DNA of 64,000 nt, from assembly GCA_900323505.1 (NCBI GenBank), contig OOIN01000037.1, forward strand, positions 124,001 through 188,000. The letters are read 5' to 3'. Under the pieces are notes generated by a model. The model saw only the letters and a program-made list of their open reading frames with translations. It did no database searches and was not told the origin of the DNA. The position numbers and the translations under genes were made by a program. The stretch comes from Ustilago trichophora. Lineage: Eukaryota; Basidiomycota; Ustilaginomycetes; Ustilaginales; Ustilaginaceae. Of the stretch, positions 1 through 64,000 are shown piece after piece. The first letter of the stretch is position 1. Every line of letters starts with the position of its first letter.

Positions 1-1
1 G

Positions 2-793
2 GACATGGCCAAGCTCAACGAGGGCGCCCAGGTCGTCGTCGGTACCCCCGGTCGTGTCTACGACATGATCAACCGACGTGCCTTCAAGACCGACCAGCTC
101 AAGATGTTCTGCCTTGACGAGGCCGACGAGATGCTCTCGCGTGGTTTCAAGGACCAGATGTACGAGGTCTTCCAGCTCCTCCCCCAGGACACCCAGTGCG
201 TTCTCCTCTCGGCCACCATGCCCCAGGAGGTTCTCGAGGTCACCAAGAAGTTCATGCGTGAGCCCGTTCGCATTCTCGTCAAGCGCGACGAGCTTACCCT
301 CGAAGGTATCAAGCAGTTCTACGTTGCCGTCGAGAAGGAGGAGTGGAAGCTCGACACCCTCTGCGATCTCTACGAGACCGTCACCATCACTCAGGCCGTC
401 ATCTTCTGCAACACCCGCAGAAAGGTCGACTGGCTCACTGACAAGCTCACCTCGCGCGAGTTCACCGTCTCAGCCATGCACGGAGACATGGAGCAGGCTC
501 AGCGTGAGGTCATCATGCGCGAGTTCCGTTCCGGTTCCTCGCGTGTCCTCATCACCACCGACTTGCTCGCCCGTGGTATCGACGTTCAGCAGGTCTCGCT
601 CGTCATCAACTACGATCTCCCCTCCAACCGTGAGAACTACATCCACCGTATCGGCCGTGGTGGTCGTTTCGGCCGAAAGGGTGTCGCTATCAACTTTGTC
701 ACCTCGGACGACGTCCGCATGCTCCGTGACATTGAGCAGTTCTACTCGACCCAGATCGACGAGATGCCCCTCAACGTCGCCGACCTCATCTAA
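2..793 (+). CDS. TIF1: eIF4A, DEAD-box translation initiation factor (5' end outside window)
   Basis: ATP-dependent RNA helicase of the eIF4F complex that unwinds 5' leaders for 40S scanning in the cytoplasm. The frame is open at the left edge, so the ATG at position 5 is an internal Met and the N-terminal third, including Walker A, is missing. Visible motifs in order: GTPGRV (Ib), CLDEADEML (II, DEAD), LLSATMP (III, SAT), VIFCNTRRK (IV), ARGIDVQQV (V) and [13 protein letters not shown] (VI), ending PLNVADLI, the typical eIF4A C-terminus. Codon use is strongly C-ending (gtc, ctc, aag), as expected for a highly expressed gene. It lies tail to tail with the Zn2Cys6 gene. Other DEAD-box paralogues (FAL1) are closely related, but the C-terminal sequence fits eIF4A best. 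Confidence 0.95.
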
Positions 794-1329
794 AACGCTT
801 CTCCCTTGCGCGCACGCACTCTCCTTTGCACGCATGTTGAGACGCTGCAAAAGTCCGCATCCTGAAAAAATGCCTAGGACACATTGGAACATCATTCTCA
901 TGTTCTAACCTTTCCCTCCCCCCCACGCTGCTCGAGACTCCTCCTCTCGCCACCCCTGAGAAGGGACGTCTACCGAAGCAAAATAGAAAACACATCATTC
1001 ACCCTCTTATGTTACCTATGTTTTCAACCACACAAAAAGCTTTTCTTCTCTTCTTTTCTCTCTCTGTTTTTGTTTTGCCCCCCGCGATCGAATGCGTTGG
1101 CGCAATGGCACTCTTTTCTTGTTCCCAAAAAATTTCTTTGGCACTTTTGTGGGAGGTGAGATCTCTGTGATTGTCATTCTCCCAGGCCTTGTTGGTTTGA
1201 GAGTGAGGGCACGGTTGAACCATAGCTCAGTGTGAGAGCACTTTGACTTGGCTATTCATTGTCCGTTGTAAAAAGAGTCCGCAACCGAGTGAAGCAAGTC
1301 TTTGTGCTCATCTGGATTCTTAAGAGTGC
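794..1329. other. Tail-to-tail spacer, eIF4A / Zn2Cys6 factor
   Basis: 536 bp between two converging stop codons. It holds the 3' untranslated regions of both genes, with C- and T-rich stretches. No further gene or structured element is seen. Confidence 0.6.
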
Positions 1330-4265
1330 CTACATTTGCGTCTCGGCATCCTCCATGTAAAGCAACATTCTACCTTGCTGCGCTGTTTTCCCTGCACCCG
1401 TTTGCACTGCAACCCTCTGAGTCTGACTCGCGAACCCTTGCTCCACCCCTACCCCCCACCCAGTCTCACAGCTGTACAGCTCGCCAGTCCCACCCTCCCC
1501 GGCATCCCGATCATGCTGGCCAAATGTGGCACTTCCATACACGTGGCCCTCCTCGATCATTCCAGGCCCGGTGGAACAGTGCGACCCTTCTCCACTTCCT
1601 CCTACTTCGCCAGGCCAGGCGCGGAACGCATGTACATCCTGCATTTCTAGCGCGGCAGCGACGGTGGCGATGGTGGTGGTGGTGTACGGGTGGAGCGGAG
1701 GTTCGCAGGCGTGCGGCGTGCGCAAATGGTCAGGACTCGAAGGTTGATGTGCCGAAGAAGAGGAGGTGGTGGAGGAGGTGAGGATGGGTGGCCATGATGT
1801 AGAAGAAGAAGGTGGAGGTGGTGGAAGAGGAGGAGGTTCTTGCTGGTGGAGATGGTGGTGGTAAGGGAACGCACGAAGCTGGTGTAAGGCCAGGTTGATG
1901 ATGCTGGCGCACTGGGGCCATCTTATGCTCTGCAGCGAGGATTTGGTGGAAGAAATAGGGCTATGTCAGTAGAGAAGAAAGAGAGAGTAAAGTTCGAAGG
2001 GAGACGGGAGATGCGAAAAGATGTTGGTGATGCTCACATATTGTTCACCGAGACCGATCGCCATCTGCACAGCCTCCGTGAAATCTTCTCGCAAATCATT
2101 GTGGGCTTGACGCTGTTGAAGGATCCACATGAAACTGTTCTTGCCCCCAACATTCAGATCAAAGCAAATGGTCAGTCATCCCCCACTTCCCTTCCCTCCT
2201 ATCATGTGAGTGAAGACAAACTTACGCAGCTAGCAAGTCCGCAAACCCAACCGCGTCACCCACACAATCCCCTGTCCACCTCGACGCGCCCCAAGCAGCA
2301 CTATAATATCCCAACGCCGTCACCGCCAACGGCGCGGCATTCGCCAACCATCTCCAGTGTCTCCTATCGTTTGGACAGTACATGAAGAGCATCCTCGGGA
2401 ACATGCCGTACAGCTGCACTCCCATCTTTTGCCGCATCAGCGCTTCTTTCGAGTTGACCGCTGCACTGAGCGAAACGCTGAATGTTTCTGAACTCTGTGA
2501 GAATACATCGGACAGCTCCTTGATACTCCGCAGTAGCTGCCAGACAGACTCTTCGTGCCGAGTGTCGGTATGGGCGCCAGAGGGAGAGGTGAAAATGTGC
2601 AGGGCGAGATACTCGAGTCGCTTCTGCTCGACAGAGAGGCTCGCGAGGAAGGTGGAGAAGTCGGTTTTACATGCGATGGATTCGATGGCTTCGAAACTCG
2701 TTAATGCGGAGATGGTGTGGATGTGCAGCTTGCCGGTTATGATGGCTGTTTCTGCGTGGGAGTCGATGGAGAAATGCGATGAGCTACGGGGCTAAGGTCC
2801 CACTGAGAAGCCTTGAAGAAAGAAACTTACGGAGACGGATCCAGTCATAAGCCCGGCGAAACGAGATCTGAGAAGCATCGCCCGAGCGGTCCAAAGACGT
2901 CAGTTACTAGAGTACAGTTTTGGAAGCAACCGCTGCAAGCTTGGTGCGATTCATGTCGACGACTTACCGGAACAACGCCAACGACCATGCAAGCGTCCGA
3001 AGAAGCCTGCGTTTGCCAGGCATGCATGAAACACGTCAGCACCGTGGTCATGCGCAGCAGTTCTTCTGTTCGATGGTTGACTAGCGCAAGCAAGGCCCAC
3101 AGCAGCGTTGCTGCTACTCTGGTCATCTCGCTTGCGGTGAGAATCTTGCTGGTCAGATCTTTGATCGAAGCTGCCGTCTCCTGCGGTTGATGTTGGGAGG
3201 TGCTTGGAGCTGTTGTGCCGCTGAGCACACTCAGTAGCTCCCTGATCGGGCTGCGATGCTCGAAAGTGATGCTCGTCAGTCGATTTTTCAAGCATTGAAA
3301 CAATAAGAGAGGGTGTGTAATACGCACATGGCAGCAAGATCGGCGAGCGTACACCAGCGTCCTGTACTCGATTTGGGGTCGATTTGTTCCACAGTAAATG
3401 AAACAGCTGGGGAGACTGCAGGAAAGCACATTTCTAGCAGCTCGACGACTTTCCACAGCTCCAAGTTTGCTTCGGGCTTCTGTGATTTGGGCTGCTTGCT
3501 GGTCGAGGCTGTTGGGATTTCGTTGGTGGCTTCTTGTTTGGTATCAGAGATCATCGGGGGCATGTATAGTTGCACCTGCGTGTATTCGGGAGGCATGTTG
3601 CTGGACATGTTTGAGTTTCAAGTCGACAGACCGGGAAATTGAAGGGATACCATCGCTGATGCTTGAAGTCAATAATCGAGACCGAAAAAGGAAGCTCTTG
3701 AAGCAGTGGACGGTCCCAACAAACCTTGCTTGAGCGCTACAACGGCTTCGGTCGCCAGAGTAGCCTTCACTCGTTACCTGCAATCCAAAGAAGCGGTCAG
3801 CATCATTCCTCTGAGACTGATTTCGATTGGAGAGTGGATGCTGAGCCCACCTGCTGAGCGATGACAGCACTAAAGACACATAGAGCATCAGGAGCGACTA
3901 TACGCGCCAAATCGAGCTCCTCTTGCATGGCGGCGTTGCGTCGGGTACTCTCCTGAAGCTGATCGTAGAGCCTGATCATCGAAACGCAATCGTTAGTGTC
4001 CTTGTCTCAGTTCCTGCACTGCCCAAGAGAGAGCTACTCACTGAATCAAATTATCACGGGAAACGACATCGATCGGGAAAGCCTCGCAAGGAACGCCTCC
4101 TTTTATACAGTTGCCGCAATTGGGAAGGGCGTTGTCACATTTCTGCTTTCGTTGGCGACAGCGTGTGCAGGCGCGAAGTGATCGTTCGCGTTTCGTCGTA
4201 GTGGGATCTTTGGGAGCTTTTGGCTCATTCTTGACCTTTTTGGTGCTGCGCGTTGGTCGTGGCAT
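1330..4265 (-). CDS. Zn(II)2Cys6 fungal transcription factor, nine exons
   Basis: Hand-built model, 734 aa: exons 4265-4042, 3971-3851, 3777-3725, 3600-3328, 3241-2968, 2867-2831, 2751-2226, 2134-2038, 1929-1330. All eight introns are GT..AG, 70-124 nt, and every phase closes. Exon 1 encodes the Gal4-type zinc cluster (residues 32-59): C-x2-C-x6-C-x5-C-x2-C-x6-C, within CTRCRQRKQKC and CGNC. A short coiled-coil linker (LYDQLQESTRR) follows, as in Gal4-class dimers. The middle is a helical region resembling the fungal middle homology region; the last exon is proline/histidine-rich and could be an activation region. Nuclear DNA-binding regulator, target unknown. Least certain points: the 37-nt sixth exon; the fifth acceptor (3241 or 3250, both in phase); and whether the last intron is used. 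If it is not, the protein stops near 1966. Confidence 0.75.
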
Positions 4266-4920
4266 AGTGACAGCTGGGGCGTGTCACAACGAGGGCCAGA
4301 GTTCGGCTCTCTCCGGTGGCAAAAGGAGGGTCGGAGACACGAACGTCGGTTACGGTCAGCTCAACGACACCTCGGCAGCCCCATTGTATATATGTCATAT
4401 CGCTGCTCCTCATCTTTGCTCATGAGCACCTTCAGAGCCAAGTTGCTCTCCAGCAAGCATCTGTTGGGACGAGATCTGTCTGAGACACAGTCTGATGTTG
4501 TTCAGCATCTTGGAGGGAAGAGCAGGGAGAAGGAAGCAAGGAGCTTTGAAAAGATATGGACGTTAATGCTGAGAGCTTTCTTTCTCCGGTGTTGCGACCA
4601 CGGTCTCTTCAATCAGCGCCACTCTTTTCTCTTCTCTCAGAAGTCACAGCTGTAGCGTGGGAAGAGCCAAGCCTCCAACGACGCTGCACTGCATTCTCCA
4701 ACAGCGGCAAATTTTCAGCATAGAGGGAACGCTCACCGGACTAAAATCACATCGACGAAACCTTATTGTTCAAGCCACAAATGCCGTCATGGTACGAGTT
4801 TTTTTGCTCTTTCACGCTGTGTCGGCGAATTGTTACATACTACTTGTTTACTGTATTGAAGAAAGGATGCGGCGATCTAGCAGAGGGCAGAATGTTTACG
4901 GAAAATGTGCCGACAGGTGA
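4266..4920. other. Spacer upstream of the Zn2Cys6 gene
   Basis: 655 bp between the start of the Zn2Cys6 gene and the stop of the A/B-barrel gene, both on the minus strand. It should hold the promoter of the former and the 3' end of the latter. A TACTGTA heptamer lies at 4849-4855, about 70 nt past the A/B-barrel stop. The open frames here show no coding character. Confidence 0.5.
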
Positions 4921-5539
4921 TTAGATGTCAAAGTCGTAGGCGAGGAGACCGTCAGTGTTGGGAAGGAGGACCGTCTTGGAGAAGCTGTGTATCACGGATA
5001 GTGTGATCATGAGATGTGTGAAGAGTTACAAGATAACGTCAGTAAGTGGTCTTCGGAAAAGTGTCAAGCTTTGTGGCTGTCTGTCGTCGGATCTTGCCGA
5101 AAGCAGCAGCCTCGTGTGACAGTGTAGTTTTACTCACTTGCGGTGCTCTTCATCGTCACGGTATGCCTCGTAGTCCTCCCGAGAGGCGAATACGCTGTAG
5201 AGACCTGCGTGTGTGGATGATCGTCGGAAGGTCCGTGCAGATTTGCCAAAGTTTGTGAGAGGACAAGCAATCGGTACGTCAGCAAGGCAGTTCTTCTCAG
5301 TTTTGCGATGGCCGGAGATGCACCGTTGCATGGACAGCAGCAGTATTGCTCGAAAGCTTACCCCAGTTGTATCCCTCGTTGCGGCCAGGATAGGCAGGAG
5401 GTCCCCACTTGATCTCGGTCGCCTTGGACTTGGCAATGGGAAGATCCTTGAGCGTCTCACACTTCTGCTTGAGCTCGTCGAAGCCGTTGGAGAGCACGGC
5501 CTGCTTGACCTTGACGAGTACAATGTGAACGACAGGCAT
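4921..5539 (-). CDS. Stress-responsive A/B-barrel (Dabb) domain protein, three exons
   Basis: Model: 5539-5362, 5204-5138, 4984-4921; 102 aa, phases 1 and 2, both introns GT..AG. The protein starts MPVVHIVLVKVK and continues through a helix (FDELKQKCETLKDL), IKWGPPAYPGRNEGYNWG, LYSVFASREDYEAYRDDEEH and a C-terminal strand ending LLAYDFDI. This is the beta-alpha-beta-beta-alpha-beta order of the dimeric Dabb fold (PF07876), and the length matches the roughly 100-residue family. Family members are small cytosolic stress-induced proteins, usually without an assigned reaction; some plant relatives are polyketide cyclases. I infer only the fold, not the substrate. The spliced junction W-G-L-Y restores the GxxxGLY pattern common in the family, which supports the first intron. 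A 39-T tract lies upstream. Confidence 0.8.
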
Positions 5540-5778
5540 TTTGATGACACCTTTCCTGGGGAGGGATGCGATGTGTGTGTGTGTCTGTGATTGAGAATGT
5601 TGTTGTTGGAAGGATGTTCGAAAGCCATGATGGTCCGCGCACAACTCCACATCTGCGACCTTGCATCTCCACAGACACACGAGGCAGCAAACGGCGGCTT
5701 CACCGCAAACCACAACTTTAATTTTGAAGTTGTTGCCCTTTTCCTCTCCCCTTTTCCGACCTCTTTTCTTTTTCTTTT

Positions 5779-5819
<41 letters not shown>

Positions 5820-6728
5820 CGAAAAAAGAAATTCAAACAAAAAGTGGGACAGGGTTAAGAAGAAGGAAGGGTCGACGCAGTCAGCCTGCCAGTCCCAGTC
5901 GATTCTTCAACCAAGCAGGAAGATGGAAATTTATGGTTAGCCGCGCTTGCGATGATGATGATCCAAAGACGCGCTGCTGGGCGACGGCTCTGTGTTGGGT
6001 CCAAAAAGAGGTCAAATGTGAGCTCATGCAGCTGCGACTGAGCGACGAGCTGTACCAAAAAGTTGTGTTGTTGGAGACAAAGCCACGCTCTCGCGACATC
6101 CTCCTCTTTTGGTTTCATTTCACTTCACTTCACTTCGACTTGGTCCAATCCCAAACTCAAGTTCCTTCTTGCACCTTGACCTTCATACAACTCAACACTA
6201 GCTTGTACCACCACCACTGGCCTACGATACCGACCGACGCCCAGCAAAAAAAAGGCTCTTTCTTCAGTCTCATTCGATTCGTATTACGGTCTTTTCTTTA
6301 CGGCTCAGCATCCACCAATTCGGTTCATTTGACACGGCAGCAACCATCTTCGGATCTTCCGAAGCATAAAAAGACCCTTGCTCTCGATTGACTCCAAAAG
6401 TCATTGATTCTGGTACTGTTGTTATTCAGCACCAGCTGCTCCGCACGATCTCACAGTCGGATCCGCCGTGCCCCGACCCACTTTAAGGTTACAACCTTAA
6501 CTCACACAGCCCTTCTATAGTGGCGTTCCGACGGATCAGAACTACAGCCTCGTCGATGATCAGCACATAGCAACGCTTTTGTATTCCATCCAAGAATCAC
6601 AAACAGGCTCAGGCAAGGAAGAGCGTGCAGAGTCGCAGTTAAGGACAGGAGGGGAACACGGCAGGAACGACAAAGCTTTCACCTGCACACGTACAGCTGG
6701 TCATACTATCGGAACAGGCTGACATCTC
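5540..6728. other. Divergent promoter region, A/B-barrel gene / SWR1
   Basis: 1.19 kb between two divergent start codons. It contains the 39-T tract (5781-5819) and pyrimidine-rich stretches towards SWR1. No gene is recognised. Confidence 0.5.
5781..5819. repeat. Poly(T) tract, 39 nt
   Basis: Thirty-nine consecutive T, flanked on the left by T-rich sequence broken by single C. It sits about 240 bp upstream of the A/B-barrel start, so on that gene's strand it is a poly(dA) tract, a typical nucleosome-excluding promoter element. Its length probably varies between strains and may be misestimated by sequencing. Confidence 0.9.
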
Positions 6729-9700
6729 ATGTCCCTTGGCGATACGACACCTTGCAATGCAGAAACACATATCATCAGCAATGTGAGCTCCGATACTTTG
6801 CCTCACAGCCACGGCGAGAATGATGTGAATGGCGCTGTCACAGCAGAGATCAGCATCCAATCCGCCGAAGCAGGTCCCTCTCGATCCCGATCCGTCGGAA
6901 GCGGACGATCCGCCTCTCCCCAGCAACAAAGTGCAACTCCCAAAGTGCCAACCAAGCGAAGACGGCTTGATGCAGAGTTGGCCTTCTCCAGTCCAGGTCC
7001 AGCCTTCCAACTTCAACTCGAGCAGCAGCAGCAGCAAAGCGAAGCGCAGGACGACAGCAATGGCAATTCCAGCAGAGCTCGACGTCCACGACGAAGTGTC
7101 ACTCTAGCTAACGGTATCAATGGCAATGGTCATGGCAACACCGAGCCGCGGCCCCGTCGCCCACACCACTCTTCCGTCTTGGCACGGGAAGACGAGTCAG
7201 GTGATGCAGGAACCGCGCTTGAGCCAACTTCAAACAGCAAGCTCAAAGCCAAAGCGCGAAATGAAGTCGCACCACGTCAGTCTTCCACCGCTTCGACCAG
7301 CTCGGATCTTCCGAACCGATCTAGATCGAGGAGCAAATCGACAGTAAAGAGTGAACCAGATCACGATTTGGCAGCAGCAGCAGCAGCAGAAAAAGGACAA
7401 GGAGAAGCGCACGACTCAGCTCCCACAACAATCCCATCTCGTCCGAAACCACAAATCACACCATTGACTGCCCTCGATCCCCAGGCGCCTTTGCCCGAGA
7501 TCCTCAATCTGAGGAAAAAGGAAAAGATGGCGGTGGCGCAGTCCCATCTCGAAGACGTTCATGATCGCCACGACATGCTCGTAAGAGAGCTATTCCACCT
7601 CACCAAATTCGTCACCATGGTCGGATACGATCCCGACGTCGCTCGCAACGATCAGAGCGACGTCTTCACCACTTTCAAGCATGCACACGATCTTAGCTTC
7701 AGCCTCGACGAATCTGGTTCAGGAGTAGATACCTCGACACCAGGGCGTGTCACTCGGCGCCGCGTCAATGCTCGACTCGAGAGTCTCTCTCTCAAGCGAC
7801 CACAGCCTCCAAGCGTTCCCTCAACATCCGCAACTTCCAAGTTCAAGTCGGATGCCAAGAGTCGTGCTGCCGAATCCAGTCGCAGCAGAAGGTCGTCAAG
7901 CATTGCCGAGTCCAGGTCCCGCGTCAATGCTGCAAATGGCTCTGATAGCGAGGCTGATGACGACGAAGACGAGGCGAGTGATCAGGATTCTGATGATTCA
8001 GATGTGGAAGAAGTGGCACGTGGAGGCAAATGCAAGGGCAAAGCTAAGGCCCACGACGCAAGAGGGAAGGCGTCAAACAAACAAGCTCGGCTTTCATCCA
8101 CATCGCAGAAGCGACAACGATCGGTCGTTGACGAAACGTCGTCCGACGCACCCACCAAGCGTATCGGCCCTCGTAAAAGCAAGGCCTTGGACGAGCTCGA
8201 TGCTTTCATCCTACGACACCGACCACGCCCCCTGCCCGATCATCCGCCTCCATTGCACTTTCTCGCTCCACATCAGATACCATCAGCCAGGCGCTTTGAC
8301 GGCAATGTCGAGGCCCTATGGCAGTCTTTCGACATGCTTCACGATGGCGAGGGACCCCGAGATTCTAGTAATGCCGAAGATGTCGATCTGCAAACATACA
8401 TCAAGCTCGACCAGAGATGGCGTTCAGGTCTGCCGATCCATCCCGAAGCTGGCTCGACAACGCGCCACGTTGCTCATAAGGTGGTTCGCAACAAGTCACA
8501 TCACGATCATCTCCTCGAAGCCGTTGCTTCTAGCTACACCCAGATGCGACAGTATGCCAGATCCAGACAGCAGGGCTCGCGTAAGGTCGCGCGCATGGTT
8601 GCTCAACACTGGGAACGCCAGCTTGGAACCTCGGAGCGTGAAAAGAAGGCGGAGGAAAAGCGAATTCGCGCTCTCGCGAAATGGACTCTTCGAGAGGTGC
8701 TCAAACAGTGGCGTCTCGCAGTCAATGTGGTCAGAGCGAGGAAGGCTGCGGCCGAAAAGGCCGAAAAGGAGAAGCTCGACAAAGAGCAGCTGAATGCCAT
8801 CCTCGAACAGAGCACTGCCATGCTCAAAAAGCAGCACGAAGTCATGACTCGGGCAGACAGCTCGGTGGATAGCGACGATGAGAGTGACGGGACTAGCTAT
8901 GGCAGCGATGGGACTGCAGATCCTGACGAGTCGGATCTCGAGGACGAGGCCAGAGAGGTGACGCCCCAAGCAGACCAAGAGGTAGAGGCAGAAGGTCCAG
9001 AATCCATTCAAGAGAGTTCGGTGCCTGTCACTCGCGATCAATCACTCACGTCGACACCTGCTCCGGATGGCGAAGGTGAAAGTGCGTCTATGACACCGAA
9101 TGACGCAGCAGCTGCCACCAACGACGACTCTCCTGCTCCCGCCACTCCACCACGAAGAGCACGAAGCTCCAGGCGAAGCGCCCGTAGTGTCTTGGACCGT
9201 CCCATCAAGGCCAAAGACTCCAAGCTTGACGCTGATGACGTCGAATTTGCTGCTGTTGCCGACAATGACGAACAGGAAGATGCCGAGCTCGAACGTCAGA
9301 TGTGGGAGGAGGACGAGGGGGATGACAGCGAAGATGCTGGGCTCGAGGCGGATGCCAATATACCCATCGAAGAGTTACTTAAGCGATACGGATATGGACA
9401 GGATGCAGATCAAGAGCAGGCCGACGACGCTGCTACCGAGGTTGCTGCCAGCGAAGACGAAGCAGAAGCAAGTGCTGAAACGAAGGCAGAGAGCATCGAA
9501 GAGGAGGCAGAAGCCTCCATCAAGGTGGAAACGATCGACGGGGAAGGAGCTGAAGCAGCAGACGTCTCAGATGAAGAGATGGTCATCGACGAAGACGCTG
9601 CTTCGAGCACGCTTATTCGGCCATCTGATGCTTTGCTTGAGGACCACAGCGACACAGAATCAGCTACCACTAGCGGACGCCGAAGCAGCCGTCGGTCCAT

Positions 9701-12263
9701 GACGCGGGCATCGTCCATCGTCTCTTCGGATCGACCTGCAGCTCGGTCTCGTCAGCCCTTTTTGCTTCGCGGACAGCTGCGACCATACCAGCAGATCGGC
9801 TTCGAGTGGTTGTCCAGCCTGTACGCCAACGGTGTCAACGGTATCCTTGCTGACGAGATGGGATTGGGCAAGACCATCCAAACAATCTCGCTGCTCGCTC
9901 ATCTTGCATGCGACAAGGGCGTCTGGGGTCCCCATCTTGTTGTCGCCCCGACGAGTGTCATGCTCAATTGGGAGGTCGAGTTCAAAAAGTTCTTGCCTGG
10001 ATTCAAGATCCTTTCGTACTACGGAAACCAGAAGGAGCGCAAGGAGAAGCGTATTGGTTGGAACACCGAGAACAGCTTCAACGTCTGCATCACGAGCTAC
10101 CAGCTTGTCTTGGCTGACCAGCACATCTTCCGTCGCAAGCCATGGGTGTATCTGGTGCTTGACGAGGCACATCACATCAAAAACTTCCGATCTCAACGAT
10201 GGCAGACTCTACTCGGCTTCAATTCTCAACGTAGACTCTTGCTGACAGGCACGCCTCTGCAGAACAACCTCATGGACCTCTGGTCGTTGATGTACTTTCT
10301 CATGCCGCAGGGCGTCACCGACCTACCCGGCGGTGGAGCGTTTGCAAATATGAAAGACTTCCAAGACTGGTTCTCCAACCCGCTCGACAAAGCCATCGAA
10401 GGTGGTACCAGCATGAACGAGGAGACTCGCGCCATGGTGCAGAAGCTTCACGCCGTTCTCCGACCTTACCTCCTGCGCCGTCTCAAGAGCGAAGTCGAAA
10501 AGGAGCTGCCGAGCAAGTACGAGCACGTCATCACCTGTCGTCTCTCGAAACGTCAACGCTTCCTCTACAACGACTTCATGTCCCGTGCCAAGACACGCGA
10601 GAGCCTTGCAAGCGGCAATTACCTCAGTATCATCAACTGCCTGATGCAGCTCCGGAAGGTTTGCAACCATCCGGACCTGTTTGAGGTGCGACCGATCGTG
10701 ACGAGTTTCGCCATGTCGAGGTCGGTCGTGGCTGATTACGAGATCAAGGATCTGCTGGTACGGAGGCAGTTGCTGCAGGAAGATGTCTGGGATCGAGTCG
10801 ATCTGGGTGTCACCAACTTCAAGATCACGGATCGGGAGGAGCATCTTACGGCGATAGAGAGTAGGGATTTGCGCCGGTTGAACGGTGCCAAGAAGTTACC
10901 GTACTTCCGGGATGCTGTGCTGGAGAGGGAGGAGCTGGACACATGGTCACTGGAAGGTTTCGAGCGGACGAGGGAGCAGAGGAAGCTGGTGGGCGAGATG
11001 GAGAAGTGGAAGCACGTCGCGTACCTCAATCAGTATCGGTGCACCAAGAAGCCGATCTACGGATCAGGGCTGATCACGATGCTCCGCGAGGCAGGCAAAG
11101 CCAGTCGTCTCGAGCCGCTCGACCAGCTGGAAGGAGACCGCAAAGGCTATCTCAACCGCTGTGATTCACTCCTGCGCATCGTGCAATCGCGCACTACTCG
11201 ACGGGAGAACATGCAACCCGTCATCGACCGTTTCGCCTTCGTCACCCCCCGTGCCGTCGCTGTCGACTTGCCTCGTTGGGCACTTCCCGGCTTTGAGCCC
11301 TACCAGCACCCCACCACCGTCACGCCCGAATTCGACACCGTCCACCCCGTAGCCGTCAAACTCCACATCGCCTTCCCCGACGCCTCTCTCCTCCAATACG
11401 ACTGTGGCAAGCTGCAACAGCTCGACATCCTCATGCGTCGACTCAAAGCTGGCAACCATCGAATCCTCATCTTCACCCAAATGACGCGCGTACTCGACAT
11501 TCTCGAATCCTTCCTCAACTACCACGGCTATCGCTACCTCCGTCTCGATGGCGCTACGAAAGTGGAGCAGCGTCAAGCGCTCACCGAGAAATTCAACCGA
11601 GACTTGCGCATCTCTGCATTCATCCTGTCGACACGATCTGGAGGATTGGGGATCAACCTGACGGGAGCCGATACGGTGCTGTTCTATGATTTGGATTGGA
11701 ACGCTGCGATCGAGGCACAGTGTATGGATAGGGCGCATAGGATTGGTCAGACTCGAGATGTTCACATCTACCGATTTGTCACGGAGCATACGATCGAGGA
11801 GAACATGCTGCGCAAGGCCAATCAGAAGAGGTTGTTGGACAGCGTAGTGATTCAGGAAGGAGAGTTTAACACAGAGACATTGGCAAAGAGGATCGATTGG
11901 AGGGATATGTTGGATGAAGGGAATAAGTTGGGTGATGTGGATGTCAATGTGAATGAAGAAGGGGATAGGGAAGGGGGACGGGAGGTGGAGAGGGCATTCT
12001 TGGAGGCGGAAGATGAAGAGGATCGCTTGGCGGCGGTTAAGGCGAGGGAGGAGATGTTTGTGGATGATGCCGAGTTTGAAGATCATCAACAGCAGCAGAA
12101 GAAGGAGAGGGAGGGGTCAAGTACTCCCATTCCAACAGAGGCGCAGCACACGCCAGGAGAGGTGGAAGATGCTCCCGAAGAAGATGAAGATGAAGATGAA
12201 GGTGGAACAATAGACGATTACATGCTTGCATTCGTCGAGCGTGAGTGGGACTTCTTCGTCTAA
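6729..12263 (+). CDS. SWR1: Helicase SWR1, catalytic subunit of the SWR1 remodelling complex
   Basis: 1844 aa in one exon. Swi2/Snf2 ATPase of the Ino80/Swr1 subfamily that exchanges nucleosomal H2A for H2A.Z in the nucleus. The N-terminal half is low-complexity and acidic. An HSA domain lies around residues 590-665 (SSYTQMRQYARSRQQGSRKV) and binds actin/Arp4. Acidic blocks (DEED-rich, about 790-980) match the H2A.Z-binding region of the family. The first ATPase lobe starts near 1010 with Walker A ADEMGLGKT at about 1041 and the DEAH box (LVLDEAHHIKN) near 1145. The second lobe is split off by the long insertion typical of this subfamily and resumes near 1560 (RILIFTQMTRVLDIL, GGLGINLTGADTV, DRAHRIGQ). 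The size fits fungal Swr1 (1500-1850). INO80 is the alternative, but the HSA position and overall architecture favour Swr1. Its stop is 117 bp from the converging bHLH stop. Confidence 0.93.
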   Translation: MSLGDTTPCNAETHIISNVSSDTLPHSHGENDVNGAVTAEISIQSAEAGPSRSRSVGSGRSASPQQQSATPKVPTKRRRLDAELAFSSPGPAFQLQLEQQQQQSEAQDDSNGNSSRARRPRRSVTLANGINGNGHGNTEPRPRRPHHSSVLAREDESGDAGTALEPTSNSKLKAKARNEVAPRQSSTASTSSDLPNRSRSRSKSTVKSEPDHDLAAAAAAEKGQGEAHDSAPTTIPSRPKPQITPLTALDPQAPLPEILNLRKKEKMAVAQSHLEDVHDRHDMLVRELFHLTKFVTMVGYDPDVARNDQSDVFTTFKHAHDLSFSLDESGSGVDTSTPGRVTRRRVNARLESLSLKRPQPPSVPSTSATSKFKSDAKSRAAESSRSRRSSSIAESRSRVNAANGSDSEADDDEDEASDQDSDDSDVEEVARGGKCKGKAKAHDARGKASNKQARLSSTSQKRQRSVVDETSSDAPTKRIGPRKSKALDELDAFILRHRPRPLPDHPPPLHFLAPHQIPSARRFDGNVEALWQSFDMLHDGEGPRDSSNAEDVDLQTYIKLDQRWRSGLPIHPEAGSTTRHVAHKVVRNKSHHDHLLEAVASSYTQMRQYARSRQQGSRKVARMVAQHWERQLGTSEREKKAEEKRIRALAKWTLREVLKQWRLAVNVVRARKAAAEKAEKEKLDKEQLNAILEQSTAMLKKQHEVMTRADSSVDSDDESDGTSYGSDGTADPDESDLEDEAREVTPQADQEVEAEGPESIQESSVPVTRDQSLTSTPAPDGEGESASMTPNDAAAATNDDSPAPATPPRRARSSRRSARSVLDRPIKAKDSKLDADDVEFAAVADNDEQEDAELERQMWEEDEGDDSEDAGLEADANIPIEELLKRYGYGQDADQEQADDAATEVAASEDEAEASAETKAESIEEEAEASIKVETIDGEGAEAADVSDEEMVIDEDAASSTLIRPSDALLEDHSDTESATTSGRRSSRRSMTRASSIVSSDRPAARSRQPFLLRGQLRPYQQIGFEWLSSLYANGVNGILADEMGLGKTIQTISLLAHLACDKGVWGPHLVVAPTSVMLNWEVEFKKFLPGFKILSYYGNQKERKEKRIGWNTENSFNVCITSYQLVLADQHIFRRKPWVYLVLDEAHHIKNFRSQRWQTLLGFNSQRRLLLTGTPLQNNLMDLWSLMYFLMPQGVTDLPGGGAFANMKDFQDWFSNPLDKAIEGGTSMNEETRAMVQKLHAVLRPYLLRRLKSEVEKELPSKYEHVITCRLSKRQRFLYNDFMSRAKTRESLASGNYLSIINCLMQLRKVCNHPDLFEVRPIVTSFAMSRSVVADYEIKDLLVRRQLLQEDVWDRVDLGVTNFKITDREEHLTAIESRDLRRLNGAKKLPYFRDAVLEREELDTWSLEGFERTREQRKLVGEMEKWKHVAYLNQYRCTKKPIYGSGLITMLREAGKASRLEPLDQLEGDRKGYLNRCDSLLRIVQSRTTRRENMQPVIDRFAFVTPRAVAVDLPRWALPGFEPYQHPTTVTPEFDTVHPVAVKLHIAFPDASLLQYDCGKLQQLDILMRRLKAGNHRILIFTQMTRVLDILESFLNYHGYRYLRLDGATKVEQRQALTEKFNRDLRISAFILSTRSGGLGINLTGADTVLFYDLDWNAAIEAQCMDRAHRIGQTRDVHIYRFVTEHTIEENMLRKANQKRLLDSVVIQEGEFNTETLAKRIDWRDMLDEGNKLGDVDVNVNEEGDREGGREVERAFLEAEDEEDRLAAVKAREEMFVDDAEFEDHQQQQKKEREGSSTPIPTEAQHTPGEVEDAPEEDEDEDEGGTIDDYMLAFVEREWDFFV

Positions 12264-12380
12264 TCCCAACCCCGAACTGTACTCAATTTTTCAGGTTCTA
12301 TAATGTCACAAATACACACATTTTCTCGTATCACATCTCGAATTTTTGAGCCATCATACGATCGACAAAAGATAAACGTT

Positions 12381-14645
12381 CTAAGCAGCGGTAGTATCCA
12401 TCTCTACCAACGACTCTTGCGCTTCCAACTTGACCCGTGTCGTGCCCAAAGGTGAATCTTCAACAGTCTTATCCGACAATCTGTCGTCTTCGTCGGGATT
12501 TGCATCTGGAGAGCTATCCAAAGCGAGATGAGGTGGAGAAGGCAGATCCAAATCCAACGGTTCCACCTCCTCCTCGGTCTTTTCTTGCAGCGTTGTAGGA
12601 GTTTGTGAATGAAGCGGACGGTAGTGTGGAGAAGAGAAGGTCGATATGGTTGGAAGAGGAATCGTAGGTCTCGGTGAAGTGATGGGACGGAGGACTTCTG
12701 GCGAGGTGGAAAAGTTGAGTAGAAGAGCTGCGGCGTTGTGGGCGTCGGATAGACCTGGGGTGGTAGAGGTGGTGGTTTTGCGCACTTCGGATTCTTCACC
12801 GTAGGTGGTATGGCTTGGGAATGGTAGGGATCGTGCAGTGGAGGGGTGCGTGGGTGGGAAATTGGGAGATGTGAGGGTGAGTTGTTTGAATAGGAAGCTT
12901 GAAGATTCTCTTCTTGCTGGGAGGAGAGGGAGGGCCGAGGTGGGGAGGGAGGAGAAGGCGGGGGTTTGGGATACTCGTCGTTGTTTGGATGATAGACTGA
13001 TGGCTGGATCGGGGAGCATGATGGGGGATTCGGCGGAAAGGCTCATCATGGGAGAGGTGACCGTGGTCGCTGGTGAAATAGTGGTGGTGGTGGAGGGGGA
13101 GGCTTGGATCAGGGAGAAGGCGGGTGAGACTTCGGCACTTTCGCGGCTGGAAGAGGAGGACGAGATGGTGGTATCTGTGCGTCGGTAGCGTGTGGGTACG
13201 GCGAATGGGTCCGGCTTGAAAGTGGTGGTGGTGGTGAACGTGGGTGCCCAAGTGCTGGCTGGGCGAGTGGTGGAGCTCATGTGTTTCTTGGAGCGACGCT
13301 GGAGAGGTTCATCATCGTCGTCTTCATCATCGTCCTCTTCGTCCTCGTCATCTCCTTCACCGGCTTCTTCGGTTGGATCATCTTCGATTTGGTCCACCTC
13401 TTCGTCCTCCTCATCTTTGGGTCGAGCTGGTTTCGTATTCAATCCCGTAGCAATCCCCTCCAATCCAAGCACCCTCGCATCCAATCCACATCCAGGTTCA
13501 TCCTCCACTTTTGCATCCTGCCTATAACTGCCATCCTTATTCCTCACCCCGAACGGATTATCCGCGGTCGGCACATGCTCCGGACCAGCCCCCGTCTCCA
13601 GCCTATGAATGTGCGCCTTGAGCTCAAAGATGTAGTTGATAGCATGCGTCAGCACCTCCAACTTGTGCAGGCCCAACTCCTCCTCCTTTTCTCCTCCAGT
13701 CGGCTTTTTCATATCGGGCTTCTTGCGGTTTCGCTTGCGCTTCGGTTTACCTGTAGCAGCGTCGATGTAGGTCTTTGGTGCGCCACCAGCAGCGATACGG
13801 GCTGCTTCGTTTTCTTCCTCTCGCTTTTGCCGACGACGGTCTTCGAGTTCTTTGGCGCAGGCGGGGACGATGGAACGGAGGGTGACGAGACGGTCGTTGA
13901 TCTTTTCTCGTCTACGGCGCTCGATCTGTGAGTGGGTGGCTCGACGCTTGGAATCCCGGACGGCCTTTTTGGGCGGACTGGAGGTTTCGCTGGGATCGGC
14001 GACGGAGGCGGCTTTGCTAGGACCGGCAGGGGTCGAAGGCTTGGAAAGGACCGTGTTGAAGAATCCTTTGTCGGGACCGGGTGCAGGTGGGGAGGTCGCC
14101 TTTTCTACGAGCAGGTGACGCAGTACTGAGCCAGTGGGACCACCTCGGGGGATGGATTCGACAAACATGAGCTTGCCTTTCATCTGCTTGAAGGCGGGTA
14201 CAAACTCGATGAGCCACTTTAGCAGCTCCGTTTTCATGCGTTTCGATTCTTTGTCTCCACCTTGAGCTGAGCGTTCTCGACCAGCAGGACTAAGTGCCAC
14301 GAATGCGATGGGAAATGTGCCTGCGATAGGCACTTGGTTGGGGGAGGAGGTGATGGTTACTCCGCCAGACTGGGGGACGCCGATGACGGAACAGTCTCGA
14401 ACGAGGGGGTTGCTAGTCAAACGGCTTTCGAGAAGGGAGGCGATGAGAGTGGCTCCCTTGTGTTCGAATTTATCGCAGCTGGGGCCCAACATGCTTGAAG
14501 AGGAGGCAGAAGAGGTGCTGTTAGAGCCGGCATAGGTGTGGTGGGATGGCAGTTGCGGTTGATAGTCGTATGCATAGCCTCGGTCGAAGTGGGAGGGTTC
14601 GGCACTTGGAGCCAGAGCCGCTGGACGATAAGGCGAGTAGAGCAT
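12381..14645 (-). CDS. bHLH transcription factor with N-terminal AMP-binding_C-like domain
   Basis: 754 aa from the ATG at 14645; the frame is open 28 codons further upstream without an ATG, so a 5' exon is possible. Residues about 64-182 read like the C-terminal subdomain of acyl-CoA synthetases/4-coumarate ligases: LIASLLESRL, NPLVRDCSVIGVP, PIAFVALSPAG, ELLKWLIEFVPAFKQMKG, LMFVESIPRGGPTGSVLRHL. The family's catalytic lysine in P-x-x-x-x-G-K-I-L-R is replaced (GSVLRH). Residues about 233-350 form a bHLH: basic KRRATHSQIERRRREKINDR with the H-E-R E-box signature, helix 1, a very long Lys/Arg-rich loop of about 70 residues, then helix 2 HKLEVLTHAINYIFELKAHI. The rest is acidic, then Ser/Thr/Pro-rich. 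I infer a nuclear E-box-binding regulator, possibly metabolite-sensing; targets are unknown. Confidence 0.85.
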   Translation of the reverse strand: MLYSPYRPAALAPSAEPSHFDRGYAYDYQPQLPSHHTYAGSNSTSSASSSSMLGPSCDKFEHKGATLIASLLESRLTSNPLVRDCSVIGVPQSGGVTITSSPNQVPIAGTFPIAFVALSPAGRERSAQGGDKESKRMKTELLKWLIEFVPAFKQMKGKLMFVESIPRGGPTGSVLRHLLVEKATSPPAPGPDKGFFNTVLSKPSTPAGPSKAASVADPSETSSPPKKAVRDSKRRATHSQIERRRREKINDRLVTLRSIVPACAKELEDRRRQKREEENEAARIAAGGAPKTYIDAATGKPKRKRNRKKPDMKKPTGGEKEEELGLHKLEVLTHAINYIFELKAHIHRLETGAGPEHVPTADNPFGVRNKDGSYRQDAKVEDEPGCGLDARVLGLEGIATGLNTKPARPKDEEDEEVDQIEDDPTEEAGEGDDEDEEDDDEDDDDEPLQRRSKKHMSSTTRPASTWAPTFTTTTTFKPDPFAVPTRYRRTDTTISSSSSSRESAEVSPAFSLIQASPSTTTTISPATTVTSPMMSLSAESPIMLPDPAISLSSKQRRVSQTPAFSSLPTSALPLLPARRESSSFLFKQLTLTSPNFPPTHPSTARSLPFPSHTTYGEESEVRKTTTSTTPGLSDAHNAAALLLNFSTSPEVLRPITSPRPTIPLPTISTFSSPHYRPLHSQTPTTLQEKTEEEVEPLDLDLPSPPHLALDSSPDANPDEDDRLSDKTVEDSPLGTTRVKLEAQESLVEMDTTAA

Positions 14646-16714
14646 GCTGTTGGAGACGCTGATGGTGAACACCTGCTCGTGATCGTGATCCGGTGTCGTG
14701 GTTGATGGTGGTGGTGACACTCTTCGCAAAGATGTGAGAATCTGGAGGTGCCGACGGTCGTGAGAACGAGGAAAAGCTCAGTCGTCGTATGGTGTTCAGA
14801 AGGGGAAAAGAAAGAGGCAAAGGTCACATGAACGAGACGTCGGAAGGGCATCCGAAGGATCAGAACGTGAAGCGGACACATACACAGCATGCTGCCAAGC
14901 CACAGAACAGAAGGCCGGCCAAAGCTTGATCATAATTGAGTGTGCGGCTATGTCACTCTATTCTACCATCACACATCCGACTGCACAGAACACGGGGGGG
15001 AAGAGCGCCGCATTGCAAGTGTCACAAGTCACCCACTCGTTTGCAAATGTCCGACAGTCACAACCGTACAGGCTCGTTAGCGCGCCTTACTTGACCGCGA
15101 CTGTACATGCATTCACTCCCGCATTGGCACAAATCTGTATCAATTCGCACACAGACACAACCTCCAGCAGCTTGGATGGTCAAAGCGTCGAGGAAAGCTT
15201 CAAGGTAAAGGATGAATGATAATGGAGGGGCCACCAACGGGGGTATTGAGAAAAGGTGTAAAGGTCGCACGATCGTGTCCACGTTCGCCATCGTGGATAG
15301 CTGAGCTGCATTTTGCCAAAAGGTGTTGGACCCTTGTTGAGCAGATGCGAACGTGGACACCTTTGTTCAAATGTGGATTTCTAGCTTGAATTCATCCCTG
15401 TTTGTATTTCTTTCATTACAAAGGCTCTCTCTCTCTCTCTCTCTCTCTCTTCCTTCCAGCGGCAGAGGTTTTCTTTGCTTCTGTTGTGCGTCTGGGCCCT
15501 CACGCTGCTGGTGCTGGTGCTTCTTTTCCGATGATGCTGTTTTCGTTACGTTAGGCTTTGGGGTGGAAGAAAAGCCAGATGAATCTGTGTGGTAAGAATG
15601 CACTCGAGAGCTTGAACATACAGTACTGTACAGATAGCGTGAATAGTTGGGAAGCAATTTCGGCTTCCCCAGACACTCACTTCTGAAACTCGCTCTTTGC
15701 GCCTGGGCAAGATGCAAACGTGTGCCTCTAATGACATACGGCCGGACACTCGAGTCTAGCTGCACTCAACTAAGTTAGCTTGCACCAAAGGTGCCGGTCT
15801 TAGCTTGGCACAGCAACGCACGGCCTGCAGTACTGTACATAAAGTACACTCCAGTCGAGTCGAATCGATCGTGTGACCCCCTTTCTTCCAACCTGAGATT
15901 GCCCGATCAGATGGCAGGCCTCGCCTTTGATGACGAGCTGAACGCTATCACCTCATGGACATGCCAGACTGTCTCTCATCCAAGTGCGAAAGATACCATC
16001 TTCTACATCTGACCTTGTCACAATGTTTCGACGAGCTTCATTCTGCACTGTTTAGGTCAATGCTTCTCGAGGATGGCTCACAGAATGTTAAATAACCAAG
16101 TTCACGGCACATCTCGGCACAGCGCAGATACGGCGGTTCTAAGGATGTATTTCAGAAGGCGATGGTAGTACGTTTTGGGTCGAGTGGCAGCATCCCACGA
16201 TCAGACTCTTTTCAACGAATCCTTTCAATGGCAGAAAGCGTGGCTCGACGACCAGTGAGACAACCGTGCGAGCTGCTTATTGCTTCTTCTCCTCGGCGAG
16301 GTTAAGCTGTTGTCGAGAAATGTTGCAGAAGTAATGAGGATAAACTGGTGAGCGTTAGAGTCCTCGGAACAAAGATCAAAGTCTGAGAAAGCCATGAATG
16401 TACAGCACTGCATATAGCATTTGACTGCCTATCGATGCGACTTCGGTGCAGTCGGTCCATCCGATCCAACGCAGTGCGAACGTATGCTCAGCAGGACGTG
16501 TGCGAATTCGGGCTGGTTCCGACTACATTGGTTCCAATCGTGCACCATTCGTCCATGCAACATTGCCGCTTTATCCCTGCATCCAAGTTCTTCGCCCCCA
16601 TCCAGTCGGAAGTATATCCTGAGTTTGGCCAGGCAGTGCCATTGGCACAAGAACAGCGTCGGGTATCCGAGGTGCAGTCGTTGTCGGCGCGAATCTGTGA
16701 TGCTGTGCATTGTA
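14646..16714. other. Spacer upstream of the bHLH gene
   Basis: 2.07 kb without a convincing gene, holding the bHLH promoter and 5' leader. It contains a (CT) tract around 15424-15450, a perfect 12-nt palindrome made of TACAGTA and TACTGTA at 15619-15630, and another TACTGTA at 15831. Short open frames here lack coding character. Confidence 0.5.
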
Positions 16715-17162
16715 CTAAGCAGGCTGAAAGATACTTACGTTCTCGGAGGCCTTGCCGTCCTTCCACTCCTGGTATCGGAGGGCCATGTAGCCTCGTCGCT
16801 CGGCAGCGGCGCGCTCCTCCTCCTTGAGCGCCTGGCGGGTGGCACGCGCGCAGATGGCGGTGTACTTGTTGAAGCTGTTGTCGTTCCAGCAAAAAGTACG
16901 AGATGCAAGGTATCGTTTCAAAGCAGCGTATCGGATCGTGTGCGATGCATGGGCGCAGTAGAAGTAGCGATCGTCGTCATGGCGGGGAGGGTAGAAGGAT
17001 CGAAAGAACATGATATCAGAGTATGGTTAGTATGCTGTAGATCCTCGAGAGTTTTTGTTTCTAGGGGATATTGCATCTCCCGAGCGCTGAATGGTGGGCT
17101 TGGTGTACTGCTGAGTCGGTGGAAACGTACGTGAAGTGAGCTCTCCAGGAAGCGGCCGACAT
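16715..17162 (-). CDS. ATP15: F1Fo ATP synthase epsilon subunit, two exons
   Basis: Model: exons 17162-17131 and 16874-16715, 63 aa; the 256-nt intron is GT..AG and phase 2 closes. The protein opens MSAASWRAHFTFNKYTAI, the conserved N-terminus of mitochondrial epsilon, followed by ICARATRQALKEEERAAAE and a WKDGKASEN region that matches fungal Atp15 in order and length (yeast 62 aa). It sits in the F1 central stalk on the matrix side, binding gamma and delta; the family usually has no cleaved presequence. The C-terminus is uncertain: a GTAAGT lies right after SEN, so a further intron with a short third exon (acceptor near 16612) is possible. I chose read-through to the nearby TAG because the resulting length fits the family. 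Exon 2 is also in frame with an ATG inside the intron (17011). Confidence 0.82.
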
Positions 17163-17627
17163 TTTGGGAATGAAATTTGATGACGTTCGGAAGGGCGAAG
17201 AAAGGGGTGAATGTGATGGAAGAAGAAGAAGAAGAAAGCTGGAGTCAATGTCGAGATCAACAACAAATTGAACTGATACCGACGAAGTGAGAGTGTGCAA
17301 ATGCGCACTTCCCAGTCTTCGCGCTCGTCGGTCGAATCCTGCCAACTTCTCGGAAGCGATCGTCCTTCTCTCTGGCGAAATTGCGCGGACCTCTTCGGAT
17401 TGTGCCAAAATTCGCACGAGAAAATTTAGGCCTCTGAATTTCCAGGCTTGAGATTGTTTCTTTCTCTAAAAGTCTAACACATGTAAATATGCACACACCT
17501 GCCTCACTGTGCGCATCTGTTGCGGAGGTCTCCAGACACAATGCTGTGACAGTTGAGAGTGGGGTGTGTATTAACGGCAACATAAGACATGAAACTAAGA
17601 AGGTGACAGAGCATGGTGCGAAGGTCA
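17163..17627. other. Spacer ATP15 / TMEM256 homologue
   Basis: 465 bp, both neighbours on the minus strand; it holds the ATP15 promoter and the 3' end of the TMEM256-like gene. Nothing else is recognised. Confidence 0.5.
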
Positions 17628-18120
17628 TCAAAGGACAGAACGAGGACGCTTGGCATAAGCAAGCAGCAGCCAACCAGCCATCATCGAGAGACCGCCGATG
17701 GGTGTGATGGGACCCAACAACTTGCGAATAGGGTTCTCGGGCTTGGTGAGGCAAAGACCATAGATCGAGCCGCTGAAGAAAGTGATGCCGGTAGCAAAAG
17801 CGTAGCTTGCCGCCACCACAGGACCGGTGGGAGGTAGGCTAAGTGTGTAGAGGAGCGCCAAGCTGTGTAGGAGCTGGTACTGGGTCGCTGTGTTCCATGC
17901 GCCCATCTCTGCATCATTGAATAATACATGTGAGAGTTGCAGACGAGACTCTGGTCAGTATGCCATGGTTTTGGAGGACTGAATGACGAGGGCTGGGGAC
18001 TGGGTGCTACATACGGTAAGCATTGAGCTTGCCCTTCATAGCATGGGCACCAATGGCACCAAGGCCTACGCCCATGGCTCCGGACAGACCGGCAAAGGTG
18101 TTGAGCATGTTGTAGACCAT
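17628..18120 (-). CDS. TMEM256/DUF423 family small membrane protein, two exons
   Basis: Model: exons 18120-18015 and 17908-17628; 128 aa; intron 106 nt with a TACTGAC branch site, phase 1. Exon 1 encodes FAGLSGAMGVGLGAIGAHAMKG, the Gly/Ala-rich first helix and GAHxxKG signature of the family. Exon 2 supplies QYQLLHSLALLYTL, a helix VVAASYAFATGITFFSGSIY, the conserved short loop and a final helix with PITPIGGLSMMAGWLLLAY. Four hydrophobic segments are expected. Homologues are found from bacteria (YgdD) to human (TMEM256); the eukaryotic ones are reported in membranes including mitochondria, and no reaction is established. Splicing joins A-Y-Q-M-G in a well-conserved stretch, which supports the model. 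Confidence 0.85.
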
Positions 18121-19080
18121 CTTGAGCGGGCGTTTATGAGATCGTAGCGTGCGTGGGAGCTAGGGGTCGTAAGTAAGTCGTGGCGATGGTGTCTTGAGAA
18201 GGAAGCACGAAAGGGAAGAGAAAAGGTTGCAGGAACCTTGTCTCCGTGTGGCTTGCTGTACGATGCCGAAGTTCCGGTTGACAAACAGTGCAGTGGAGGA
18301 GCAGCGACTTTTTAGCTCAGACGCTTGGGCCGCACCCCGCGGAAGCCCCGTGCAACATACAGTCTTTCAAGGGAAAACTTCATCGGTTCTCCAGACATCG
18401 GGATCATCGGGACTCGATCTATGAGGATTGAAAGCGCGTCGCAGCCTGCTGAGGCCTATTTGATCTTGGAAGCCACGCGAAGCGAAAGAAGAAAGATGAC
18501 GACAGTCAACGCTTTGCAAGCAAGGAGCTCAGGAGACGCACACAAACCAAGAAGAAAGAGAGCGAAAAAAAACACACAGCGCAAAGCCAAAAAAGGATAA
18601 ATTTGATTTTTTTTTTCTTTCTCGAATCGAACGAGACACACAGGATCGGGAATGCCGTCTGGATGTGTGCACAAAAATAGTGGAGAGAGAGCATGTTGCG
18701 GATCGGCCGACTTGGGTGAGAAAGCAAGGGTGTGTGTGTGTGTGTGGTGATATTTTGTTCTTCCTGTTGTTCACATCCTTCAATCACCTCATCACCTTGT
18801 CTACCTCCTCCTCCTCCTCCCAACAATCGTACACTTTCCACACTGGGTCGTCAACCGGCCTGCAAGTCCGGGTGCTCGCTTGTTGCAACGGATTAGCCGT
18901 CGTCCAACCACTGATTCCACCACCGCTGATTTGCTCGAAGAAACGACAAGAGAAAGGTTTCATTTGTGTACACAAAACCGACACATGCAACATCGTCACT
19001 GCCCGACAGCATCGTGAACGCACTTTCTTCGATCAATCACCCAAAGCACACACTCTCCCACACCGTCCGAATCGCCCGCC
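18121..19080. other. Divergent promoter region, TMEM256-like / nucleoporin
   Basis: 960 bp between divergent start codons, with a short (GT) run around 18730-18747 and T/A runs near 18609. No gene is recognised. Confidence 0.5.
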
Positions 19081-22000
19081 ATGGACTTTCCAGCACAGTA
19101 TCCCGATTCGCCTGCCAAACCATTGGCAGGTCCAGCACGCGCCCGCGTTCTGGCTCGACAGAATCGCACTTCGTCACTGAAACCATACTCCAGACCATCT
19201 TCGGGACTTACTCCGTCTGGCTCAAGTGCCTCTCTCCACACCGACACTGACTCGCCTGCACGCAACCAACCGTCGACACCTGCCGCAACTGGAAAGACTC
19301 TTGCACCGCCTTCCAACACACGCTCTGCATTCTCTCCTCTGCGTGTCGCCGCTTCGCCCATTGCGTTGCTCGGAAGCGTCCGAAAGATGGTGACAAAACC
19401 TTTGGCTTGGCTTACCAGTGCCGCAGCAAGTGTCGAACCAGAGTTGGGCATCCCTACTTCCTCGAGCACCAACTCGCTCTCCTCCATCGCCAGGAAACGA
19501 GCTGCTGCTCAAGCTTCTCTCAAGCCATCCTCGGGTGAGACCAGCTACGAACGAGATGCTCCTACACGTGCTGCTAGAGCTGTAGGAGAGCGCTTGGCTG
19601 CCGGCCTTCGATCTCGATCCAATCTTCATGACGATGAAGAGAGCCAGCTCCGTCCATCCACATCCACTCTCTCGTCATCGGCGTCCATGTCGCGTCTGGC
19701 TTCAGGCCCTGCACCTGCTCGTACCACGCGCAAGCAGTCTCCCTTCGACCAGGCCAGTCCCTTGGCTGGGCCTTCCTCCTTGCCCAAGTCTGCACCCAGC
19801 GCCTCGGATGACAAGGCCATGACGTGGAGCAGTCGTTCCTCCAAGCGCATGCTCGATGTCGCTTCTCGTTACGCCAATCCTGACGAATCGGTCGAAGTGC
19901 TCAGCGATGCAGGTCTTGCTTCACCACCCCAAGCTCAGCCCTACCACTCTAGAAGTCACCACACGCTTCGAAGCCCTCGCTCTCAGCTGCTGGGCGGCTA
20001 TCGTGGCTCTTCCCTTCGACCTGATGATGCCATGTCAGAATCAGGTTCCACTTCCATAAGCCACTCCCACTCCTTTAGCGCTTTCGGGTACGGAAACGAG
20101 GTTCGCTACGCAGACAGTGCTTTCGGTCTCCCGCCTTCCAGCTCACCTTTCCAGCTTTCGTCTCGCAACGCTCCCACCCGCCGCAACCGGGCTCCTTTCA
20201 GCTCGGGTCTTTTTACTGATGCTGGCACTCCTGGACGCACATCTCGAGCAGGCAGCGTCAGCCTACGTACCGCTTCTCCAGCACCTTCTGCCGGATACTC
20301 TCCAGCACGAGCCCGCGAAGGGACCCCGCAACGACGCAACTGGAACGGAATCAACCTTGCCGCCCCTTCGGCTCCTTCGGTCGGTGACGAGATGATGCGC
20401 GAGTACCTTGCTTCTCGTACCCTTCCCGGTATTAATCCCACCGTGCGACGCAGCTTGGGTCTTCCTGCAGAGGAGCCCATGATCACCTCTTCTTCGGTCG
20501 CGGGAGGAAGTGTAATGGACGAGACCGAGTCACTCACTCCCAGCCGTCTAGGCAAACGCGATATCGACATGAGCGTTGACGGTGACTCGGAAAGACTCGG
20601 CGCTGCTGGTACGCCATCCAAGCGACGCATGGTCTGGCACCCAGACCTCGGTTTCATCAGCCACGAAGAGCTCAAGGCCCGTGAACCAAAGCTGCCTTCA
20701 CCCAAAAACGAAGCCGAACGCTTGCTCAATGTTCTTGAGACCATGCGCAAGCCAACCAACACTTCTCGCGGCGTTGGCTTCAGCAGGGGTCCACCCACTT
20801 CCATCAATGTCCCCGCTCCTATCTCTGACCTGCCAGCATCTGCTTCTAGGAGCACCAAGTCGCAGGAAGGCAAGCCTGCCATCGGTGTTGCGCCATACAC
20901 GAGGTATCTACGCAAAGCCAAGGCGGTCCAGTCCTCCGAAGAGCCAGGTGGTATGAGGGCTAGATTGAAGAAGACCCAGCGCAACGTCAACAGGATGGAA
21001 ACGGACGATACAGCCACCGAGGAATCGGCTGCATCCGAGAACGAAGATGTCGAGGAGGAAGCTCAGGAGGAAGAGGAGTCCGAGGAAGAGCCTGCACCCC
21101 AACCTGAACCTGTTCGACGATCGCGACGACTCCAACATCAGGCTCCCAGCGCCGAAGAGGTGGCTGAGACACCTGTCAAGAAGGCTGACAAGCCCGCTCG
21201 TACAACTCAGCTCAAGTCGGCCTTGAAAGCGACACCTCTGCGACCCTCTGCACAGTCCCAGGCCACCCCGGCAAAGGCAGCTGAGACGCCCAAACCTGCA
21301 TCGCACCGCATCGCTCTGTCTGCTGCAAGCAAGCCTCCACCCAGCACTGTCAAAAAGGACAACTTTGCCGTCAAGGCATCCACCTCTGACCCTTCTGCAC
21401 CCAGGGAGAGGAGCTCGCTCCGCCAGGGTGCCGCAAAGACATCACGAACGCATCAGAGCTCGGGCAAGTTCAGCGCATGGGACGAAGACGAAGAGGAGGA
21501 GGATTTGCCGGATGCCAGCGACCTTGCCAAGATCAAGCTTCCCACCAACATGTTCCCCACTGGCTTTTCGTTCGGTAGCTCCGCGCCTTCGTCGGCACCT
21601 GCAGCCGCGAGCAAGCCTGCTACCTCGACCAGCACCGAGGTCAAGGCTGCCCCAGCAGAGACTGCTTCGACTGCAGGCAGCTCTTTGCTCGGTCGTCTGG
21701 GTGGCTTCGATTCTTCCGCTCCAGCTGAGCAGAAAGAAGCACCAAAGACGTCCACCGCAGCACCGTCATTCTCCTTCTCCGCTCCGTCGAAGGATGCTCC
21801 CAACACAATGCCCAAGTTCAGCTTCGGTGCAAGTGCCACTACGGCTCCCAGCACTGCCGCAAAGGATGATAGCGCCGCCAAGAAGTCTACCGCTCCCCCA
21901 GCCTCTGACTTCTTCAGCAAGCCAGCGGAGCCTGCTTCCACGTCGCTCAGTGAGGGCAAGAAGGACGGACCCGTGCCCAACTTCTTTGGCAGCACCATGA

Positions 22001-23937
22001 AGAAGTTTGAGACCAAGTCGACCGATGCGCCTGCCGCTCCTGCTGCTTCCAGTGGAGGATTCTCGTTTGGAGCTCCCGCTGCCAGCAGTGGTACTGCTGC
22101 TGAAAAGACTGCAGACAAGCCCGCCTTCAGCTTTGGAGCCAAGGCCGCCACCGATTCAGCACCTGCCGCAAGCAATCCCTTTGGCTCCTTTGGTGCCAAG
22201 CCAGCCGAGACGGCCGAGAAGAAGACGGAATCCGCACCGGCCAGCAAGCCTTCGTTCTTTGGTTCCTCCTCTTCTACCAGCACTTCTGCTGCAGGTGGAT
22301 TCAGTTTCGGTGCGCCTGCATCGACGACGACCGCTTCGTCTGGATCCAAGCGTGGAGCGGACGACGACGATGAGCCGGCAGCAAAGAAGAGCATGCCCAG
22401 CTTCTCCTTCGGCTCTCCTGCAGCCTCCAAACCTGCAGACCAGCCCGCTGCACCCGCTGCTTCCACTGGATTCGGCTTCGGCGCTCCCTCACCAGCAGCA
22501 GGTGGAGAGAAGAAGGACGAAACACCTTCATCAAAGCCCAGCGGTGTGCCCAACTTCTTTGGTGCCAAGGATGACGACGCAGTTTCCAAGCCTTCTACTC
22601 CTTCAACTGGATTCTCCTTTGGCAAGCCTGCATCGGATAGCGGCTTTGGCGCTTCCAAGCCCACCGAGACTTCCGCTCCTTCGACCGGGTTCAGCTTTGG
22701 CGCTCCCAAGACCGCTGCCGATGCGGCCTCCAAGCCTGCGACTAGCACCGGTGGATTCACCTTTGGCAGCAGTAGCAGCGCTAGTGGCAGTCCAGCACCT
22801 GAAGCCAAGCCGACTTCGACGTTCTCGTTTGGCGCGCCGAAGCCCGCTGCTGCATCTGAAGCTGCATCTCCTGCAACTTCGGCACCTGGGTCGGGTGCTA
22901 CCACGCCAAACGGCACTTTTGTGTTCGGCAGCAGCTCGACGGATAGCAGTGCTGCCAAGCCGGCGAGCAGCAGCGGTGGGTTCTCGTTCGGTGCACCTGC
23001 CACCAGCACTGCTGGAAGTGGCACTGGTTTCGGCAGCGCTACAAGCAGCAGCATTAGTGGAGGATTTGGAGGATTCGGCAGCCAACCAAAGCCACCAGCC
23101 ACTACATCAGCAGCAGCAGCAGCAGGCGAGATGATGGATGATTCTCCGCAAAAAATTGCCTCGACGCCGAGCTTTACTTTCGGCTCTGCCACCCCCTCGT
23201 CCACTCCCGCCAAACCAGCAGCGGGAGCAGGCGGAATGTCGTTCACGTTTGGCACGCCTTCTTCGAGCACTGCGCCGCCTGCGGTTAGTTCGCCTTCGAC
23301 GTTTACGTTTGGTGCTCCCGCTAGCAGCGGCAGCAGCACCACTGGTAATGCTGCAGCTGGAGGATTCAGGTTCGGTTCTCCCGCCCCCACTTCGTCAGCA
23401 CCAGCTCCGGGCGCCACAACAGGATTCACCTTTGGCGCCAGCGCTACAGGTAGCACAACTCCCGGTGTAGGTAGTACTCCAGCATCGCCTTTCCTCGCTC
23501 CCGCTGGTGCACCTACTACTCCTGGTGGATCTCCGTTCCAATTTGGAGCTGCTGCACAAACTGCATCGGCTAACAACTCTAGCTCGACTCCGTTCCAATT
23601 TGGCACTCCCTCGGGAGCAAGTTCTGCGCCAGCGGCGAGTGGAGGATTCACCTTCGGTGCAGGCCAAGCTTCCACTCCCAGCGCTACTTTTGGTAGCTCC
23701 ACACCAGGCTTTGGCGGTGCTGTTGCGCAGTCGGGTGGATTTGGAACGCCTACCACACCAGGTGCGGGAGGGTTCAGCTTTGGTACACCGACATCAAATA
23801 GTGGAATGCCTCAAATGCCTCAGATGCCCCAACAACCGGGTTTGTTTAGCATGGGCGCTGCTCCCAGTGCCAACCCTTCTCCGGCTACTACGCCTGGTGG
23901 AAGACAGATTAAACCTTTGCGTCAGAGAAGGCGCTAA
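19081..23937 (+). CDS. FxFG-repeat nucleoporin, Nup1/Nup153-like
   Basis: 1618 aa, single exon. The C-terminal half (from about residue 815) consists of dozens of FSFGAP, FTFG, FQFG and FGFG repeats in Ser/Ala/Pro/Thr spacers, the permeability-barrier sequence that binds karyopherins. A likely membrane-binding amphipathic helix lies at about 93-117 (IALLGSVRKMVTKPLAWLT), as known for Nup1, Nup60 and Nup153 at the inner nuclear membrane. A conserved-looking element near 515-560 (RMVWHPDLGFISHEELK, then NEAERLLNVLETMRKP) precedes an acidic stretch. The extreme C-terminus is basic (GGRQIKPLRQRRR), resembling the basic tails of Nup153/Pom121-class proteins. Expected location: nuclear basket side of the pore. 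The specific orthologue (Nup1, Nup60, Nup124) cannot be fixed by eye. The antisense open frame over this gene is a composition artefact. Confidence 0.85.
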   Translation: MDFPAQYPDSPAKPLAGPARARVLARQNRTSSLKPYSRPSSGLTPSGSSASLHTDTDSPARNQPSTPAATGKTLAPPSNTRSAFSPLRVAASPIALLGSVRKMVTKPLAWLTSAAASVEPELGIPTSSSTNSLSSIARKRAAAQASLKPSSGETSYERDAPTRAARAVGERLAAGLRSRSNLHDDEESQLRPSTSTLSSSASMSRLASGPAPARTTRKQSPFDQASPLAGPSSLPKSAPSASDDKAMTWSSRSSKRMLDVASRYANPDESVEVLSDAGLASPPQAQPYHSRSHHTLRSPRSQLLGGYRGSSLRPDDAMSESGSTSISHSHSFSAFGYGNEVRYADSAFGLPPSSSPFQLSSRNAPTRRNRAPFSSGLFTDAGTPGRTSRAGSVSLRTASPAPSAGYSPARAREGTPQRRNWNGINLAAPSAPSVGDEMMREYLASRTLPGINPTVRRSLGLPAEEPMITSSSVAGGSVMDETESLTPSRLGKRDIDMSVDGDSERLGAAGTPSKRRMVWHPDLGFISHEELKAREPKLPSPKNEAERLLNVLETMRKPTNTSRGVGFSRGPPTSINVPAPISDLPASASRSTKSQEGKPAIGVAPYTRYLRKAKAVQSSEEPGGMRARLKKTQRNVNRMETDDTATEESAASENEDVEEEAQEEEESEEEPAPQPEPVRRSRRLQHQAPSAEEVAETPVKKADKPARTTQLKSALKATPLRPSAQSQATPAKAAETPKPASHRIALSAASKPPPSTVKKDNFAVKASTSDPSAPRERSSLRQGAAKTSRTHQSSGKFSAWDEDEEEEDLPDASDLAKIKLPTNMFPTGFSFGSSAPSSAPAAASKPATSTSTEVKAAPAETASTAGSSLLGRLGGFDSSAPAEQKEAPKTSTAAPSFSFSAPSKDAPNTMPKFSFGASATTAPSTAAKDDSAAKKSTAPPASDFFSKPAEPASTSLSEGKKDGPVPNFFGSTMKKFETKSTDAPAAPAASSGGFSFGAPAASSGTAAEKTADKPAFSFGAKAATDSAPAASNPFGSFGAKPAETAEKKTESAPASKPSFFGSSSSTSTSAAGGFSFGAPASTTTASSGSKRGADDDDEPAAKKSMPSFSFGSPAASKPADQPAAPAASTGFGFGAPSPAAGGEKKDETPSSKPSGVPNFFGAKDDDAVSKPSTPSTGFSFGKPASDSGFGASKPTETSAPSTGFSFGAPKTAADAASKPATSTGGFTFGSSSSASGSPAPEAKPTSTFSFGAPKPAAASEAASPATSAPGSGATTPNGTFVFGSSSTDSSAAKPASSSGGFSFGAPATSTAGSGTGFGSATSSSISGGFGGFGSQPKPPATTSAAAAAGEMMDDSPQKIASTPSFTFGSATPSSTPAKPAAGAGGMSFTFGTPSSSTAPPAVSSPSTFTFGAPASSGSSTTGNAAAGGFRFGSPAPTSSAPAPGATTGFTFGASATGSTTPGVGSTPASPFLAPAGAPTTPGGSPFQFGAAAQTASANNSSSTPFQFGTPSGASSAPAASGGFTFGAGQASTPSATFGSSTPGFGGAVAQSGGFGTPTTPGAGGFSFGTPTSNSGMPQMPQMPQQPGLFSMGAAPSANPSPATTPGGRQIKPLRQRRR

Positions 23938-24400
23938 AATTTTCCCCTTTTGGCGGACATCGTGTAACTTGACCCCACTTCATTGCAAAAACACATCACA
24001 CAGAGAGCTGTTTGTTCTTCTTTTCAAGAGTGGTTCTTGTGCTGTTGCCTTTTATCAGAGAGTCGACTGAGGAGGAGTCGACCTCGAAGACGCCAAAGGT
24101 TTGTTCTGGTGAGGAGGGGGTTTCAGCAGTCGGCTGATCCGGGAGGTCCTCTCTTTATCCCACGCTGATCGACTCAACATGCTCTATCTGAGCAAGACAT
24201 CCCTAATGGGAGGTGAATCCAAAACGATTTGCAATGCGAATATGAGATAATGCTACATATACAGATGAAACGAGCGCAACCGCCAACAAATGTCGTTCGA
24301 GTCGTTAGTAAACAAGAAAGAAAGAACAGTGCTAGTCGGTCAAATCAATGCCAGAGTATAGAGTGTGTGTTGGAAGCCATGCTTAAATTGAAGAAGTGCT
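23938..24400. other. Tail-to-tail spacer, nucleoporin / membrane protein
   Basis: 463 bp between converging stop codons, presumably both 3' untranslated regions. No other element is recognised. Confidence 0.5.
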
Positions 24401-26938
24401 TCAACGGACGAAAGTTGTACCCGACGAAGAAGATGTGAAGCCTCCGAAGGAGCGTCTCTTGGCCTCCTTTTCCCAGGGCTGGGTGTTGGTTCGCATCGAG
24501 TGGAAGTTTTTACCTGCAAACGGCGACGGGTTGGGAGGGGAGGATGATGCGAGGTGGACGTACTCCATGCCGGTTGGTGATGTGGGGACTGCGTATGGCT
24601 GCGTTCCTGCAGAAGGGTTGTGGTTGTCTGCAGACACTCCAGAGGCGGCTTGGGCGGCTCGACGGGATGCGAGGAAGCTCGTCAGTCCTGCACCTACGGC
24701 AAGCAACAAGGTGAAGAGGATCGATGGCAAGAGGGTCGAGAGAGGTGGACGAGGAGGCAAGGTAGATTTGGGCTTGGTCTTGTCCTGTTCAAACAGTTTG
24801 GTGATGCTCGGAGGGGTGATGCGGTAAGCGACGACGGATGCTCCTGACCAAGCCATTCGTGCTGGCCAGAAGAAGAGGTGTCCTGCAGCAGACGAGACTG
24901 TGTTTCTCTTTTCCGATTCAGCTTTAGTCGAAGTGGTTCCCGACGATGCCGTGGCCCCACGTGCAGATCGAGGCTCGGATGCAGACTCAGCTGAAGCCTC
25001 CGTGGCCTTGGCTTTGCTGTTTGGCTTGCTGTTGCCACGAGAAGGCGCATCGTTCGGACCAAGCATTCGCATACCCCAATCCAGCGTCCTTTCGAATCGG
25101 TGTCGCGTGCGTCCAGCAACCTCGCCAACCTTGTGTGCGCGCTTGCTAGCATCGTCCCACGCAGTGAGCATGTAGCTGGCACACAAAAAGCAGGCCAACG
25201 AGATAACAGTGATACTCGAAATGCTCAAAAACAGCGTCATGTGGAAGACGGGTCGGAGTGGCGCCGACAGCTGGCGTGTCAGAGTCAGAGCCAGATTACC
25301 CGCAGAAGCAAGCTGCTTGTGGGCGACGTTGAGGCTGTCCAGTAGGACTGCATCTGGAATCGAGTGGGATCGTCGATGACCTGAGGCCGAAGCTTGTGGA
25401 GCTGCTGCACCGAATTGGGACGGCGAATCCTCACGAATGGACCCTCGTCGACTGCCCGGCAGCGAGAAGCTGGTAGTTCTGCGACCACTGATGCGAACTC
25501 CCTGTCGTGCACGCCTGGTGCTGTTGGATCGAGGAGGAAGGGAGTCAAAGGGGCTCGTGTAGTCTCGGTTGTGCAAGTTGCCAAAGTTGAAGGCAGACTG
25601 ACTGGAGATCATAGGTTCGGGATAGTCATCGACGCTGGCTCGCCTCGGGATCTCGGTGGCTCGGTCAAAACTAACATGGCGATCACGACGGCTAGGGCTG
25701 GTCGAGCCCGAGCCCGCAGTATCTTCAGCCCCGAGAGGGCAAGGTGGGTGGTCAGGTCGATCAAAGTGGGATCGAAGAATGGTGGGCGGCGATGGAGCTT
25801 TCGATGAGGATGAACGCACCGTCGTCTTTGTAGTGCTGATCTTGCGAGTGCGCTGGGTGGTGGTGGTGGTGGTCGTGAAGCTGGTGACATCGAGACCCTC
25901 ATCCGAGCTGAGTTCTGGGGTATCGGGGAGAGAGTGATGAGTGAACCTTGCCCTGGTACGGTCTGCGCCGGTGCTGGACCAGGTGCTAGTGTCATTGTTG
26001 ATGGTAGCGAATTGGTTGAGATGGATTGCCGAGTGCGAATTGGGCAGACGGTATGATGAAGACGACGATGTCTGCGCAGAGGCAAAGAGGGACGATGCGA
26101 TACCATCCTCGCTCATGACGCGCATCCTTCGACCACCGGTGCTGCGGGAGCCAGTGCGGCTTGAGTCGAAAGCGCTAGGCAACGGCGGCGACGTCGATGA
26201 AGTCGTGGACCAAGCGTTGGAAACCATCTCGGGGCTATTGCCAGCAGTGCGTACGCCTGCTCGTCTTGAAGACGAGTCGTGTTCATTGCCAACGGGGAGA
26301 CCGCTAGGGAATGTGTAGCGCGAGTGGTTCTGCGGGCTGTGCTGACCTGTCGAAGTGCCTCCAAACTCGTCACTCGAGACTTCGGCGCTGGACTCGGACT
26401 GACTGACGTTGCCATAGTGGACGCCACCAGCAGCATCGTGCGAACGATAGCTGGATTTCAACGCTGAGCGAGGCAAAGTTGCTGAGCTGCCCTGAAACGA
26501 AGATCTGCGGCTGGACGTGGCGGTGGAAGTTTCGGATCGATCCTGCTGCTGGCTTGTCTCCTTGGGCAAGCCTGACAGCCTTTTCCAAGCACTTCGCTCA
26601 GATGGAGTAGCGTTGGCGAGGGCAGGATTGTTGCGTCGACGAGAAGCACTCGAGGAGCGCTGAGCCTTGCGAAGTCGCTCAGCGAGTTGACCTGGAGGAA
26701 GGATATGCTCCCACCACTCCTGCGAATGAGGATCGCGAGAAGACGATGGCTCTGAGCTCTTCATCATGTTGGCGTTTTTGCTGGAGCTGGTGGAGGCGGA
26801 GCTGGTACGTCGACTGAGATCAGCAGAGGTGGCATAGGATCCCCTCCAAGTGCTAGAAGAAGCCTCGGGAGACAACCATGGCGTAGATGCGCTTGAGCTG
26901 CTAGATGAATGCGGTCGCATGGTGGTGAAAGCGGCCAT
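24401..26938 (-). CDS. Unrecognised fungal membrane protein with two C-terminal TM segments
   Basis: 845 aa from the first ATG (26938). Residues 1 to about 555 are low-complexity Ser/Thr/Arg-rich with no domain I recognise. They contain basic Ser-rich motifs such as RRTTSFSLPGSRRGS that look like kinase sites. A hydrophobic helix spans about 567-595 (LFLSISSITVISLACFLCAS). A charged stretch (KRAHKVGEVAGRTRHRFERTL), an aromatic amphipathic segment (HLFFWPARMAWSGASVVAYR, about 687-706) and a second hydrophobic helix (about 733-756, LLPSILFTLLLAVGAGLTSF) follow. There is no N-terminal signal peptide. A long cytosolic N-terminal region anchored by a C-terminal hairpin in the ER or nuclear envelope is the simplest reading, but this is inference. 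It converges with the nucleoporin gene; adjacency alone does not show a shared role. Confidence 0.7.
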   Translation of the reverse strand: MAAFTTMRPHSSSSSSASTPWLSPEASSSTWRGSYATSADLSRRTSSASTSSSKNANMMKSSEPSSSRDPHSQEWWEHILPPGQLAERLRKAQRSSSASRRRNNPALANATPSERSAWKRLSGLPKETSQQQDRSETSTATSSRRSSFQGSSATLPRSALKSSYRSHDAAGGVHYGNVSQSESSAEVSSDEFGGTSTGQHSPQNHSRYTFPSGLPVGNEHDSSSRRAGVRTAGNSPEMVSNAWSTTSSTSPPLPSAFDSSRTGSRSTGGRRMRVMSEDGIASSLFASAQTSSSSSYRLPNSHSAIHLNQFATINNDTSTWSSTGADRTRARFTHHSLPDTPELSSDEGLDVTSFTTTTTTTQRTRKISTTKTTVRSSSSKAPSPPTILRSHFDRPDHPPCPLGAEDTAGSGSTSPSRRDRHVSFDRATEIPRRASVDDYPEPMISSQSAFNFGNLHNRDYTSPFDSLPPRSNSTRRARQGVRISGRRTTSFSLPGSRRGSIREDSPSQFGAAAPQASASGHRRSHSIPDAVLLDSLNVAHKQLASAGNLALTLTRQLSAPLRPVFHMTLFLSISSITVISLACFLCASYMLTAWDDASKRAHKVGEVAGRTRHRFERTLDWGMRMLGPNDAPSRGNSKPNSKAKATEASAESASEPRSARGATASSGTTSTKAESEKRNTVSSAAGHLFFWPARMAWSGASVVAYRITPPSITKLFEQDKTKPKSTLPPRPPLSTLLPSILFTLLLAVGAGLTSFLASRRAAQAASGVSADNHNPSAGTQPYAVPTSPTGMEYVHLASSSPPNPSPFAGKNFHSMRTNTQPWEKEAKRRSFGGFTSSSSGTTFVR

Positions 26939-28222
26939 ACTGATTGAGAACAGAGACAATGGCGAAAGTGAAGTAGGAGCTAGTTCACTTTTGGCGTATA
27001 TTGGTCAACGTCGACTCTGACCCGCCACCTGCCAGTCACTTATCTCGCTGATGCCCTTGAGCAAAGAGATAGGCTAGACTTCGGTCGAACTTTGCTGAAT
27101 CGGTGAGCTTCCGATGATGATCAACGGCTGAATATGATGCTGTGAATGCGTTTCCTGTGATGTTTGTAACAGTGTCAAAAGATAAGAGCAACTTTGACGA
27201 TTAAGGTTGGTGATGGTGATGGAGGTCGGAAGAGGCCGAAAGCATCAAAGTGATGGTAGTAGAGGTGATGATGATGAAGGATAACAAGAACAGAGAAACG
27301 GATTAAGTCGATGCAATCCAACTTTGGTGAGCCGACGAGGCCGGATGACTGTATGCCGGAGTGTTCCGAAGTGTGTGTGAGAAGGATCGGCTTTGCCGTA
27401 CTGTATGCAGCTGAGCTTAGATACGGCGAAGCCAAAGGAAAGAAAGATGATGAAGTCTGTTTTTCGGCTAGATGGAAAGAGAGCTAGGCTTCCAAGGAAG
27501 GGGACGTCAAGTTTCGGCAGAGCTAAGAGAGCTGATCTATGCAGCCAAAATGAAGTTGTGGGGCCAATGCAGCTGTGAAAGGGTCTTAGCTTTGATGAAG
27601 TCGGCACTCAAGGTAAGTTGGAGGGTCGGGGGAGAGCGGAGAGTTGGCGTCAGCGGAGGCGTGCAAGGGCTAAAGCTAGCTGAGCGGCTGGGCGTAATCA
27701 AAGAGGTGACGTCGAAGAGAAGGAAGGCGTCCGATTCGAGAAATGTGCAAGAAGGTGTTTACACTACTACCTCTCTGTGTGAGTGTGTGTTTCTTTTCGT
27801 GGCGTGCTTCGGGAGGCTTGCGGGTGATACAACAAGAGAGAGAAAGAGGCAAGTCTTTAGAGAAGGCGTCGCGAGAGAGTGTGAAACGGAAGCAGCAATG
27901 CCGTGGGTGATGGTTGGTGGCGACCAGCGCTTAACTTAGCTGGCGCTCGTGAGTGAGTGAGTAAGTGAATGGTGTTTGGGTGGGTGTTGGAGAAGATGCA
28001 TCAGGGAAGGATTGTCGCTGCTGCTGCTGCTGCTGCTCAGGCCGTGGCGAAGGAAGGGGCCGGGATGTCGGGATAAGAGCAGGAATGCAACTGAACCGGA
28101 ACAAGGCGTCTACTGTATTGCAGATTCACAAGGGAGAAGCGAAAGAGAGAGAGAGGAGACGGTTCAGTGTTGCTCTGGGTCCGTGATAAGCAACCAGAAG
28201 CAAGCCATCGCGCCCGCCTCTT

Positions 28223-28340
<118 letters not shown>

Positions 28341-29599
28341 CTTTCTCTTTCTCTCCCGCTTCTTTCAAGCCTTTCAGAGCGCTGAGCCAGGGCTGTGTTG
28401 CCGACAAACAAGCTACTGTGTAAGCATTTCAGCGACCAAAATGTGGATTGACCACGACCACGATAGAGACAAGTAACCATACCACCTCTCCCTCGGACCT
28501 GATGGAAATTCGCTTGGCAGTAAGAAGAAGAAGCGAGAGCGTGAGAGCCAAAATTTCATCCTCCCCTCCGAGTGTATGTTGAAAGGCAACCCTACTGGTG
28601 GGGTGCAGGTTTTGTGCATGCAGCTTGGAGCTGAGTTGACTGTCGCTGCAGGAAAAGCCCTTTTCCTTCGGGCTGTCAAAAAAAAATGATAGGAAAAAGA
28701 AAGAAAGAAAAAACTCTCTCTTGAAAGGCGGCAAATTGCAATTTCGGAATTCCCGGTGTGAAAGAAATTCACCACCTGGCCACCACGAACACGGCCCTTC
28801 ACGTTCGCTAAACAAGGCTTGCATGGGCATGGGAAACAAGTGAAATGTCAAAAACTGAAAAAAAAATAAAAATAAACATAAAACAAAGGCTATCACAGGC
28901 CAACGTTCCGTGTGGGAAATATTTCCGCTGACAGAGAGAGAGAGAGAGATTTTCGAGGGCGCACGTTCTGCGTTTGCGAATCTTCTGTCGACATCACCTT
29001 TCCTTGTCTTTGCTTCTATAAAATCACTTCGTACCTTCGAGTATGAAGGGATTGCGATCATCGCGATCTGATCTTGACTCGATCATCGCACTGAGGAGCC
29101 AATATATTTGTTAGGCGTTAGGGGCTGTGCATCGGACAAAAGTGCGATTACGAGCTGATCGAAAGATAAGGCGAGAGCAGGGTGAATGATCACAAAATAC
29201 TCGAGATCAAAACGTCAGACCAAAAAAAAAAGACCCTGCTTGCCAAAACTCGGGATCTGATCCTCAAACACCAGAGTCCGATACGAGACAAAATGCTAGT
29301 CATGAGCAAAGCCCAGCTACACTACTGACTGTAAAGAGCTATCACGCCAAAAAATTCTCCGAAGCTACAAGATGGCTCATTCACCCGGCAAGACATGTGG
29401 CCGGTGTAAGAGGTAAAACCTCCTTGCTTAGCAAAAATGTTTGTTATGAAGAAGCTTTTTGCTTATATGAGTTTCAGCTCAAGCTCGGCCCTGTGGTTGC
29501 GCTATCTGAATACGATCAACCTCATGCCCTAGCATTCGAGTCCCAAATCACCTCGAGCAAGATGTGCGCTTTCAACCATGTCCATCAGAACATTAGTTT

Positions 29600-29601
<2 letters not shown>

Positions 29602-29636
<35 letters not shown>
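29602..29636. repeat. (GA)n tract
   Basis: About 17 consecutive GA units in the gene-free region. Shorter GA/CT tracts also occur near 15424, 28937, 56957 and 61190-61220. Confidence 0.9.
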
Positions 29637-29640
<4 letters not shown>

Positions 29641-31227
29641 AAGCGACACAACACGGTCACGTTGGAGAGACATTCTATAGAAGAGAGGCGGATAAGGTCT
29701 GAGTTTAAGGGTGTCGGCTTGGGTTGAGTTGGCACGTCAGCGGAGTTGTCAAGAGGCGGATATCGCTTGTGAAACGTACGACGTGCAGCTTTGTTGCATT
29801 CTTGTGCATTTTCTATTGTGCCTCGAGTTTGTAGGAAATTTGTGATTGGTTGCACGGGGGGAGTGTTTTTTTTTTTTTTTTTTTTTGTTAAAAATACTCC
29901 TTCCAACCCGATATCCGCCGTCGTCCACCCGTCGGATGGCATGCCGTCTCTCAAATGTGATGACAGTCAAAGCTCACATGGTATCGAAAGAAGAATTTGT
30001 TCGGGAATGCTAAATTGTACAGCGCTGAGAAAAAGGCAAGCAAGCGAGGCAACCTTAAAAGTTGCTCTACACTGGCTCGGCTGGCATCTTGAGAGGCAAA
30101 AAAAAAGTTTAGGGTGTCTCTTTGGAACGGATGATGAAGATTACGCGAGACTCGAAGGGAAATCGGAAGGCATAGGGCGGGTGTTCTAACGTGGTGGGTG
30201 CGATAGGTGTGTGTCTCGGCATCCCTCTCTCGTGCCTTACAGTATGACACCGTGTGTTGATATCTGTGTTGTTCCCGATCTCGAGAAGAGCGCTTTTGGA
30301 ATGCCACACCACGATGTTTTGGCGCAAGGGCGTATCGGTATGTCTCCGCTCAGATCGCAGGCTTGTCTCGAAAGGATCAAAATGCCGTCTTCGCCGACAG
30401 TATGTCGATGCCGTTGCTTCTTCGCACACAAAGGGCACCGATTCCAAAACCCGCTCTAGACACTGCACCACTAGCTGCATCACCAACCATCCCGTCGGGC
30501 ATCAATCTGAACCCAGAGCACCAGATTTTTGTTGGTTGTCAAGCTTCCTCAGCAACACCAGCGGCATCGAGCTCGCGATCTGTGTGTAGAAAGGCTTTCG
30601 GAAAGGCGAGCGATCCTTACCACGCCACGGGGCTTGGCTCCGATCCGAATGGAATCCGATGTGTGTTTGCCAAAAGCCACGCACGTTGCGTCCAAAAGAT
30701 CGTCTTCTTTCCCGCTGATATCATTTCGCTGCGGGATCGATCTCGGCGTGTATTTTTGGCTTGGGGTTTTCGGGCCCCTGACTTTTTCAAGCGTCGAAAT
30801 TTTTGCTATTTCCGAAACGAGTGAGAGATCTAACAAGGAGCGAGAAAAAGCGGTCGAACATGGCGAACCTTTCACATCATCACAAATGCCATCTTAAACC
30901 AGCACGAGGTTCGAAGATCCACACAAACGATGCACGGAGATAAAGGAGCAATGGAGGTGAAGGAGAGTCTTTGCTACTGAGAATAACGAAGCTGAAACGA
31001 GCGTGAGAGTGTGAGAAACAACTTTGGGGGAGAAGCAACTGAAATTTAGGACTATGCGAATCGGATGTAGGATGCACTTGGCATCTACAGAACAAGTGCT
31101 GGTAGAAGTGCGAAGAAGAGACAAAGAGAGTAGAAAGGATATCGGAGAAGCAATATTAGCGAGGCAGAGAAGCCACTTGAACAAAGCCACCTTGGTGCGA
31201 GTTGAGCTACCGTTAAGGTGGGCGTCG

Positions 31228-33609
31228 CTACATTTCGACATTGTAATCGTATCTATAACACATCCTACCTCCCCATTTGCCACTTTCGGGATCCAACAGA
31301 TCCTGTACCATGACGTTTTCTGCCAAGGGACTAAAGTTGATAACATCGGTCGGCTTTGCAGTCCAAGCTGGATGGGCACCGTTTTTCTGTTGCGCCTTTG
31401 GACCGTGGAAAGCGGTCTTGTTCTTGGGCGATTTTCTCTGCCAAGCGTCAAGCATGTTGTCGGTCCATCCGTGAAGTGTGTGGAAGACCATATCGTTGGG
31501 CGAGCTACTGAGCCAAGCCAAGTTTCCACCGATGCAGGTATGCATGGCTAGATGGGTGCCGATTTCCAGGGCGGAAGAAAAGTCGAAGAATCGACCATCG
31601 GCATGGGTTGATCCGAGACTCTTGATAAAGTCGGCATTGATGAAGGTTGTACAATTGACGCCGAAGTGAGGATTGGGGGAATCGACGTCCATGTTGTTGA
31701 ATTGACGACAGAGACGGTGTTTGAAAGGTGCGTTGAAGACGTGATCCGAAAGGGCACCATCGGTGACGGCGAGTCCGGTTCCCCAGGGACATTCTTTGTT
31801 GTCACCTTGACCATTGGTTCCCAAGCCGTATTCCGGGTCAGAATCCCAGACAGCATTGGTACTAGGATCCTCCGCAGTCTTGGTCCAATCAGTCCAGGGA
31901 AGACCAAGATGGAAACCGCAGTCGACCAAATCGCGTTCGACAAGGACGGTGAATGCTCGATGGAAGGGAAAGAAGTAGGCAGTGAAATGGACATAGCGAA
32001 CCATGCGAATGTGCAACAGGGCCCAGTCGTCGACTGCAGTCCACTCGGGTCCGGAGCGGAATCGGGAAGGTTTGGAACGGACGCACTTGACAGCTTCGGC
32101 AAAGGCTATCTTTTCATCGCGGGTCAACGAGGAGTACTCTTTGCGGATGAGGATTTTGCTACAGCCAGGAGAGCTGTCAGCTGCAGGATCGGCTGGGTCG
32201 TCGAAATCACTGACCTGAAGCTTCATTTGACCAGGGATTGAAGGGGGCTGGCCAGCAGGAGGAGGGGAACTTTTAGGGTCAGCAGGTTTACCGCTGTCGT
32301 CAAGGGTGCTGAGGGATGTACCTGGGGCCGGCTTGGTGCCAGCAGGAGTTTGAGGAGCAGCAGGGTTGTTAGGGTCGACAGCGAGTAGAGAGGTGCCAGT
32401 GCCAGATCCCGCACCCGCACCCGCACCCGCACCTGCTCCGGCACCAGCACCAGCAGTACCAGGCGTAGTCTTGGGCATATTCTTCAGATTCGGATCGTTC
32501 TCGAGCGCAGGTGCGACTGACGTCTCCTCTGGTCCGATACCCGGAGGAAGCTTCTTCCCGTCACCAGCAGAGGTAGTGACACCATCCGGATTGGGCTTCT
32601 TCTGGTCACCACCAGCAGGGGCGGGAGTAGTTCCTTCAGGTCCAGGCTTCTGATCAGCTGGAGTCTGTGGTTTAGCTTGCTTATCATCGCCAGCGAGATT
32701 AGTGCCGACCCAACCAGGGCCTGGCTTCTGTTCAGTACCGCCTGGAGTCGTCGTACCAGGAGCGGGGGTACCCTTCTGAGTATCCTTTACAGGAGGAACA
32801 TCGTCCTGAAAATCAGCTGCGCCGACGTCCGGGTACGACGGAGCAACGCTCTCTCCGTCGTTCTTGGCGATCACGGGCTTTCGAAGGGGGTAATCTTTAT
32901 TTTCCTGTTTGACTTGCTTGAAACCTGAACCACCAAACATTTCGGGGAGGACTCTGCGGTGGTCGGATCCTTCACCACCCGTGTCTGATTTGCACACGTT
33001 AACAAGGTCGTCAGCTTCTCTTCGAACCATGTTCAACTCGAATAGCGAGTGCGAAACGTATCTACGGGACAAGGGGGAGAACGTACCTCTCTTACCAGCC
33101 TCTGGAGCTGCAGGTGAAGCAGGGGCACCTCCACCCTGATTCTGACCCTGGGCCGTGTTGCCGATATCGACATACAACTGTTTGACGCATTTCGAGAGCT
33201 TTGCGTGTTGCTTTGCTACTCTATCCTTTCCCGTCTGAGCGGCGCCATCGACAGGAGTCCAAGTGTCCGCATTGGCCGCATCGTGACCTTTGAACCCCCA
33301 CTCCTTGGGGCCGAGTGAGGTCCATACTCCCTCATCAGCCGGAGCGGTGGGGTTGGCCTCGATGAGAGCTTGAACTTTGGCACGGTCTGCATGGGCGGTG
33401 GGACCTTTACCGAGGCAGTGTAGTAGGTGACCTGTCTTGGCACGAGGCGAGGAGAGGTTGTGAGGGTGTCGCTTGACGTGATCGTGCGCAGAGGCGGGGG
33501 TGATGTTGGTGGTGGTGAGAAGGAGGGTGAATGTGAAAGCGAGGGTAAGGGTGGTGCTGAGGGTGGCAAAGTTGCCAACGGCGAAATAGGAGGAGGGGGA
33601 GAGCTTCAT
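31228..33609 (-). CDS. Secreted tyrosinase-domain protein with long N-terminal extension
   Basis: 793 aa, single exon. The N-terminus is a hydrophobic signal segment (about 12-40) ending near PASA-HD. Residues 41-250 form an unrecognised Cys-containing module; 250-470 is a Pro/Gly/Lys-rich linker with (GA)n. The tyrosinase domain starts near 482 (CSKILIRKEYSSLTRDEK). Copper site A: H533, H541 and H550, in H-x4-FFPFHR-x2-T-x3-E, matching the PS00497 pattern. Copper site B: H686 and H690 (THLAMHTCIGG) and H713 in D-x2-F-x3-H-x3-D, where the usual DP is DM and the usual HH pair is LH. All six copper ligands are therefore present. The expected reaction is o-hydroxylation and/or oxidation of phenols, as in melanin formation or wall cross-linking, outside the cell. 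Whether it is a monophenolase or only a catechol oxidase cannot be told. No pigment-cluster genes flank it. Confidence 0.88.
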   Translation of the reverse strand: MKLSPSSYFAVGNFATLSTTLTLAFTFTLLLTTTNITPASAHDHVKRHPHNLSSPRAKTGHLLHCLGKGPTAHADRAKVQALIEANPTAPADEGVWTSLGPKEWGFKGHDAANADTWTPVDGAAQTGKDRVAKQHAKLSKCVKQLYVDIGNTAQGQNQGGGAPASPAAPEAGKRGTFSPLSRRYVSHSLFELNMVRREADDLVNVCKSDTGGEGSDHRRVLPEMFGGSGFKQVKQENKDYPLRKPVIAKNDGESVAPSYPDVGAADFQDDVPPVKDTQKGTPAPGTTTPGGTEQKPGPGWVGTNLAGDDKQAKPQTPADQKPGPEGTTPAPAGGDQKKPNPDGVTTSAGDGKKLPPGIGPEETSVAPALENDPNLKNMPKTTPGTAGAGAGAGAGAGAGAGSGTGTSLLAVDPNNPAAPQTPAGTKPAPGTSLSTLDDSGKPADPKSSPPPAGQPPSIPGQMKLQVSDFDDPADPAADSSPGCSKILIRKEYSSLTRDEKIAFAEAVKCVRSKPSRFRSGPEWTAVDDWALLHIRMVRYVHFTAYFFPFHRAFTVLVERDLVDCGFHLGLPWTDWTKTAEDPSTNAVWDSDPEYGLGTNGQGDNKECPWGTGLAVTDGALSDHVFNAPFKHRLCRQFNNMDVDSPNPHFGVNCTTFINADFIKSLGSTHADGRFFDFSSALEIGTHLAMHTCIGGNLAWLSSSPNDMVFHTLHGWTDNMLDAWQRKSPKNKTAFHGPKAQQKNGAHPAWTAKPTDVINFSPLAENVMVQDLLDPESGKWGGRMCYRYDYNVEM

Positions 33610-34668
33610 GGTCGCTTCCTGACCTCAAGGGGAAAGACTCGCGATGTTGTGTGATGGTAACGACTGTTGAGGCGAGGTGAGAGGAAGGAGGGAAGAGGGA
33701 GCACGAGGCCGAGGTGGAAGATGGTGGTAAGAGTGAGGAAGAAGGAAAGAATGGACGGAGTCGGATGAGGACGATCTCAACTCATCAAGGTCACCCTAAA
33801 GCTCAGCGATTGACTTCACCGAGCGGCGTGGGAAGGTAGAAGGGACGGGTTTGTGGCAACCACCGCACCCGAGCACCCCCCTTTTCCCCTGAGCAAAGCA
33901 CATATGAAGTCAACAGGTGTTGGTGGGTGAGCTGGTCGGGGTTGGTAGTGGCAACACGCCCGAAGCACAGTGCCATATAGGTCGTGGTGAAGGGATTCAG
34001 TATGGTATATGAAGTAAGAGGGTCCCACCGCCGCTCACGGACATCTGTCGTCTTCACTGTTTGCATCACCACCCTCCTCGGTGATCTGGTTGAGTACTTT
34101 TCGCTCGTTTTGGACCAATGTGACTGTGCCACCACTTCCGGTTTTTCCTTCCTCAAAGACACACAAAGTCGTCACGACCCTTCCCGTCTGTTGCTCCTGG
34201 TCCAGCACAGACCCTCGACGATTCATCTCTCGCCTCTCTCCAACCCACACCTCGCAATACCAAGGGCAGGATCGAGCACAGCCCTCCCCTCATGAAGTTG
34301 TCTCGGTGGTGGCTCTGACCCTCTTTCATCAACCCGCTCTGGATGTGGACTGACGTCGAAGGGCGTTGTGCGCCCCACACCGACAAGCCACGCATCCCGT
34401 GCGTTTGGCGAGGCTCGACTCAACCAAGGAACGGGCCCCACCCAGACTACTGGTAGTTTCTACGGCCCGTGTCACGTTCAATTGCGGCGACTATCACATT
34501 ATGAGCGTGATTCTCGGGTATCACCGTGGTCTCGCAATTTTGTTGTAAACCCGTCAAAACGGACTCTCGTCCGCCTGAAATCCTGTATGACCGGCGGCCT
34601 TGAGCTTTTGTCAACGGTTGTCGATTTCTTGACATTGCCTGCGGTACAGTAGTGTGTTGCGTTTCGTC
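33610..34668. other. Spacer upstream of the tyrosinase gene
   Basis: 1.06 kb holding the tyrosinase promoter and the 3' end of the CZIB gene. A TACAGTA heptamer at 34645-34651 lies about 20 nt past the CZIB stop. No further gene is seen. Confidence 0.5.
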
Positions 34669-35589
34669 TTAGACGCGCTGCCAGCGATGCTCGAGCTCCA
34701 TAATGCTGACCTCTTCGCCAGCCTATCAAAATGGATCCGAGGAGCATGATCGTGTCAGCTGTACGTGTGTAAACGTGTGTGGATGTGGGGAGGTAACTTA
34801 CCTTCTCATCGTAGTCCATCCATTCTACGCCATCGTCGAATTCGACGCTGTCGAACACCGTGCCCGATTCGAGACCTTTACAGGTCCACGAGCCCTACCA
34901 TTGCAGATGTACCAAACGAGTCGAGTTATGCCGAAAGTCAGTACATCATCATAAGAAACAAAAGGGGTGGGAAAGGTAGTGCTTACGGAAGGATCAAATC
35001 CAACAGGTTCCAGTCCACGGAAGTCGAGCGTGCACAACGTCTGCCATTGAGCACCTCCCTCGTCGGCATTGACCGGCTGCCACAAAGGAGCTTTCGATGT
35101 GGGTTCGTCGAACTTTGCTGAGCTCTCCTTTTTGCAGAACTGTCTCGGCCGCAGCGTCGCACCATACCACCATCATATCACCGTCAGCATATCCAGAGAA
35201 GAGCCCCAGTCAGTACACGAGTTCTTGACACCGTCAGAGCTTGAGGCTAAGATGAGAGTGGAGGGAGGAGGGGAGTGATACGTACACTGCAACTCATGAC
35301 CAAATTCGCGCTACCTCTGGCGCCCTTTGTCATCTCGTGCTCATCACTGGGGGTGATTCCGACCAATTTTGAGTGCTCCTCATGACACGAAGTGCACTTT
35401 AGCTTGAGCATGAGGGTGTGATCATCGTCTGTGGGGCGGAGGGCGGTTACGTTTGTGAATTGCGCCTTGAGCTGCAATGCGAGTCGCTGCAGACAGTCGC
35501 GAGGAACGATCAAAGATGCAGTCAATCAAATGTGTTCAGGGCGAGAAAGCACCGGATGCATGAGGTGAGCAAGGAGTACGTACTGGCAT
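34669..35589 (-). CDS. CXXC zinc-binding protein, CZIB/DUF866 family, five exons
   Basis: Model: 35589-35584, 35486-35286, 35139-34987, 34894-34802, 34710-34669; 164 aa; all introns GT..AG, phase 0. Two CxxC pairs, C33/C36 (KCTSCHEEH) and C68/C71 (SCSFCKKE), would bind one zinc. The order LKLKC..C, KGARGSANLV, CxxC, LDFRGLEPVGFDP, SGTVFDSVEF, WMDYDEK closely follows the family (UPF0587; human C1orf123/CZIB, 160 aa). The function is unestablished; the family is cytosolic/nuclear and conserved across eukaryotes. The first exon is only ATG plus one codon (MP), and the last encodes 13 residues. The intron density is remarkable beside mostly intronless neighbours. The second intron splits the second CxxC, and the splice restores it exactly, which strongly supports the model. 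Confidence 0.9.
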
Positions 35590-35833
35590 CTTGACAGAAT
35601 TAGCTCGCTGACGAGGAGGTGGTGAGGGGGTAAGGCTGGTTGTGAGAAGGAAGAAAGCCAAGGGTGGAGGTTAAAAAGTTGCTCCAAGCGCGCACGACAT
35701 CCCACATCATGCGAAAGCCATCTCCGAATTCCGAAAACCTTTTCTCATAGACACACTTCAAGTTGTGCACAATCCTTTCACAACCCCATCACATCCATCT
35801 TTCCTGAATTGGTAGCACACTCTTTTTCCCCCA

Positions 35834-38800
35834 TTACATTGAATCTAGAGCAGCATCTGGACGTACAGGACTCGAAAGGTCGAAGATGTTACTGAGCGAT
35901 CTTTTGACTCTGGTGATTGCTTTGGGTTGCAATCCGACCTGTGGGTCTTGTGATAGGGAGGATCGGGGGATGTGGATTGGTCCTAGCAAAGCAGCTTTTT
36001 TGCGGGTGAGCCTTCGAGGCTGGTCCTCTTTGACAGTGATATCGGTAGGTGGTGAGGGGGAAGGTGGTACGATGAGATCTGCTTTCCAGCTGTCTATGGT
36101 GCGGATTAGGCCGTTAAGTGACTGACTGCGAGCTAAGGGTGCAAAAGGGACGGCAAGACCAGTTGGAAGGGTATCGAAGCCTGTTGAAGTATCAAGTTGC
36201 AGCTCATCGCTGGGGGCATCGGAATCATTCGGCGTCCAGTTGGCGGCAGCAAGGCAAAGCAGTCGCATTGAGCCTGGGGATCGGAGTCTCTGTGCCAAGT
36301 CTGCCCAACCCGAGATGACATCGCTCGATGTTGCCACGACGTTGCTGGCTGGATGAGGGGCAGAGACTGTGTGCGATCTAGATGGTCGCACGCTATTCAA
36401 TGATGTACGACTATGAGCTTCGGATCTTCTGGCTAGGTTGTCTTCGAGAGCGAGATCCTCCATCATATCCTCCCGTTCTTCTTCGTCCGAATCTTGATCA
36501 CCATCACGCGGCGAAAAGACAGACAGAAAACTAGCAGAGGTCGGCATCAACCTATCCTCTCTCCATACAGGTCGCGGCCATTCGGATTCATGCAAGACAT
36601 GTACACTCCCCGTGGAGCCTAGCATGGTCGAGCCGCTGGAAGACGACGAGGAGGAGGTGCGCGTCATTCCGCCTGCCATTTCGGCACCGAGTGTCCGGTT
36701 GTCCTGGGCGAGTGCAAGTGTGCCAGTCGGGGAGGACTGGAAGGTGGATCCTCTACGGCCGAGATCGCCGTCGATGGCGCCGTCGACTCGTTCTACCCAG
36801 GTGTCGTAGAACAGCCCGGGTAAAGGGGAGCTTTGAATCGGTGGAGAAGTAAAGTCTGTGCTGGTGTTGGAGGAGGGTTCTTTGGGTGCCTGTGTGTTCG
36901 ATGAGGTAGAAGGAGCTGGGTCGAGAAGCGACTTCGAAGAGGTGGCAGTGTCGAGCTGTTTCACAACATTGACTGGCTCTAGAGGCTGGGACGGACGATT
37001 CAGCCGCTCAGCTAGTTGATTCAGAGCTTCCTCCCAAACTTCCCCCCTTCCACCGCAGGCAATTGGATCACTGGCCGATCTCATCGACGCCGTTCCAGCC
37101 GGCTGAAATGAAAGAGCACGAGTCCTACCTTGGAAAGTGGCCACTGTCGGAGTGATCAAATCTCCCGAATCCCCATTCCCCACATTGTCGCTCGAATCCA
37201 CCATCAACACCTGTGGTAGATCTCCAATGGCCGCCACATTGCGTTGACCTTCCACTGTCATCATATCGCTATCTCCCGCCTTCCATCCTGTCATAGGAAT
37301 CATTGAGCTATAAGCCCTTCGTCTACCTACTCCAGCACCCGTTGTCAGAGGGTTGTGAAGCGTCTTGAACGCTTCCGACACACCACCGGAAACGTGGGGG
37401 CTGCTTTCGTCTCTACCTGGAGTACTGAAAGCCCCATCCGAGGGAACAAGAATCCCCAAGGGGCTATAGTCAAAAACGGAAGCATCTGAAGCAGTGGAAG
37501 AGATGGAAACATTTCTGCTGTTTCTCCTTCGTCCCACCGCCGCTTCATGCGCTTCTGATACTCCTTTGTTCTCCCGCGAGACTTGCTCTCCAAGGCTCGA
37601 GAGCTGGGTCCAGAACCTACTGCCGAGATCGGCGTCGGTATCCTCTTCGATGTCGCTCTCGTTGCCGGTGAGGTGACGGCTGCGGGTGCTGTAGATGCTG
37701 GTGGATCGGGTAGAGTGCGTAGAGAGGGATGTTGTGTGCGAAGGGAAGGATTTTTGACTTGATCCTCTGGATGAAGGGTAGCGTTGTCGTGTTGGTGAGG
37801 AGGGATGCTGCTGCTTCACATCATGCTGTGCTTCTTCCTGGGGGTCAATACCGAAGGTCATGCCGCTTGCGAGCTGCGAAGTTGTCTTCTGACCAGCTTT
37901 GCTGTCGATTGGACTAAGCGGATGTGCAACAGCCAGAGAAAGCGATCGTAACTTGTTCCCCTCCGCAGTCCTATTCCCAAATTCCTGATTTGAGAAGGAG
38001 TGCGACGTGGGTGAGCCCCTCACTTCCAACGCCATGTCTACCAGCGGTCGTGCGCTGTCACGCGAGAAGGCGGTGGTGCGGGGCGAGTAAGGAAGGGGAC
38101 TCTTGCGAACAGGCGTACGTGGATTGCCTGGATAGCTTCGACTGGGGACCATCATGGGGGATGCGGCGAGCCTGCCGGTATCGGTGAGAGAGACTGTCAT
38201 TTCGGATTCTCGTCTTGTCCATGGATTGCTATCTTGCGTCTGTAGGTCTAGTCTGGTCGCTCTGGGTTCTGCTTGGCTGCTGGTGCGGTCGAGATTTGCA
38301 AGCATGCGAGAATGAGACTCGTCCATTGAGCGGGGGACAATGGTGTATCGGATCAAGGCGACTATTGGCAATCCTGTCTCGCGGTAGAGATAAGGCAGAG
38401 GCAAGGCAGAAGTGCCATCAGGCTTGCCGGATTCTTTTTGAGAGAAACGATCAAAGGCGAGAGACCAGCTCCGAGGAGTGAGTCGAGCTAGTGTCGTGGA
38501 AGGAAGCACAGAGACGGAGCTGAGGTCCAGAAAGCATTCGATATCGCTTTTCACCAACGAGCCTTGGTTGGAACTCGAATTCTTGGAGAGATGAGACTTG
38601 AGATGCTCTACCTGATCTTCTAGCGAAGACAACAAAGGCAAAAGTATCGAATCTTGCGCTTCATCCAATTCGTCCTCCTCTGACGTCTTTCCCTGCTGCA
38701 GAGGGGCGAACAAGATCGTCCAACCCGAATTTGCCACCTCGGCAGCTGCTGTTGTTGACGCATGAGGACGACGCGTCTCGACACTCTCCTTCTTCTCTTC

Positions 38801-39457
38801 GATCGGAATGTAGGTATGTTTTGGCGAGAATCTCGACCCGACTGAAGCCGAAGAGTCAGAATAGCGTCTGAACTGCTCGTCAGTGTCTGGAAAGTCATCT
38901 CGACGCTGGTCGAAAGCGTTTCCTGCGAAAGGGGTGCCAAAGACGATCTTTGGCCCGGCTTGATCCGGCTCGACCTCGGCGATGGAGGCAATCGAAGTTG
39001 CCCGCGAGGAGGAAAGAAAAGGTTTGGGGTGGATCAATCCTCGACTAGTTCTTGGACGGGCTGGTAGGGCTGGTTCGATTGTGGAGATTGCGGAGTTGAG
39101 GGGCGGCGGAGATTGTCGTTGAGCTTCATGGGGCGTGGTGAGTGGAGGGGGAAATCGGAATGTAAGCTTGCGCTCTGCGTTTGCTGCTTGTGTAGTGTGG
39201 TGACCGACAGGGGAGTCAGACGAGGAAGAGGAGGAGGAGGAGGAAGTTCGAGATGAGTTGTTCTGTTGGTGGTTGGTGTTGCACAGCCAGGCGCGAGAGA
39301 GGGCGACAGAGGAGAGGGAGGATGCGGAAATGTCTTCTTGTTGATGAAGACGCTGTAGCGACGCGTCTAGGCTGAGTTCGGGTAGCGCTGGTGAAGAAAA
39401 GTCGGCGCTGGATGATGCTGAGGAGCTCATCGAGGGTGATGCTCGATAGTGATCCAT
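35834..39457 (-). CDS. Hypothetical protein, 1207 aa, Ser-rich
   Basis: A single long frame starting MDHYRASPSM. I do not recognise a domain. It is Ser/Thr/Pro-rich throughout, with poly-Ser blocks and many SP/TP sites. More ordered-looking stretches are 250-390 (SGWTILFAPLQ, LLPLLSSLEDQVEHLKSHL, CFLDLSSVSVLPSTTLARL, LPIVALIRYTIVP) and 1045-1130 (MRLLCLAAANWTP, LAVPFAPLARSQSLNGLIRTIDSWKADL). There is no signal peptide or TM helix. The frame is clearly coding: 1207 codons without a stop and composition like its neighbours. The C-terminal block could be a small conserved helical segment. A regulatory or scaffold protein is likely, but no role can be assigned. Confidence 0.75.
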   Translation of the reverse strand: MDHYRASPSMSSSASSSADFSSPALPELSLDASLQRLHQQEDISASSLSSVALSRAWLCNTNHQQNNSSRTSSSSSSSSSDSPVGHHTTQAANAERKLTFRFPPPLTTPHEAQRQSPPPLNSAISTIEPALPARPRTSRGLIHPKPFLSSSRATSIASIAEVEPDQAGPKIVFGTPFAGNAFDQRRDDFPDTDEQFRRYSDSSASVGSRFSPKHTYIPIEEKKESVETRRPHASTTAAAEVANSGWTILFAPLQQGKTSEEDELDEAQDSILLPLLSSLEDQVEHLKSHLSKNSSSNQGSLVKSDIECFLDLSSVSVLPSTTLARLTPRSWSLAFDRFSQKESGKPDGTSALPLPYLYRETGLPIVALIRYTIVPRSMDESHSRMLANLDRTSSQAEPRATRLDLQTQDSNPWTRRESEMTVSLTDTGRLAASPMMVPSRSYPGNPRTPVRKSPLPYSPRTTAFSRDSARPLVDMALEVRGSPTSHSFSNQEFGNRTAEGNKLRSLSLAVAHPLSPIDSKAGQKTTSQLASGMTFGIDPQEEAQHDVKQQHPSSPTRQRYPSSRGSSQKSFPSHTTSLSTHSTRSTSIYSTRSRHLTGNESDIEEDTDADLGSRFWTQLSSLGEQVSRENKGVSEAHEAAVGRRRNSRNVSISSTASDASVFDYSPLGILVPSDGAFSTPGRDESSPHVSGGVSEAFKTLHNPLTTGAGVGRRRAYSSMIPMTGWKAGDSDMMTVEGQRNVAAIGDLPQVLMVDSSDNVGNGDSGDLITPTVATFQGRTRALSFQPAGTASMRSASDPIACGGRGEVWEEALNQLAERLNRPSQPLEPVNVVKQLDTATSSKSLLDPAPSTSSNTQAPKEPSSNTSTDFTSPPIQSSPLPGLFYDTWVERVDGAIDGDLGRRGSTFQSSPTGTLALAQDNRTLGAEMAGGMTRTSSSSSSSGSTMLGSTGSVHVLHESEWPRPVWREDRLMPTSASFLSVFSPRDGDQDSDEEEREDMMEDLALEDNLARRSEAHSRTSLNSVRPSRSHTVSAPHPASNVVATSSDVISGWADLAQRLRSPGSMRLLCLAAANWTPNDSDAPSDELQLDTSTGFDTLPTGLAVPFAPLARSQSLNGLIRTIDSWKADLIVPPSPSPPTDITVKEDQPRRLTRKKAALLGPIHIPRSSLSQDPQVGLQPKAITRVKRSLSNIFDLSSPVRPDAALDSM

Positions 39458-40683
39458 TTCGAGCTAGAGCTTGTCGATGATTATGATGGTTCGGCGAGGC
39501 TTTGCAAGTTGGTTCGTTCGCAAAGTCGTTGATACCACTTGACTCGGAGAGTTTCTCTAAAAGGTTTGTACCAGCGCTCAATGCTCTACACTGAACGGCG
39601 AGGAAGAGATATAGGAAGTGTAAGGTACTGGGATGGTAAGGGAATCCCTACTCAGCAGCGCTACTAATATACTTCCGGAAAGCCAGCATAGCAGGCCTCA
39701 CCTCAACATGGAACCAACCTCAGATAGACACTCGAAGTGAGCTGTATGCACAGCGATGATCCAACTGTCGATCGTCCACGTTTCTCCTACTCCATGTTCT
39801 AAGCGATATCAGTAGCAGCGATCAACACTCATGCAGATGACTGAAGATATACAGATCGGAAGTCGTATCAAGTCAAGCCTCGTGAGCGCGCGCAAGCGAA
39901 GGCGTTGACGTGATGTCCACGGCGCAGCAGCTGGCAGGTGGACCTCGGATAGATGGATTGGGCGTACCGAAGCGAAGGTCGGATACGGACGAGGATAAGA
40001 GGAACGACCAGAAAGAGCTTCTAGATTGAGCAGAGTATATGCGGCTTGATTGGAGGGAGAACCGAGGCGGAGGATCAGGACTGGCGGAGTTGAAGACCAG
40101 AGGAGCAAGGGGGCGTTACCGGAAGGTCGAGTAGGCGAGAGAAAGGAAAAGAATAGAGGGAAAGAAGTCGGAGCAGGAGGAAGAGAAAGGGAAGAAGGTG
40201 GAGATGATATAGCTCAAGCTATGGGTTGATCGGTTATATACTTATATACTTGTCGAAGACGATGGATATGCTGGCTGGCATTGAGGAAAGCAGCGTACAA
40301 GGGTCTCTCGTGGCCGAATCACGAAGGCCACCACCAGAAGACATGGCTCCGACGGGTCTTGAGAAGTGTTTGTCCATCTTCTCGGAAAGCAGAATCCCAT
40401 TGGAATAGACCAAAGCATGATTACCACCACTTTGTTTTGCAGCATTGACGCTTGGTCCTCTCTTCTGCCTCTGTATGTGCGCTAGGATCGCTCTGTGGAC
40501 CCCTTGTCACACCACCAAGCTTGCAGTGAGCACGGAATCGATGATGGACAATCTGCAGGTACTAGTCCCGCAAAGATGTACCGGTTGTCATACAATGTCG
40601 ATCAAGCCTTGAGCTGTACATGGTCTTGCAGCGGGAGAGCGAGAGCTGTGGAAGGGTGTGTGTTGGTCTCAGTGTTATTCTTT

Positions 40684-40715
<32 letters not shown>

Positions 40716-41811
40716 TTCTGTCTTACGACCTGTCACTTTTCAAAGACTAGGGTTCCTGTAAGTTACGTCCTTTTTTTTTTTTACGCCGACGCGCATGTCA
40801 TGCATACTGTAAAGAGTACATAGTTGTGTGAGTTTGTGCAACCATCGTCGGCCACTTAGCATTCACTACTATACTTGCAGCGAGACAGAGCTTAAAGGCA
40901 GCTAGAGCACAGTGCAGATTTGTGTTGGCCGTGATTCTGAGGGTGAAGGAGTGGAAAAGAGGGGCAAAGGCCCGAGAAAGAGAAGAGTGATTTCCCTTCC
41001 CCACGCCCTCGGCAAGGGGCTCTCCTTGCGTTCCCACGTCTCCAAGTTACCGCACAGGACACAGTGTAGTGCAGCAACCCTACCCAACCCCGATTGCCTT
41101 TGTTCGCTCATAAAGAGACCGCTGGCGAGGAGAGGGGATCGGCGTTGTGCATATCAGCCATGATCGACATTTGAACTGATATATCGCGATCCATGGGCCT
41201 CTCTCTCTCTTGTACGCCCTCTGTTCGAAGCATCATATTCGCTTAGGGATGCCATGTGGCCGCCCAAGCGTCGTTCTTTCTTACGCCCTCTTGCCTCTTC
41301 GGCTACACTTCCGAGGATGTATGGCTTGGAGAGATCGGTGGTCGATTGTGCCCCCGATGCCATTGCACATCATCATACACGAAAGCGACATTTTGGAAAT
41401 GTTAGACCGAAAGATTGGAAGTGTTTGAGTGAATCTAACAAATTCCAAAAAAAATTGGGCGCGCAAGGACCACTTTTGCAAGCGTGACCTTCTCCACTCT
41501 CAATCCATTGAACCATCATCTTCCAGGTCATCTTGTGGATCCACATTTGCCGACTGCACCTATTCACCCGGCAACAAAGTATCAACGCATCACACACTCC
41601 ACATTTTAGTCTCTGGAGAAGCTCGAAGAGGCTTCATCAGCGCAAAAAAGGGCGGCAGAACAAGACCTTGCACAACATCGCAGCCTTCCATCTGCAACTC
41701 TCCGCATGATGGACACTGCATCCTCGTCTTTCTGAGCACAGATACTCGATCCTGTCTCTCTCTCCGCCATCGTACCCTCAATCTTACACCTTCCTTGTGC
41801 TACCCTCCACC
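39458..41811. other. Divergent intergenic region, unknown / SEC15
   Basis: 2.35 kb between divergent start codons. It contains T-rich runs at about 40681-40718 and 40770-40781, TACTGTA at 40805, and a pyrimidine-rich stretch running into the SEC15 start. No gene is recognised. Confidence 0.5.
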
Positions 41812-44286
41812 ATGGTCGCCCGACCTCGTCGACCCCTCGTATCCCTCGAAGCCCAACTGCAACAACTCACCCTCTTCTCCGACCTCGACGCAGACTCTGA
41901 AAACCTCGAGCAACTCGGACCCATCATTAAGTCTCTCGACGAAGCACGTCAACAAGATGCCTTTCTTCGCCATCTCAAAAATTTCGTCTCGGAAAAGGAC
42001 CGCGAGATCGAAGCTGTTTGCGATGCCAATCACTCTGAATTCGTCGCAGCTGTTGACAAGCTTCTCAAAGTTCGTTCCGGCACCGTCACGCTGAAACACC
42101 GCATTGGTGAGCTCAACGAAGACGTTCAAGCCGGAGGCAGTTCTTTGGGTAGCAAGAAAAAGCAGCTTCTCGAAACGCAACGTACCGCATCCAACATTGG
42201 AGACGCCATCGATTCGCTTCAGACTTGCCTGAGGGTTCTGGACTTGGCGAATCGGGTGGATGGCTTGATCCACGATAAAAAGTACTTTGCAGCGTTGCGA
42301 AGTCTGCAAGAGTTGGAAACGGTGCATTTGAGAGCGGTGCTGCATCATGAATTTGCCAAACATATGATGGAGGGGATACCGCAGATGAGGAACCAGGTCA
42401 AGGCGGCGGTGACGAGGGAGTTGAAGGAGTGGCTGTTCGAAGTTCGGGAGAAATCGAGGACTGTTGGACAGCTAGCGTTGGAAGCGATGGAGAATAGGCA
42501 GAAGAGGTGGCGGGTCAAGGCGCAACGCGATCCGCTGCTGCGGTTGGCAAAGGTGAATAGTGCGATAGAGTTGGTGGTGAATGAAAGACAGGAGCACAAC
42601 TTTGTCGATAACGAAAAGGTCTCGATTGACTTTCGACCTCTCTATCAGTGCATTCATATCTATGATGCGTTGGATTTGAGAGAGGATTTGCAAAGTAGCT
42701 ATCACGAAGATCGCCGGGCTCAAGCCAACTTGCTCCTTAACCAGGGGTTGAGGTTCGATCCCCCCACCAACAACAACACCAGCACAGGCACCGGTGCCGG
42801 CAGCAGCAGCACCACCAACTCGACAGGAGGATCCTTCCCAGCCCTACTCGAAGAAATGGTAGGCTTCTTCCTCGTCGAACACCACGTCATCCAAACCACA
42901 CCGAGTGGTTTCCGATCCGAGCAAGAGGTGGATGATCTTTGGGATACCATGTGTTCCCGCGTCGTCGACATTGTCAGTCTTGCGCTTCGAGATTGCAAAG
43001 ATACCAAGATCTACGTCTCTGCCAAGGCGAGCGTACAGACGTTTATCCAGACTTTGGAAGGGTACAGTTTCGCCGTTGGCAAACTCAACGTTTTGCTTCT
43101 GACGTTGTTCGAACGATATGCGCAGTTGCTTCGCGATCGGTTTAGCAAAGATTTCCAACAGGCGATGCGGGAGACGCAACATCAGCCTATGGTTGTGTCC
43201 AACTTTGAGGAGCTGAACAAGGTTCTTTCGGTCTGTTGGTTGAAACCTGGCGATGATGCGATTTTGCGATCTTCTGGATTTCCGCTGTCTTTGCCCTTTT
43301 CGCAGACCTACCCGCTGTGCTGTATGGATATACGAAACCTCGTGGATCAGTACTACGTCTTTTCGGATGGTTTTTCTTTCAGTCAGAATCATCGGGAGAT
43401 TGACGAGATCCTCAAGAAATCGCTCGATGAACTTTTGATCCAACAAGTCTCAACAGGAATTCGGAGGTCGCTCGACAATACGGCGGCGATCAATCTTTCT
43501 CAGATTGCGCAGATCGTCGTCAATGCCGAGCATTTCAACTTGGCATGTGTTGAACTTGAAAACTTGCTTGCTGCGCTTCGTGCGCCTCACGGAAGGGGAG
43601 GAAAGTTGGAGTTGGATGCGAGTAGGCATTTTTTGGCGACTTTGAGGATTGCGGAGGACAAGATTAATTTGGCATTTGCTGGTAAATTGGATCAATTTTT
43701 GGATCTTGCAGAGTACGATTTGTGCCCTACTGCCATAAAAGGAGGAGGAGGAGGGGATTTGGGGGGATATTCGGCATGGTTGCAGGATACGATTGATTGG
43801 TTGAGGACTATGATGGAATCGGTGCTTGTTTTGTTACCGGATGAGGTGAAGGCTAAAGTGTACTCGGCTGCGTATGGTCATCTTTCGAATAGTTTGTTCG
43901 ATCGGCATTTGTTGGGGACTGATTCTTCGCCTATTGCCAACGTGGCCGGTTTAAAAACTCTCAATACGGACATATCGTTCCTAGTCGAAAAAGCAGCAGA
44001 GGACAAGGTGGATTCTTCAGTCTTTGATCGCGTCATCCAAACTCTAGCCCTCTTTCTACACGACAAGTTGGCAGAGTATACAACATTGCTTCAAAGCGGT
44101 AAACTTCCAAATGGCTCTGGTCAGGCAGATTGGAAGTATGCAGCCGTTGATCCGAAAAAGGTGATTCTGGTGCTGGACAAGTTGATACGATACAGTGGGA
44201 GGTTGGGTCCAGAGGGTAGTTCCGAATTGGCAAAGAGACAGAAAGAAAAGGAGGCGCTGATGAGGGTTGGAGCTATGCGTAGATGA
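41812..44286 (+). CDS. SEC15: Exocyst complex subunit Sec15
   Basis: 824 aa from the ATG at 41812 (context caccATGg), single exon. Sec15 is the exocyst subunit that binds the Rab GTPase Sec4 on secretory vesicles and tethers them at the plasma membrane, at hyphal tips or buds. The N-terminus (LEAQLQQLTLFSDLDADSENLEQLGPIIKSLDEARQQDAFL) and following coiled coil, DLANRVDGLIHDKKYFAALRSLQELE, and the blocks LYQCIHIYDALDLREDLQSSYHEDRRAQANLLL and QTYPLCCMDIRNLVDQYYVFSDGF are characteristic of the family. The C-terminal helical domain ends SGRLGPEGSSELAKRQ. The length is close to yeast Sec15 (910) and human EXOC6 (804). A Thr/Ser/Gly insertion (about 323-345) interrupts the middle. It converges with the double-psi beta-barrel gene. 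Confidence 0.93.
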   Translation: MVARPRRPLVSLEAQLQQLTLFSDLDADSENLEQLGPIIKSLDEARQQDAFLRHLKNFVSEKDREIEAVCDANHSEFVAAVDKLLKVRSGTVTLKHRIGELNEDVQAGGSSLGSKKKQLLETQRTASNIGDAIDSLQTCLRVLDLANRVDGLIHDKKYFAALRSLQELETVHLRAVLHHEFAKHMMEGIPQMRNQVKAAVTRELKEWLFEVREKSRTVGQLALEAMENRQKRWRVKAQRDPLLRLAKVNSAIELVVNERQEHNFVDNEKVSIDFRPLYQCIHIYDALDLREDLQSSYHEDRRAQANLLLNQGLRFDPPTNNNTSTGTGAGSSSTTNSTGGSFPALLEEMVGFFLVEHHVIQTTPSGFRSEQEVDDLWDTMCSRVVDIVSLALRDCKDTKIYVSAKASVQTFIQTLEGYSFAVGKLNVLLLTLFERYAQLLRDRFSKDFQQAMRETQHQPMVVSNFEELNKVLSVCWLKPGDDAILRSSGFPLSLPFSQTYPLCCMDIRNLVDQYYVFSDGFSFSQNHREIDEILKKSLDELLIQQVSTGIRRSLDNTAAINLSQIAQIVVNAEHFNLACVELENLLAALRAPHGRGGKLELDASRHFLATLRIAEDKINLAFAGKLDQFLDLAEYDLCPTAIKGGGGGDLGGYSAWLQDTIDWLRTMMESVLVLLPDEVKAKVYSAAYGHLSNSLFDRHLLGTDSSPIANVAGLKTLNTDISFLVEKAAEDKVDSSVFDRVIQTLALFLHDKLAEYTTLLQSGKLPNGSGQADWKYAAVDPKKVILVLDKLIRYSGRLGPEGSSELAKRQKEKEALMRVGAMRR

Positions 44287-44776
44287 TGATGCGATGTTGT
44301 CATACTTTTTTTGACACAATGCAAAGGGTATAAAAAAAAAAAAAAAAAAAAAAAGAATGTGTCTTGTGTCTATGTGTGAATGTGGTTCACCATGTGAATT
44401 GGCTCGTTGGAATAGGTGACAGATCAACGAGGTCGAGCAACAACAATCAACCGGCACAAACAGACATCCTCGCAAACTAAGCAAGCAAAAGTCGTACATT
44501 CGTAAAAAAGAAAAAAAAGAGATTCCTTTCTTATCTTAGCCATGATCAACACGACTACAGGAATCGAGACAAGAAAGGCTGACAAACGAGGAACAAACAG
44601 GGAAACAAAAACCATGACTCCATCTTTTGGTCGAAGAGACCGGCTCCTCTCGTTGAGGCGATGGATATCGGATCAACCGAATCCTCCATGCTTTTTTTTT
44701 TTCTTCTTTTTTTTTTTTCTTTCTCATCGTCTTGTGACGTTCTCTTCTTCTCACCTCCCATCGAGGGTGGTGAAAG
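44287..44776. other. Tail-to-tail spacer, SEC15 / double-psi beta-barrel gene
   Basis: 490 bp between converging stops, with a 24-nt A run (44331-44354) just after SEC15 and T-rich runs near 44693-44720. It holds both 3' untranslated regions. Confidence 0.55.
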
Positions 44777-45904
44777 CTAGATGAATCGCCACTGAATCCC
44801 GTTCAAATCGCCCACATCTTTACAGTCGAGAGCTTCAAAGACGCTGGGACTCATATCCAAGCTGGTCGGGTAGCAAGTTGGACATTCGTCCATGGCGAAT
44901 GCGTGCGTCTTTTTCCCCTTCCAAGAGATTTCGACCTTGCGACCGCAGAGAGAGTTGTGGTTGGGATTGCCGGAGGATGGATTGTACTGCTCAAAGAGGT
45001 CTTTGGAGACAGCGACGATGGGATCGGTGTCGGTGTTTACGATGCCACACGCGCCAAGGCCGGTATCGTAGTAGGTGGCGTGGCCGGTGAAGGGGGTGGA
45101 TTGGGTGTAGAGGGAGGAGGTGGAGGGAGACGAGGATGTGGAGAAGGAGGGTGGGGTGTAGCCGTTGATCGAGTTGCCCGAGTTGTTGTCGCTAGAGCCA
45201 GTGTGGTGTTTTGAAGATCCTTTCTCGCCGTTGCTAGCCTTGCCGTCGTTGTTGCCAGTGCTGGGGGCAGGGTTGGAGATCTCGGGTGGGGTCGTCGGAT
45301 CCTGAGCTTGAGCGGGCTGAGGTTGTTCCTTGGGCTGTTCGGGCTGAACGTAGTTGTTCGAGGGCTGCTCCTGCTTGGGCTTCTTATGGGTCTTCTTCAT
45401 CTTTGGCTTGTTCTGAGACGGCTGTTGGGGCTGCGGCTCAGGCTCAGGCTGAGGCTCAGTCTGAACACTCTTAGATTCGCCATCACCATCCTCGCAGTCA
45501 TCCTTATTCTGCTTATCGTCACCGACCTGCTTATCATCACTTCCATCCTGCTTGGAAGCGCCCTTCTCACCGTCATCATCTTTAGACTGAGCAGAGTTCT
45601 GAGCCGGATCATCCACGCCTCCAGCAAAACCATTGAGGTAGAAATTCAAGCTTTCATCGTCGCCATAGTCGTTGTAATGCTGAAGCGCTGCTTCGAGAGC
45701 ATGCAAGTGAGCCTCGTATCCGTCGTGCGCGGAAACATCTCCATGGTCGTCATCCCTGCGGTGGGTAGAAGCGCTGCGACGGGAATGGGCGATTCCACGG
45801 TGGTGGTGAGCTCGGTGGAGACCGGTAGGAAGAGCCTGGGTGGAGGAAGTGGTGAGGGTGAGGATGGCGAGGGTGCCGAAGAGGAAGAAGTTGATGATCT
45901 GCAT
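44777..45904 (-). CDS. Secreted RlpA-like double-psi beta-barrel (barwin/expansin-like) protein
   Basis: 375 aa. Residues 1-24 form a signal peptide (MQIINFFLFGTLAILTLTTS..ALP). A His/Arg-rich propeptide with possible Kex2 RR sites follows, then a long Lys/Gln/Asp/Pro-rich, probably disordered region (about 100-265). The fold lies at the C-terminus (about 270-375): GHATYYDTGLGACG, NHNSLCGRKVEISWKGK, AFAMDECPTCYPTSLDMS, VFEALDCKDVGDLNGIQWRFI. The HATYY-x-GLGACG and DECPxC..SLDxSxxxFE signatures are those of fungal DPBB proteins, with cysteines for two disulphides. Relatives bind polysaccharide or inhibit plant proteases and are often induced during colonisation. I infer an extracellular or wall role; a plant-facing role is possible but not shown. 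Confidence 0.85.
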   Translation of the reverse strand: MQIINFFLFGTLAILTLTTSSTQALPTGLHRAHHHRGIAHSRRSASTHRRDDDHGDVSAHDGYEAHLHALEAALQHYNDYGDDESLNFYLNGFAGGVDDPAQNSAQSKDDDGEKGASKQDGSDDKQVGDDKQNKDDCEDGDGESKSVQTEPQPEPEPQPQQPSQNKPKMKKTHKKPKQEQPSNNYVQPEQPKEQPQPAQAQDPTTPPEISNPAPSTGNNDGKASNGEKGSSKHHTGSSDNNSGNSINGYTPPSFSTSSSPSTSSLYTQSTPFTGHATYYDTGLGACGIVNTDTDPIVAVSKDLFEQYNPSSGNPNHNSLCGRKVEISWKGKKTHAFAMDECPTCYPTSLDMSPSVFEALDCKDVGDLNGIQWRFI

Positions 45905-47263
45905 GATGAAGATGACGCGAAAGGGAGAGGGATCTAGAGGAAGGTTGGATGCAAGATGGGTCTACGGGAGGGGAAGATCTGGTGGAGAAGAGCGGGTGTG
46001 TTGAGAGAGAAGTCACAGAAAAGTGTCGAGGTTAGTGAGTCAGATCTTAATATGGAGTGAGATGCGGATGAAGGGGTGAAGGTGTCAAAGATGGCGTCGA
46101 CAACATCGGTCCTTATATCTCCATGGATCCCCCGCGCGATCAGCTGCATCGTACAGCAACGGCGCAGGGCGTAAATCTGGGGTGCATACCACCGCGAACC
46201 CTGGAAATCGCCCGCATCAACACGATCATGTTAAGCCAACTCACCTGACTTTGTTGATTCCGCACCAAAGAACAAAGGGAAAAAAAAGCTGTCTGTCGGA
46301 AATAGTAAACACGGCGATGGCGCAAGATCAAGTCAGAAGGAACCCCGAAAAAGAAAAACGAGGGTGTATCCGGATCGTGCGCAATCGCCAAAAGAAAGTG
46401 TTTTGATCCGGGGTCGGCCGGAGAGCGGAATAGAAGTGTGTCAGATTAAGCTCGATTGCTTTCGGTCACATCCGACGACCGGGGGAGGCAAGACTTTCCG
46501 AAGTCGGGTGGTGACGTGAAAGTTTAGACTGTATTTACCGATCAAAGCGCACCAAGGGGGGAAAGAATACAATCGAGTCAAAGAAGAGAGCGAAAGAAGA
46601 CAGAGGTGTGAAGCTGAGAAGCAGCGTAAGCAAGGCGGAAAGAAGGGGAAAGGTAAGAGAGAGAGAAGGGACGGAGGAAAGAGTTGAAAGCTTGGTCAAC
46701 AAGGTTGAGGGGATACCCCCTGGAATGATTTGATCCTCTGCGCATCTGTCTTTATACTTTTTCGAGCCAACTGAGTGGATGTGTGACAGCGGCGATACTT
46801 CGGTGGGTGAGCGCCGAGAACTCTCAGCTCTCAATGCTTTCCTGCTTTCGATAGTACTGCACAAAGGGCAAACCAGATGAAGTCAGCCTCGGCCGTCGTC
46901 AAGCGTCTCGCTGGGTCCCCACCAACGGTCCGCTTCCGAGAGGTGACTTTTGCTGGCAAACCTCCCAAAAGACACCTTTTGAGTGGGTGGGTGTAATTTG
47001 CGATCGTGGGAATGTGTAGTTCTCCTTTGGCAGTCACATATTGTGATTTTGCGAATATAGGGAAGTAGGTGGATGGTCGACTGTCGCGGAAGCATGTCTG
47101 CATGAACAATCAATCAGAGCCCACTCAAGAAAACACACAAGCTTTGGCATGAACTCATCCTACAGCATCAACACTAGCACTCAGAACCACACAAAACACG
47201 CCAAGGAGAAAGACGACTGAAAAACCATAAACAATTTGTATTCTATGCAACAATCATTTCACT
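45905..47263. other. Spacer upstream of the double-psi beta-barrel gene
   Basis: 1.36 kb holding the promoter of the DPBB gene and the 3' end of the lyase-kinase fusion gene, both on the minus strand. Purine-rich stretches occur around 46558-46690. No gene is recognised. Confidence 0.5.
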
Positions 47264-50119
47264 TTAAGCAAAGATCCAACCATCCTGTCCCTCGGCCCAC
47301 TCAGCAAGTACAGTGCTGACGCTAGCCTCTTGGAATCGGACCTTGGTCTCGGCCTCCTCCTCGGCGTTCTTGGGCAGTTTGACACCAAAACCATCACCAC
47401 CGACCCTGGTCTCGTAGCATTTGAATCCGGCGTTCTCGAGCTCGCTCGTTAGCTGTTTGACTTTCTCCTCCTCGAAATCATCAGGCAGGAGCGTCACCGC
47501 ACAACCGCCTCCACCGGCGCCAGTGAGCTTGGTAGCCAGCTGCTCGGGGGCGAACGTCTCGGTCTTGTTCTTGATCAGCTCGAGGGCAGGGTGCGAAACT
47601 TCGAGACCCACCAGCTCAGTGTGATTCTGCTTGATGAGCTCGCGAAGCTGGGCGACTTGGTCAGCTCGGTTGAGGCCAGAAGAGCCAGAGAGCAGGTGCT
47701 GGGCTTTGTCAGCGATGCTCTGGATGCGGGTGAGAGCGGCATTGACTCGGGTAGGCTCGGCTTCCTTTTGAGCGGCGACGTGGGCGATGAGTTTCTTACC
47801 CTCGCGTCCGACGCAACTGTCAACGAGCAGGAAGCGGAACGACGAAAAACCCTTGAGCTTGTCCATCTTGTTCTCGGTCAACGTGTTGATAGGGTGAGCA
47901 CGGGTGAAGGCAATAGCGCCACCGTGGACAGCGACCGAGTTGTCGACGCCAGAGGGAGTGCCGTGGATCACCTTCTCCGAGAGGAATGCCCACTGGTTGA
48001 CGTAGGCCGAGTGGTCAGCTGCCACTTCAGCAGCGGGAGCAGGGATGCGCCCGTAGAGAATGTTGAGAGCCGCCGACAGGCACGAGCTAAGTGCGGCGCT
48101 GGAGCCGAGACCGGCACCGATGGGCAAGGCAGAACGCAGCACAAATGCCTGCGCACGAGCATCGGCCTGACCAGCGATGCACATGTACAGCACCAGGAAG
48201 GCGATCGAAGCAGCGTGGCTCCTCTCGCTCTCGTTGACCGTGTCACCCACCACCTTTTCAATGGCGCTGATGAGTCCCTTGTCGAGCGAGTCGGGGACAG
48301 CTCCGCCACCCTGGATCGACTTGGGCACAGCAGCCCAGGGGAGCTCGGCAATGTCCCAGGTGTGAATGACTCCGAGGTCGGGCAAGTCGAGCGAGATCTT
48401 GCCATCCTCACGAGGCGAAACGCTTGCATAGCATCGCAGAGCCACCGAACCGGCAACGGCAGTGACACCGTGAACCACCGCATGCTCGCCAAACAAGATC
48501 ACCTTACCGGGAGCGCTGACCACGATCGATGTCGGCGGCGGGTGATCCTGAGCAAGGCCAGGTTCCCCCTCACCGCCACGGGTCTCGAGCTTGGCACGGT
48601 TCATATCGTCGACCAAGCTGCCCACCTTGTCGCCCTGCAGGTGCTGGTCGGTATCCAAAGGCGTACGCTCGTAGGCAATGGGATCTGGAGATGCTGCGCG
48701 GGAGCTTTCGGAGTTGAGATCGATCGATCGGGAAGAGGGCTTGCGGCGGATGGCACCGGCTTGCAGGAGCGCGTTCTCGAGGTCTTCGAGCAAATCACGC
48801 TCGTCCTCGATACCGACGCAGAGACGGATGAGGTCCTCGGGCATGCCTCGAGCGGCGCGTACCTTGGGGTCGATGGAAGCGTGCGACATGAGACAGGGCA
48901 TCGAGATGAGACTGTTGACACAGCCGAACGACACCGAGATACCCCACAGTCGGGTAGCTCCGACAATGCGTTCCGAGAGCGCCTTGTCGCCGGTAACAAA
49001 GCTGAGCACGGAACCGGGACCAGCAGCTTGCTTGTCGTGAATCGCCTTGGAAGGGTGAGAAGCGAGACCGGGGTAGTTGACCTTGAATCCGAGCGAGTCG
49101 AGGTAGTGAGCTACAGTGATGGCAGAAGCCTGCTGTCGGTCCATGCGCACAGCGAGGGTCTTGATACCACGAAGCAAGAGGAACGAGTCCATGGGAGTGA
49201 GTGCATTTCCGATCGAGTTGATGGTGAATGCAATCTGCTTGCCGAGGTCGTCTCGGTCGCAGGCAATGACACCGGCCATGAGATCGTGGTGTCCCGAGAG
49301 ATACTTGGTACCCGAGTCGTAGACGACGTCGACACCCAGCTCGAGCGGACGCATGAGGTAAGGCGACATCATGGTGTTGTCGACAACGACAACGGCATCG
49401 GGAGCCCACTTCTTGGCGGCAGCGGCGCAACGCTGGAGATCGCAGATCTTGAGACAAGGGTTGGTGGGAGTCTCGAGGAGAACCATGCTGACCTTGCCAC
49501 AGAGACCGGCAGCTGCGTCACGGCTGCGCTGCTGGAGCATCTGCTCGACCTTGTCAGCATCGGTGGTGTCGACATGGTCGGTGTGGATGTTCTGGTGCGA
49601 GGCGAGGTAGCCAAGCAGACGGTTGGTACCACCGTAGAGATCGTCACCAGCAATGATGCGCTCGCCGGCCTTGACGATGCGAGTGATGACATCGAGACAG
49701 GCCATTCCACTGGAAACGGCGAAGCTGTACTTGCAGTTCTGGAGCTGGCAAAGGTGGTGCTGGAGCATGGAACGGGTGGGGTTGCCCGAACGAGAGTAGT
49801 CGAATTCGGCACCGGGAAGACCCTTGAAGGTGGCGGACATGTAGATGGGAGCCGAGGAAGAGCCGTACTGGTCCTTGTGGTTGGGGTCATCTACGGTAGC
49901 GCACTGCGTGGCGAAGCGGTAGCCGTTGGGACCGCGACGGTCCTTGTGCGAGACAAAGGGTAGCTTGAGATCAGCATCGTCGCCAAGGTCGGAAGGCTCG
50001 GGAGAAGTAGGGATCGACGAGTCGAGAGAAGCGACGGACGAGGCAACATCGGTGCTGAAGGGTGTGACGGTAGACGCCTGGGAGGACGATACGCTGCAGG
50101 TGGCACGAGGGGCCGACAT
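47264..50119 (-). CDS. Cystathionine beta-lyase / mevalonate kinase fusion protein
   Basis: 951 aa in one uninterrupted frame, from the ATG at 50119. Residues about 50-455 are a Cys/Met-metabolism PLP enzyme: FDYSRSGNPTR (108-118), FAVSSGMACLDVI, AGDDLYGGTNRLL, and DSGTKYLSGHHDLMAG with the PLP lysine K272. These read as cystathionine beta-lyase (cystathionine to homocysteine, pyruvate and ammonia). A polar linker of about 75 residues follows. Residues about 530-930 are a complete GHMP mevalonate kinase: APGKVILFGEHAVVHG (K539), ALPIGAGLGSSAAL (664-677), E715 and HGTPSGVDN with catalytic D726, and KLTGAGGGGCA (864-874). This would be Erg12, phosphorylating mevalonate for sterols. Both catalytic sets look intact, so a bifunctional enzyme is expected. 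M506 in the linker could start a kinase-only product. The gene diverges from the Nxt1 gene across 555 bp. Confidence 0.93.
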   Translation of the reverse strand: MSAPRATCSVSSSQASTVTPFSTDVASSVASLDSSIPTSPEPSDLGDDADLKLPFVSHKDRRGPNGYRFATQCATVDDPNHKDQYGSSSAPIYMSATFKGLPGAEFDYSRSGNPTRSMLQHHLCQLQNCKYSFAVSSGMACLDVITRIVKAGERIIAGDDLYGGTNRLLGYLASHQNIHTDHVDTTDADKVEQMLQQRSRDAAAGLCGKVSMVLLETPTNPCLKICDLQRCAAAAKKWAPDAVVVVDNTMMSPYLMRPLELGVDVVYDSGTKYLSGHHDLMAGVIACDRDDLGKQIAFTINSIGNALTPMDSFLLLRGIKTLAVRMDRQQASAITVAHYLDSLGFKVNYPGLASHPSKAIHDKQAAGPGSVLSFVTGDKALSERIVGATRLWGISVSFGCVNSLISMPCLMSHASIDPKVRAARGMPEDLIRLCVGIEDERDLLEDLENALLQAGAIRRKPSSRSIDLNSESSRAASPDPIAYERTPLDTDQHLQGDKVGSLVDDMNRAKLETRGGEGEPGLAQDHPPPTSIVVSAPGKVILFGEHAVVHGVTAVAGSVALRCYASVSPREDGKISLDLPDLGVIHTWDIAELPWAAVPKSIQGGGAVPDSLDKGLISAIEKVVGDTVNESERSHAASIAFLVLYMCIAGQADARAQAFVLRSALPIGAGLGSSAALSSCLSAALNILYGRIPAPAAEVAADHSAYVNQWAFLSEKVIHGTPSGVDNSVAVHGGAIAFTRAHPINTLTENKMDKLKGFSSFRFLLVDSCVGREGKKLIAHVAAQKEAEPTRVNAALTRIQSIADKAQHLLSGSSGLNRADQVAQLRELIKQNHTELVGLEVSHPALELIKNKTETFAPEQLATKLTGAGGGGCAVTLLPDDFEEEKVKQLTSELENAGFKCYETRVGGDGFGVKLPKNAEEEAETKVRFQEASVSTVLAEWAEGQDGWIFA

Positions 50120-50674
50120 GATGTGGCTGCTTAGTGATGAGAGTGATGTTTTAAGAAGTGTGCAGCAAGGAGAAGCCGAAAGAGGGCGAGAGAATGAATC
50201 GCCGCTCTTCAGGAATGGGTATCGAAGGGTGTTGAATGTGTCTGAAAGAGATGTGTGCGGTTGTAGATATGGGTAGTGTTGAGAAGAAGAAAGGTGCAAA
50301 GGTGCAAAGTTGGGGTGACAAAGTCAATACAGTAGTCAGTCAGAGAACAGCTTAATCCGAGAGCACCATCCTTGGGCCGAAATGCCTCTCTCTCTCTCTT
50401 TCCTTCTCCAAGAGATGGCGGGGCGGGCATTCACCGAGTCACTTTTCCCGCCAGTTGAATGTTGCTGTGCCACTCTCTCTCTCTTTCAATTCATGGCGTG
50501 CTTTTTTTCTCTCTCTCTCTCTCGATTCAACCACAAATCGGGCTTCGATCTGACAAGTTCAAGATCCTCGGAAATCGGAATTTGAGAGAACCCTTCCAAC
50601 TTGGCTTGCTTCTCAACGTTTTTCAAGGCTTGCACCTTCACCTCTTCTTCCTTCCCATCCTATCCTCAACCAAG
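50120..50674. other. Divergent promoter, lyase-kinase fusion / NXT1
   Basis: 555 bp between divergent start codons, with three CT/CTCT-rich pyrimidine tracts (about 50384-50400, 50472-50486, 50508-50523) and a TACAGTA at 50328. Confidence 0.55.
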
Positions 50675-51845
50675 ATGGCAGCAACACTACCACCAACAGA
50701 CAAGCGACCCGACTCGCGCCGTTTGGCCGACTTTGCTGCCAAAGCAGCAGAAACTTTCGTATCCGCCTACTACGCCGCTTCGGACTCCCCACAACGCACC
50801 AACTTGGTGCCTACGCTTTACCTGCCCAACTCTTCGATCGTATGGAACGGTACACCTGTCAGCGGGCAACAGGAATTGACGGCGATGTTGAATAGTATGC
50901 CAGGCAGCAAGCATGAAGTGCAGGCGTTTGATTGTCATGCGCTTGGAGGCGCTGTTGATGGATGTAAGTTTTTTTTTATCCTTTTTTTTTTGCTACCCAT
51001 ATCTTCGTGATAATCTAGCCGAAAGAAGAGAAGGAGAGGATTAGCCTCGATATGCGCCGATGTAGCAAGGAAGGAACAAAGCTGGATATACAGTGGAGTG
51101 CAGATGTCTTTCTTGCAGTCGGCGATTTCAAGATGCCCACGTTCACCGTCGGATACAGTATTCTGTCACCGATGGAGGATGCGGGCATGTAGAGGCGAGA
51201 TCAATCACAATCCCCGCCAAGCACAACTTCACACTGCAATTGGTGATGTAGTACAGATGCGGCGGGGACGCTTTTCATAAGGGTTCGATACCATCATATG
51301 GCAAGGTTCACCGAGATATCGAGTAGTATATGAAGCACACATCTCTCTTCTGTCCCTCTTCCGCTTCCCTCTCATCCTCTTTTCATCCCGCTCATCTGTC
51401 CCCACATCCTCTTCCTGTCGAGACTCTGCTATTCTGCTATAGTCCATGCTGACATTCCATCCTTACATCCGCTCACCACCATCTTACGGTCTACCTTTGG
51501 GCGCTACTAGCAAATTTCACCCCACCATCCATCCTCCTCACCGTCTCGGGAACAGTCTCCCATCATACACCCGAATCATCATCCGCCCTCAACCCCACCA
51601 CCACCACCGCACCTAAATCAGCTACCTCCTCTACCCACGGAGCCAACCGCAATAGGGGCAACTTTGATCCTGATGCACCGATCTCTTCGCATCCGCGAGC
51701 GTTCTCTCAGAACTTTGTCCTCATCGACGCGCAACAGGTTGGAGAAGGTGGTGTGGCTGTTAGCAATGCTACCGGTAAAGATGGGAGTGTCGTTTTGACG
51801 GCCAAGTTTTACGTTCAGGCAGATAGCTTTCGATTCGTTGGCTAA
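50675..51845 (+). CDS. NTF2-related mRNA export cofactor Nxt1/p15, two exons
   Basis: Model: exons 50675-50963 and 51511-51845, 207 aa, phase 1; intron GTAAGT..CTAG, 547 nt. The fold is NTF2-like: ADFAAKAAETFVSAYYAASD (helices), LVPTLYLPNSSIVWNGTPVSG (the p15 LYxxxxxxxWNGxxVSG signature), HEVQAFDCHAL, PPSILLTVSGTVSH, then AFSQNFVLIDAQ and the last strand AKFYVQADSFRFVG. The order and motifs match NXT1/p15, which dimerises with the Mex67/NXF1 NTF2-like domain to export mRNA through the pore. Compared with the family (about 140 aa), an insertion of about 45 residues rich in Thr/Ser/Pro sits between the SGTV and FSQNF strands. The exon junction reads DG-S-NFTPPS. Budding-yeast-type Mtr2 looks different, so p15 is the better name. 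Confidence 0.85.
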
Positions 51846-52242
51846 GAAACTGGAAAGGGGAAACAACAATAAAAAAAAAACTTAATCACACACTACTATA
51901 CCATTCACATCAACATCACTCTTGTAACAGTATGACGAGTCGAAGAATCAAGTTGCATAAAGTTCGACTCAGAAAGGATTGTTCTTTAGACTACAGAAGC
52001 ACAAGCGAGTGAGGGTAGGATCCAAAGGGAAGTCCTGTAAGTTAGAGCAATGGCATGGAAAGTGTATCGTAGCCTGGCAGATGAAGGATGCTTGCTGGAT
52101 AGTTTTATCACTGCGATTCGATAGCCATGCTCGAACCGACCATCTCACCATGGCATATACAACCACCACTCGACGCAAATTTGGACGCTTAAGAGATTGC
52201 ACCGCAAAAATGCAAGTTACAGTCCAAGGGTATAAAGTGAAT
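51846..52242. other. Tail-to-tail spacer, NXT1 / RNR-inhibitor candidate
   Basis: 397 bp between converging stop codons; both 3' untranslated regions. No other element is recognised. Confidence 0.5.
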
Positions 52243-53289
52243 CTAGAAATCGGTACGATCAAAGTGTGCCGAAAAGTCATATGCACCATCACCGCCAACC
52301 GTAGGATTCACAACAATGCTGCTGACGTTGGTGCTGTTGTTGATCAAAGGAGACATTTCTACGTCTTGACCAGGGGCGAAGAATGCTGAAGTTGAAGGCT
52401 TTGTGGTTGAGGAAGAGAATGGGCAAGTTGAAGAGCTTTCAGAGCGGGAAAACCCCATCCCGATTCCTGACCCTGGCGATGGTTGAGGTTGAAGAAACGT
52501 AGATCTTTCAGGAGGAAACATTTCCGAGAATGAGGAAGAAAACGAAGTAGAAGAAGATGAAGAGGTGGAAGAGGTGAAGCTGAGTTTTGGCATTGGTGCA
52601 ATGCGACGTGTAGTTTGTGATGGATTGGATGTGGTTTCGAGAGGTTGTTGGGTTTCTTCATCATCTTCGGTGTCACTATCGAAACATCTCTCGCGTTTGG
52701 AGGCGATATCTGGACGCATAGTGGGGTCCATCGAGGTATCCATGGCATCCGTCATCCCGCGCAACGAGTCAAAGCTAGAGCATACGGTAGGAGCAGTGCT
52801 CACCCGACTCCATCCACGTCTAGTATTCGTCACGTTGACCAACACATCTCGTTCCGATCTGAAACCTCCACCTTGTGTCTCGACGAAAGGTGTAGTGCTG
52901 GAAGAGGAGCGCGTATAGCCCTGGTTTACGCGAGCTCTGATGCGGTAGCCCAAATTCGCAAGTGTGTTGTGCGTCTCGTTGTCCAAGTTGCCCGGTCGCA
53001 GTGGGATGGTTGATGCGGATGTGAAGGTTTGTTGGATGGTTGAGGAGGTGCTTGGGGTGCTAGGTACAGATGCGGTGCTACTGCTCGATGAGTGCGAGAA
53101 GGAAGAGTTGGACGCAGAGGCGGCAAATGGATCCATCACCAGCGAGGCAGGGATAGAAGAAGGTGTGCGGTGGTTGGGAGAGTGGCCAGAGAGAGCAAAG
53201 GAAGTGGGTCGATCGCCAAAGTGTTTTTTAAACTTGTGTGTGTACTCTGCTGCTGCACCGCCTGCAGTGATGGGATGGGATGAGGACAT
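52243..53289 (-). CDS. Candidate ribonucleotide reductase inhibitor, Spd1/Dif1-like
   Basis: 348 aa, mostly disordered Ser/Thr/Pro-rich. The one distinctive segment is at 109-125, TLANLGYRIRARVNQGY, which fits the short L-x-x-x-G-x-R-x-R-x-x-V-x-x-G-Y motif I associate with the fungal RNR-inhibitor family (PF08591: Spd1, Dif1). Those proteins bind the small ribonucleotide reductase subunit, control its localisation or activity, and are degraded or transcriptionally induced in S phase and after DNA damage. An acidic segment (CFDSDTEDDEE, about 202-212) and FSSSFSEMFPPE follow. The N-terminus MSSSHPITAGGAAAEYTHKFKKHFG is the other ordered-looking part. The call rests on one motif recalled from memory. 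Alternatively this is an unrelated disordered regulator. Confidence 0.5.
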   Translation of the reverse strand: MSSSHPITAGGAAAEYTHKFKKHFGDRPTSFALSGHSPNHRTPSSIPASLVMDPFAASASNSSFSHSSSSSTASVPSTPSTSSTIQQTFTSASTIPLRPGNLDNETHNTLANLGYRIRARVNQGYTRSSSSTTPFVETQGGGFRSERDVLVNVTNTRRGWSRVSTAPTVCSSFDSLRGMTDAMDTSMDPTMRPDIASKRERCFDSDTEDDEETQQPLETTSNPSQTTRRIAPMPKLSFTSSTSSSSSTSFSSSFSEMFPPERSTFLQPQPSPGSGIGMGFSRSESSSTCPFSSSTTKPSTSAFFAPGQDVEMSPLINNSTNVSSIVVNPTVGGDGAYDFSAHFDRTDF

Positions 53290-53985
53290 GGTGGTTGTCT
53301 GTATGCAGCTGGTGATGCTGTGATGGGAATGGTATAGCAGTAGCTGTGGTGTTGTTGACGAGGGTCAAGATGGTAGCGGTTGACGTACGTCGAAAATGTG
53401 AGATTGTTTGCGGAGTGAGTTTACAAGTGTTGGTGGCGCAATCGAGCGCCGAAATGAAATTCTACCAGTCACGTCCGTATCAATTTACGCGTCCAACTAC
53501 GCGTTTAACCCTCACCTAAACGCGTTCCACCCGAAATCTCAAGCACAAGCACAAGCACAAGCACAATCTCCCGATACCCCAATCCACCATCTCTACCGCC
53601 CATTTACATCTGACCTCACAACGGCAACGGGTTTCGTTCTCCAAAAAAAAAAAAAAAAAAAAAAAAAAATCAGGGTTTACGTTCATTCATAATTCAGACG
53701 ATTCGACTGTGTAATAAGAAGCGACAACAAAGGCCAAAGTGAAAAGAAGAAAGGGTAGGGGTGTAGGTGTAAGGGTGGGTAGGTGTGAAAGATTAGGGCA
53801 AGAGTTCAAGGTGTGCGGTTGTTATGGCGTAAGGGCAGGTTTGTGGGTTGCGCCAAAGCGAAAAAGAGTGTCGATGAGGTCTTCAGCAGCAGCAGTAGAA
53901 GAAGAAGAGAAGGAGGAGGAAAGAGATGATTGACGCAGCCCTGCAATCGTCTATCCAAAGAGCTTCTATCCCCCTTTCGTCGCGC
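53290..53985. other. Spacer upstream of the RNR-inhibitor candidate
   Basis: 696 bp holding that gene's promoter and the 3' end of the Osh gene. It contains a (CACAAG) hexanucleotide run near 53549-53572, a 27-A tract (53643-53669) and a GAA/GAG-rich stretch (53887-53926). Several ACGCG/MCB-like cores (53489, 53500, 53519) lie 200-230 bp upstream of the start. Confidence 0.55.
53643..53669. repeat. Poly(A) tract, 27 nt
   Basis: Twenty-seven consecutive A between the Osh stop and the upstream end of the RNR-inhibitor candidate. No target-site duplication or gene body is attached, so there is no sign of retroposition. Confidence 0.9.
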
Positions 53986-55185
53986 TTACCCCGACTTGGC
54001 AAAGTATTCAACCACCACCTGTGGCCTATACTCGTCACTGGGCAAAGCGTCGATCCTCGGGTAGTACTTTTCTCCCTTCTGAACAAAGAATCTAGGTTCC
54101 CAAGTGGATCCGCTCTCCTCTCTCTCCTTTGCAAGCGCACGCTGCTTCTCCTCGATCGCGCTCTTGTTCTCGGTAGCCTTGTCGAGGTTCTTCTCCTTGA
54201 TTCCCTCGGTGACTTTGCTCCACAATCGACGAGATTCGTTCTCCTCCTGTTGATCCTCCGGAATCACCTCCTTCTGAACGATGGTGGCCTTGTGCGCGTC
54301 AAACAGCTCCTCGTGCTTGCCCGAAGAAGAGTCCTTGTAGTCCATCGAGTCGCTCCACTTTCCAGTGATTTCACCCACCGTTTTGCTGCCCTTGGTCACT
54401 TTGCCTCCAATGGCGTTGTACGTTCCGGTAAAGTAACCCTTGGTTTTGAACTCGACATCGCAGCTCAGATCGTTGGCATCGTTGCGGATCTTGGAAGTGT
54501 CGCCGAGCTCGAGCACCATTCGTCCAAAGAGGATGCCACGGGCGTACATGTTGGGCATGGAAATCTGATACTCGCCATCTTCTTGACGGTCGAGCAGCAC
54601 GACGCGGTTCTCACCGCCCATGATGGTGGCAGCCGAGTTGCCGAGGAACTTGGACTTGGGCTTGAGCTCTCCATAGATCAACAGGTTGTTCTCGGGTGAA
54701 ACGTAGTAGTAGGCGCTGATGGGTGGATGGTGGGAAACCTGTTCGGCAATGTAGTAGCCCTTGGTACCGTCAGTGTAGTTGTAGGTGCAGCGGAAGAATT
54801 CGCCCAAGATGGGGTTGTAGGGCTTCTTGACACCCTTTGGCTTGATGTGCCAGCCAGAGAGATAGTAGCGTGTAATGTGGAGGAAGCGCTCTTCGGGAGA
54901 ATCAATCTTGCCGGCACCAAAGATGAGGTCGGGATGTGACATAAAGTCGGTGATACGCTCGAGCATGGAGCGAGGTTCGAGGACAAAAGTGGGGAGCGTC
55001 ACTTTGGAGAGATCCATACCTATGCGCAGCTGACCGATAAGCGACATGAGGATGTTTCCCGACTCTTCGTCGAGCTCCTCGGTGTCATCGGCGGAAGCAC
55101 CCTCAGGAGGACGGTCTTCCTTGGTGGGCTTGATGTGCGACTTGGCGCCCGAGACGGCGCCGCTGACATGATCGAGCAGACCCAT
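53986..55185 (-). CDS. Oxysterol-binding protein, Kes1/Osh4 class
   Basis: 399 aa from the ATG at 55185. An ORD-only protein without PH, ankyrin or FFAT parts, as in yeast Osh4 (434 aa). Motifs: lid region and MSLIGQLRIGMDLSKVTLP, LEPRSMLERITDF, KGVKKPYNPILGE (118-129), the fingerprint EQVSHHPP (148-155) and NRVVLLDRQEDG; then GGKVTKGSK, WEPRFFV and the C-terminal VVVEYFAKSG. Osh4-class proteins exchange ergosterol and PI4P between membranes at the ER-Golgi interface and restrain Golgi PI4P signalling. The Lys and His-His residues expected to contact PI4P phosphates are present. The frame continues 38 codons upstream without an ATG (it reads SKRIRSQAAIFPALKSRQF), so either that part is untranslated leader or an upstream exon exists. 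Confidence 0.93.
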   Translation of the reverse strand: MGLLDHVSGAVSGAKSHIKPTKEDRPPEGASADDTEELDEESGNILMSLIGQLRIGMDLSKVTLPTFVLEPRSMLERITDFMSHPDLIFGAGKIDSPEERFLHITRYYLSGWHIKPKGVKKPYNPILGEFFRCTYNYTDGTKGYYIAEQVSHHPPISAYYYVSPENNLLIYGELKPKSKFLGNSAATIMGGENRVVLLDRQEDGEYQISMPNMYARGILFGRMVLELGDTSKIRNDANDLSCDVEFKTKGYFTGTYNAIGGKVTKGSKTVGEITGKWSDSMDYKDSSSGKHEELFDAHKATIVQKEVIPEDQQEENESRRLWSKVTEGIKEKNLDKATENKSAIEEKQRALAKEREESGSTWEPRFFVQKGEKYYPRIDALPSDEYRPQVVVEYFAKSG

Positions 55186-57089
55186 GGCGGCGAACGAGAT
55201 GTAGGGAGCAGCTCTGGACTGTGCTGATGTACGGTTAAACTGGCGAGATTTGAGAGCTGGAAAGATGGCTGCCTGAGACCGAATGCGTTTGGAAGCCAAG
55301 CAAGAAAGGTATGCGCAAGATATGCAGAGAGATGATGTGCCTTGGCTGAGCTGTGCTTGCGTCGAATCGTCCTAGGGTAGAATGCAGCAATGTTCAACCT
55401 TGAGCAGCTTGTAGTTTCGTATGCGAACCAAAGTTTCAAAGATCGCAGTCAATCTCGAAGAAGCCAGGATGAAGGCAAGCAGAGGTTTGCTGGATGTAAT
55501 TGGCGTTTGTGCGAGGTGGGCGTGGTTCTGTGTTGGCAGATGCAATGTGGGGTGTTGAAGAGTAGACGCTCAACGAAAAACTTGTGAGCCGGTAAACGCT
55601 GATATTGAAGACCGGATCGATGTTTGATGGGGGGAGGGGCGGAATCGGTCGCGATCGTGGCAGGGATGGGTGTTGTAAGTGGTGGTGGAGGCAAACGATG
55701 AGCAAGCAGTAAAGGGAGAAAGAGAGAGCGAGCACCGGGCACGAGAGAAATTGTGAATCTGAGTCTGAGAGGTGTGACAGGGGCAACCGCACACACCACA
55801 CCACTCCTGGCACACGAGGCAATTACTCAGTCAAATCGCAGAGAGGGAGAGACAAGAAAAAGGAGCGAGGAGATGTGAGCATTTCAAGCGGGTTCAAGCA
55901 GTGTGATTCCAAAAGACATGACGATGTCCACTCGGGTTTTCTTATTCTTTTCTTTTTCTCTTTTTTTTTCTTTTTTTTTTTGGAATTTGGATTTCTGAAA
56001 GAGGGGAAAGCAAAAGCGACCTAAGTAAATAAAAATAAAAAACGCTGTACAGTATTTTGTAAATATTGAACGCAATCATGCACTTGAGCTAAGCCCAGCG
56101 AATTGTTACAACAACAAAAAAAGGGTGCGGGTCTGTGCAGTTTATCTGCAGATGCATTTCACGATGACGAAACGGTTGGAGCGTGGAGGTAGGGAGGAGC
56201 AAAAGGGAACGGAAGTGTGATTCCGTCCCCGCTTCTCCACCCCCAAACGCTCTTTTCTTTTCTTTTTTTTTGTTGGACTCGGTGTGGAAGCTGGTCCGTC
56301 CGCGCTCTTTTCACGCAGACATATTTCGGACCCACCGATCGACGTGCCAAGCTGCGCATTTTTGCCCGCTTCGCTGATTGCCTCCTTGCCTTTTCCATCT
56401 CACCCTTCTCCGTTGGTCTTCCATACACCGCCGCTCTCTCCAAAGCAGCCAGCCAGCGAGTCAAAGTGGGACCCTGAGCATGAGCAGTGGCAGATATTTC
56501 CGACACAAAAGAAAAAGGAACGTTGATGTGCACAGATCACTCTTTCTCCAGCAATACATGCTCGCTCTCTTTCTCACCTTCGCTAAAATCATGAGGATGC
56601 TGTATGCGAGTACGATTGTGACAAGGCTGTGCCAGAGTATGAGAACAGGGGCGCCGGCAGTCACGCTGACACACACACACACACAGATAGATCTCGCGCT
56701 GGCAGTTGCTATTTTCAGACCTGTCACCCTCGAATCCTCAACTTTTCGGCTTGGCCGCACGTGAGCTCAATTCCTTTCCTCACTCTCCACACACGACCGA
56801 CCGATATCCAAAAACAGCAACACACTGTCCAGAATGGTAATGAGGTGCATGCCATCGAGGCAGCTAACGAGCAGACTTTTTGGAGATTGAAAAACACGAC
56901 GACGTGAGCATGACATGAGATCGGATCAGTGAATGGGAGATGCAATATGTGTGGAGAGAGAGAGAGAGAGAGGAAGACAGACCGGAAACTGTGATGTTGT
57001 GATGAGAGAGCAAAAGTGTTTGAAAGGCGAAACAACGAGCGATGTGTGACAAATTGAGGAAAAAGGCGTTATGAGACTGGCAGAATGGT

Positions 57090-57127
<38 letters not shown>

Positions 57128-57306
57128 AAGAAGGATATCAAGGGAGATGAGGGTGCGAGTATGATGGTTCGCCACAGAAACGGACTTGTTTTGGGGGCTG
57201 AAAATGAGACGAGAGCAGGGCAAGATGTCGAATAAAAGCAAGCACGTTGCAAAGCGAAGGAAGCAAAAGGAGCAAGAGAGGATAGATGCGGGGCTGAATT
57301 TGGTGT
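55186..57306. other. 2.1-kb gene-free region upstream of the Osh gene
   Basis: It holds the Osh promoter and the 3' tail of the Bni4-like gene. Simple repeats: T runs at 55961-55981, (AC) near 56671, (GA) near 56957 and (TG)n at about 57091-57125. TACAGTA occurs at 56048. No gene is recognised. Confidence 0.5.
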
Positions 57307-60228
57307 TCAGACAAAGAAGTGTGTGTAGATGCGACTCGATGGTGCAACGGCCATCTCCTCCATCTTGTACGTGTTGAGCTCCTCCTTGATCCGTTGGGCC
57401 AAAAGCGGTGTGAGTCGATTGCATGTCGCCTGCTCACCGCGTCGGTCGTATACCGTAGCGGGCCATGTCGAGTGGAAGATGAGATCATCAGCAAACGAAA
57501 GCTTCTTCTTGGGCTGGCTTGGCGCCGTCACCGATCGCTGCGGCAGGAAGTCAGCAGCAGGATCCATCATCAACGACAACGTAGGCATCGAAGAGTTCGA
57601 GTGATGGCCCAACACGCCACCTGCATGCTGGATCGAGCCAGGCGAAGCAGATCGTGGCGGGATGTCGCCCGAGCGCGATCCTGGTCGTGACGAGACGGGC
57701 GAGTCAGTCTTTCCACCCACACCATCCAGACGCTCAACGCCAGCCGTGCTGCTCGAGATGTGTGTCATGGTGCTTGGGCTGTGCAATGCCGAAGAAGCCG
57801 AGGCCGACTGAGGAGCGTCGTACGAGTTGGCTCGAATGCGACCTGCGAATGGCTTCTCGAAGCCACCGCTGAGCGAGAGATCGGGAGTCGAAGCTGTCTT
57901 CTTCAAGATACCTTTAGGGTTCTTGAATTGAGCTGCACTGGCACGCGACCTCTCGATCCCTTCACCCCAGTGACGCAGGCTGTCGGTTTCGAACTCGTCG
58001 CCAGAGTCTTCGCCACCCAGACCGCCAGCGGCCGGCATGTGGGGCGGCTCGAGCAGCTCGCTGTCGAACGAAGCATCGAATCCACCTTCCTCGCCATATG
58101 GGATCGAGATCTGAGGAGCAACAGCAGAGACAATGGGCTCGACATTGTGCTGGCCATTGACACCATCCGCGTACGACTCGGGCTCGGCATAGGTAGTCTC
58201 GAGTCCGGTCGGCGCATCCGAAGTGATCGAGCTGATGCTGCCACCATTGCTGCTGCCAAACTTCTTGCGCCAACCGCGCTTCGACTTGAGGCGCTCCTTT
58301 TCCTTTTCAATCATCTTTTGACGATTCTCGCCCGCCTCTCGAGCTCTTGCCTCCGACTCTTGACGTTCACGAGCAGCGCGCGCCTCTGCCTCGGCTTGGG
58401 CCTGCATCTGGAGCTGGTGCTGTCGCACGTACGAAGCAGCGGGTGTCATACCTGCATCGGTGACCCGTGCACTCTCGAGCTCGACGGTGGCATGGGTGAT
58501 AGAAGCGGAGGCAGGAATACCCTTTTTGCTCTTGCTGCTCTTCTTGGACTTGGTGTTGATGGCCGAATCGTCGGAGGCGGTGGGCATAGAACCGAACGAG
58601 TCACCGTGAATGCCATCTCGGCCTTCTCGATCCTTGTCCTTGTTAAACATGTTGGTGAGGCCCATGAGCGAGTGTCGACGGGCCAGCTTGCCAAGATTGC
58701 CCACCTTGCGCAGCATGACCGATGCACTCGAGACGGTGGAGGAGATCGAGATGTTGTCGGTCGAAGAGTTGAACTTGCGGTTGAAGATGCTGCGCTTTCC
58801 CTCGTTGTTGTTCGAGAGAGGCGGTCGAGTTCCTCTTCGTGATGTGATCGAGGCACCCGATGAGCCAGGGAGTGCGGCACCGTTGTCGGGGGTGCGAGGA
58901 GGCGAAGTGGATCGAGTAGATCCAGTAGATGCATTCGTGTCTCCAGATGAGTTGGGAAGACCGCCGAGCTGATCACGGCCAAAGACGCTGTTGTTGGGTC
59001 GTCGAGCAGCCGCAGCCGCCGACGAGCCGCCGTAAGCACCATTTTCCTGAATGTCGTTCATGTTGGAGAAGGACAAGGCCTTGCGGAGCTTGCTGGAGAG
59101 ACCAGTCTTCTTGGATGCTTTGGGAGCATAGCCTGGCATGGGAGTGGAGCGGCCACCGTCGACGCGGTCATCGTCGCTGCCACCGTAGACGGCCTCCTCA
59201 TCGTCATCCTTGGCCGCTTGTCGCGACAATGGCGAAGGCTTCTTCGAGTTGGCAAGACTAGGAGGCTGAACGCGCTGGGAAGTGTTGATGGATTGAATCG
59301 AGGTGGCAGAATCGGAACGCTGATGGGCGGGTGGGGCGACACCGCCAGCTGCTCCGGCAGAAGCGGTAGCTGTTCGAGAAGAGGCATCCGACGCGAGTGA
59401 AGACTGGCTGTTGGTCCGTGGAGGAGCACCACGCAAGTGTGCAAGCCCGACCTGAGATGAGCCAGCGCCAGGAACATTCTTGGCAGAGTTGGTGCTAACA
59501 AGGCCTGGTGCTGAAGCCGAAGGAGGAACTCCCGCACCAAAACCGCGTTTGCGCTCAGCAGCGAGCATGGGAGAGGTTTCTCGCGACGAAGACTGCGAGG
59601 CAGCGCTCGAAGTGCGCACGCGAGGAACAGCTGCGGCCGAGCCGATGGCAGGAGTGGCAGCTACACCGCTAGAAGGGAAGTTTTGGGTGTTGGTGGCACC
59701 AATGTCCGAGTTGCCGCGTTGTGTTCTGCGGTAAGGGTGAAATCCACCTGCAGACGAGACAGACGAGGAAGCCGAATGACCAGATGGAGCGACTTGGCCG
59801 AATTGGCCCGTGGGCATGGGCTGGCCGTTGAAGCTGCGCATCTGGTTGAGCTGAGGTACACCGCCCGCATACGAGACACCGGGGAAGGGCGCAAGGACCT
59901 GACCGCCCTGCTGCTGTTCACGACGGAAGGTGTCGTTGTAGGTGATGTGCTGAGGTCGCTGAGGAGTGGACGAGGTGCGGCGACGACTGTCTGGACCTGG
60001 ACCGATCTCGCTCGAGGGCGAAGCTTGAGACTGGTGCTGCTGTTGCTGCTGCTGTTGTTGTTGGCCGTAGAAATGCTGTGCCTGCAACATTTGCTGGTAC
60101 TGCATCCATGCGAATTGGTTTTGCTGGTGTTGTTGGGCCTGCTGTTGCTGCTGTTGGGCGGACATGTGGGGATAGTAACCGGGCGTGGATTGGCCAAACG
60201 GTTGAGTCTGGAACTGACTGCCAAACAT
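57307..60228 (-). CDS. Probable Bni4-like scaffold / PP1-targeting protein
   Basis: 973 aa from the ATG at 60228 (MFGSQFQTQPFG). The N-terminus is Gln-rich (poly-Q near 23-60), then Ser/Pro/Gly-rich with basic islands (KKTGLSSKLRKALSFSN, LRKVGNLGKLARRHSL) and a Glu/Arg coiled coil near 630-670. FKNPKGILKKTASTPDL precedes the conserved-looking C-terminal 67 residues (907-973). These hold an RVxF-like KKKLSF, then STWPATVYDRRGEQATCNRL, TPLLAQRIKEELNTYKMEEM and SSRIYTHFF. That tail strongly resembles a fungal C-terminal element I associate with Bni4-type bud-neck proteins, which dock PP1 (Glc7) and direct chitin synthase, but I recall it from memory only. The frame is open 171 codons upstream with phenylalanine- and arginine-rich sequence that looks like leader. 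Confidence 0.6.
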   Translation of the reverse strand: MFGSQFQTQPFGQSTPGYYPHMSAQQQQQQAQQHQQNQFAWMQYQQMLQAQHFYGQQQQQQQQQHQSQASPSSEIGPGPDSRRRTSSTPQRPQHITYNDTFRREQQQGGQVLAPFPGVSYAGGVPQLNQMRSFNGQPMPTGQFGQVAPSGHSASSSVSSAGGFHPYRRTQRGNSDIGATNTQNFPSSGVAATPAIGSAAAVPRVRTSSAASQSSSRETSPMLAAERKRGFGAGVPPSASAPGLVSTNSAKNVPGAGSSQVGLAHLRGAPPRTNSQSSLASDASSRTATASAGAAGGVAPPAHQRSDSATSIQSINTSQRVQPPSLANSKKPSPLSRQAAKDDDEEAVYGGSDDDRVDGGRSTPMPGYAPKASKKTGLSSKLRKALSFSNMNDIQENGAYGGSSAAAAARRPNNSVFGRDQLGGLPNSSGDTNASTGSTRSTSPPRTPDNGAALPGSSGASITSRRGTRPPLSNNNEGKRSIFNRKFNSSTDNISISSTVSSASVMLRKVGNLGKLARRHSLMGLTNMFNKDKDREGRDGIHGDSFGSMPTASDDSAINTKSKKSSKSKKGIPASASITHATVELESARVTDAGMTPAASYVRQHQLQMQAQAEAEARAARERQESEARAREAGENRQKMIEKEKERLKSKRGWRKKFGSSNGGSISSITSDAPTGLETTYAEPESYADGVNGQHNVEPIVSAVAPQISIPYGEEGGFDASFDSELLEPPHMPAAGGLGGEDSGDEFETDSLRHWGEGIERSRASAAQFKNPKGILKKTASTPDLSLSGGFEKPFAGRIRANSYDAPQSASASSALHSPSTMTHISSSTAGVERLDGVGGKTDSPVSSRPGSRSGDIPPRSASPGSIQHAGGVLGHHSNSSMPTLSLMMDPAADFLPQRSVTAPSQPKKKLSFADDLIFHSTWPATVYDRRGEQATCNRLTPLLAQRIKEELNTYKMEEMAVAPSSRIYTHFFV

Positions 60229-63200
60229 GGGTGAAGTGCCGTGAAGTTGCTGGAGGCAGCGAGAAGCGGTGCAAGTGTATTGACTCAAGCGCAGTCGAAG
60301 AGTGAGCAAAAAAAAAAAAAAAAAAAGGACGGTGGGATGCCAGAGAGATGCTGAAGGGGAGGCGCAAGCGCGAGATGCTAGAGTGGCGCTTTCGAGGTCG
60401 AAAAATGAGGCCGAGCGCGACTCGAAGGGTTGAGAGGGCAGCTGACCAAATTGAAAGAAAGGGTTTGTGACTGGGAAGAGCCTTTTTGTTCCGAACAAAG
60501 CCAAAAGCCTAGAGCGAGACCATTCAAGCAGATGTGCGAGGTGAATGCGAGCGGACAGCCTCTCTGATAGGGGGGGTTTGTGTACCTCTAGTCGTGTAGA
60601 AAGACTCGATGATGATGGAGAGTGCTCGACTAGATCGAGACGAGTGCCGTTGTGATAGGGTCGTAACAAGCAAAAGCAGCAGTGCAAGGTGTCCGAAGAT
60701 GGATGTATGCAATTGATCAGATGCGAGGTAGCGGCGAGCAAGTGATGGACCGCAAGATGGTGCTCTGTGCTCTGTGCTATCGTGCTGCTCTGCTATCGTG
60801 CGTAAGAGCGTACACAAGCTGCGTGTAGTCCAACCAGGCAGGGAGCGACGGAATCGGAAGGGCCGATGTTAAAAAAACCGATCAGTGTGTAGTTTGATCC
60901 GTATATGACACAACCCAAGCTGGCGCGCGCCAAACGAGATGCGAAGGATGAGGAGGAGGAAGGAGAAGAAGAAGAATGTGTGAGAAAAGGTCGAAACGAG
61001 ACGCGGCGAGACGAGACGAGACGAGACTAGATGCGTAGACGGAGGGAGGAGAGATGGCGAAAGGAGAATGGATGGTGACGAGAGAGCGAATTGTGGAATC
61101 AAGCAAGCTTCGAATGGCAACCACCAAAGAGGGTTGTGTGAGAGAGCGAGCCAAGCGGTCAGTCGGTCGAGCGGAGAGCAATAGAGAGAGAGCGAGAGAG
61201 AGAAAGAGAGGGAGAGAGAGAGAAGACAGGGAATGAACTGAGACTACTGGGTGTTGCTGTGCTGTGCTATGCTGTGCTGTGTTGCGCGTGTGTGTGTGTG
61301 TATGTGTGTCTGTGTGACAGAGGTGAACTGAGTGGGGCCAAACAGCAGCAGCAAGGGACGCTGAGAGAGAGAGGGAAGAGTGGGAGAGAGAGAGATTTCG
61401 ATTCTGACAGCAGTCTGACCTGAAATGGGCGCAGCGCTCACACACACACACACACAGAGGGAGAGAGCATCGGCCGACTGTGGCTGGCTGGCTGGGTTTG
61501 GCGGTGGAACATGGAAGGCTGTGGATTCAGAGTGCAGTGCAGTGACAGAGTGCAGTTCTGTCTCAATGTGCAAAGCACAGGGTTGCTCAACCGTTCTCAC
61601 CTTCTTGTTCAACTTGGAAATTGTGATTCTTAATTTTTACAGCTGGCACACACACACCTTTGCTCCTTCGCTCCCTTGCTCTCTTTCTCTCTCTCTCTGT
61701 CTGTTTCTACTACATAAGGTGTTGCAGTTGGCAAGATGTGCCTATGTATCAACCTCATATCGACGGTGCACAGACAAGGCGGGGGGGGAACAACGTAAAT
61801 ACAAAAAGGACTCCAAGAGACAGGGGCAAAGGAGATGCTAGATTACGCCCAGAGGTGGGGTTTGGTCGACCTCCTACTGTACCACTTTTAGAAAAGAAAA
61901 GGAAAAAAAAAAAAAAAAAAAAAAAAAGAAAAAAAAAGCCCAAAAAGACAGACACACAGGGCGAGAGGCCAGAGGCGAGAGAGACAAGAGGCCAGTTTGG
62001 AGCAGCAATGGGACCGAGAAATTCAACAAGAGTGCTGTGCAGCGTGACCAGGTTCTTGCCTGGCGCGTGTAGTGTTGGTCTTTTGCGTGTGTGCACAAAA
62101 AAAAGGGTTTGGGGGATTTCAACACACACACACAAAAGAGACTTTGTCTAAGCGAGGCTCTAGCCAAGGCTTTTCGGGGCAAATTCCCGCACAGAGAGAG
62201 AGAGTTGATTTTTAAACACACACGCGCATCAGCTCTCTGTACGACCACATCAGTATACTGTCCTCCCACATTGTAAGATCTGTCGAAGTGGTCTTGCTTT
62301 GCTCTTTTGTTCAGATGGAGTTCTGGGCGACGGGCTTGGCAGACTCTATCTTTGAAGAGTGGCATTTGAGAGTGAGCCCACTCGCTGTGCGATTCGAGAA
62401 TTACAGAGTACAGAAAACGATGTGATTTGGTTATCCCACTTCCACACAAGCACACGCACACGCACACGCACACGGTGGCTTCGTCATGCACCAAAGCGAG
62501 AGCAACATCAGCTTGCATGAATTTTTATCAAGAATTACATTGTTTTTTTTTTTAAAAAAAAAAAAACCGTCGGGATCTCCGTTCCACTTCCTCTCTTGCT
62601 GTTTTGATCGATCAGGAGGAGACGTTTCAAAAGCCAACACTTTTTGTTTCTTTGGCCGCAACGGACCTTCTCTAGCTTTCAGATCGGTAATAGTCTTGTG
62701 TCGAAACAAGCTGTTCATCGTTCTTGCATCTGCTGTACCAGTGTAGCGAGTGAGGCGTTTTTGGGGGCCAAAGTCAAACGCCTAGAAAAGAAAAGAATCA
62801 AATCTTGAAGCGTAAGCATTCACATCAAGGATCGTGGTGCAGCAGTGTCAAGGGTTTCCATGTCTGTCCCCTTTATCCGGTGGTCTCGGAATACTGGACA
62901 GTTACTGTGCTGTGGTGTGCTCTTTCTGATTTTTCTTTCTTTCGTTCTCCGCCGGCGCCGGCTCTCTCTCCCTGACCTGCAAATTCACCGTAAAATGGTC
63001 AGCAGAACAAGTTGCACGATCTTTGGATCGTCCCGGATCGATCGTCGCTTGTTTGACAGCTGTGGCTGCTGGCTGTGGAAATTTTTGGCTCTTTGATTGC
63101 AGTATGACAGATACTTTGCTACAGTACGATCACTTGGAAGATTGATTTGCACGTGGGAGAGCCAATATGCCTTCCAATCGTCGGCTGTCGGATGGGATAT

Positions 63201-64000
63201 TGGTTGCGCAAGAAGAAGAACAAGGTTGATCAAAGAGAAAAGGTACAACAACCAAAGAGAGAGGTGCGTCGAAGGGGGCAGAACGGCGAACCGTGCATGT
63301 GGTGTAACGAGTACAGGTGCAAAGGTGCACAGCTTGCTGTCGGCGTACAGGACTTGTGTAGCTTAGATGTGCACATACCGCGTCGTTTAAAGTCGCACCA
63401 TGTCCCACCGCTAGCTTGTGCTTTTGCGGTTCAAGTAGCTTCCGAGTAATCTAAACTGTAGAAGCCGAACGAGAGGCTCGCTACTTCCAACAAGAGGATA
63501 CATGGCGCCACACTAAGGTACGGTCCTCGGCGGGGTTCGACTCTCCTCATCTCAGCTGAGGGGATCCGTCGACAGCTTCTACTTGACGCCGCTCTCACCC
63601 GTAGAGACCCTTGCGGTGCGTCGACTGCAGTACTTCGTGTACAGTACACTAGACTCAAAAGGCCGAAGCAACAAAAGACGTCGGTGTTCAGAGGGATTCC
63701 ATTCGGAGCCGGTCCATCCGTCAACCATGGATGCGTCTAAGCGCTAGCCGCCTTCCCGGCAAACTTCCTCCCAAAAAATAGAAAAAGAAAAAGGCCGTGA
63801 AATTCCCGCAAATCGGGGATACAGTATTGAGCTGAATCAAAACTTTCCCTCAACCGAGCCATACGTAACTTGCATTCGACCATGGGATCTTCTTTTGGGT
63901 TAATGCTGTTCTTCTGCCACTCTACAGTATCTTGCGGTTTCTTTTTTCAACGTGAACTGTGTAGGTTGGATTACAGTATTGGGATGCGGCGACTGAAAAG
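60229..64000. other. 3.8-kb gene-free right end
   Basis: No convincing coding frame. It starts with the leader and promoter of the Bni4-like gene (A18 run near 60309). Repeats include GAGAC units at about 61006-61026, GA/CT tracts near 61190-61222, (TG) near 61289-61315 and a 24-A tract near 61903-61926. Other repeats are a T/A run near 62543-62566 and (CACACG) units near 62452-62474. Six TACAGTA/TACTGTA heptamers lie between 61875 and 63978. Confidence 0.5.
61903..61926. repeat. Poly(A) tract, about 24 nt
   Basis: A long A run in the gene-free right end, followed by a second shorter A run after a single G. No associated element is seen. Confidence 0.85.

What the first reader, a model, noticed from the sequence alone, without database searches (positions are those of the whole stretch)
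47264..50119. Methionine-pathway lyase fused in frame to mevalonate kinase
One 951-codon frame encodes a complete cystathionine beta-lyase (PLP lysine K272) followed by a complete mevalonate kinase (K539, GLGSSAA loop, D726, GAGGGGCA), joined by a polar linker of about 75 residues. In the model fungi these are separate genes (STR3 and ERG12). Both catalytic sets look intact, so the fusion would tie homocysteine production to the first phosphorylation of the sterol pathway. Methionine feeds S-adenosylmethionine, which sterol C24-methylation consumes, so shared dosage makes sense; that link is inference. I do not know whether this fusion has been described.
Basis: partly seen in the sequence, partly recalled or inferred. 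Interest (0 to 1): 0.85.

Follow-up and report, generated by a model that had tools for sequence, protein, structure and literature searches.

The report
Known fungal two-enzyme fusion gene
A smut fungus makes one methionine-pathway enzyme and one sterol-pathway enzyme as a single fused protein; the fusion is real, but it is old, widespread in basidiomycete fungi and was already published in 2012.

Summary
On the minus strand, 47264-50119 is one uninterrupted 951-codon frame: cystathionine beta-lyase (CBL, ~77-455), a 76-residue linker, then mevalonate kinase (MK, ~532-951), catalytic residues intact. It is not new: Liu et al. 2012 (PMC3342255) described it as "metC-MVK" and placed its origin in the basidiomycete ancestor; two later papers repeat it.

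Added here: both subgenomes of this genome carry it, and no other match passes the curated cut-off for either enzyme. All 120 database relatives listed (of 626 found) have both domains; named ones include Ustilagino-, Puccinio- and Agaricomycotina. Trees of chosen rows for each half set the fused sequences apart from the named non-basidiomycete stand-alone enzymes, as one origin predicts. One unnamed Microstromatales-like contig may have split the gene again.

The linker may be more than spacer: a near-invariant Arg (46 of 47 rows), a [LIVM]xTRGG[ED] motif (31 of 120 relatives, all among the top 32 hits), and few silent differences between the two subgenomes (one pair of sequences only).

Most likely: two independent enzymes on a flexible tether, kept because it is the sole source of two needed activities. 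The proposed sterol-methylation coupling is untested. Already known; modest interest.

The parts
47264..50119 (-). Fused CBL-MK coding frame, 951 codons plus stop, no interruption in the frame
   Evidence: second copy on C30 with the same structure
49892..50119 (-). N-terminal extension, residues 1-76, predicted disordered
   Evidence: AF2 pLDDT <50 for 1-111 (this also takes in the first 35 residues of the CBL match); stretch before residue 69 is 9-110 residues long in the 47 rows of A1, window included
48767..49891 (-). Cystathionine beta-lyase domain (PF01053, TIGR01329), residues 77-451
49304..49306 (-). PLP-binding Lys codon K272 (= K278 of 1IBJ)
   Evidence: invariant in the 47 rows of alignment A1
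48527..48754 (-). Linker, residues 456-531; mostly low-confidence in the model; lowest silent divergence of the gene between subgenomes
48665..48751 (-). Two short predicted strands at the start of the linker (457-459, 483-485), holding near-invariant R485
   Evidence: strands in AF2 model (that they pair as a hairpin is my reading); R485 in 46 of 47 rows
48686..48700 (-). R-A-A-S-P (474-478), possible proline-directed phosphosite in linker (inference)
   Evidence: in the 17 Ustilaginomycotina rows looked at (window included): S477 14, P478 14, R474 10 of 17
48569..48589 (-). Linker motif LETRGGE (511-517), pattern [LIVM]xTRGG[ED]
   Evidence: 31 of 120 listed relatives, plus P0240 and P0241
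47378..48526 (-). Mevalonate kinase domain (GHMP; TIGR00549), residues 532-914
48503..48505 (-). K539 codon (= rat MK K13)
47942..47944 (-). D726 codon (= rat MK D204)
47267..47377 (-). C-terminal tail of the MK half (915-951), two predicted helices, W948 invariant in A1
   Evidence: stand-alone fungal MKs often have a Trp near the end too

Best explanation
A bifunctional gene, one copy per subgenome, inherited from an early basidiomycete. One polypeptide carries a working cystathionine beta-lyase (cystathionine to homocysteine) and a working mevalonate kinase (mevalonate to 5-phosphomevalonate). The two folds act independently, joined by a flexible tether with a small anchored hairpin; nothing is channelled because they share no intermediate. 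The fusion fixes a 1:1 synthesis ratio and persists mainly because it is the only source of two needed activities, so neither half can be lost. Shown: the frame, both domains, intact catalytic residues, no other match over the cut-offs in this genome, breadth among listed relatives, trees that fit one origin. Inferred: enzyme activity, one mRNA and one protein in this species, and the reason for retention.
For: Frame and domains. Only the two fused copies pass the curated cut-off for TIGR00549 (2 of 8 matches) and TIGR01329 (2 of 12 matches). Purifying selection between the two subgenomes: CBL 62 synonymous and 0 non-synonymous changes, MK 92.5 and 12.5 (dN/dS 0.036). 120 of 120 listed relatives match both domains; APGK, GLGSSA and PSGxDN motifs 120 of 120; PLP-Lys motif 119 of 120 (the miss, P0026, covers only 66% of the query); GAGGGG 117 of 120, the three misses reading GGGGGG. 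Trees: one branch (SH-aLRT 99 for MK, 100 for CBL) has all 46 fused rows on one side and the 18 (MK) and 20 (CBL) named non-basidiomycete rows on the other. Model: 50 of the 76 linker residues under pLDDT 50, pTM 0.50. Linker length 40-131 residues in 47 rows, which speaks against a rigid interface. A fused unigene (transcript) is reported in Pleurocybella porrigens (PMC3720577, passages).
Against: No expression or protein data for this genome. The silent-site conservation of the linker (1 of 42 fourfold sites differ versus 111 of 489 in the rest of the gene) and the TRGG motif hint that the junction does more than tether. The AF2 model is a monomer and parts of the CBL half are themselves under pLDDT 50 (77-111, 273-275, 391-402), so an interface between oligomers was not tested. 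Liu et al. name Laccaria bicolor as an exception, and P0124/P0256 may be a split pair, so fusion may not be obligatory. In the trees the label 'fused' as such needs 10 (MK) and 6 (CBL) changes, at least 5 forced by starred branches, because rows not labelled fused fall inside the fused side: 12 in MK, 5 in CBL; all but P0124 and P0256 look like cut gene models. The genome search reads exon by exon, so an intron-broken second copy could score low. 506 of 626 hits were not seen; no Puccinia or Wallemia row was among the 120.
Confidence: 0.8

Rival explanations
1. Selected coupling: the fusion is kept because homocysteine/SAM supply and sterol synthesis must be matched (sterol C24-methylation uses SAM).
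For: Presence in three subphyla (names; lineages looked up for seven species). A parallel basidiomycete fusion, spermidine synthase-saccharopine reductase, where the separate Neurospora genes are reported as co-expressed (PMC10051792, abstract and passages).
Against: No shared intermediate. Retention is equally expected of any single-copy fusion of two needed genes. SAM has many users besides sterols. I had no co-expression data.
Confidence: 0.15
2. The junction is processed or internally initiated, so that some MK (or both enzymes) exist as separate proteins made from one gene.
For: Linker is the lowest-divergence block: 3.5% DNA difference versus 7.5% N-terminus, 5.5% CBL, 8.3% MK and 13-29% in 250-base flank windows; 0 of 3087 windows of 42 fourfold sites in 7 other gene pairs of the window are as low. 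[LIVM]xTRGG[ED] motif in the disordered part, and M506 in many smut rows.
Against: 51 of 118 parsed linkers lack any Met. The motif is absent from the other 89 of 120 listed relatives, Malassezia and Jaminaea included. Linker RNA is not unusually structured (z 0.48; 132 of 200 shuffles fold as well). 24 of 3087 control windows have 2 or fewer differences, so the signal is extreme but not unique. Only one pair of sequences.
Confidence: 0.1
3. One half is a passenger: it keeps its fold but no longer supplies the activity.
For: None found beyond the GGGGGG variant of the MK glycine loop in three of 120 rows.
Against: No other match in the genome passes the cut-off for either enzyme; catalytic residues conserved and dN/dS near zero.
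Confidence: 0.03
4. Assembly or frameshift artefact joining two neighbours.
For: None.
Against: Same frame on the second contig and both domains in 120 of 120 listed relatives from many sources.
Confidence: 0.005

Closest known systems
metC-MVK fusion of basidiomycetes (Liu et al. 2012, PMC3342255; also PMC4129116 and PMC3720577)
   Same: Same order (CBL then MK), similar length (average ~886 aa), reported as the only homologue of both enzymes, found only in basidiomycetes (passages).
   Different: 951 aa here; the linker features (R485, TRGG motif, silent-site conservation) are not mentioned in the passages I read. Liu et al. note a 16-residue insertion in the MK half of some species, which I did not check.
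Ustilago maydis Mvk1, UMAG_05496 (PMC7396576)
   Same: Mevalonate kinase assigned in a close relative; the paper notes MK was the only pathway enzyme KEGG had not predicted, as would follow if the gene is filed as cystathionine beta-lyase (my inference).
   Different: The word cystathionine does not occur in its main text; I did not see the protein under that name.
Stand-alone fungal CBL (Str3/MetG type) and MK (Erg12 type)
   Same: Same enzyme families; best-scoring named stand-alone hits are from Mortierellomycota, Mucoromycota, chytrids and Ascomycota (120 rows listed each; phyla partly recalled).
   Different: Two genes, no linker.
Spermidine synthase-saccharopine reductase fusion of basidiomycetes (PMC10051792)
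   Same: Another basidiomycete fusion of enzymes of two pathways.
   Different: Different enzymes; described there with expression data (passages).

Membership tests
Basidiomycete metC-MVK fusion | CBL N-terminal and MK C-terminal in one frame | tested here: met
Basidiomycete metC-MVK fusion | Only homologue of each enzyme in the genome | tested here: met
   (one per subgenome over the cut-off; introns are not bridged by that search)
Basidiomycete metC-MVK fusion | Groups with basidiomycete fusions in both halves | tested here: met
Basidiomycete metC-MVK fusion | Single transcript | not testable with these tools
   no RNA data; fused unigene reported in Pleurocybella (PMC3720577)
Cystathionine beta-lyase (TIGR01329) | Score over curated cut-off and PLP lysine | tested here: met
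   513.7 vs 487.5 bits; K272 = 1IBJ K278
Cystathionine beta-lyase (TIGR01329) | Cleaves cystathionine to homocysteine | not testable with these tools
   needs assay
Mevalonate kinase (TIGR00549) | Score over curated cut-off and catalytic Lys/Glu/Asp | tested here: met
   196.1 vs 163.05 bits; K539, E715, D726
Mevalonate kinase (TIGR00549) | Phosphorylates mevalonate | not testable with these tools
   needs assay

The most novel reading that the evidence does not exclude
The junction is a functional element in smut fungi: the conserved disordered TRGG motif, the R-x-x-S-P site and the silent-site constraint mark a place where the cell docks, phosphorylates, cleaves or re-initiates, so that mevalonate kinase is regulated or released separately from cystathionine beta-lyase.
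Probability: 0.12. Interest if true: 0.6.

Novelty: already known. Interest (0 to 1): 0.3.

Why it matters
Where the fusion is the only copy, a step of methionine synthesis and a step of sterol synthesis cannot be lost or dosed apart at the gene level. It helps to explain how mevalonate kinase can be missed by automatic annotation, since many database names for the fusion are just "cystathionine beta-lyase". If it is confined to basidiomycetes, as Liu et al. report, it is a shared derived character of the phylum. If the linker signal is real, it offers a concrete place to look for regulation.

Tried and rejected
Stand-alone basidiomycete copies: many rows looked like separate MK or CBL. Of the rows printed most are cut gene models: seven CBL rows (P0242, P0245, P0247, P0255, P0257, the 506-aa Vanrija humicola P0258, P0311) end just after "GEHAVVHGVV" inside the MK half, and P0140/P0240 and P0169/P0241 are halves listed with the same longest-contig length. 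P0124/P0256 (both listed with 27,861 bases) remains a possible true secondary split: both halves fall beside Jaminaea, the CBL stops inside the linker and the MK starts with unrelated residues. An intron in the linker would look the same, and no DNA was available.

RNA structure in the linker: no signal (z 0.48). Internal start M506: not general. My first PLP-lysine pattern found 115 of 120; P0043, P0068, P0069 and P0077 were the pattern's fault and have the Lys. In one search the line "other genes 9 of 3577" wrongly included the fusion gene; one search repeats it with the gene excluded (0 of 3087). That control used frames of 200 codons or more whose partner was at least 85% identical; other frames were dropped before the count (how many was not printed). 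A resemblance of LETRGG to the ubiquitin tail LRLRGG (recalled) was considered and not pursued: no ubiquitin fold precedes it. No comparison of folds was run.

Literature: nine searches. concern the CBL-MK pair, gene fusions in fungi, functional work. Eight papers were opened, and only passages found by word search were seen; others (Xanthophyllomyces genome, PMC4393869; PMC9925542) held nothing on the fusion. Other listed papers, for example PMC9810662 on Ganoderma SREBP, were not opened. I know of a 2012 survey of fungal gene fusions (Leonard and Richards, recalled) but did not see it.

Full report
WHAT IS THERE. The frame at 47264-50119 lies on the minus strand: 951 codons plus stop, no internal stop. 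Pfam places Cys_Met_Meta_PP at residues 77-451 and GHMP kinase domains at 659-734 and 823-888. The curated equivalog models are passed for both enzymes: TIGR01329 with 513.7 bits against 487.5 and TIGR00549 with 196.1 against 163.05. They align with K278 of Arabidopsis cystathionine beta-lyase (1IBJ) and with K13 and D204 of rat mevalonate kinase (1KVK); E715 aligns with E193. The catalytic roles of those template residues are recalled.

THE GENOME. The genome (38.8 Mb, 45 contigs) behaves as two diverged subgenomes: nearly all family matches come in pairs (one weak GHMP match on C12 has no partner and was not followed up). The partner copy on contig C30 encodes exactly the database protein P0001, named from Ustilago trichophora (the contig length 600,407 also agrees). 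The two copies differ at 16 of 951 residues. By the Nei-Gojobori count the CBL has 62 synonymous and 0 non-synonymous changes, the MK 92.5 and 12.5, the linker 4.5 and 3.5 (dN/dS 0.25).

SOLE SOURCE. Searching the whole genome with TIGR00549, 2 of 8 matches pass the cut-off, and with TIGR01329, 2 of 12; in both cases these are the two fused copies. The search reads exon by exon, so an intron-broken copy could score low. The other GHMP members that I classified are homoserine kinase and a phosphomevalonate kinase match that stays below its own curated cut-off, and a galactokinase-like frame judged by eye from its sequence.

ALREADY PUBLISHED. Liu et al. 2012 (PMC3342255; abstract and passages seen) report the fusion as metC-MVK "in 12 Basidiomycete fungi except for L. 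bicolor", call it the only homologue of either enzyme there, and place its origin in the ancestor of Basidiomycota. PMC4129116 (passages) repeats this for Lignosus; PMC3720577 (passages) reports a fused unigene, that is a transcript, in Pleurocybella. In nine searches of the held library I noticed no functional study of the fusion; that rests on listings and on passages of eight opened papers, and the library lacks most subscription journals.

BREADTH. A search with the full-length protein gave 626 hits, of which the best 120 were listed; the other 506 were not seen. All 120 match both domains. Named rows include Ustilaginomycotina, Pucciniomycotina (Microbotryum) and Agaricomycotina (Cryptococcus; Bartheletia). 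Puccinia and Wallemia were not among the listed rows. Searches with each half (120 rows listed each) put Mortierellomycota, Mucoromycota and Ascomycota among the best-scoring named stand-alone enzymes.

ORIGIN. Trees were built from rows I chose: 81 for the MK half (46 fused, window included, and 35 others) and 73 for the CBL half (46 fused, 27 others), out of 359 proteins held plus the window. In the MK tree one branch (SH-aLRT 99) parts 23 stand-alone rows (18 named, 5 unnamed) from 58, which hold all 46 fused rows and 12 others. In the CBL tree one branch (100) parts 22 stand-alone rows (20 named, 2 unnamed) from 51, which hold all 46 fused rows and 5 others. Because of those 12 and 5, the bare label 'fused' needs 10 and 6 changes on the trees, at least 5 forced in each. 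All of them except P0124 and P0256 look like cut models: they begin inside the linker, the MK or the CBL half, or end inside the CBL or MK half. So the picture fits one origin. It does not date it, and the quick method has no bootstrap.

A POSSIBLE SECOND SPLIT. P0256 (CBL, 453 aa) and P0124 (MK, 507 aa) are each listed with the same longest contig length, 27,861 bases, and both group with Jaminaea (Microstromatales), whose own protein P0074 is fused. P0256 ends inside the linker. Either the gene was split again or an intron sits in the linker; I cannot tell.

THE LINKER. The AlphaFold2 model from 47 sequences has mean pLDDT 77.2 and pTM 0.50. The MK half is confident; the CBL half is mostly confident, with 77-111, 273-275 and 391-402 under 50. 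In the linker 50 of 76 residues are under 50. Two short strands at 457-459 and 483-485 I read as a hairpin. R485 there is Arg in 46 of 47 rows. The pattern [LIVM]xTRGG[ED] occurs in 31 of 120 listed relatives and in two further partial models, P0240 and P0241. All 31 are among the 32 top hits; among the first 34 it is missing only in P0028 (Tilletia maclaganii) and two Malassezia, and Jaminaea lacks it too. The stretch between residues 457 and 534 runs from 40 to 131 residues in 47 rows.

SILENT SITES. Between the two subgenomes, 1 of 42 fourfold sites differs in the linker against 111 of 489 in the rest of the gene (Fisher p 0.0006; four segments were looked at, so about 0.0025 after correction). 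DNA difference is 3.5% in the linker, 7.5% in the N-terminus, 5.5% in CBL, 8.3% in MK, 13-29% in flanking 250-base windows. As a control, 7 other gene pairs of the window give 0 of 3087 overlapping windows (about 79 independent ones) with 1 or fewer differences, and 24 with 2 or fewer. This is a lead from one pair of sequences, not proof; a local gene-conversion tract or low mutation could also produce it. Linker RNA shows no unusual folding.

HOW IT WORKS. The reactions share no intermediate, so channelling is unlikely. I favour two independent enzymes on a tether, made in fixed ratio, and retained because neither half can be dropped. The sterol-methylation idea remains possible but rests on nothing measured.

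VERDICT. What may deserve follow-up is the linker.

Noticed in passing
whole genome G000; window 1-64000 versus C30:385001-475000: The assembly holds two strongly diverged subgenomes (fourfold-site difference 10-39% per gene in 8 gene pairs; flanks of the fusion gene 13-29%), which suggests a hybrid or a mix of two strains rather than an ordinary dikaryon.
   Followed up: partly
P0230 and P0291 (Mortierella alpina); P0183 and P0269 (Mortierella sp. GBA30): In two Mortierella genomes the separate MK and CBL genes may lie on one contig (locus tags KVV02_006121 and KVV02_006124 with equal contig length 234,308; equal contig lengths 140,356), while in several other Mortierellomycota in the lists the contig lengths differ. 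Possibly neighbours of the kind from which a fusion could arise.
   Followed up: partly
P0124 and P0256 (one contig length of 27,861 bases): Possible secondary split of the fusion in an unnamed Microstromatales-like fungus.
   Followed up: partly
P0033 and P0034 (Malassezia psittaci, M. yamatoensis): Fused proteins of 1249 and 1210 aa, several hundred residues longer than the other named Malassezia rows (830-863 aa); a further fusion or a merged gene model.
   Followed up: no
P0035, P0042, P0059: MK glycine loop reads GGGGGG instead of GAGGGG.
   Followed up: no
G000:C36:466175-467296 and C30:115665-116783: The stretch matching Cys_Met_Meta_PP (reads by eye like an O-acetylhomoserine sulfhydrylase) has a TGA inside the match on both subgenomes, perhaps at an intron.
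   Followed up: no
window 44777-45904 (-): 375-aa frame with a hydrophobic N-terminus, a low-complexity Gln/Pro/Lys-rich middle and a Cys-containing C-terminal part; by eye a secreted protein.
   Followed up: no
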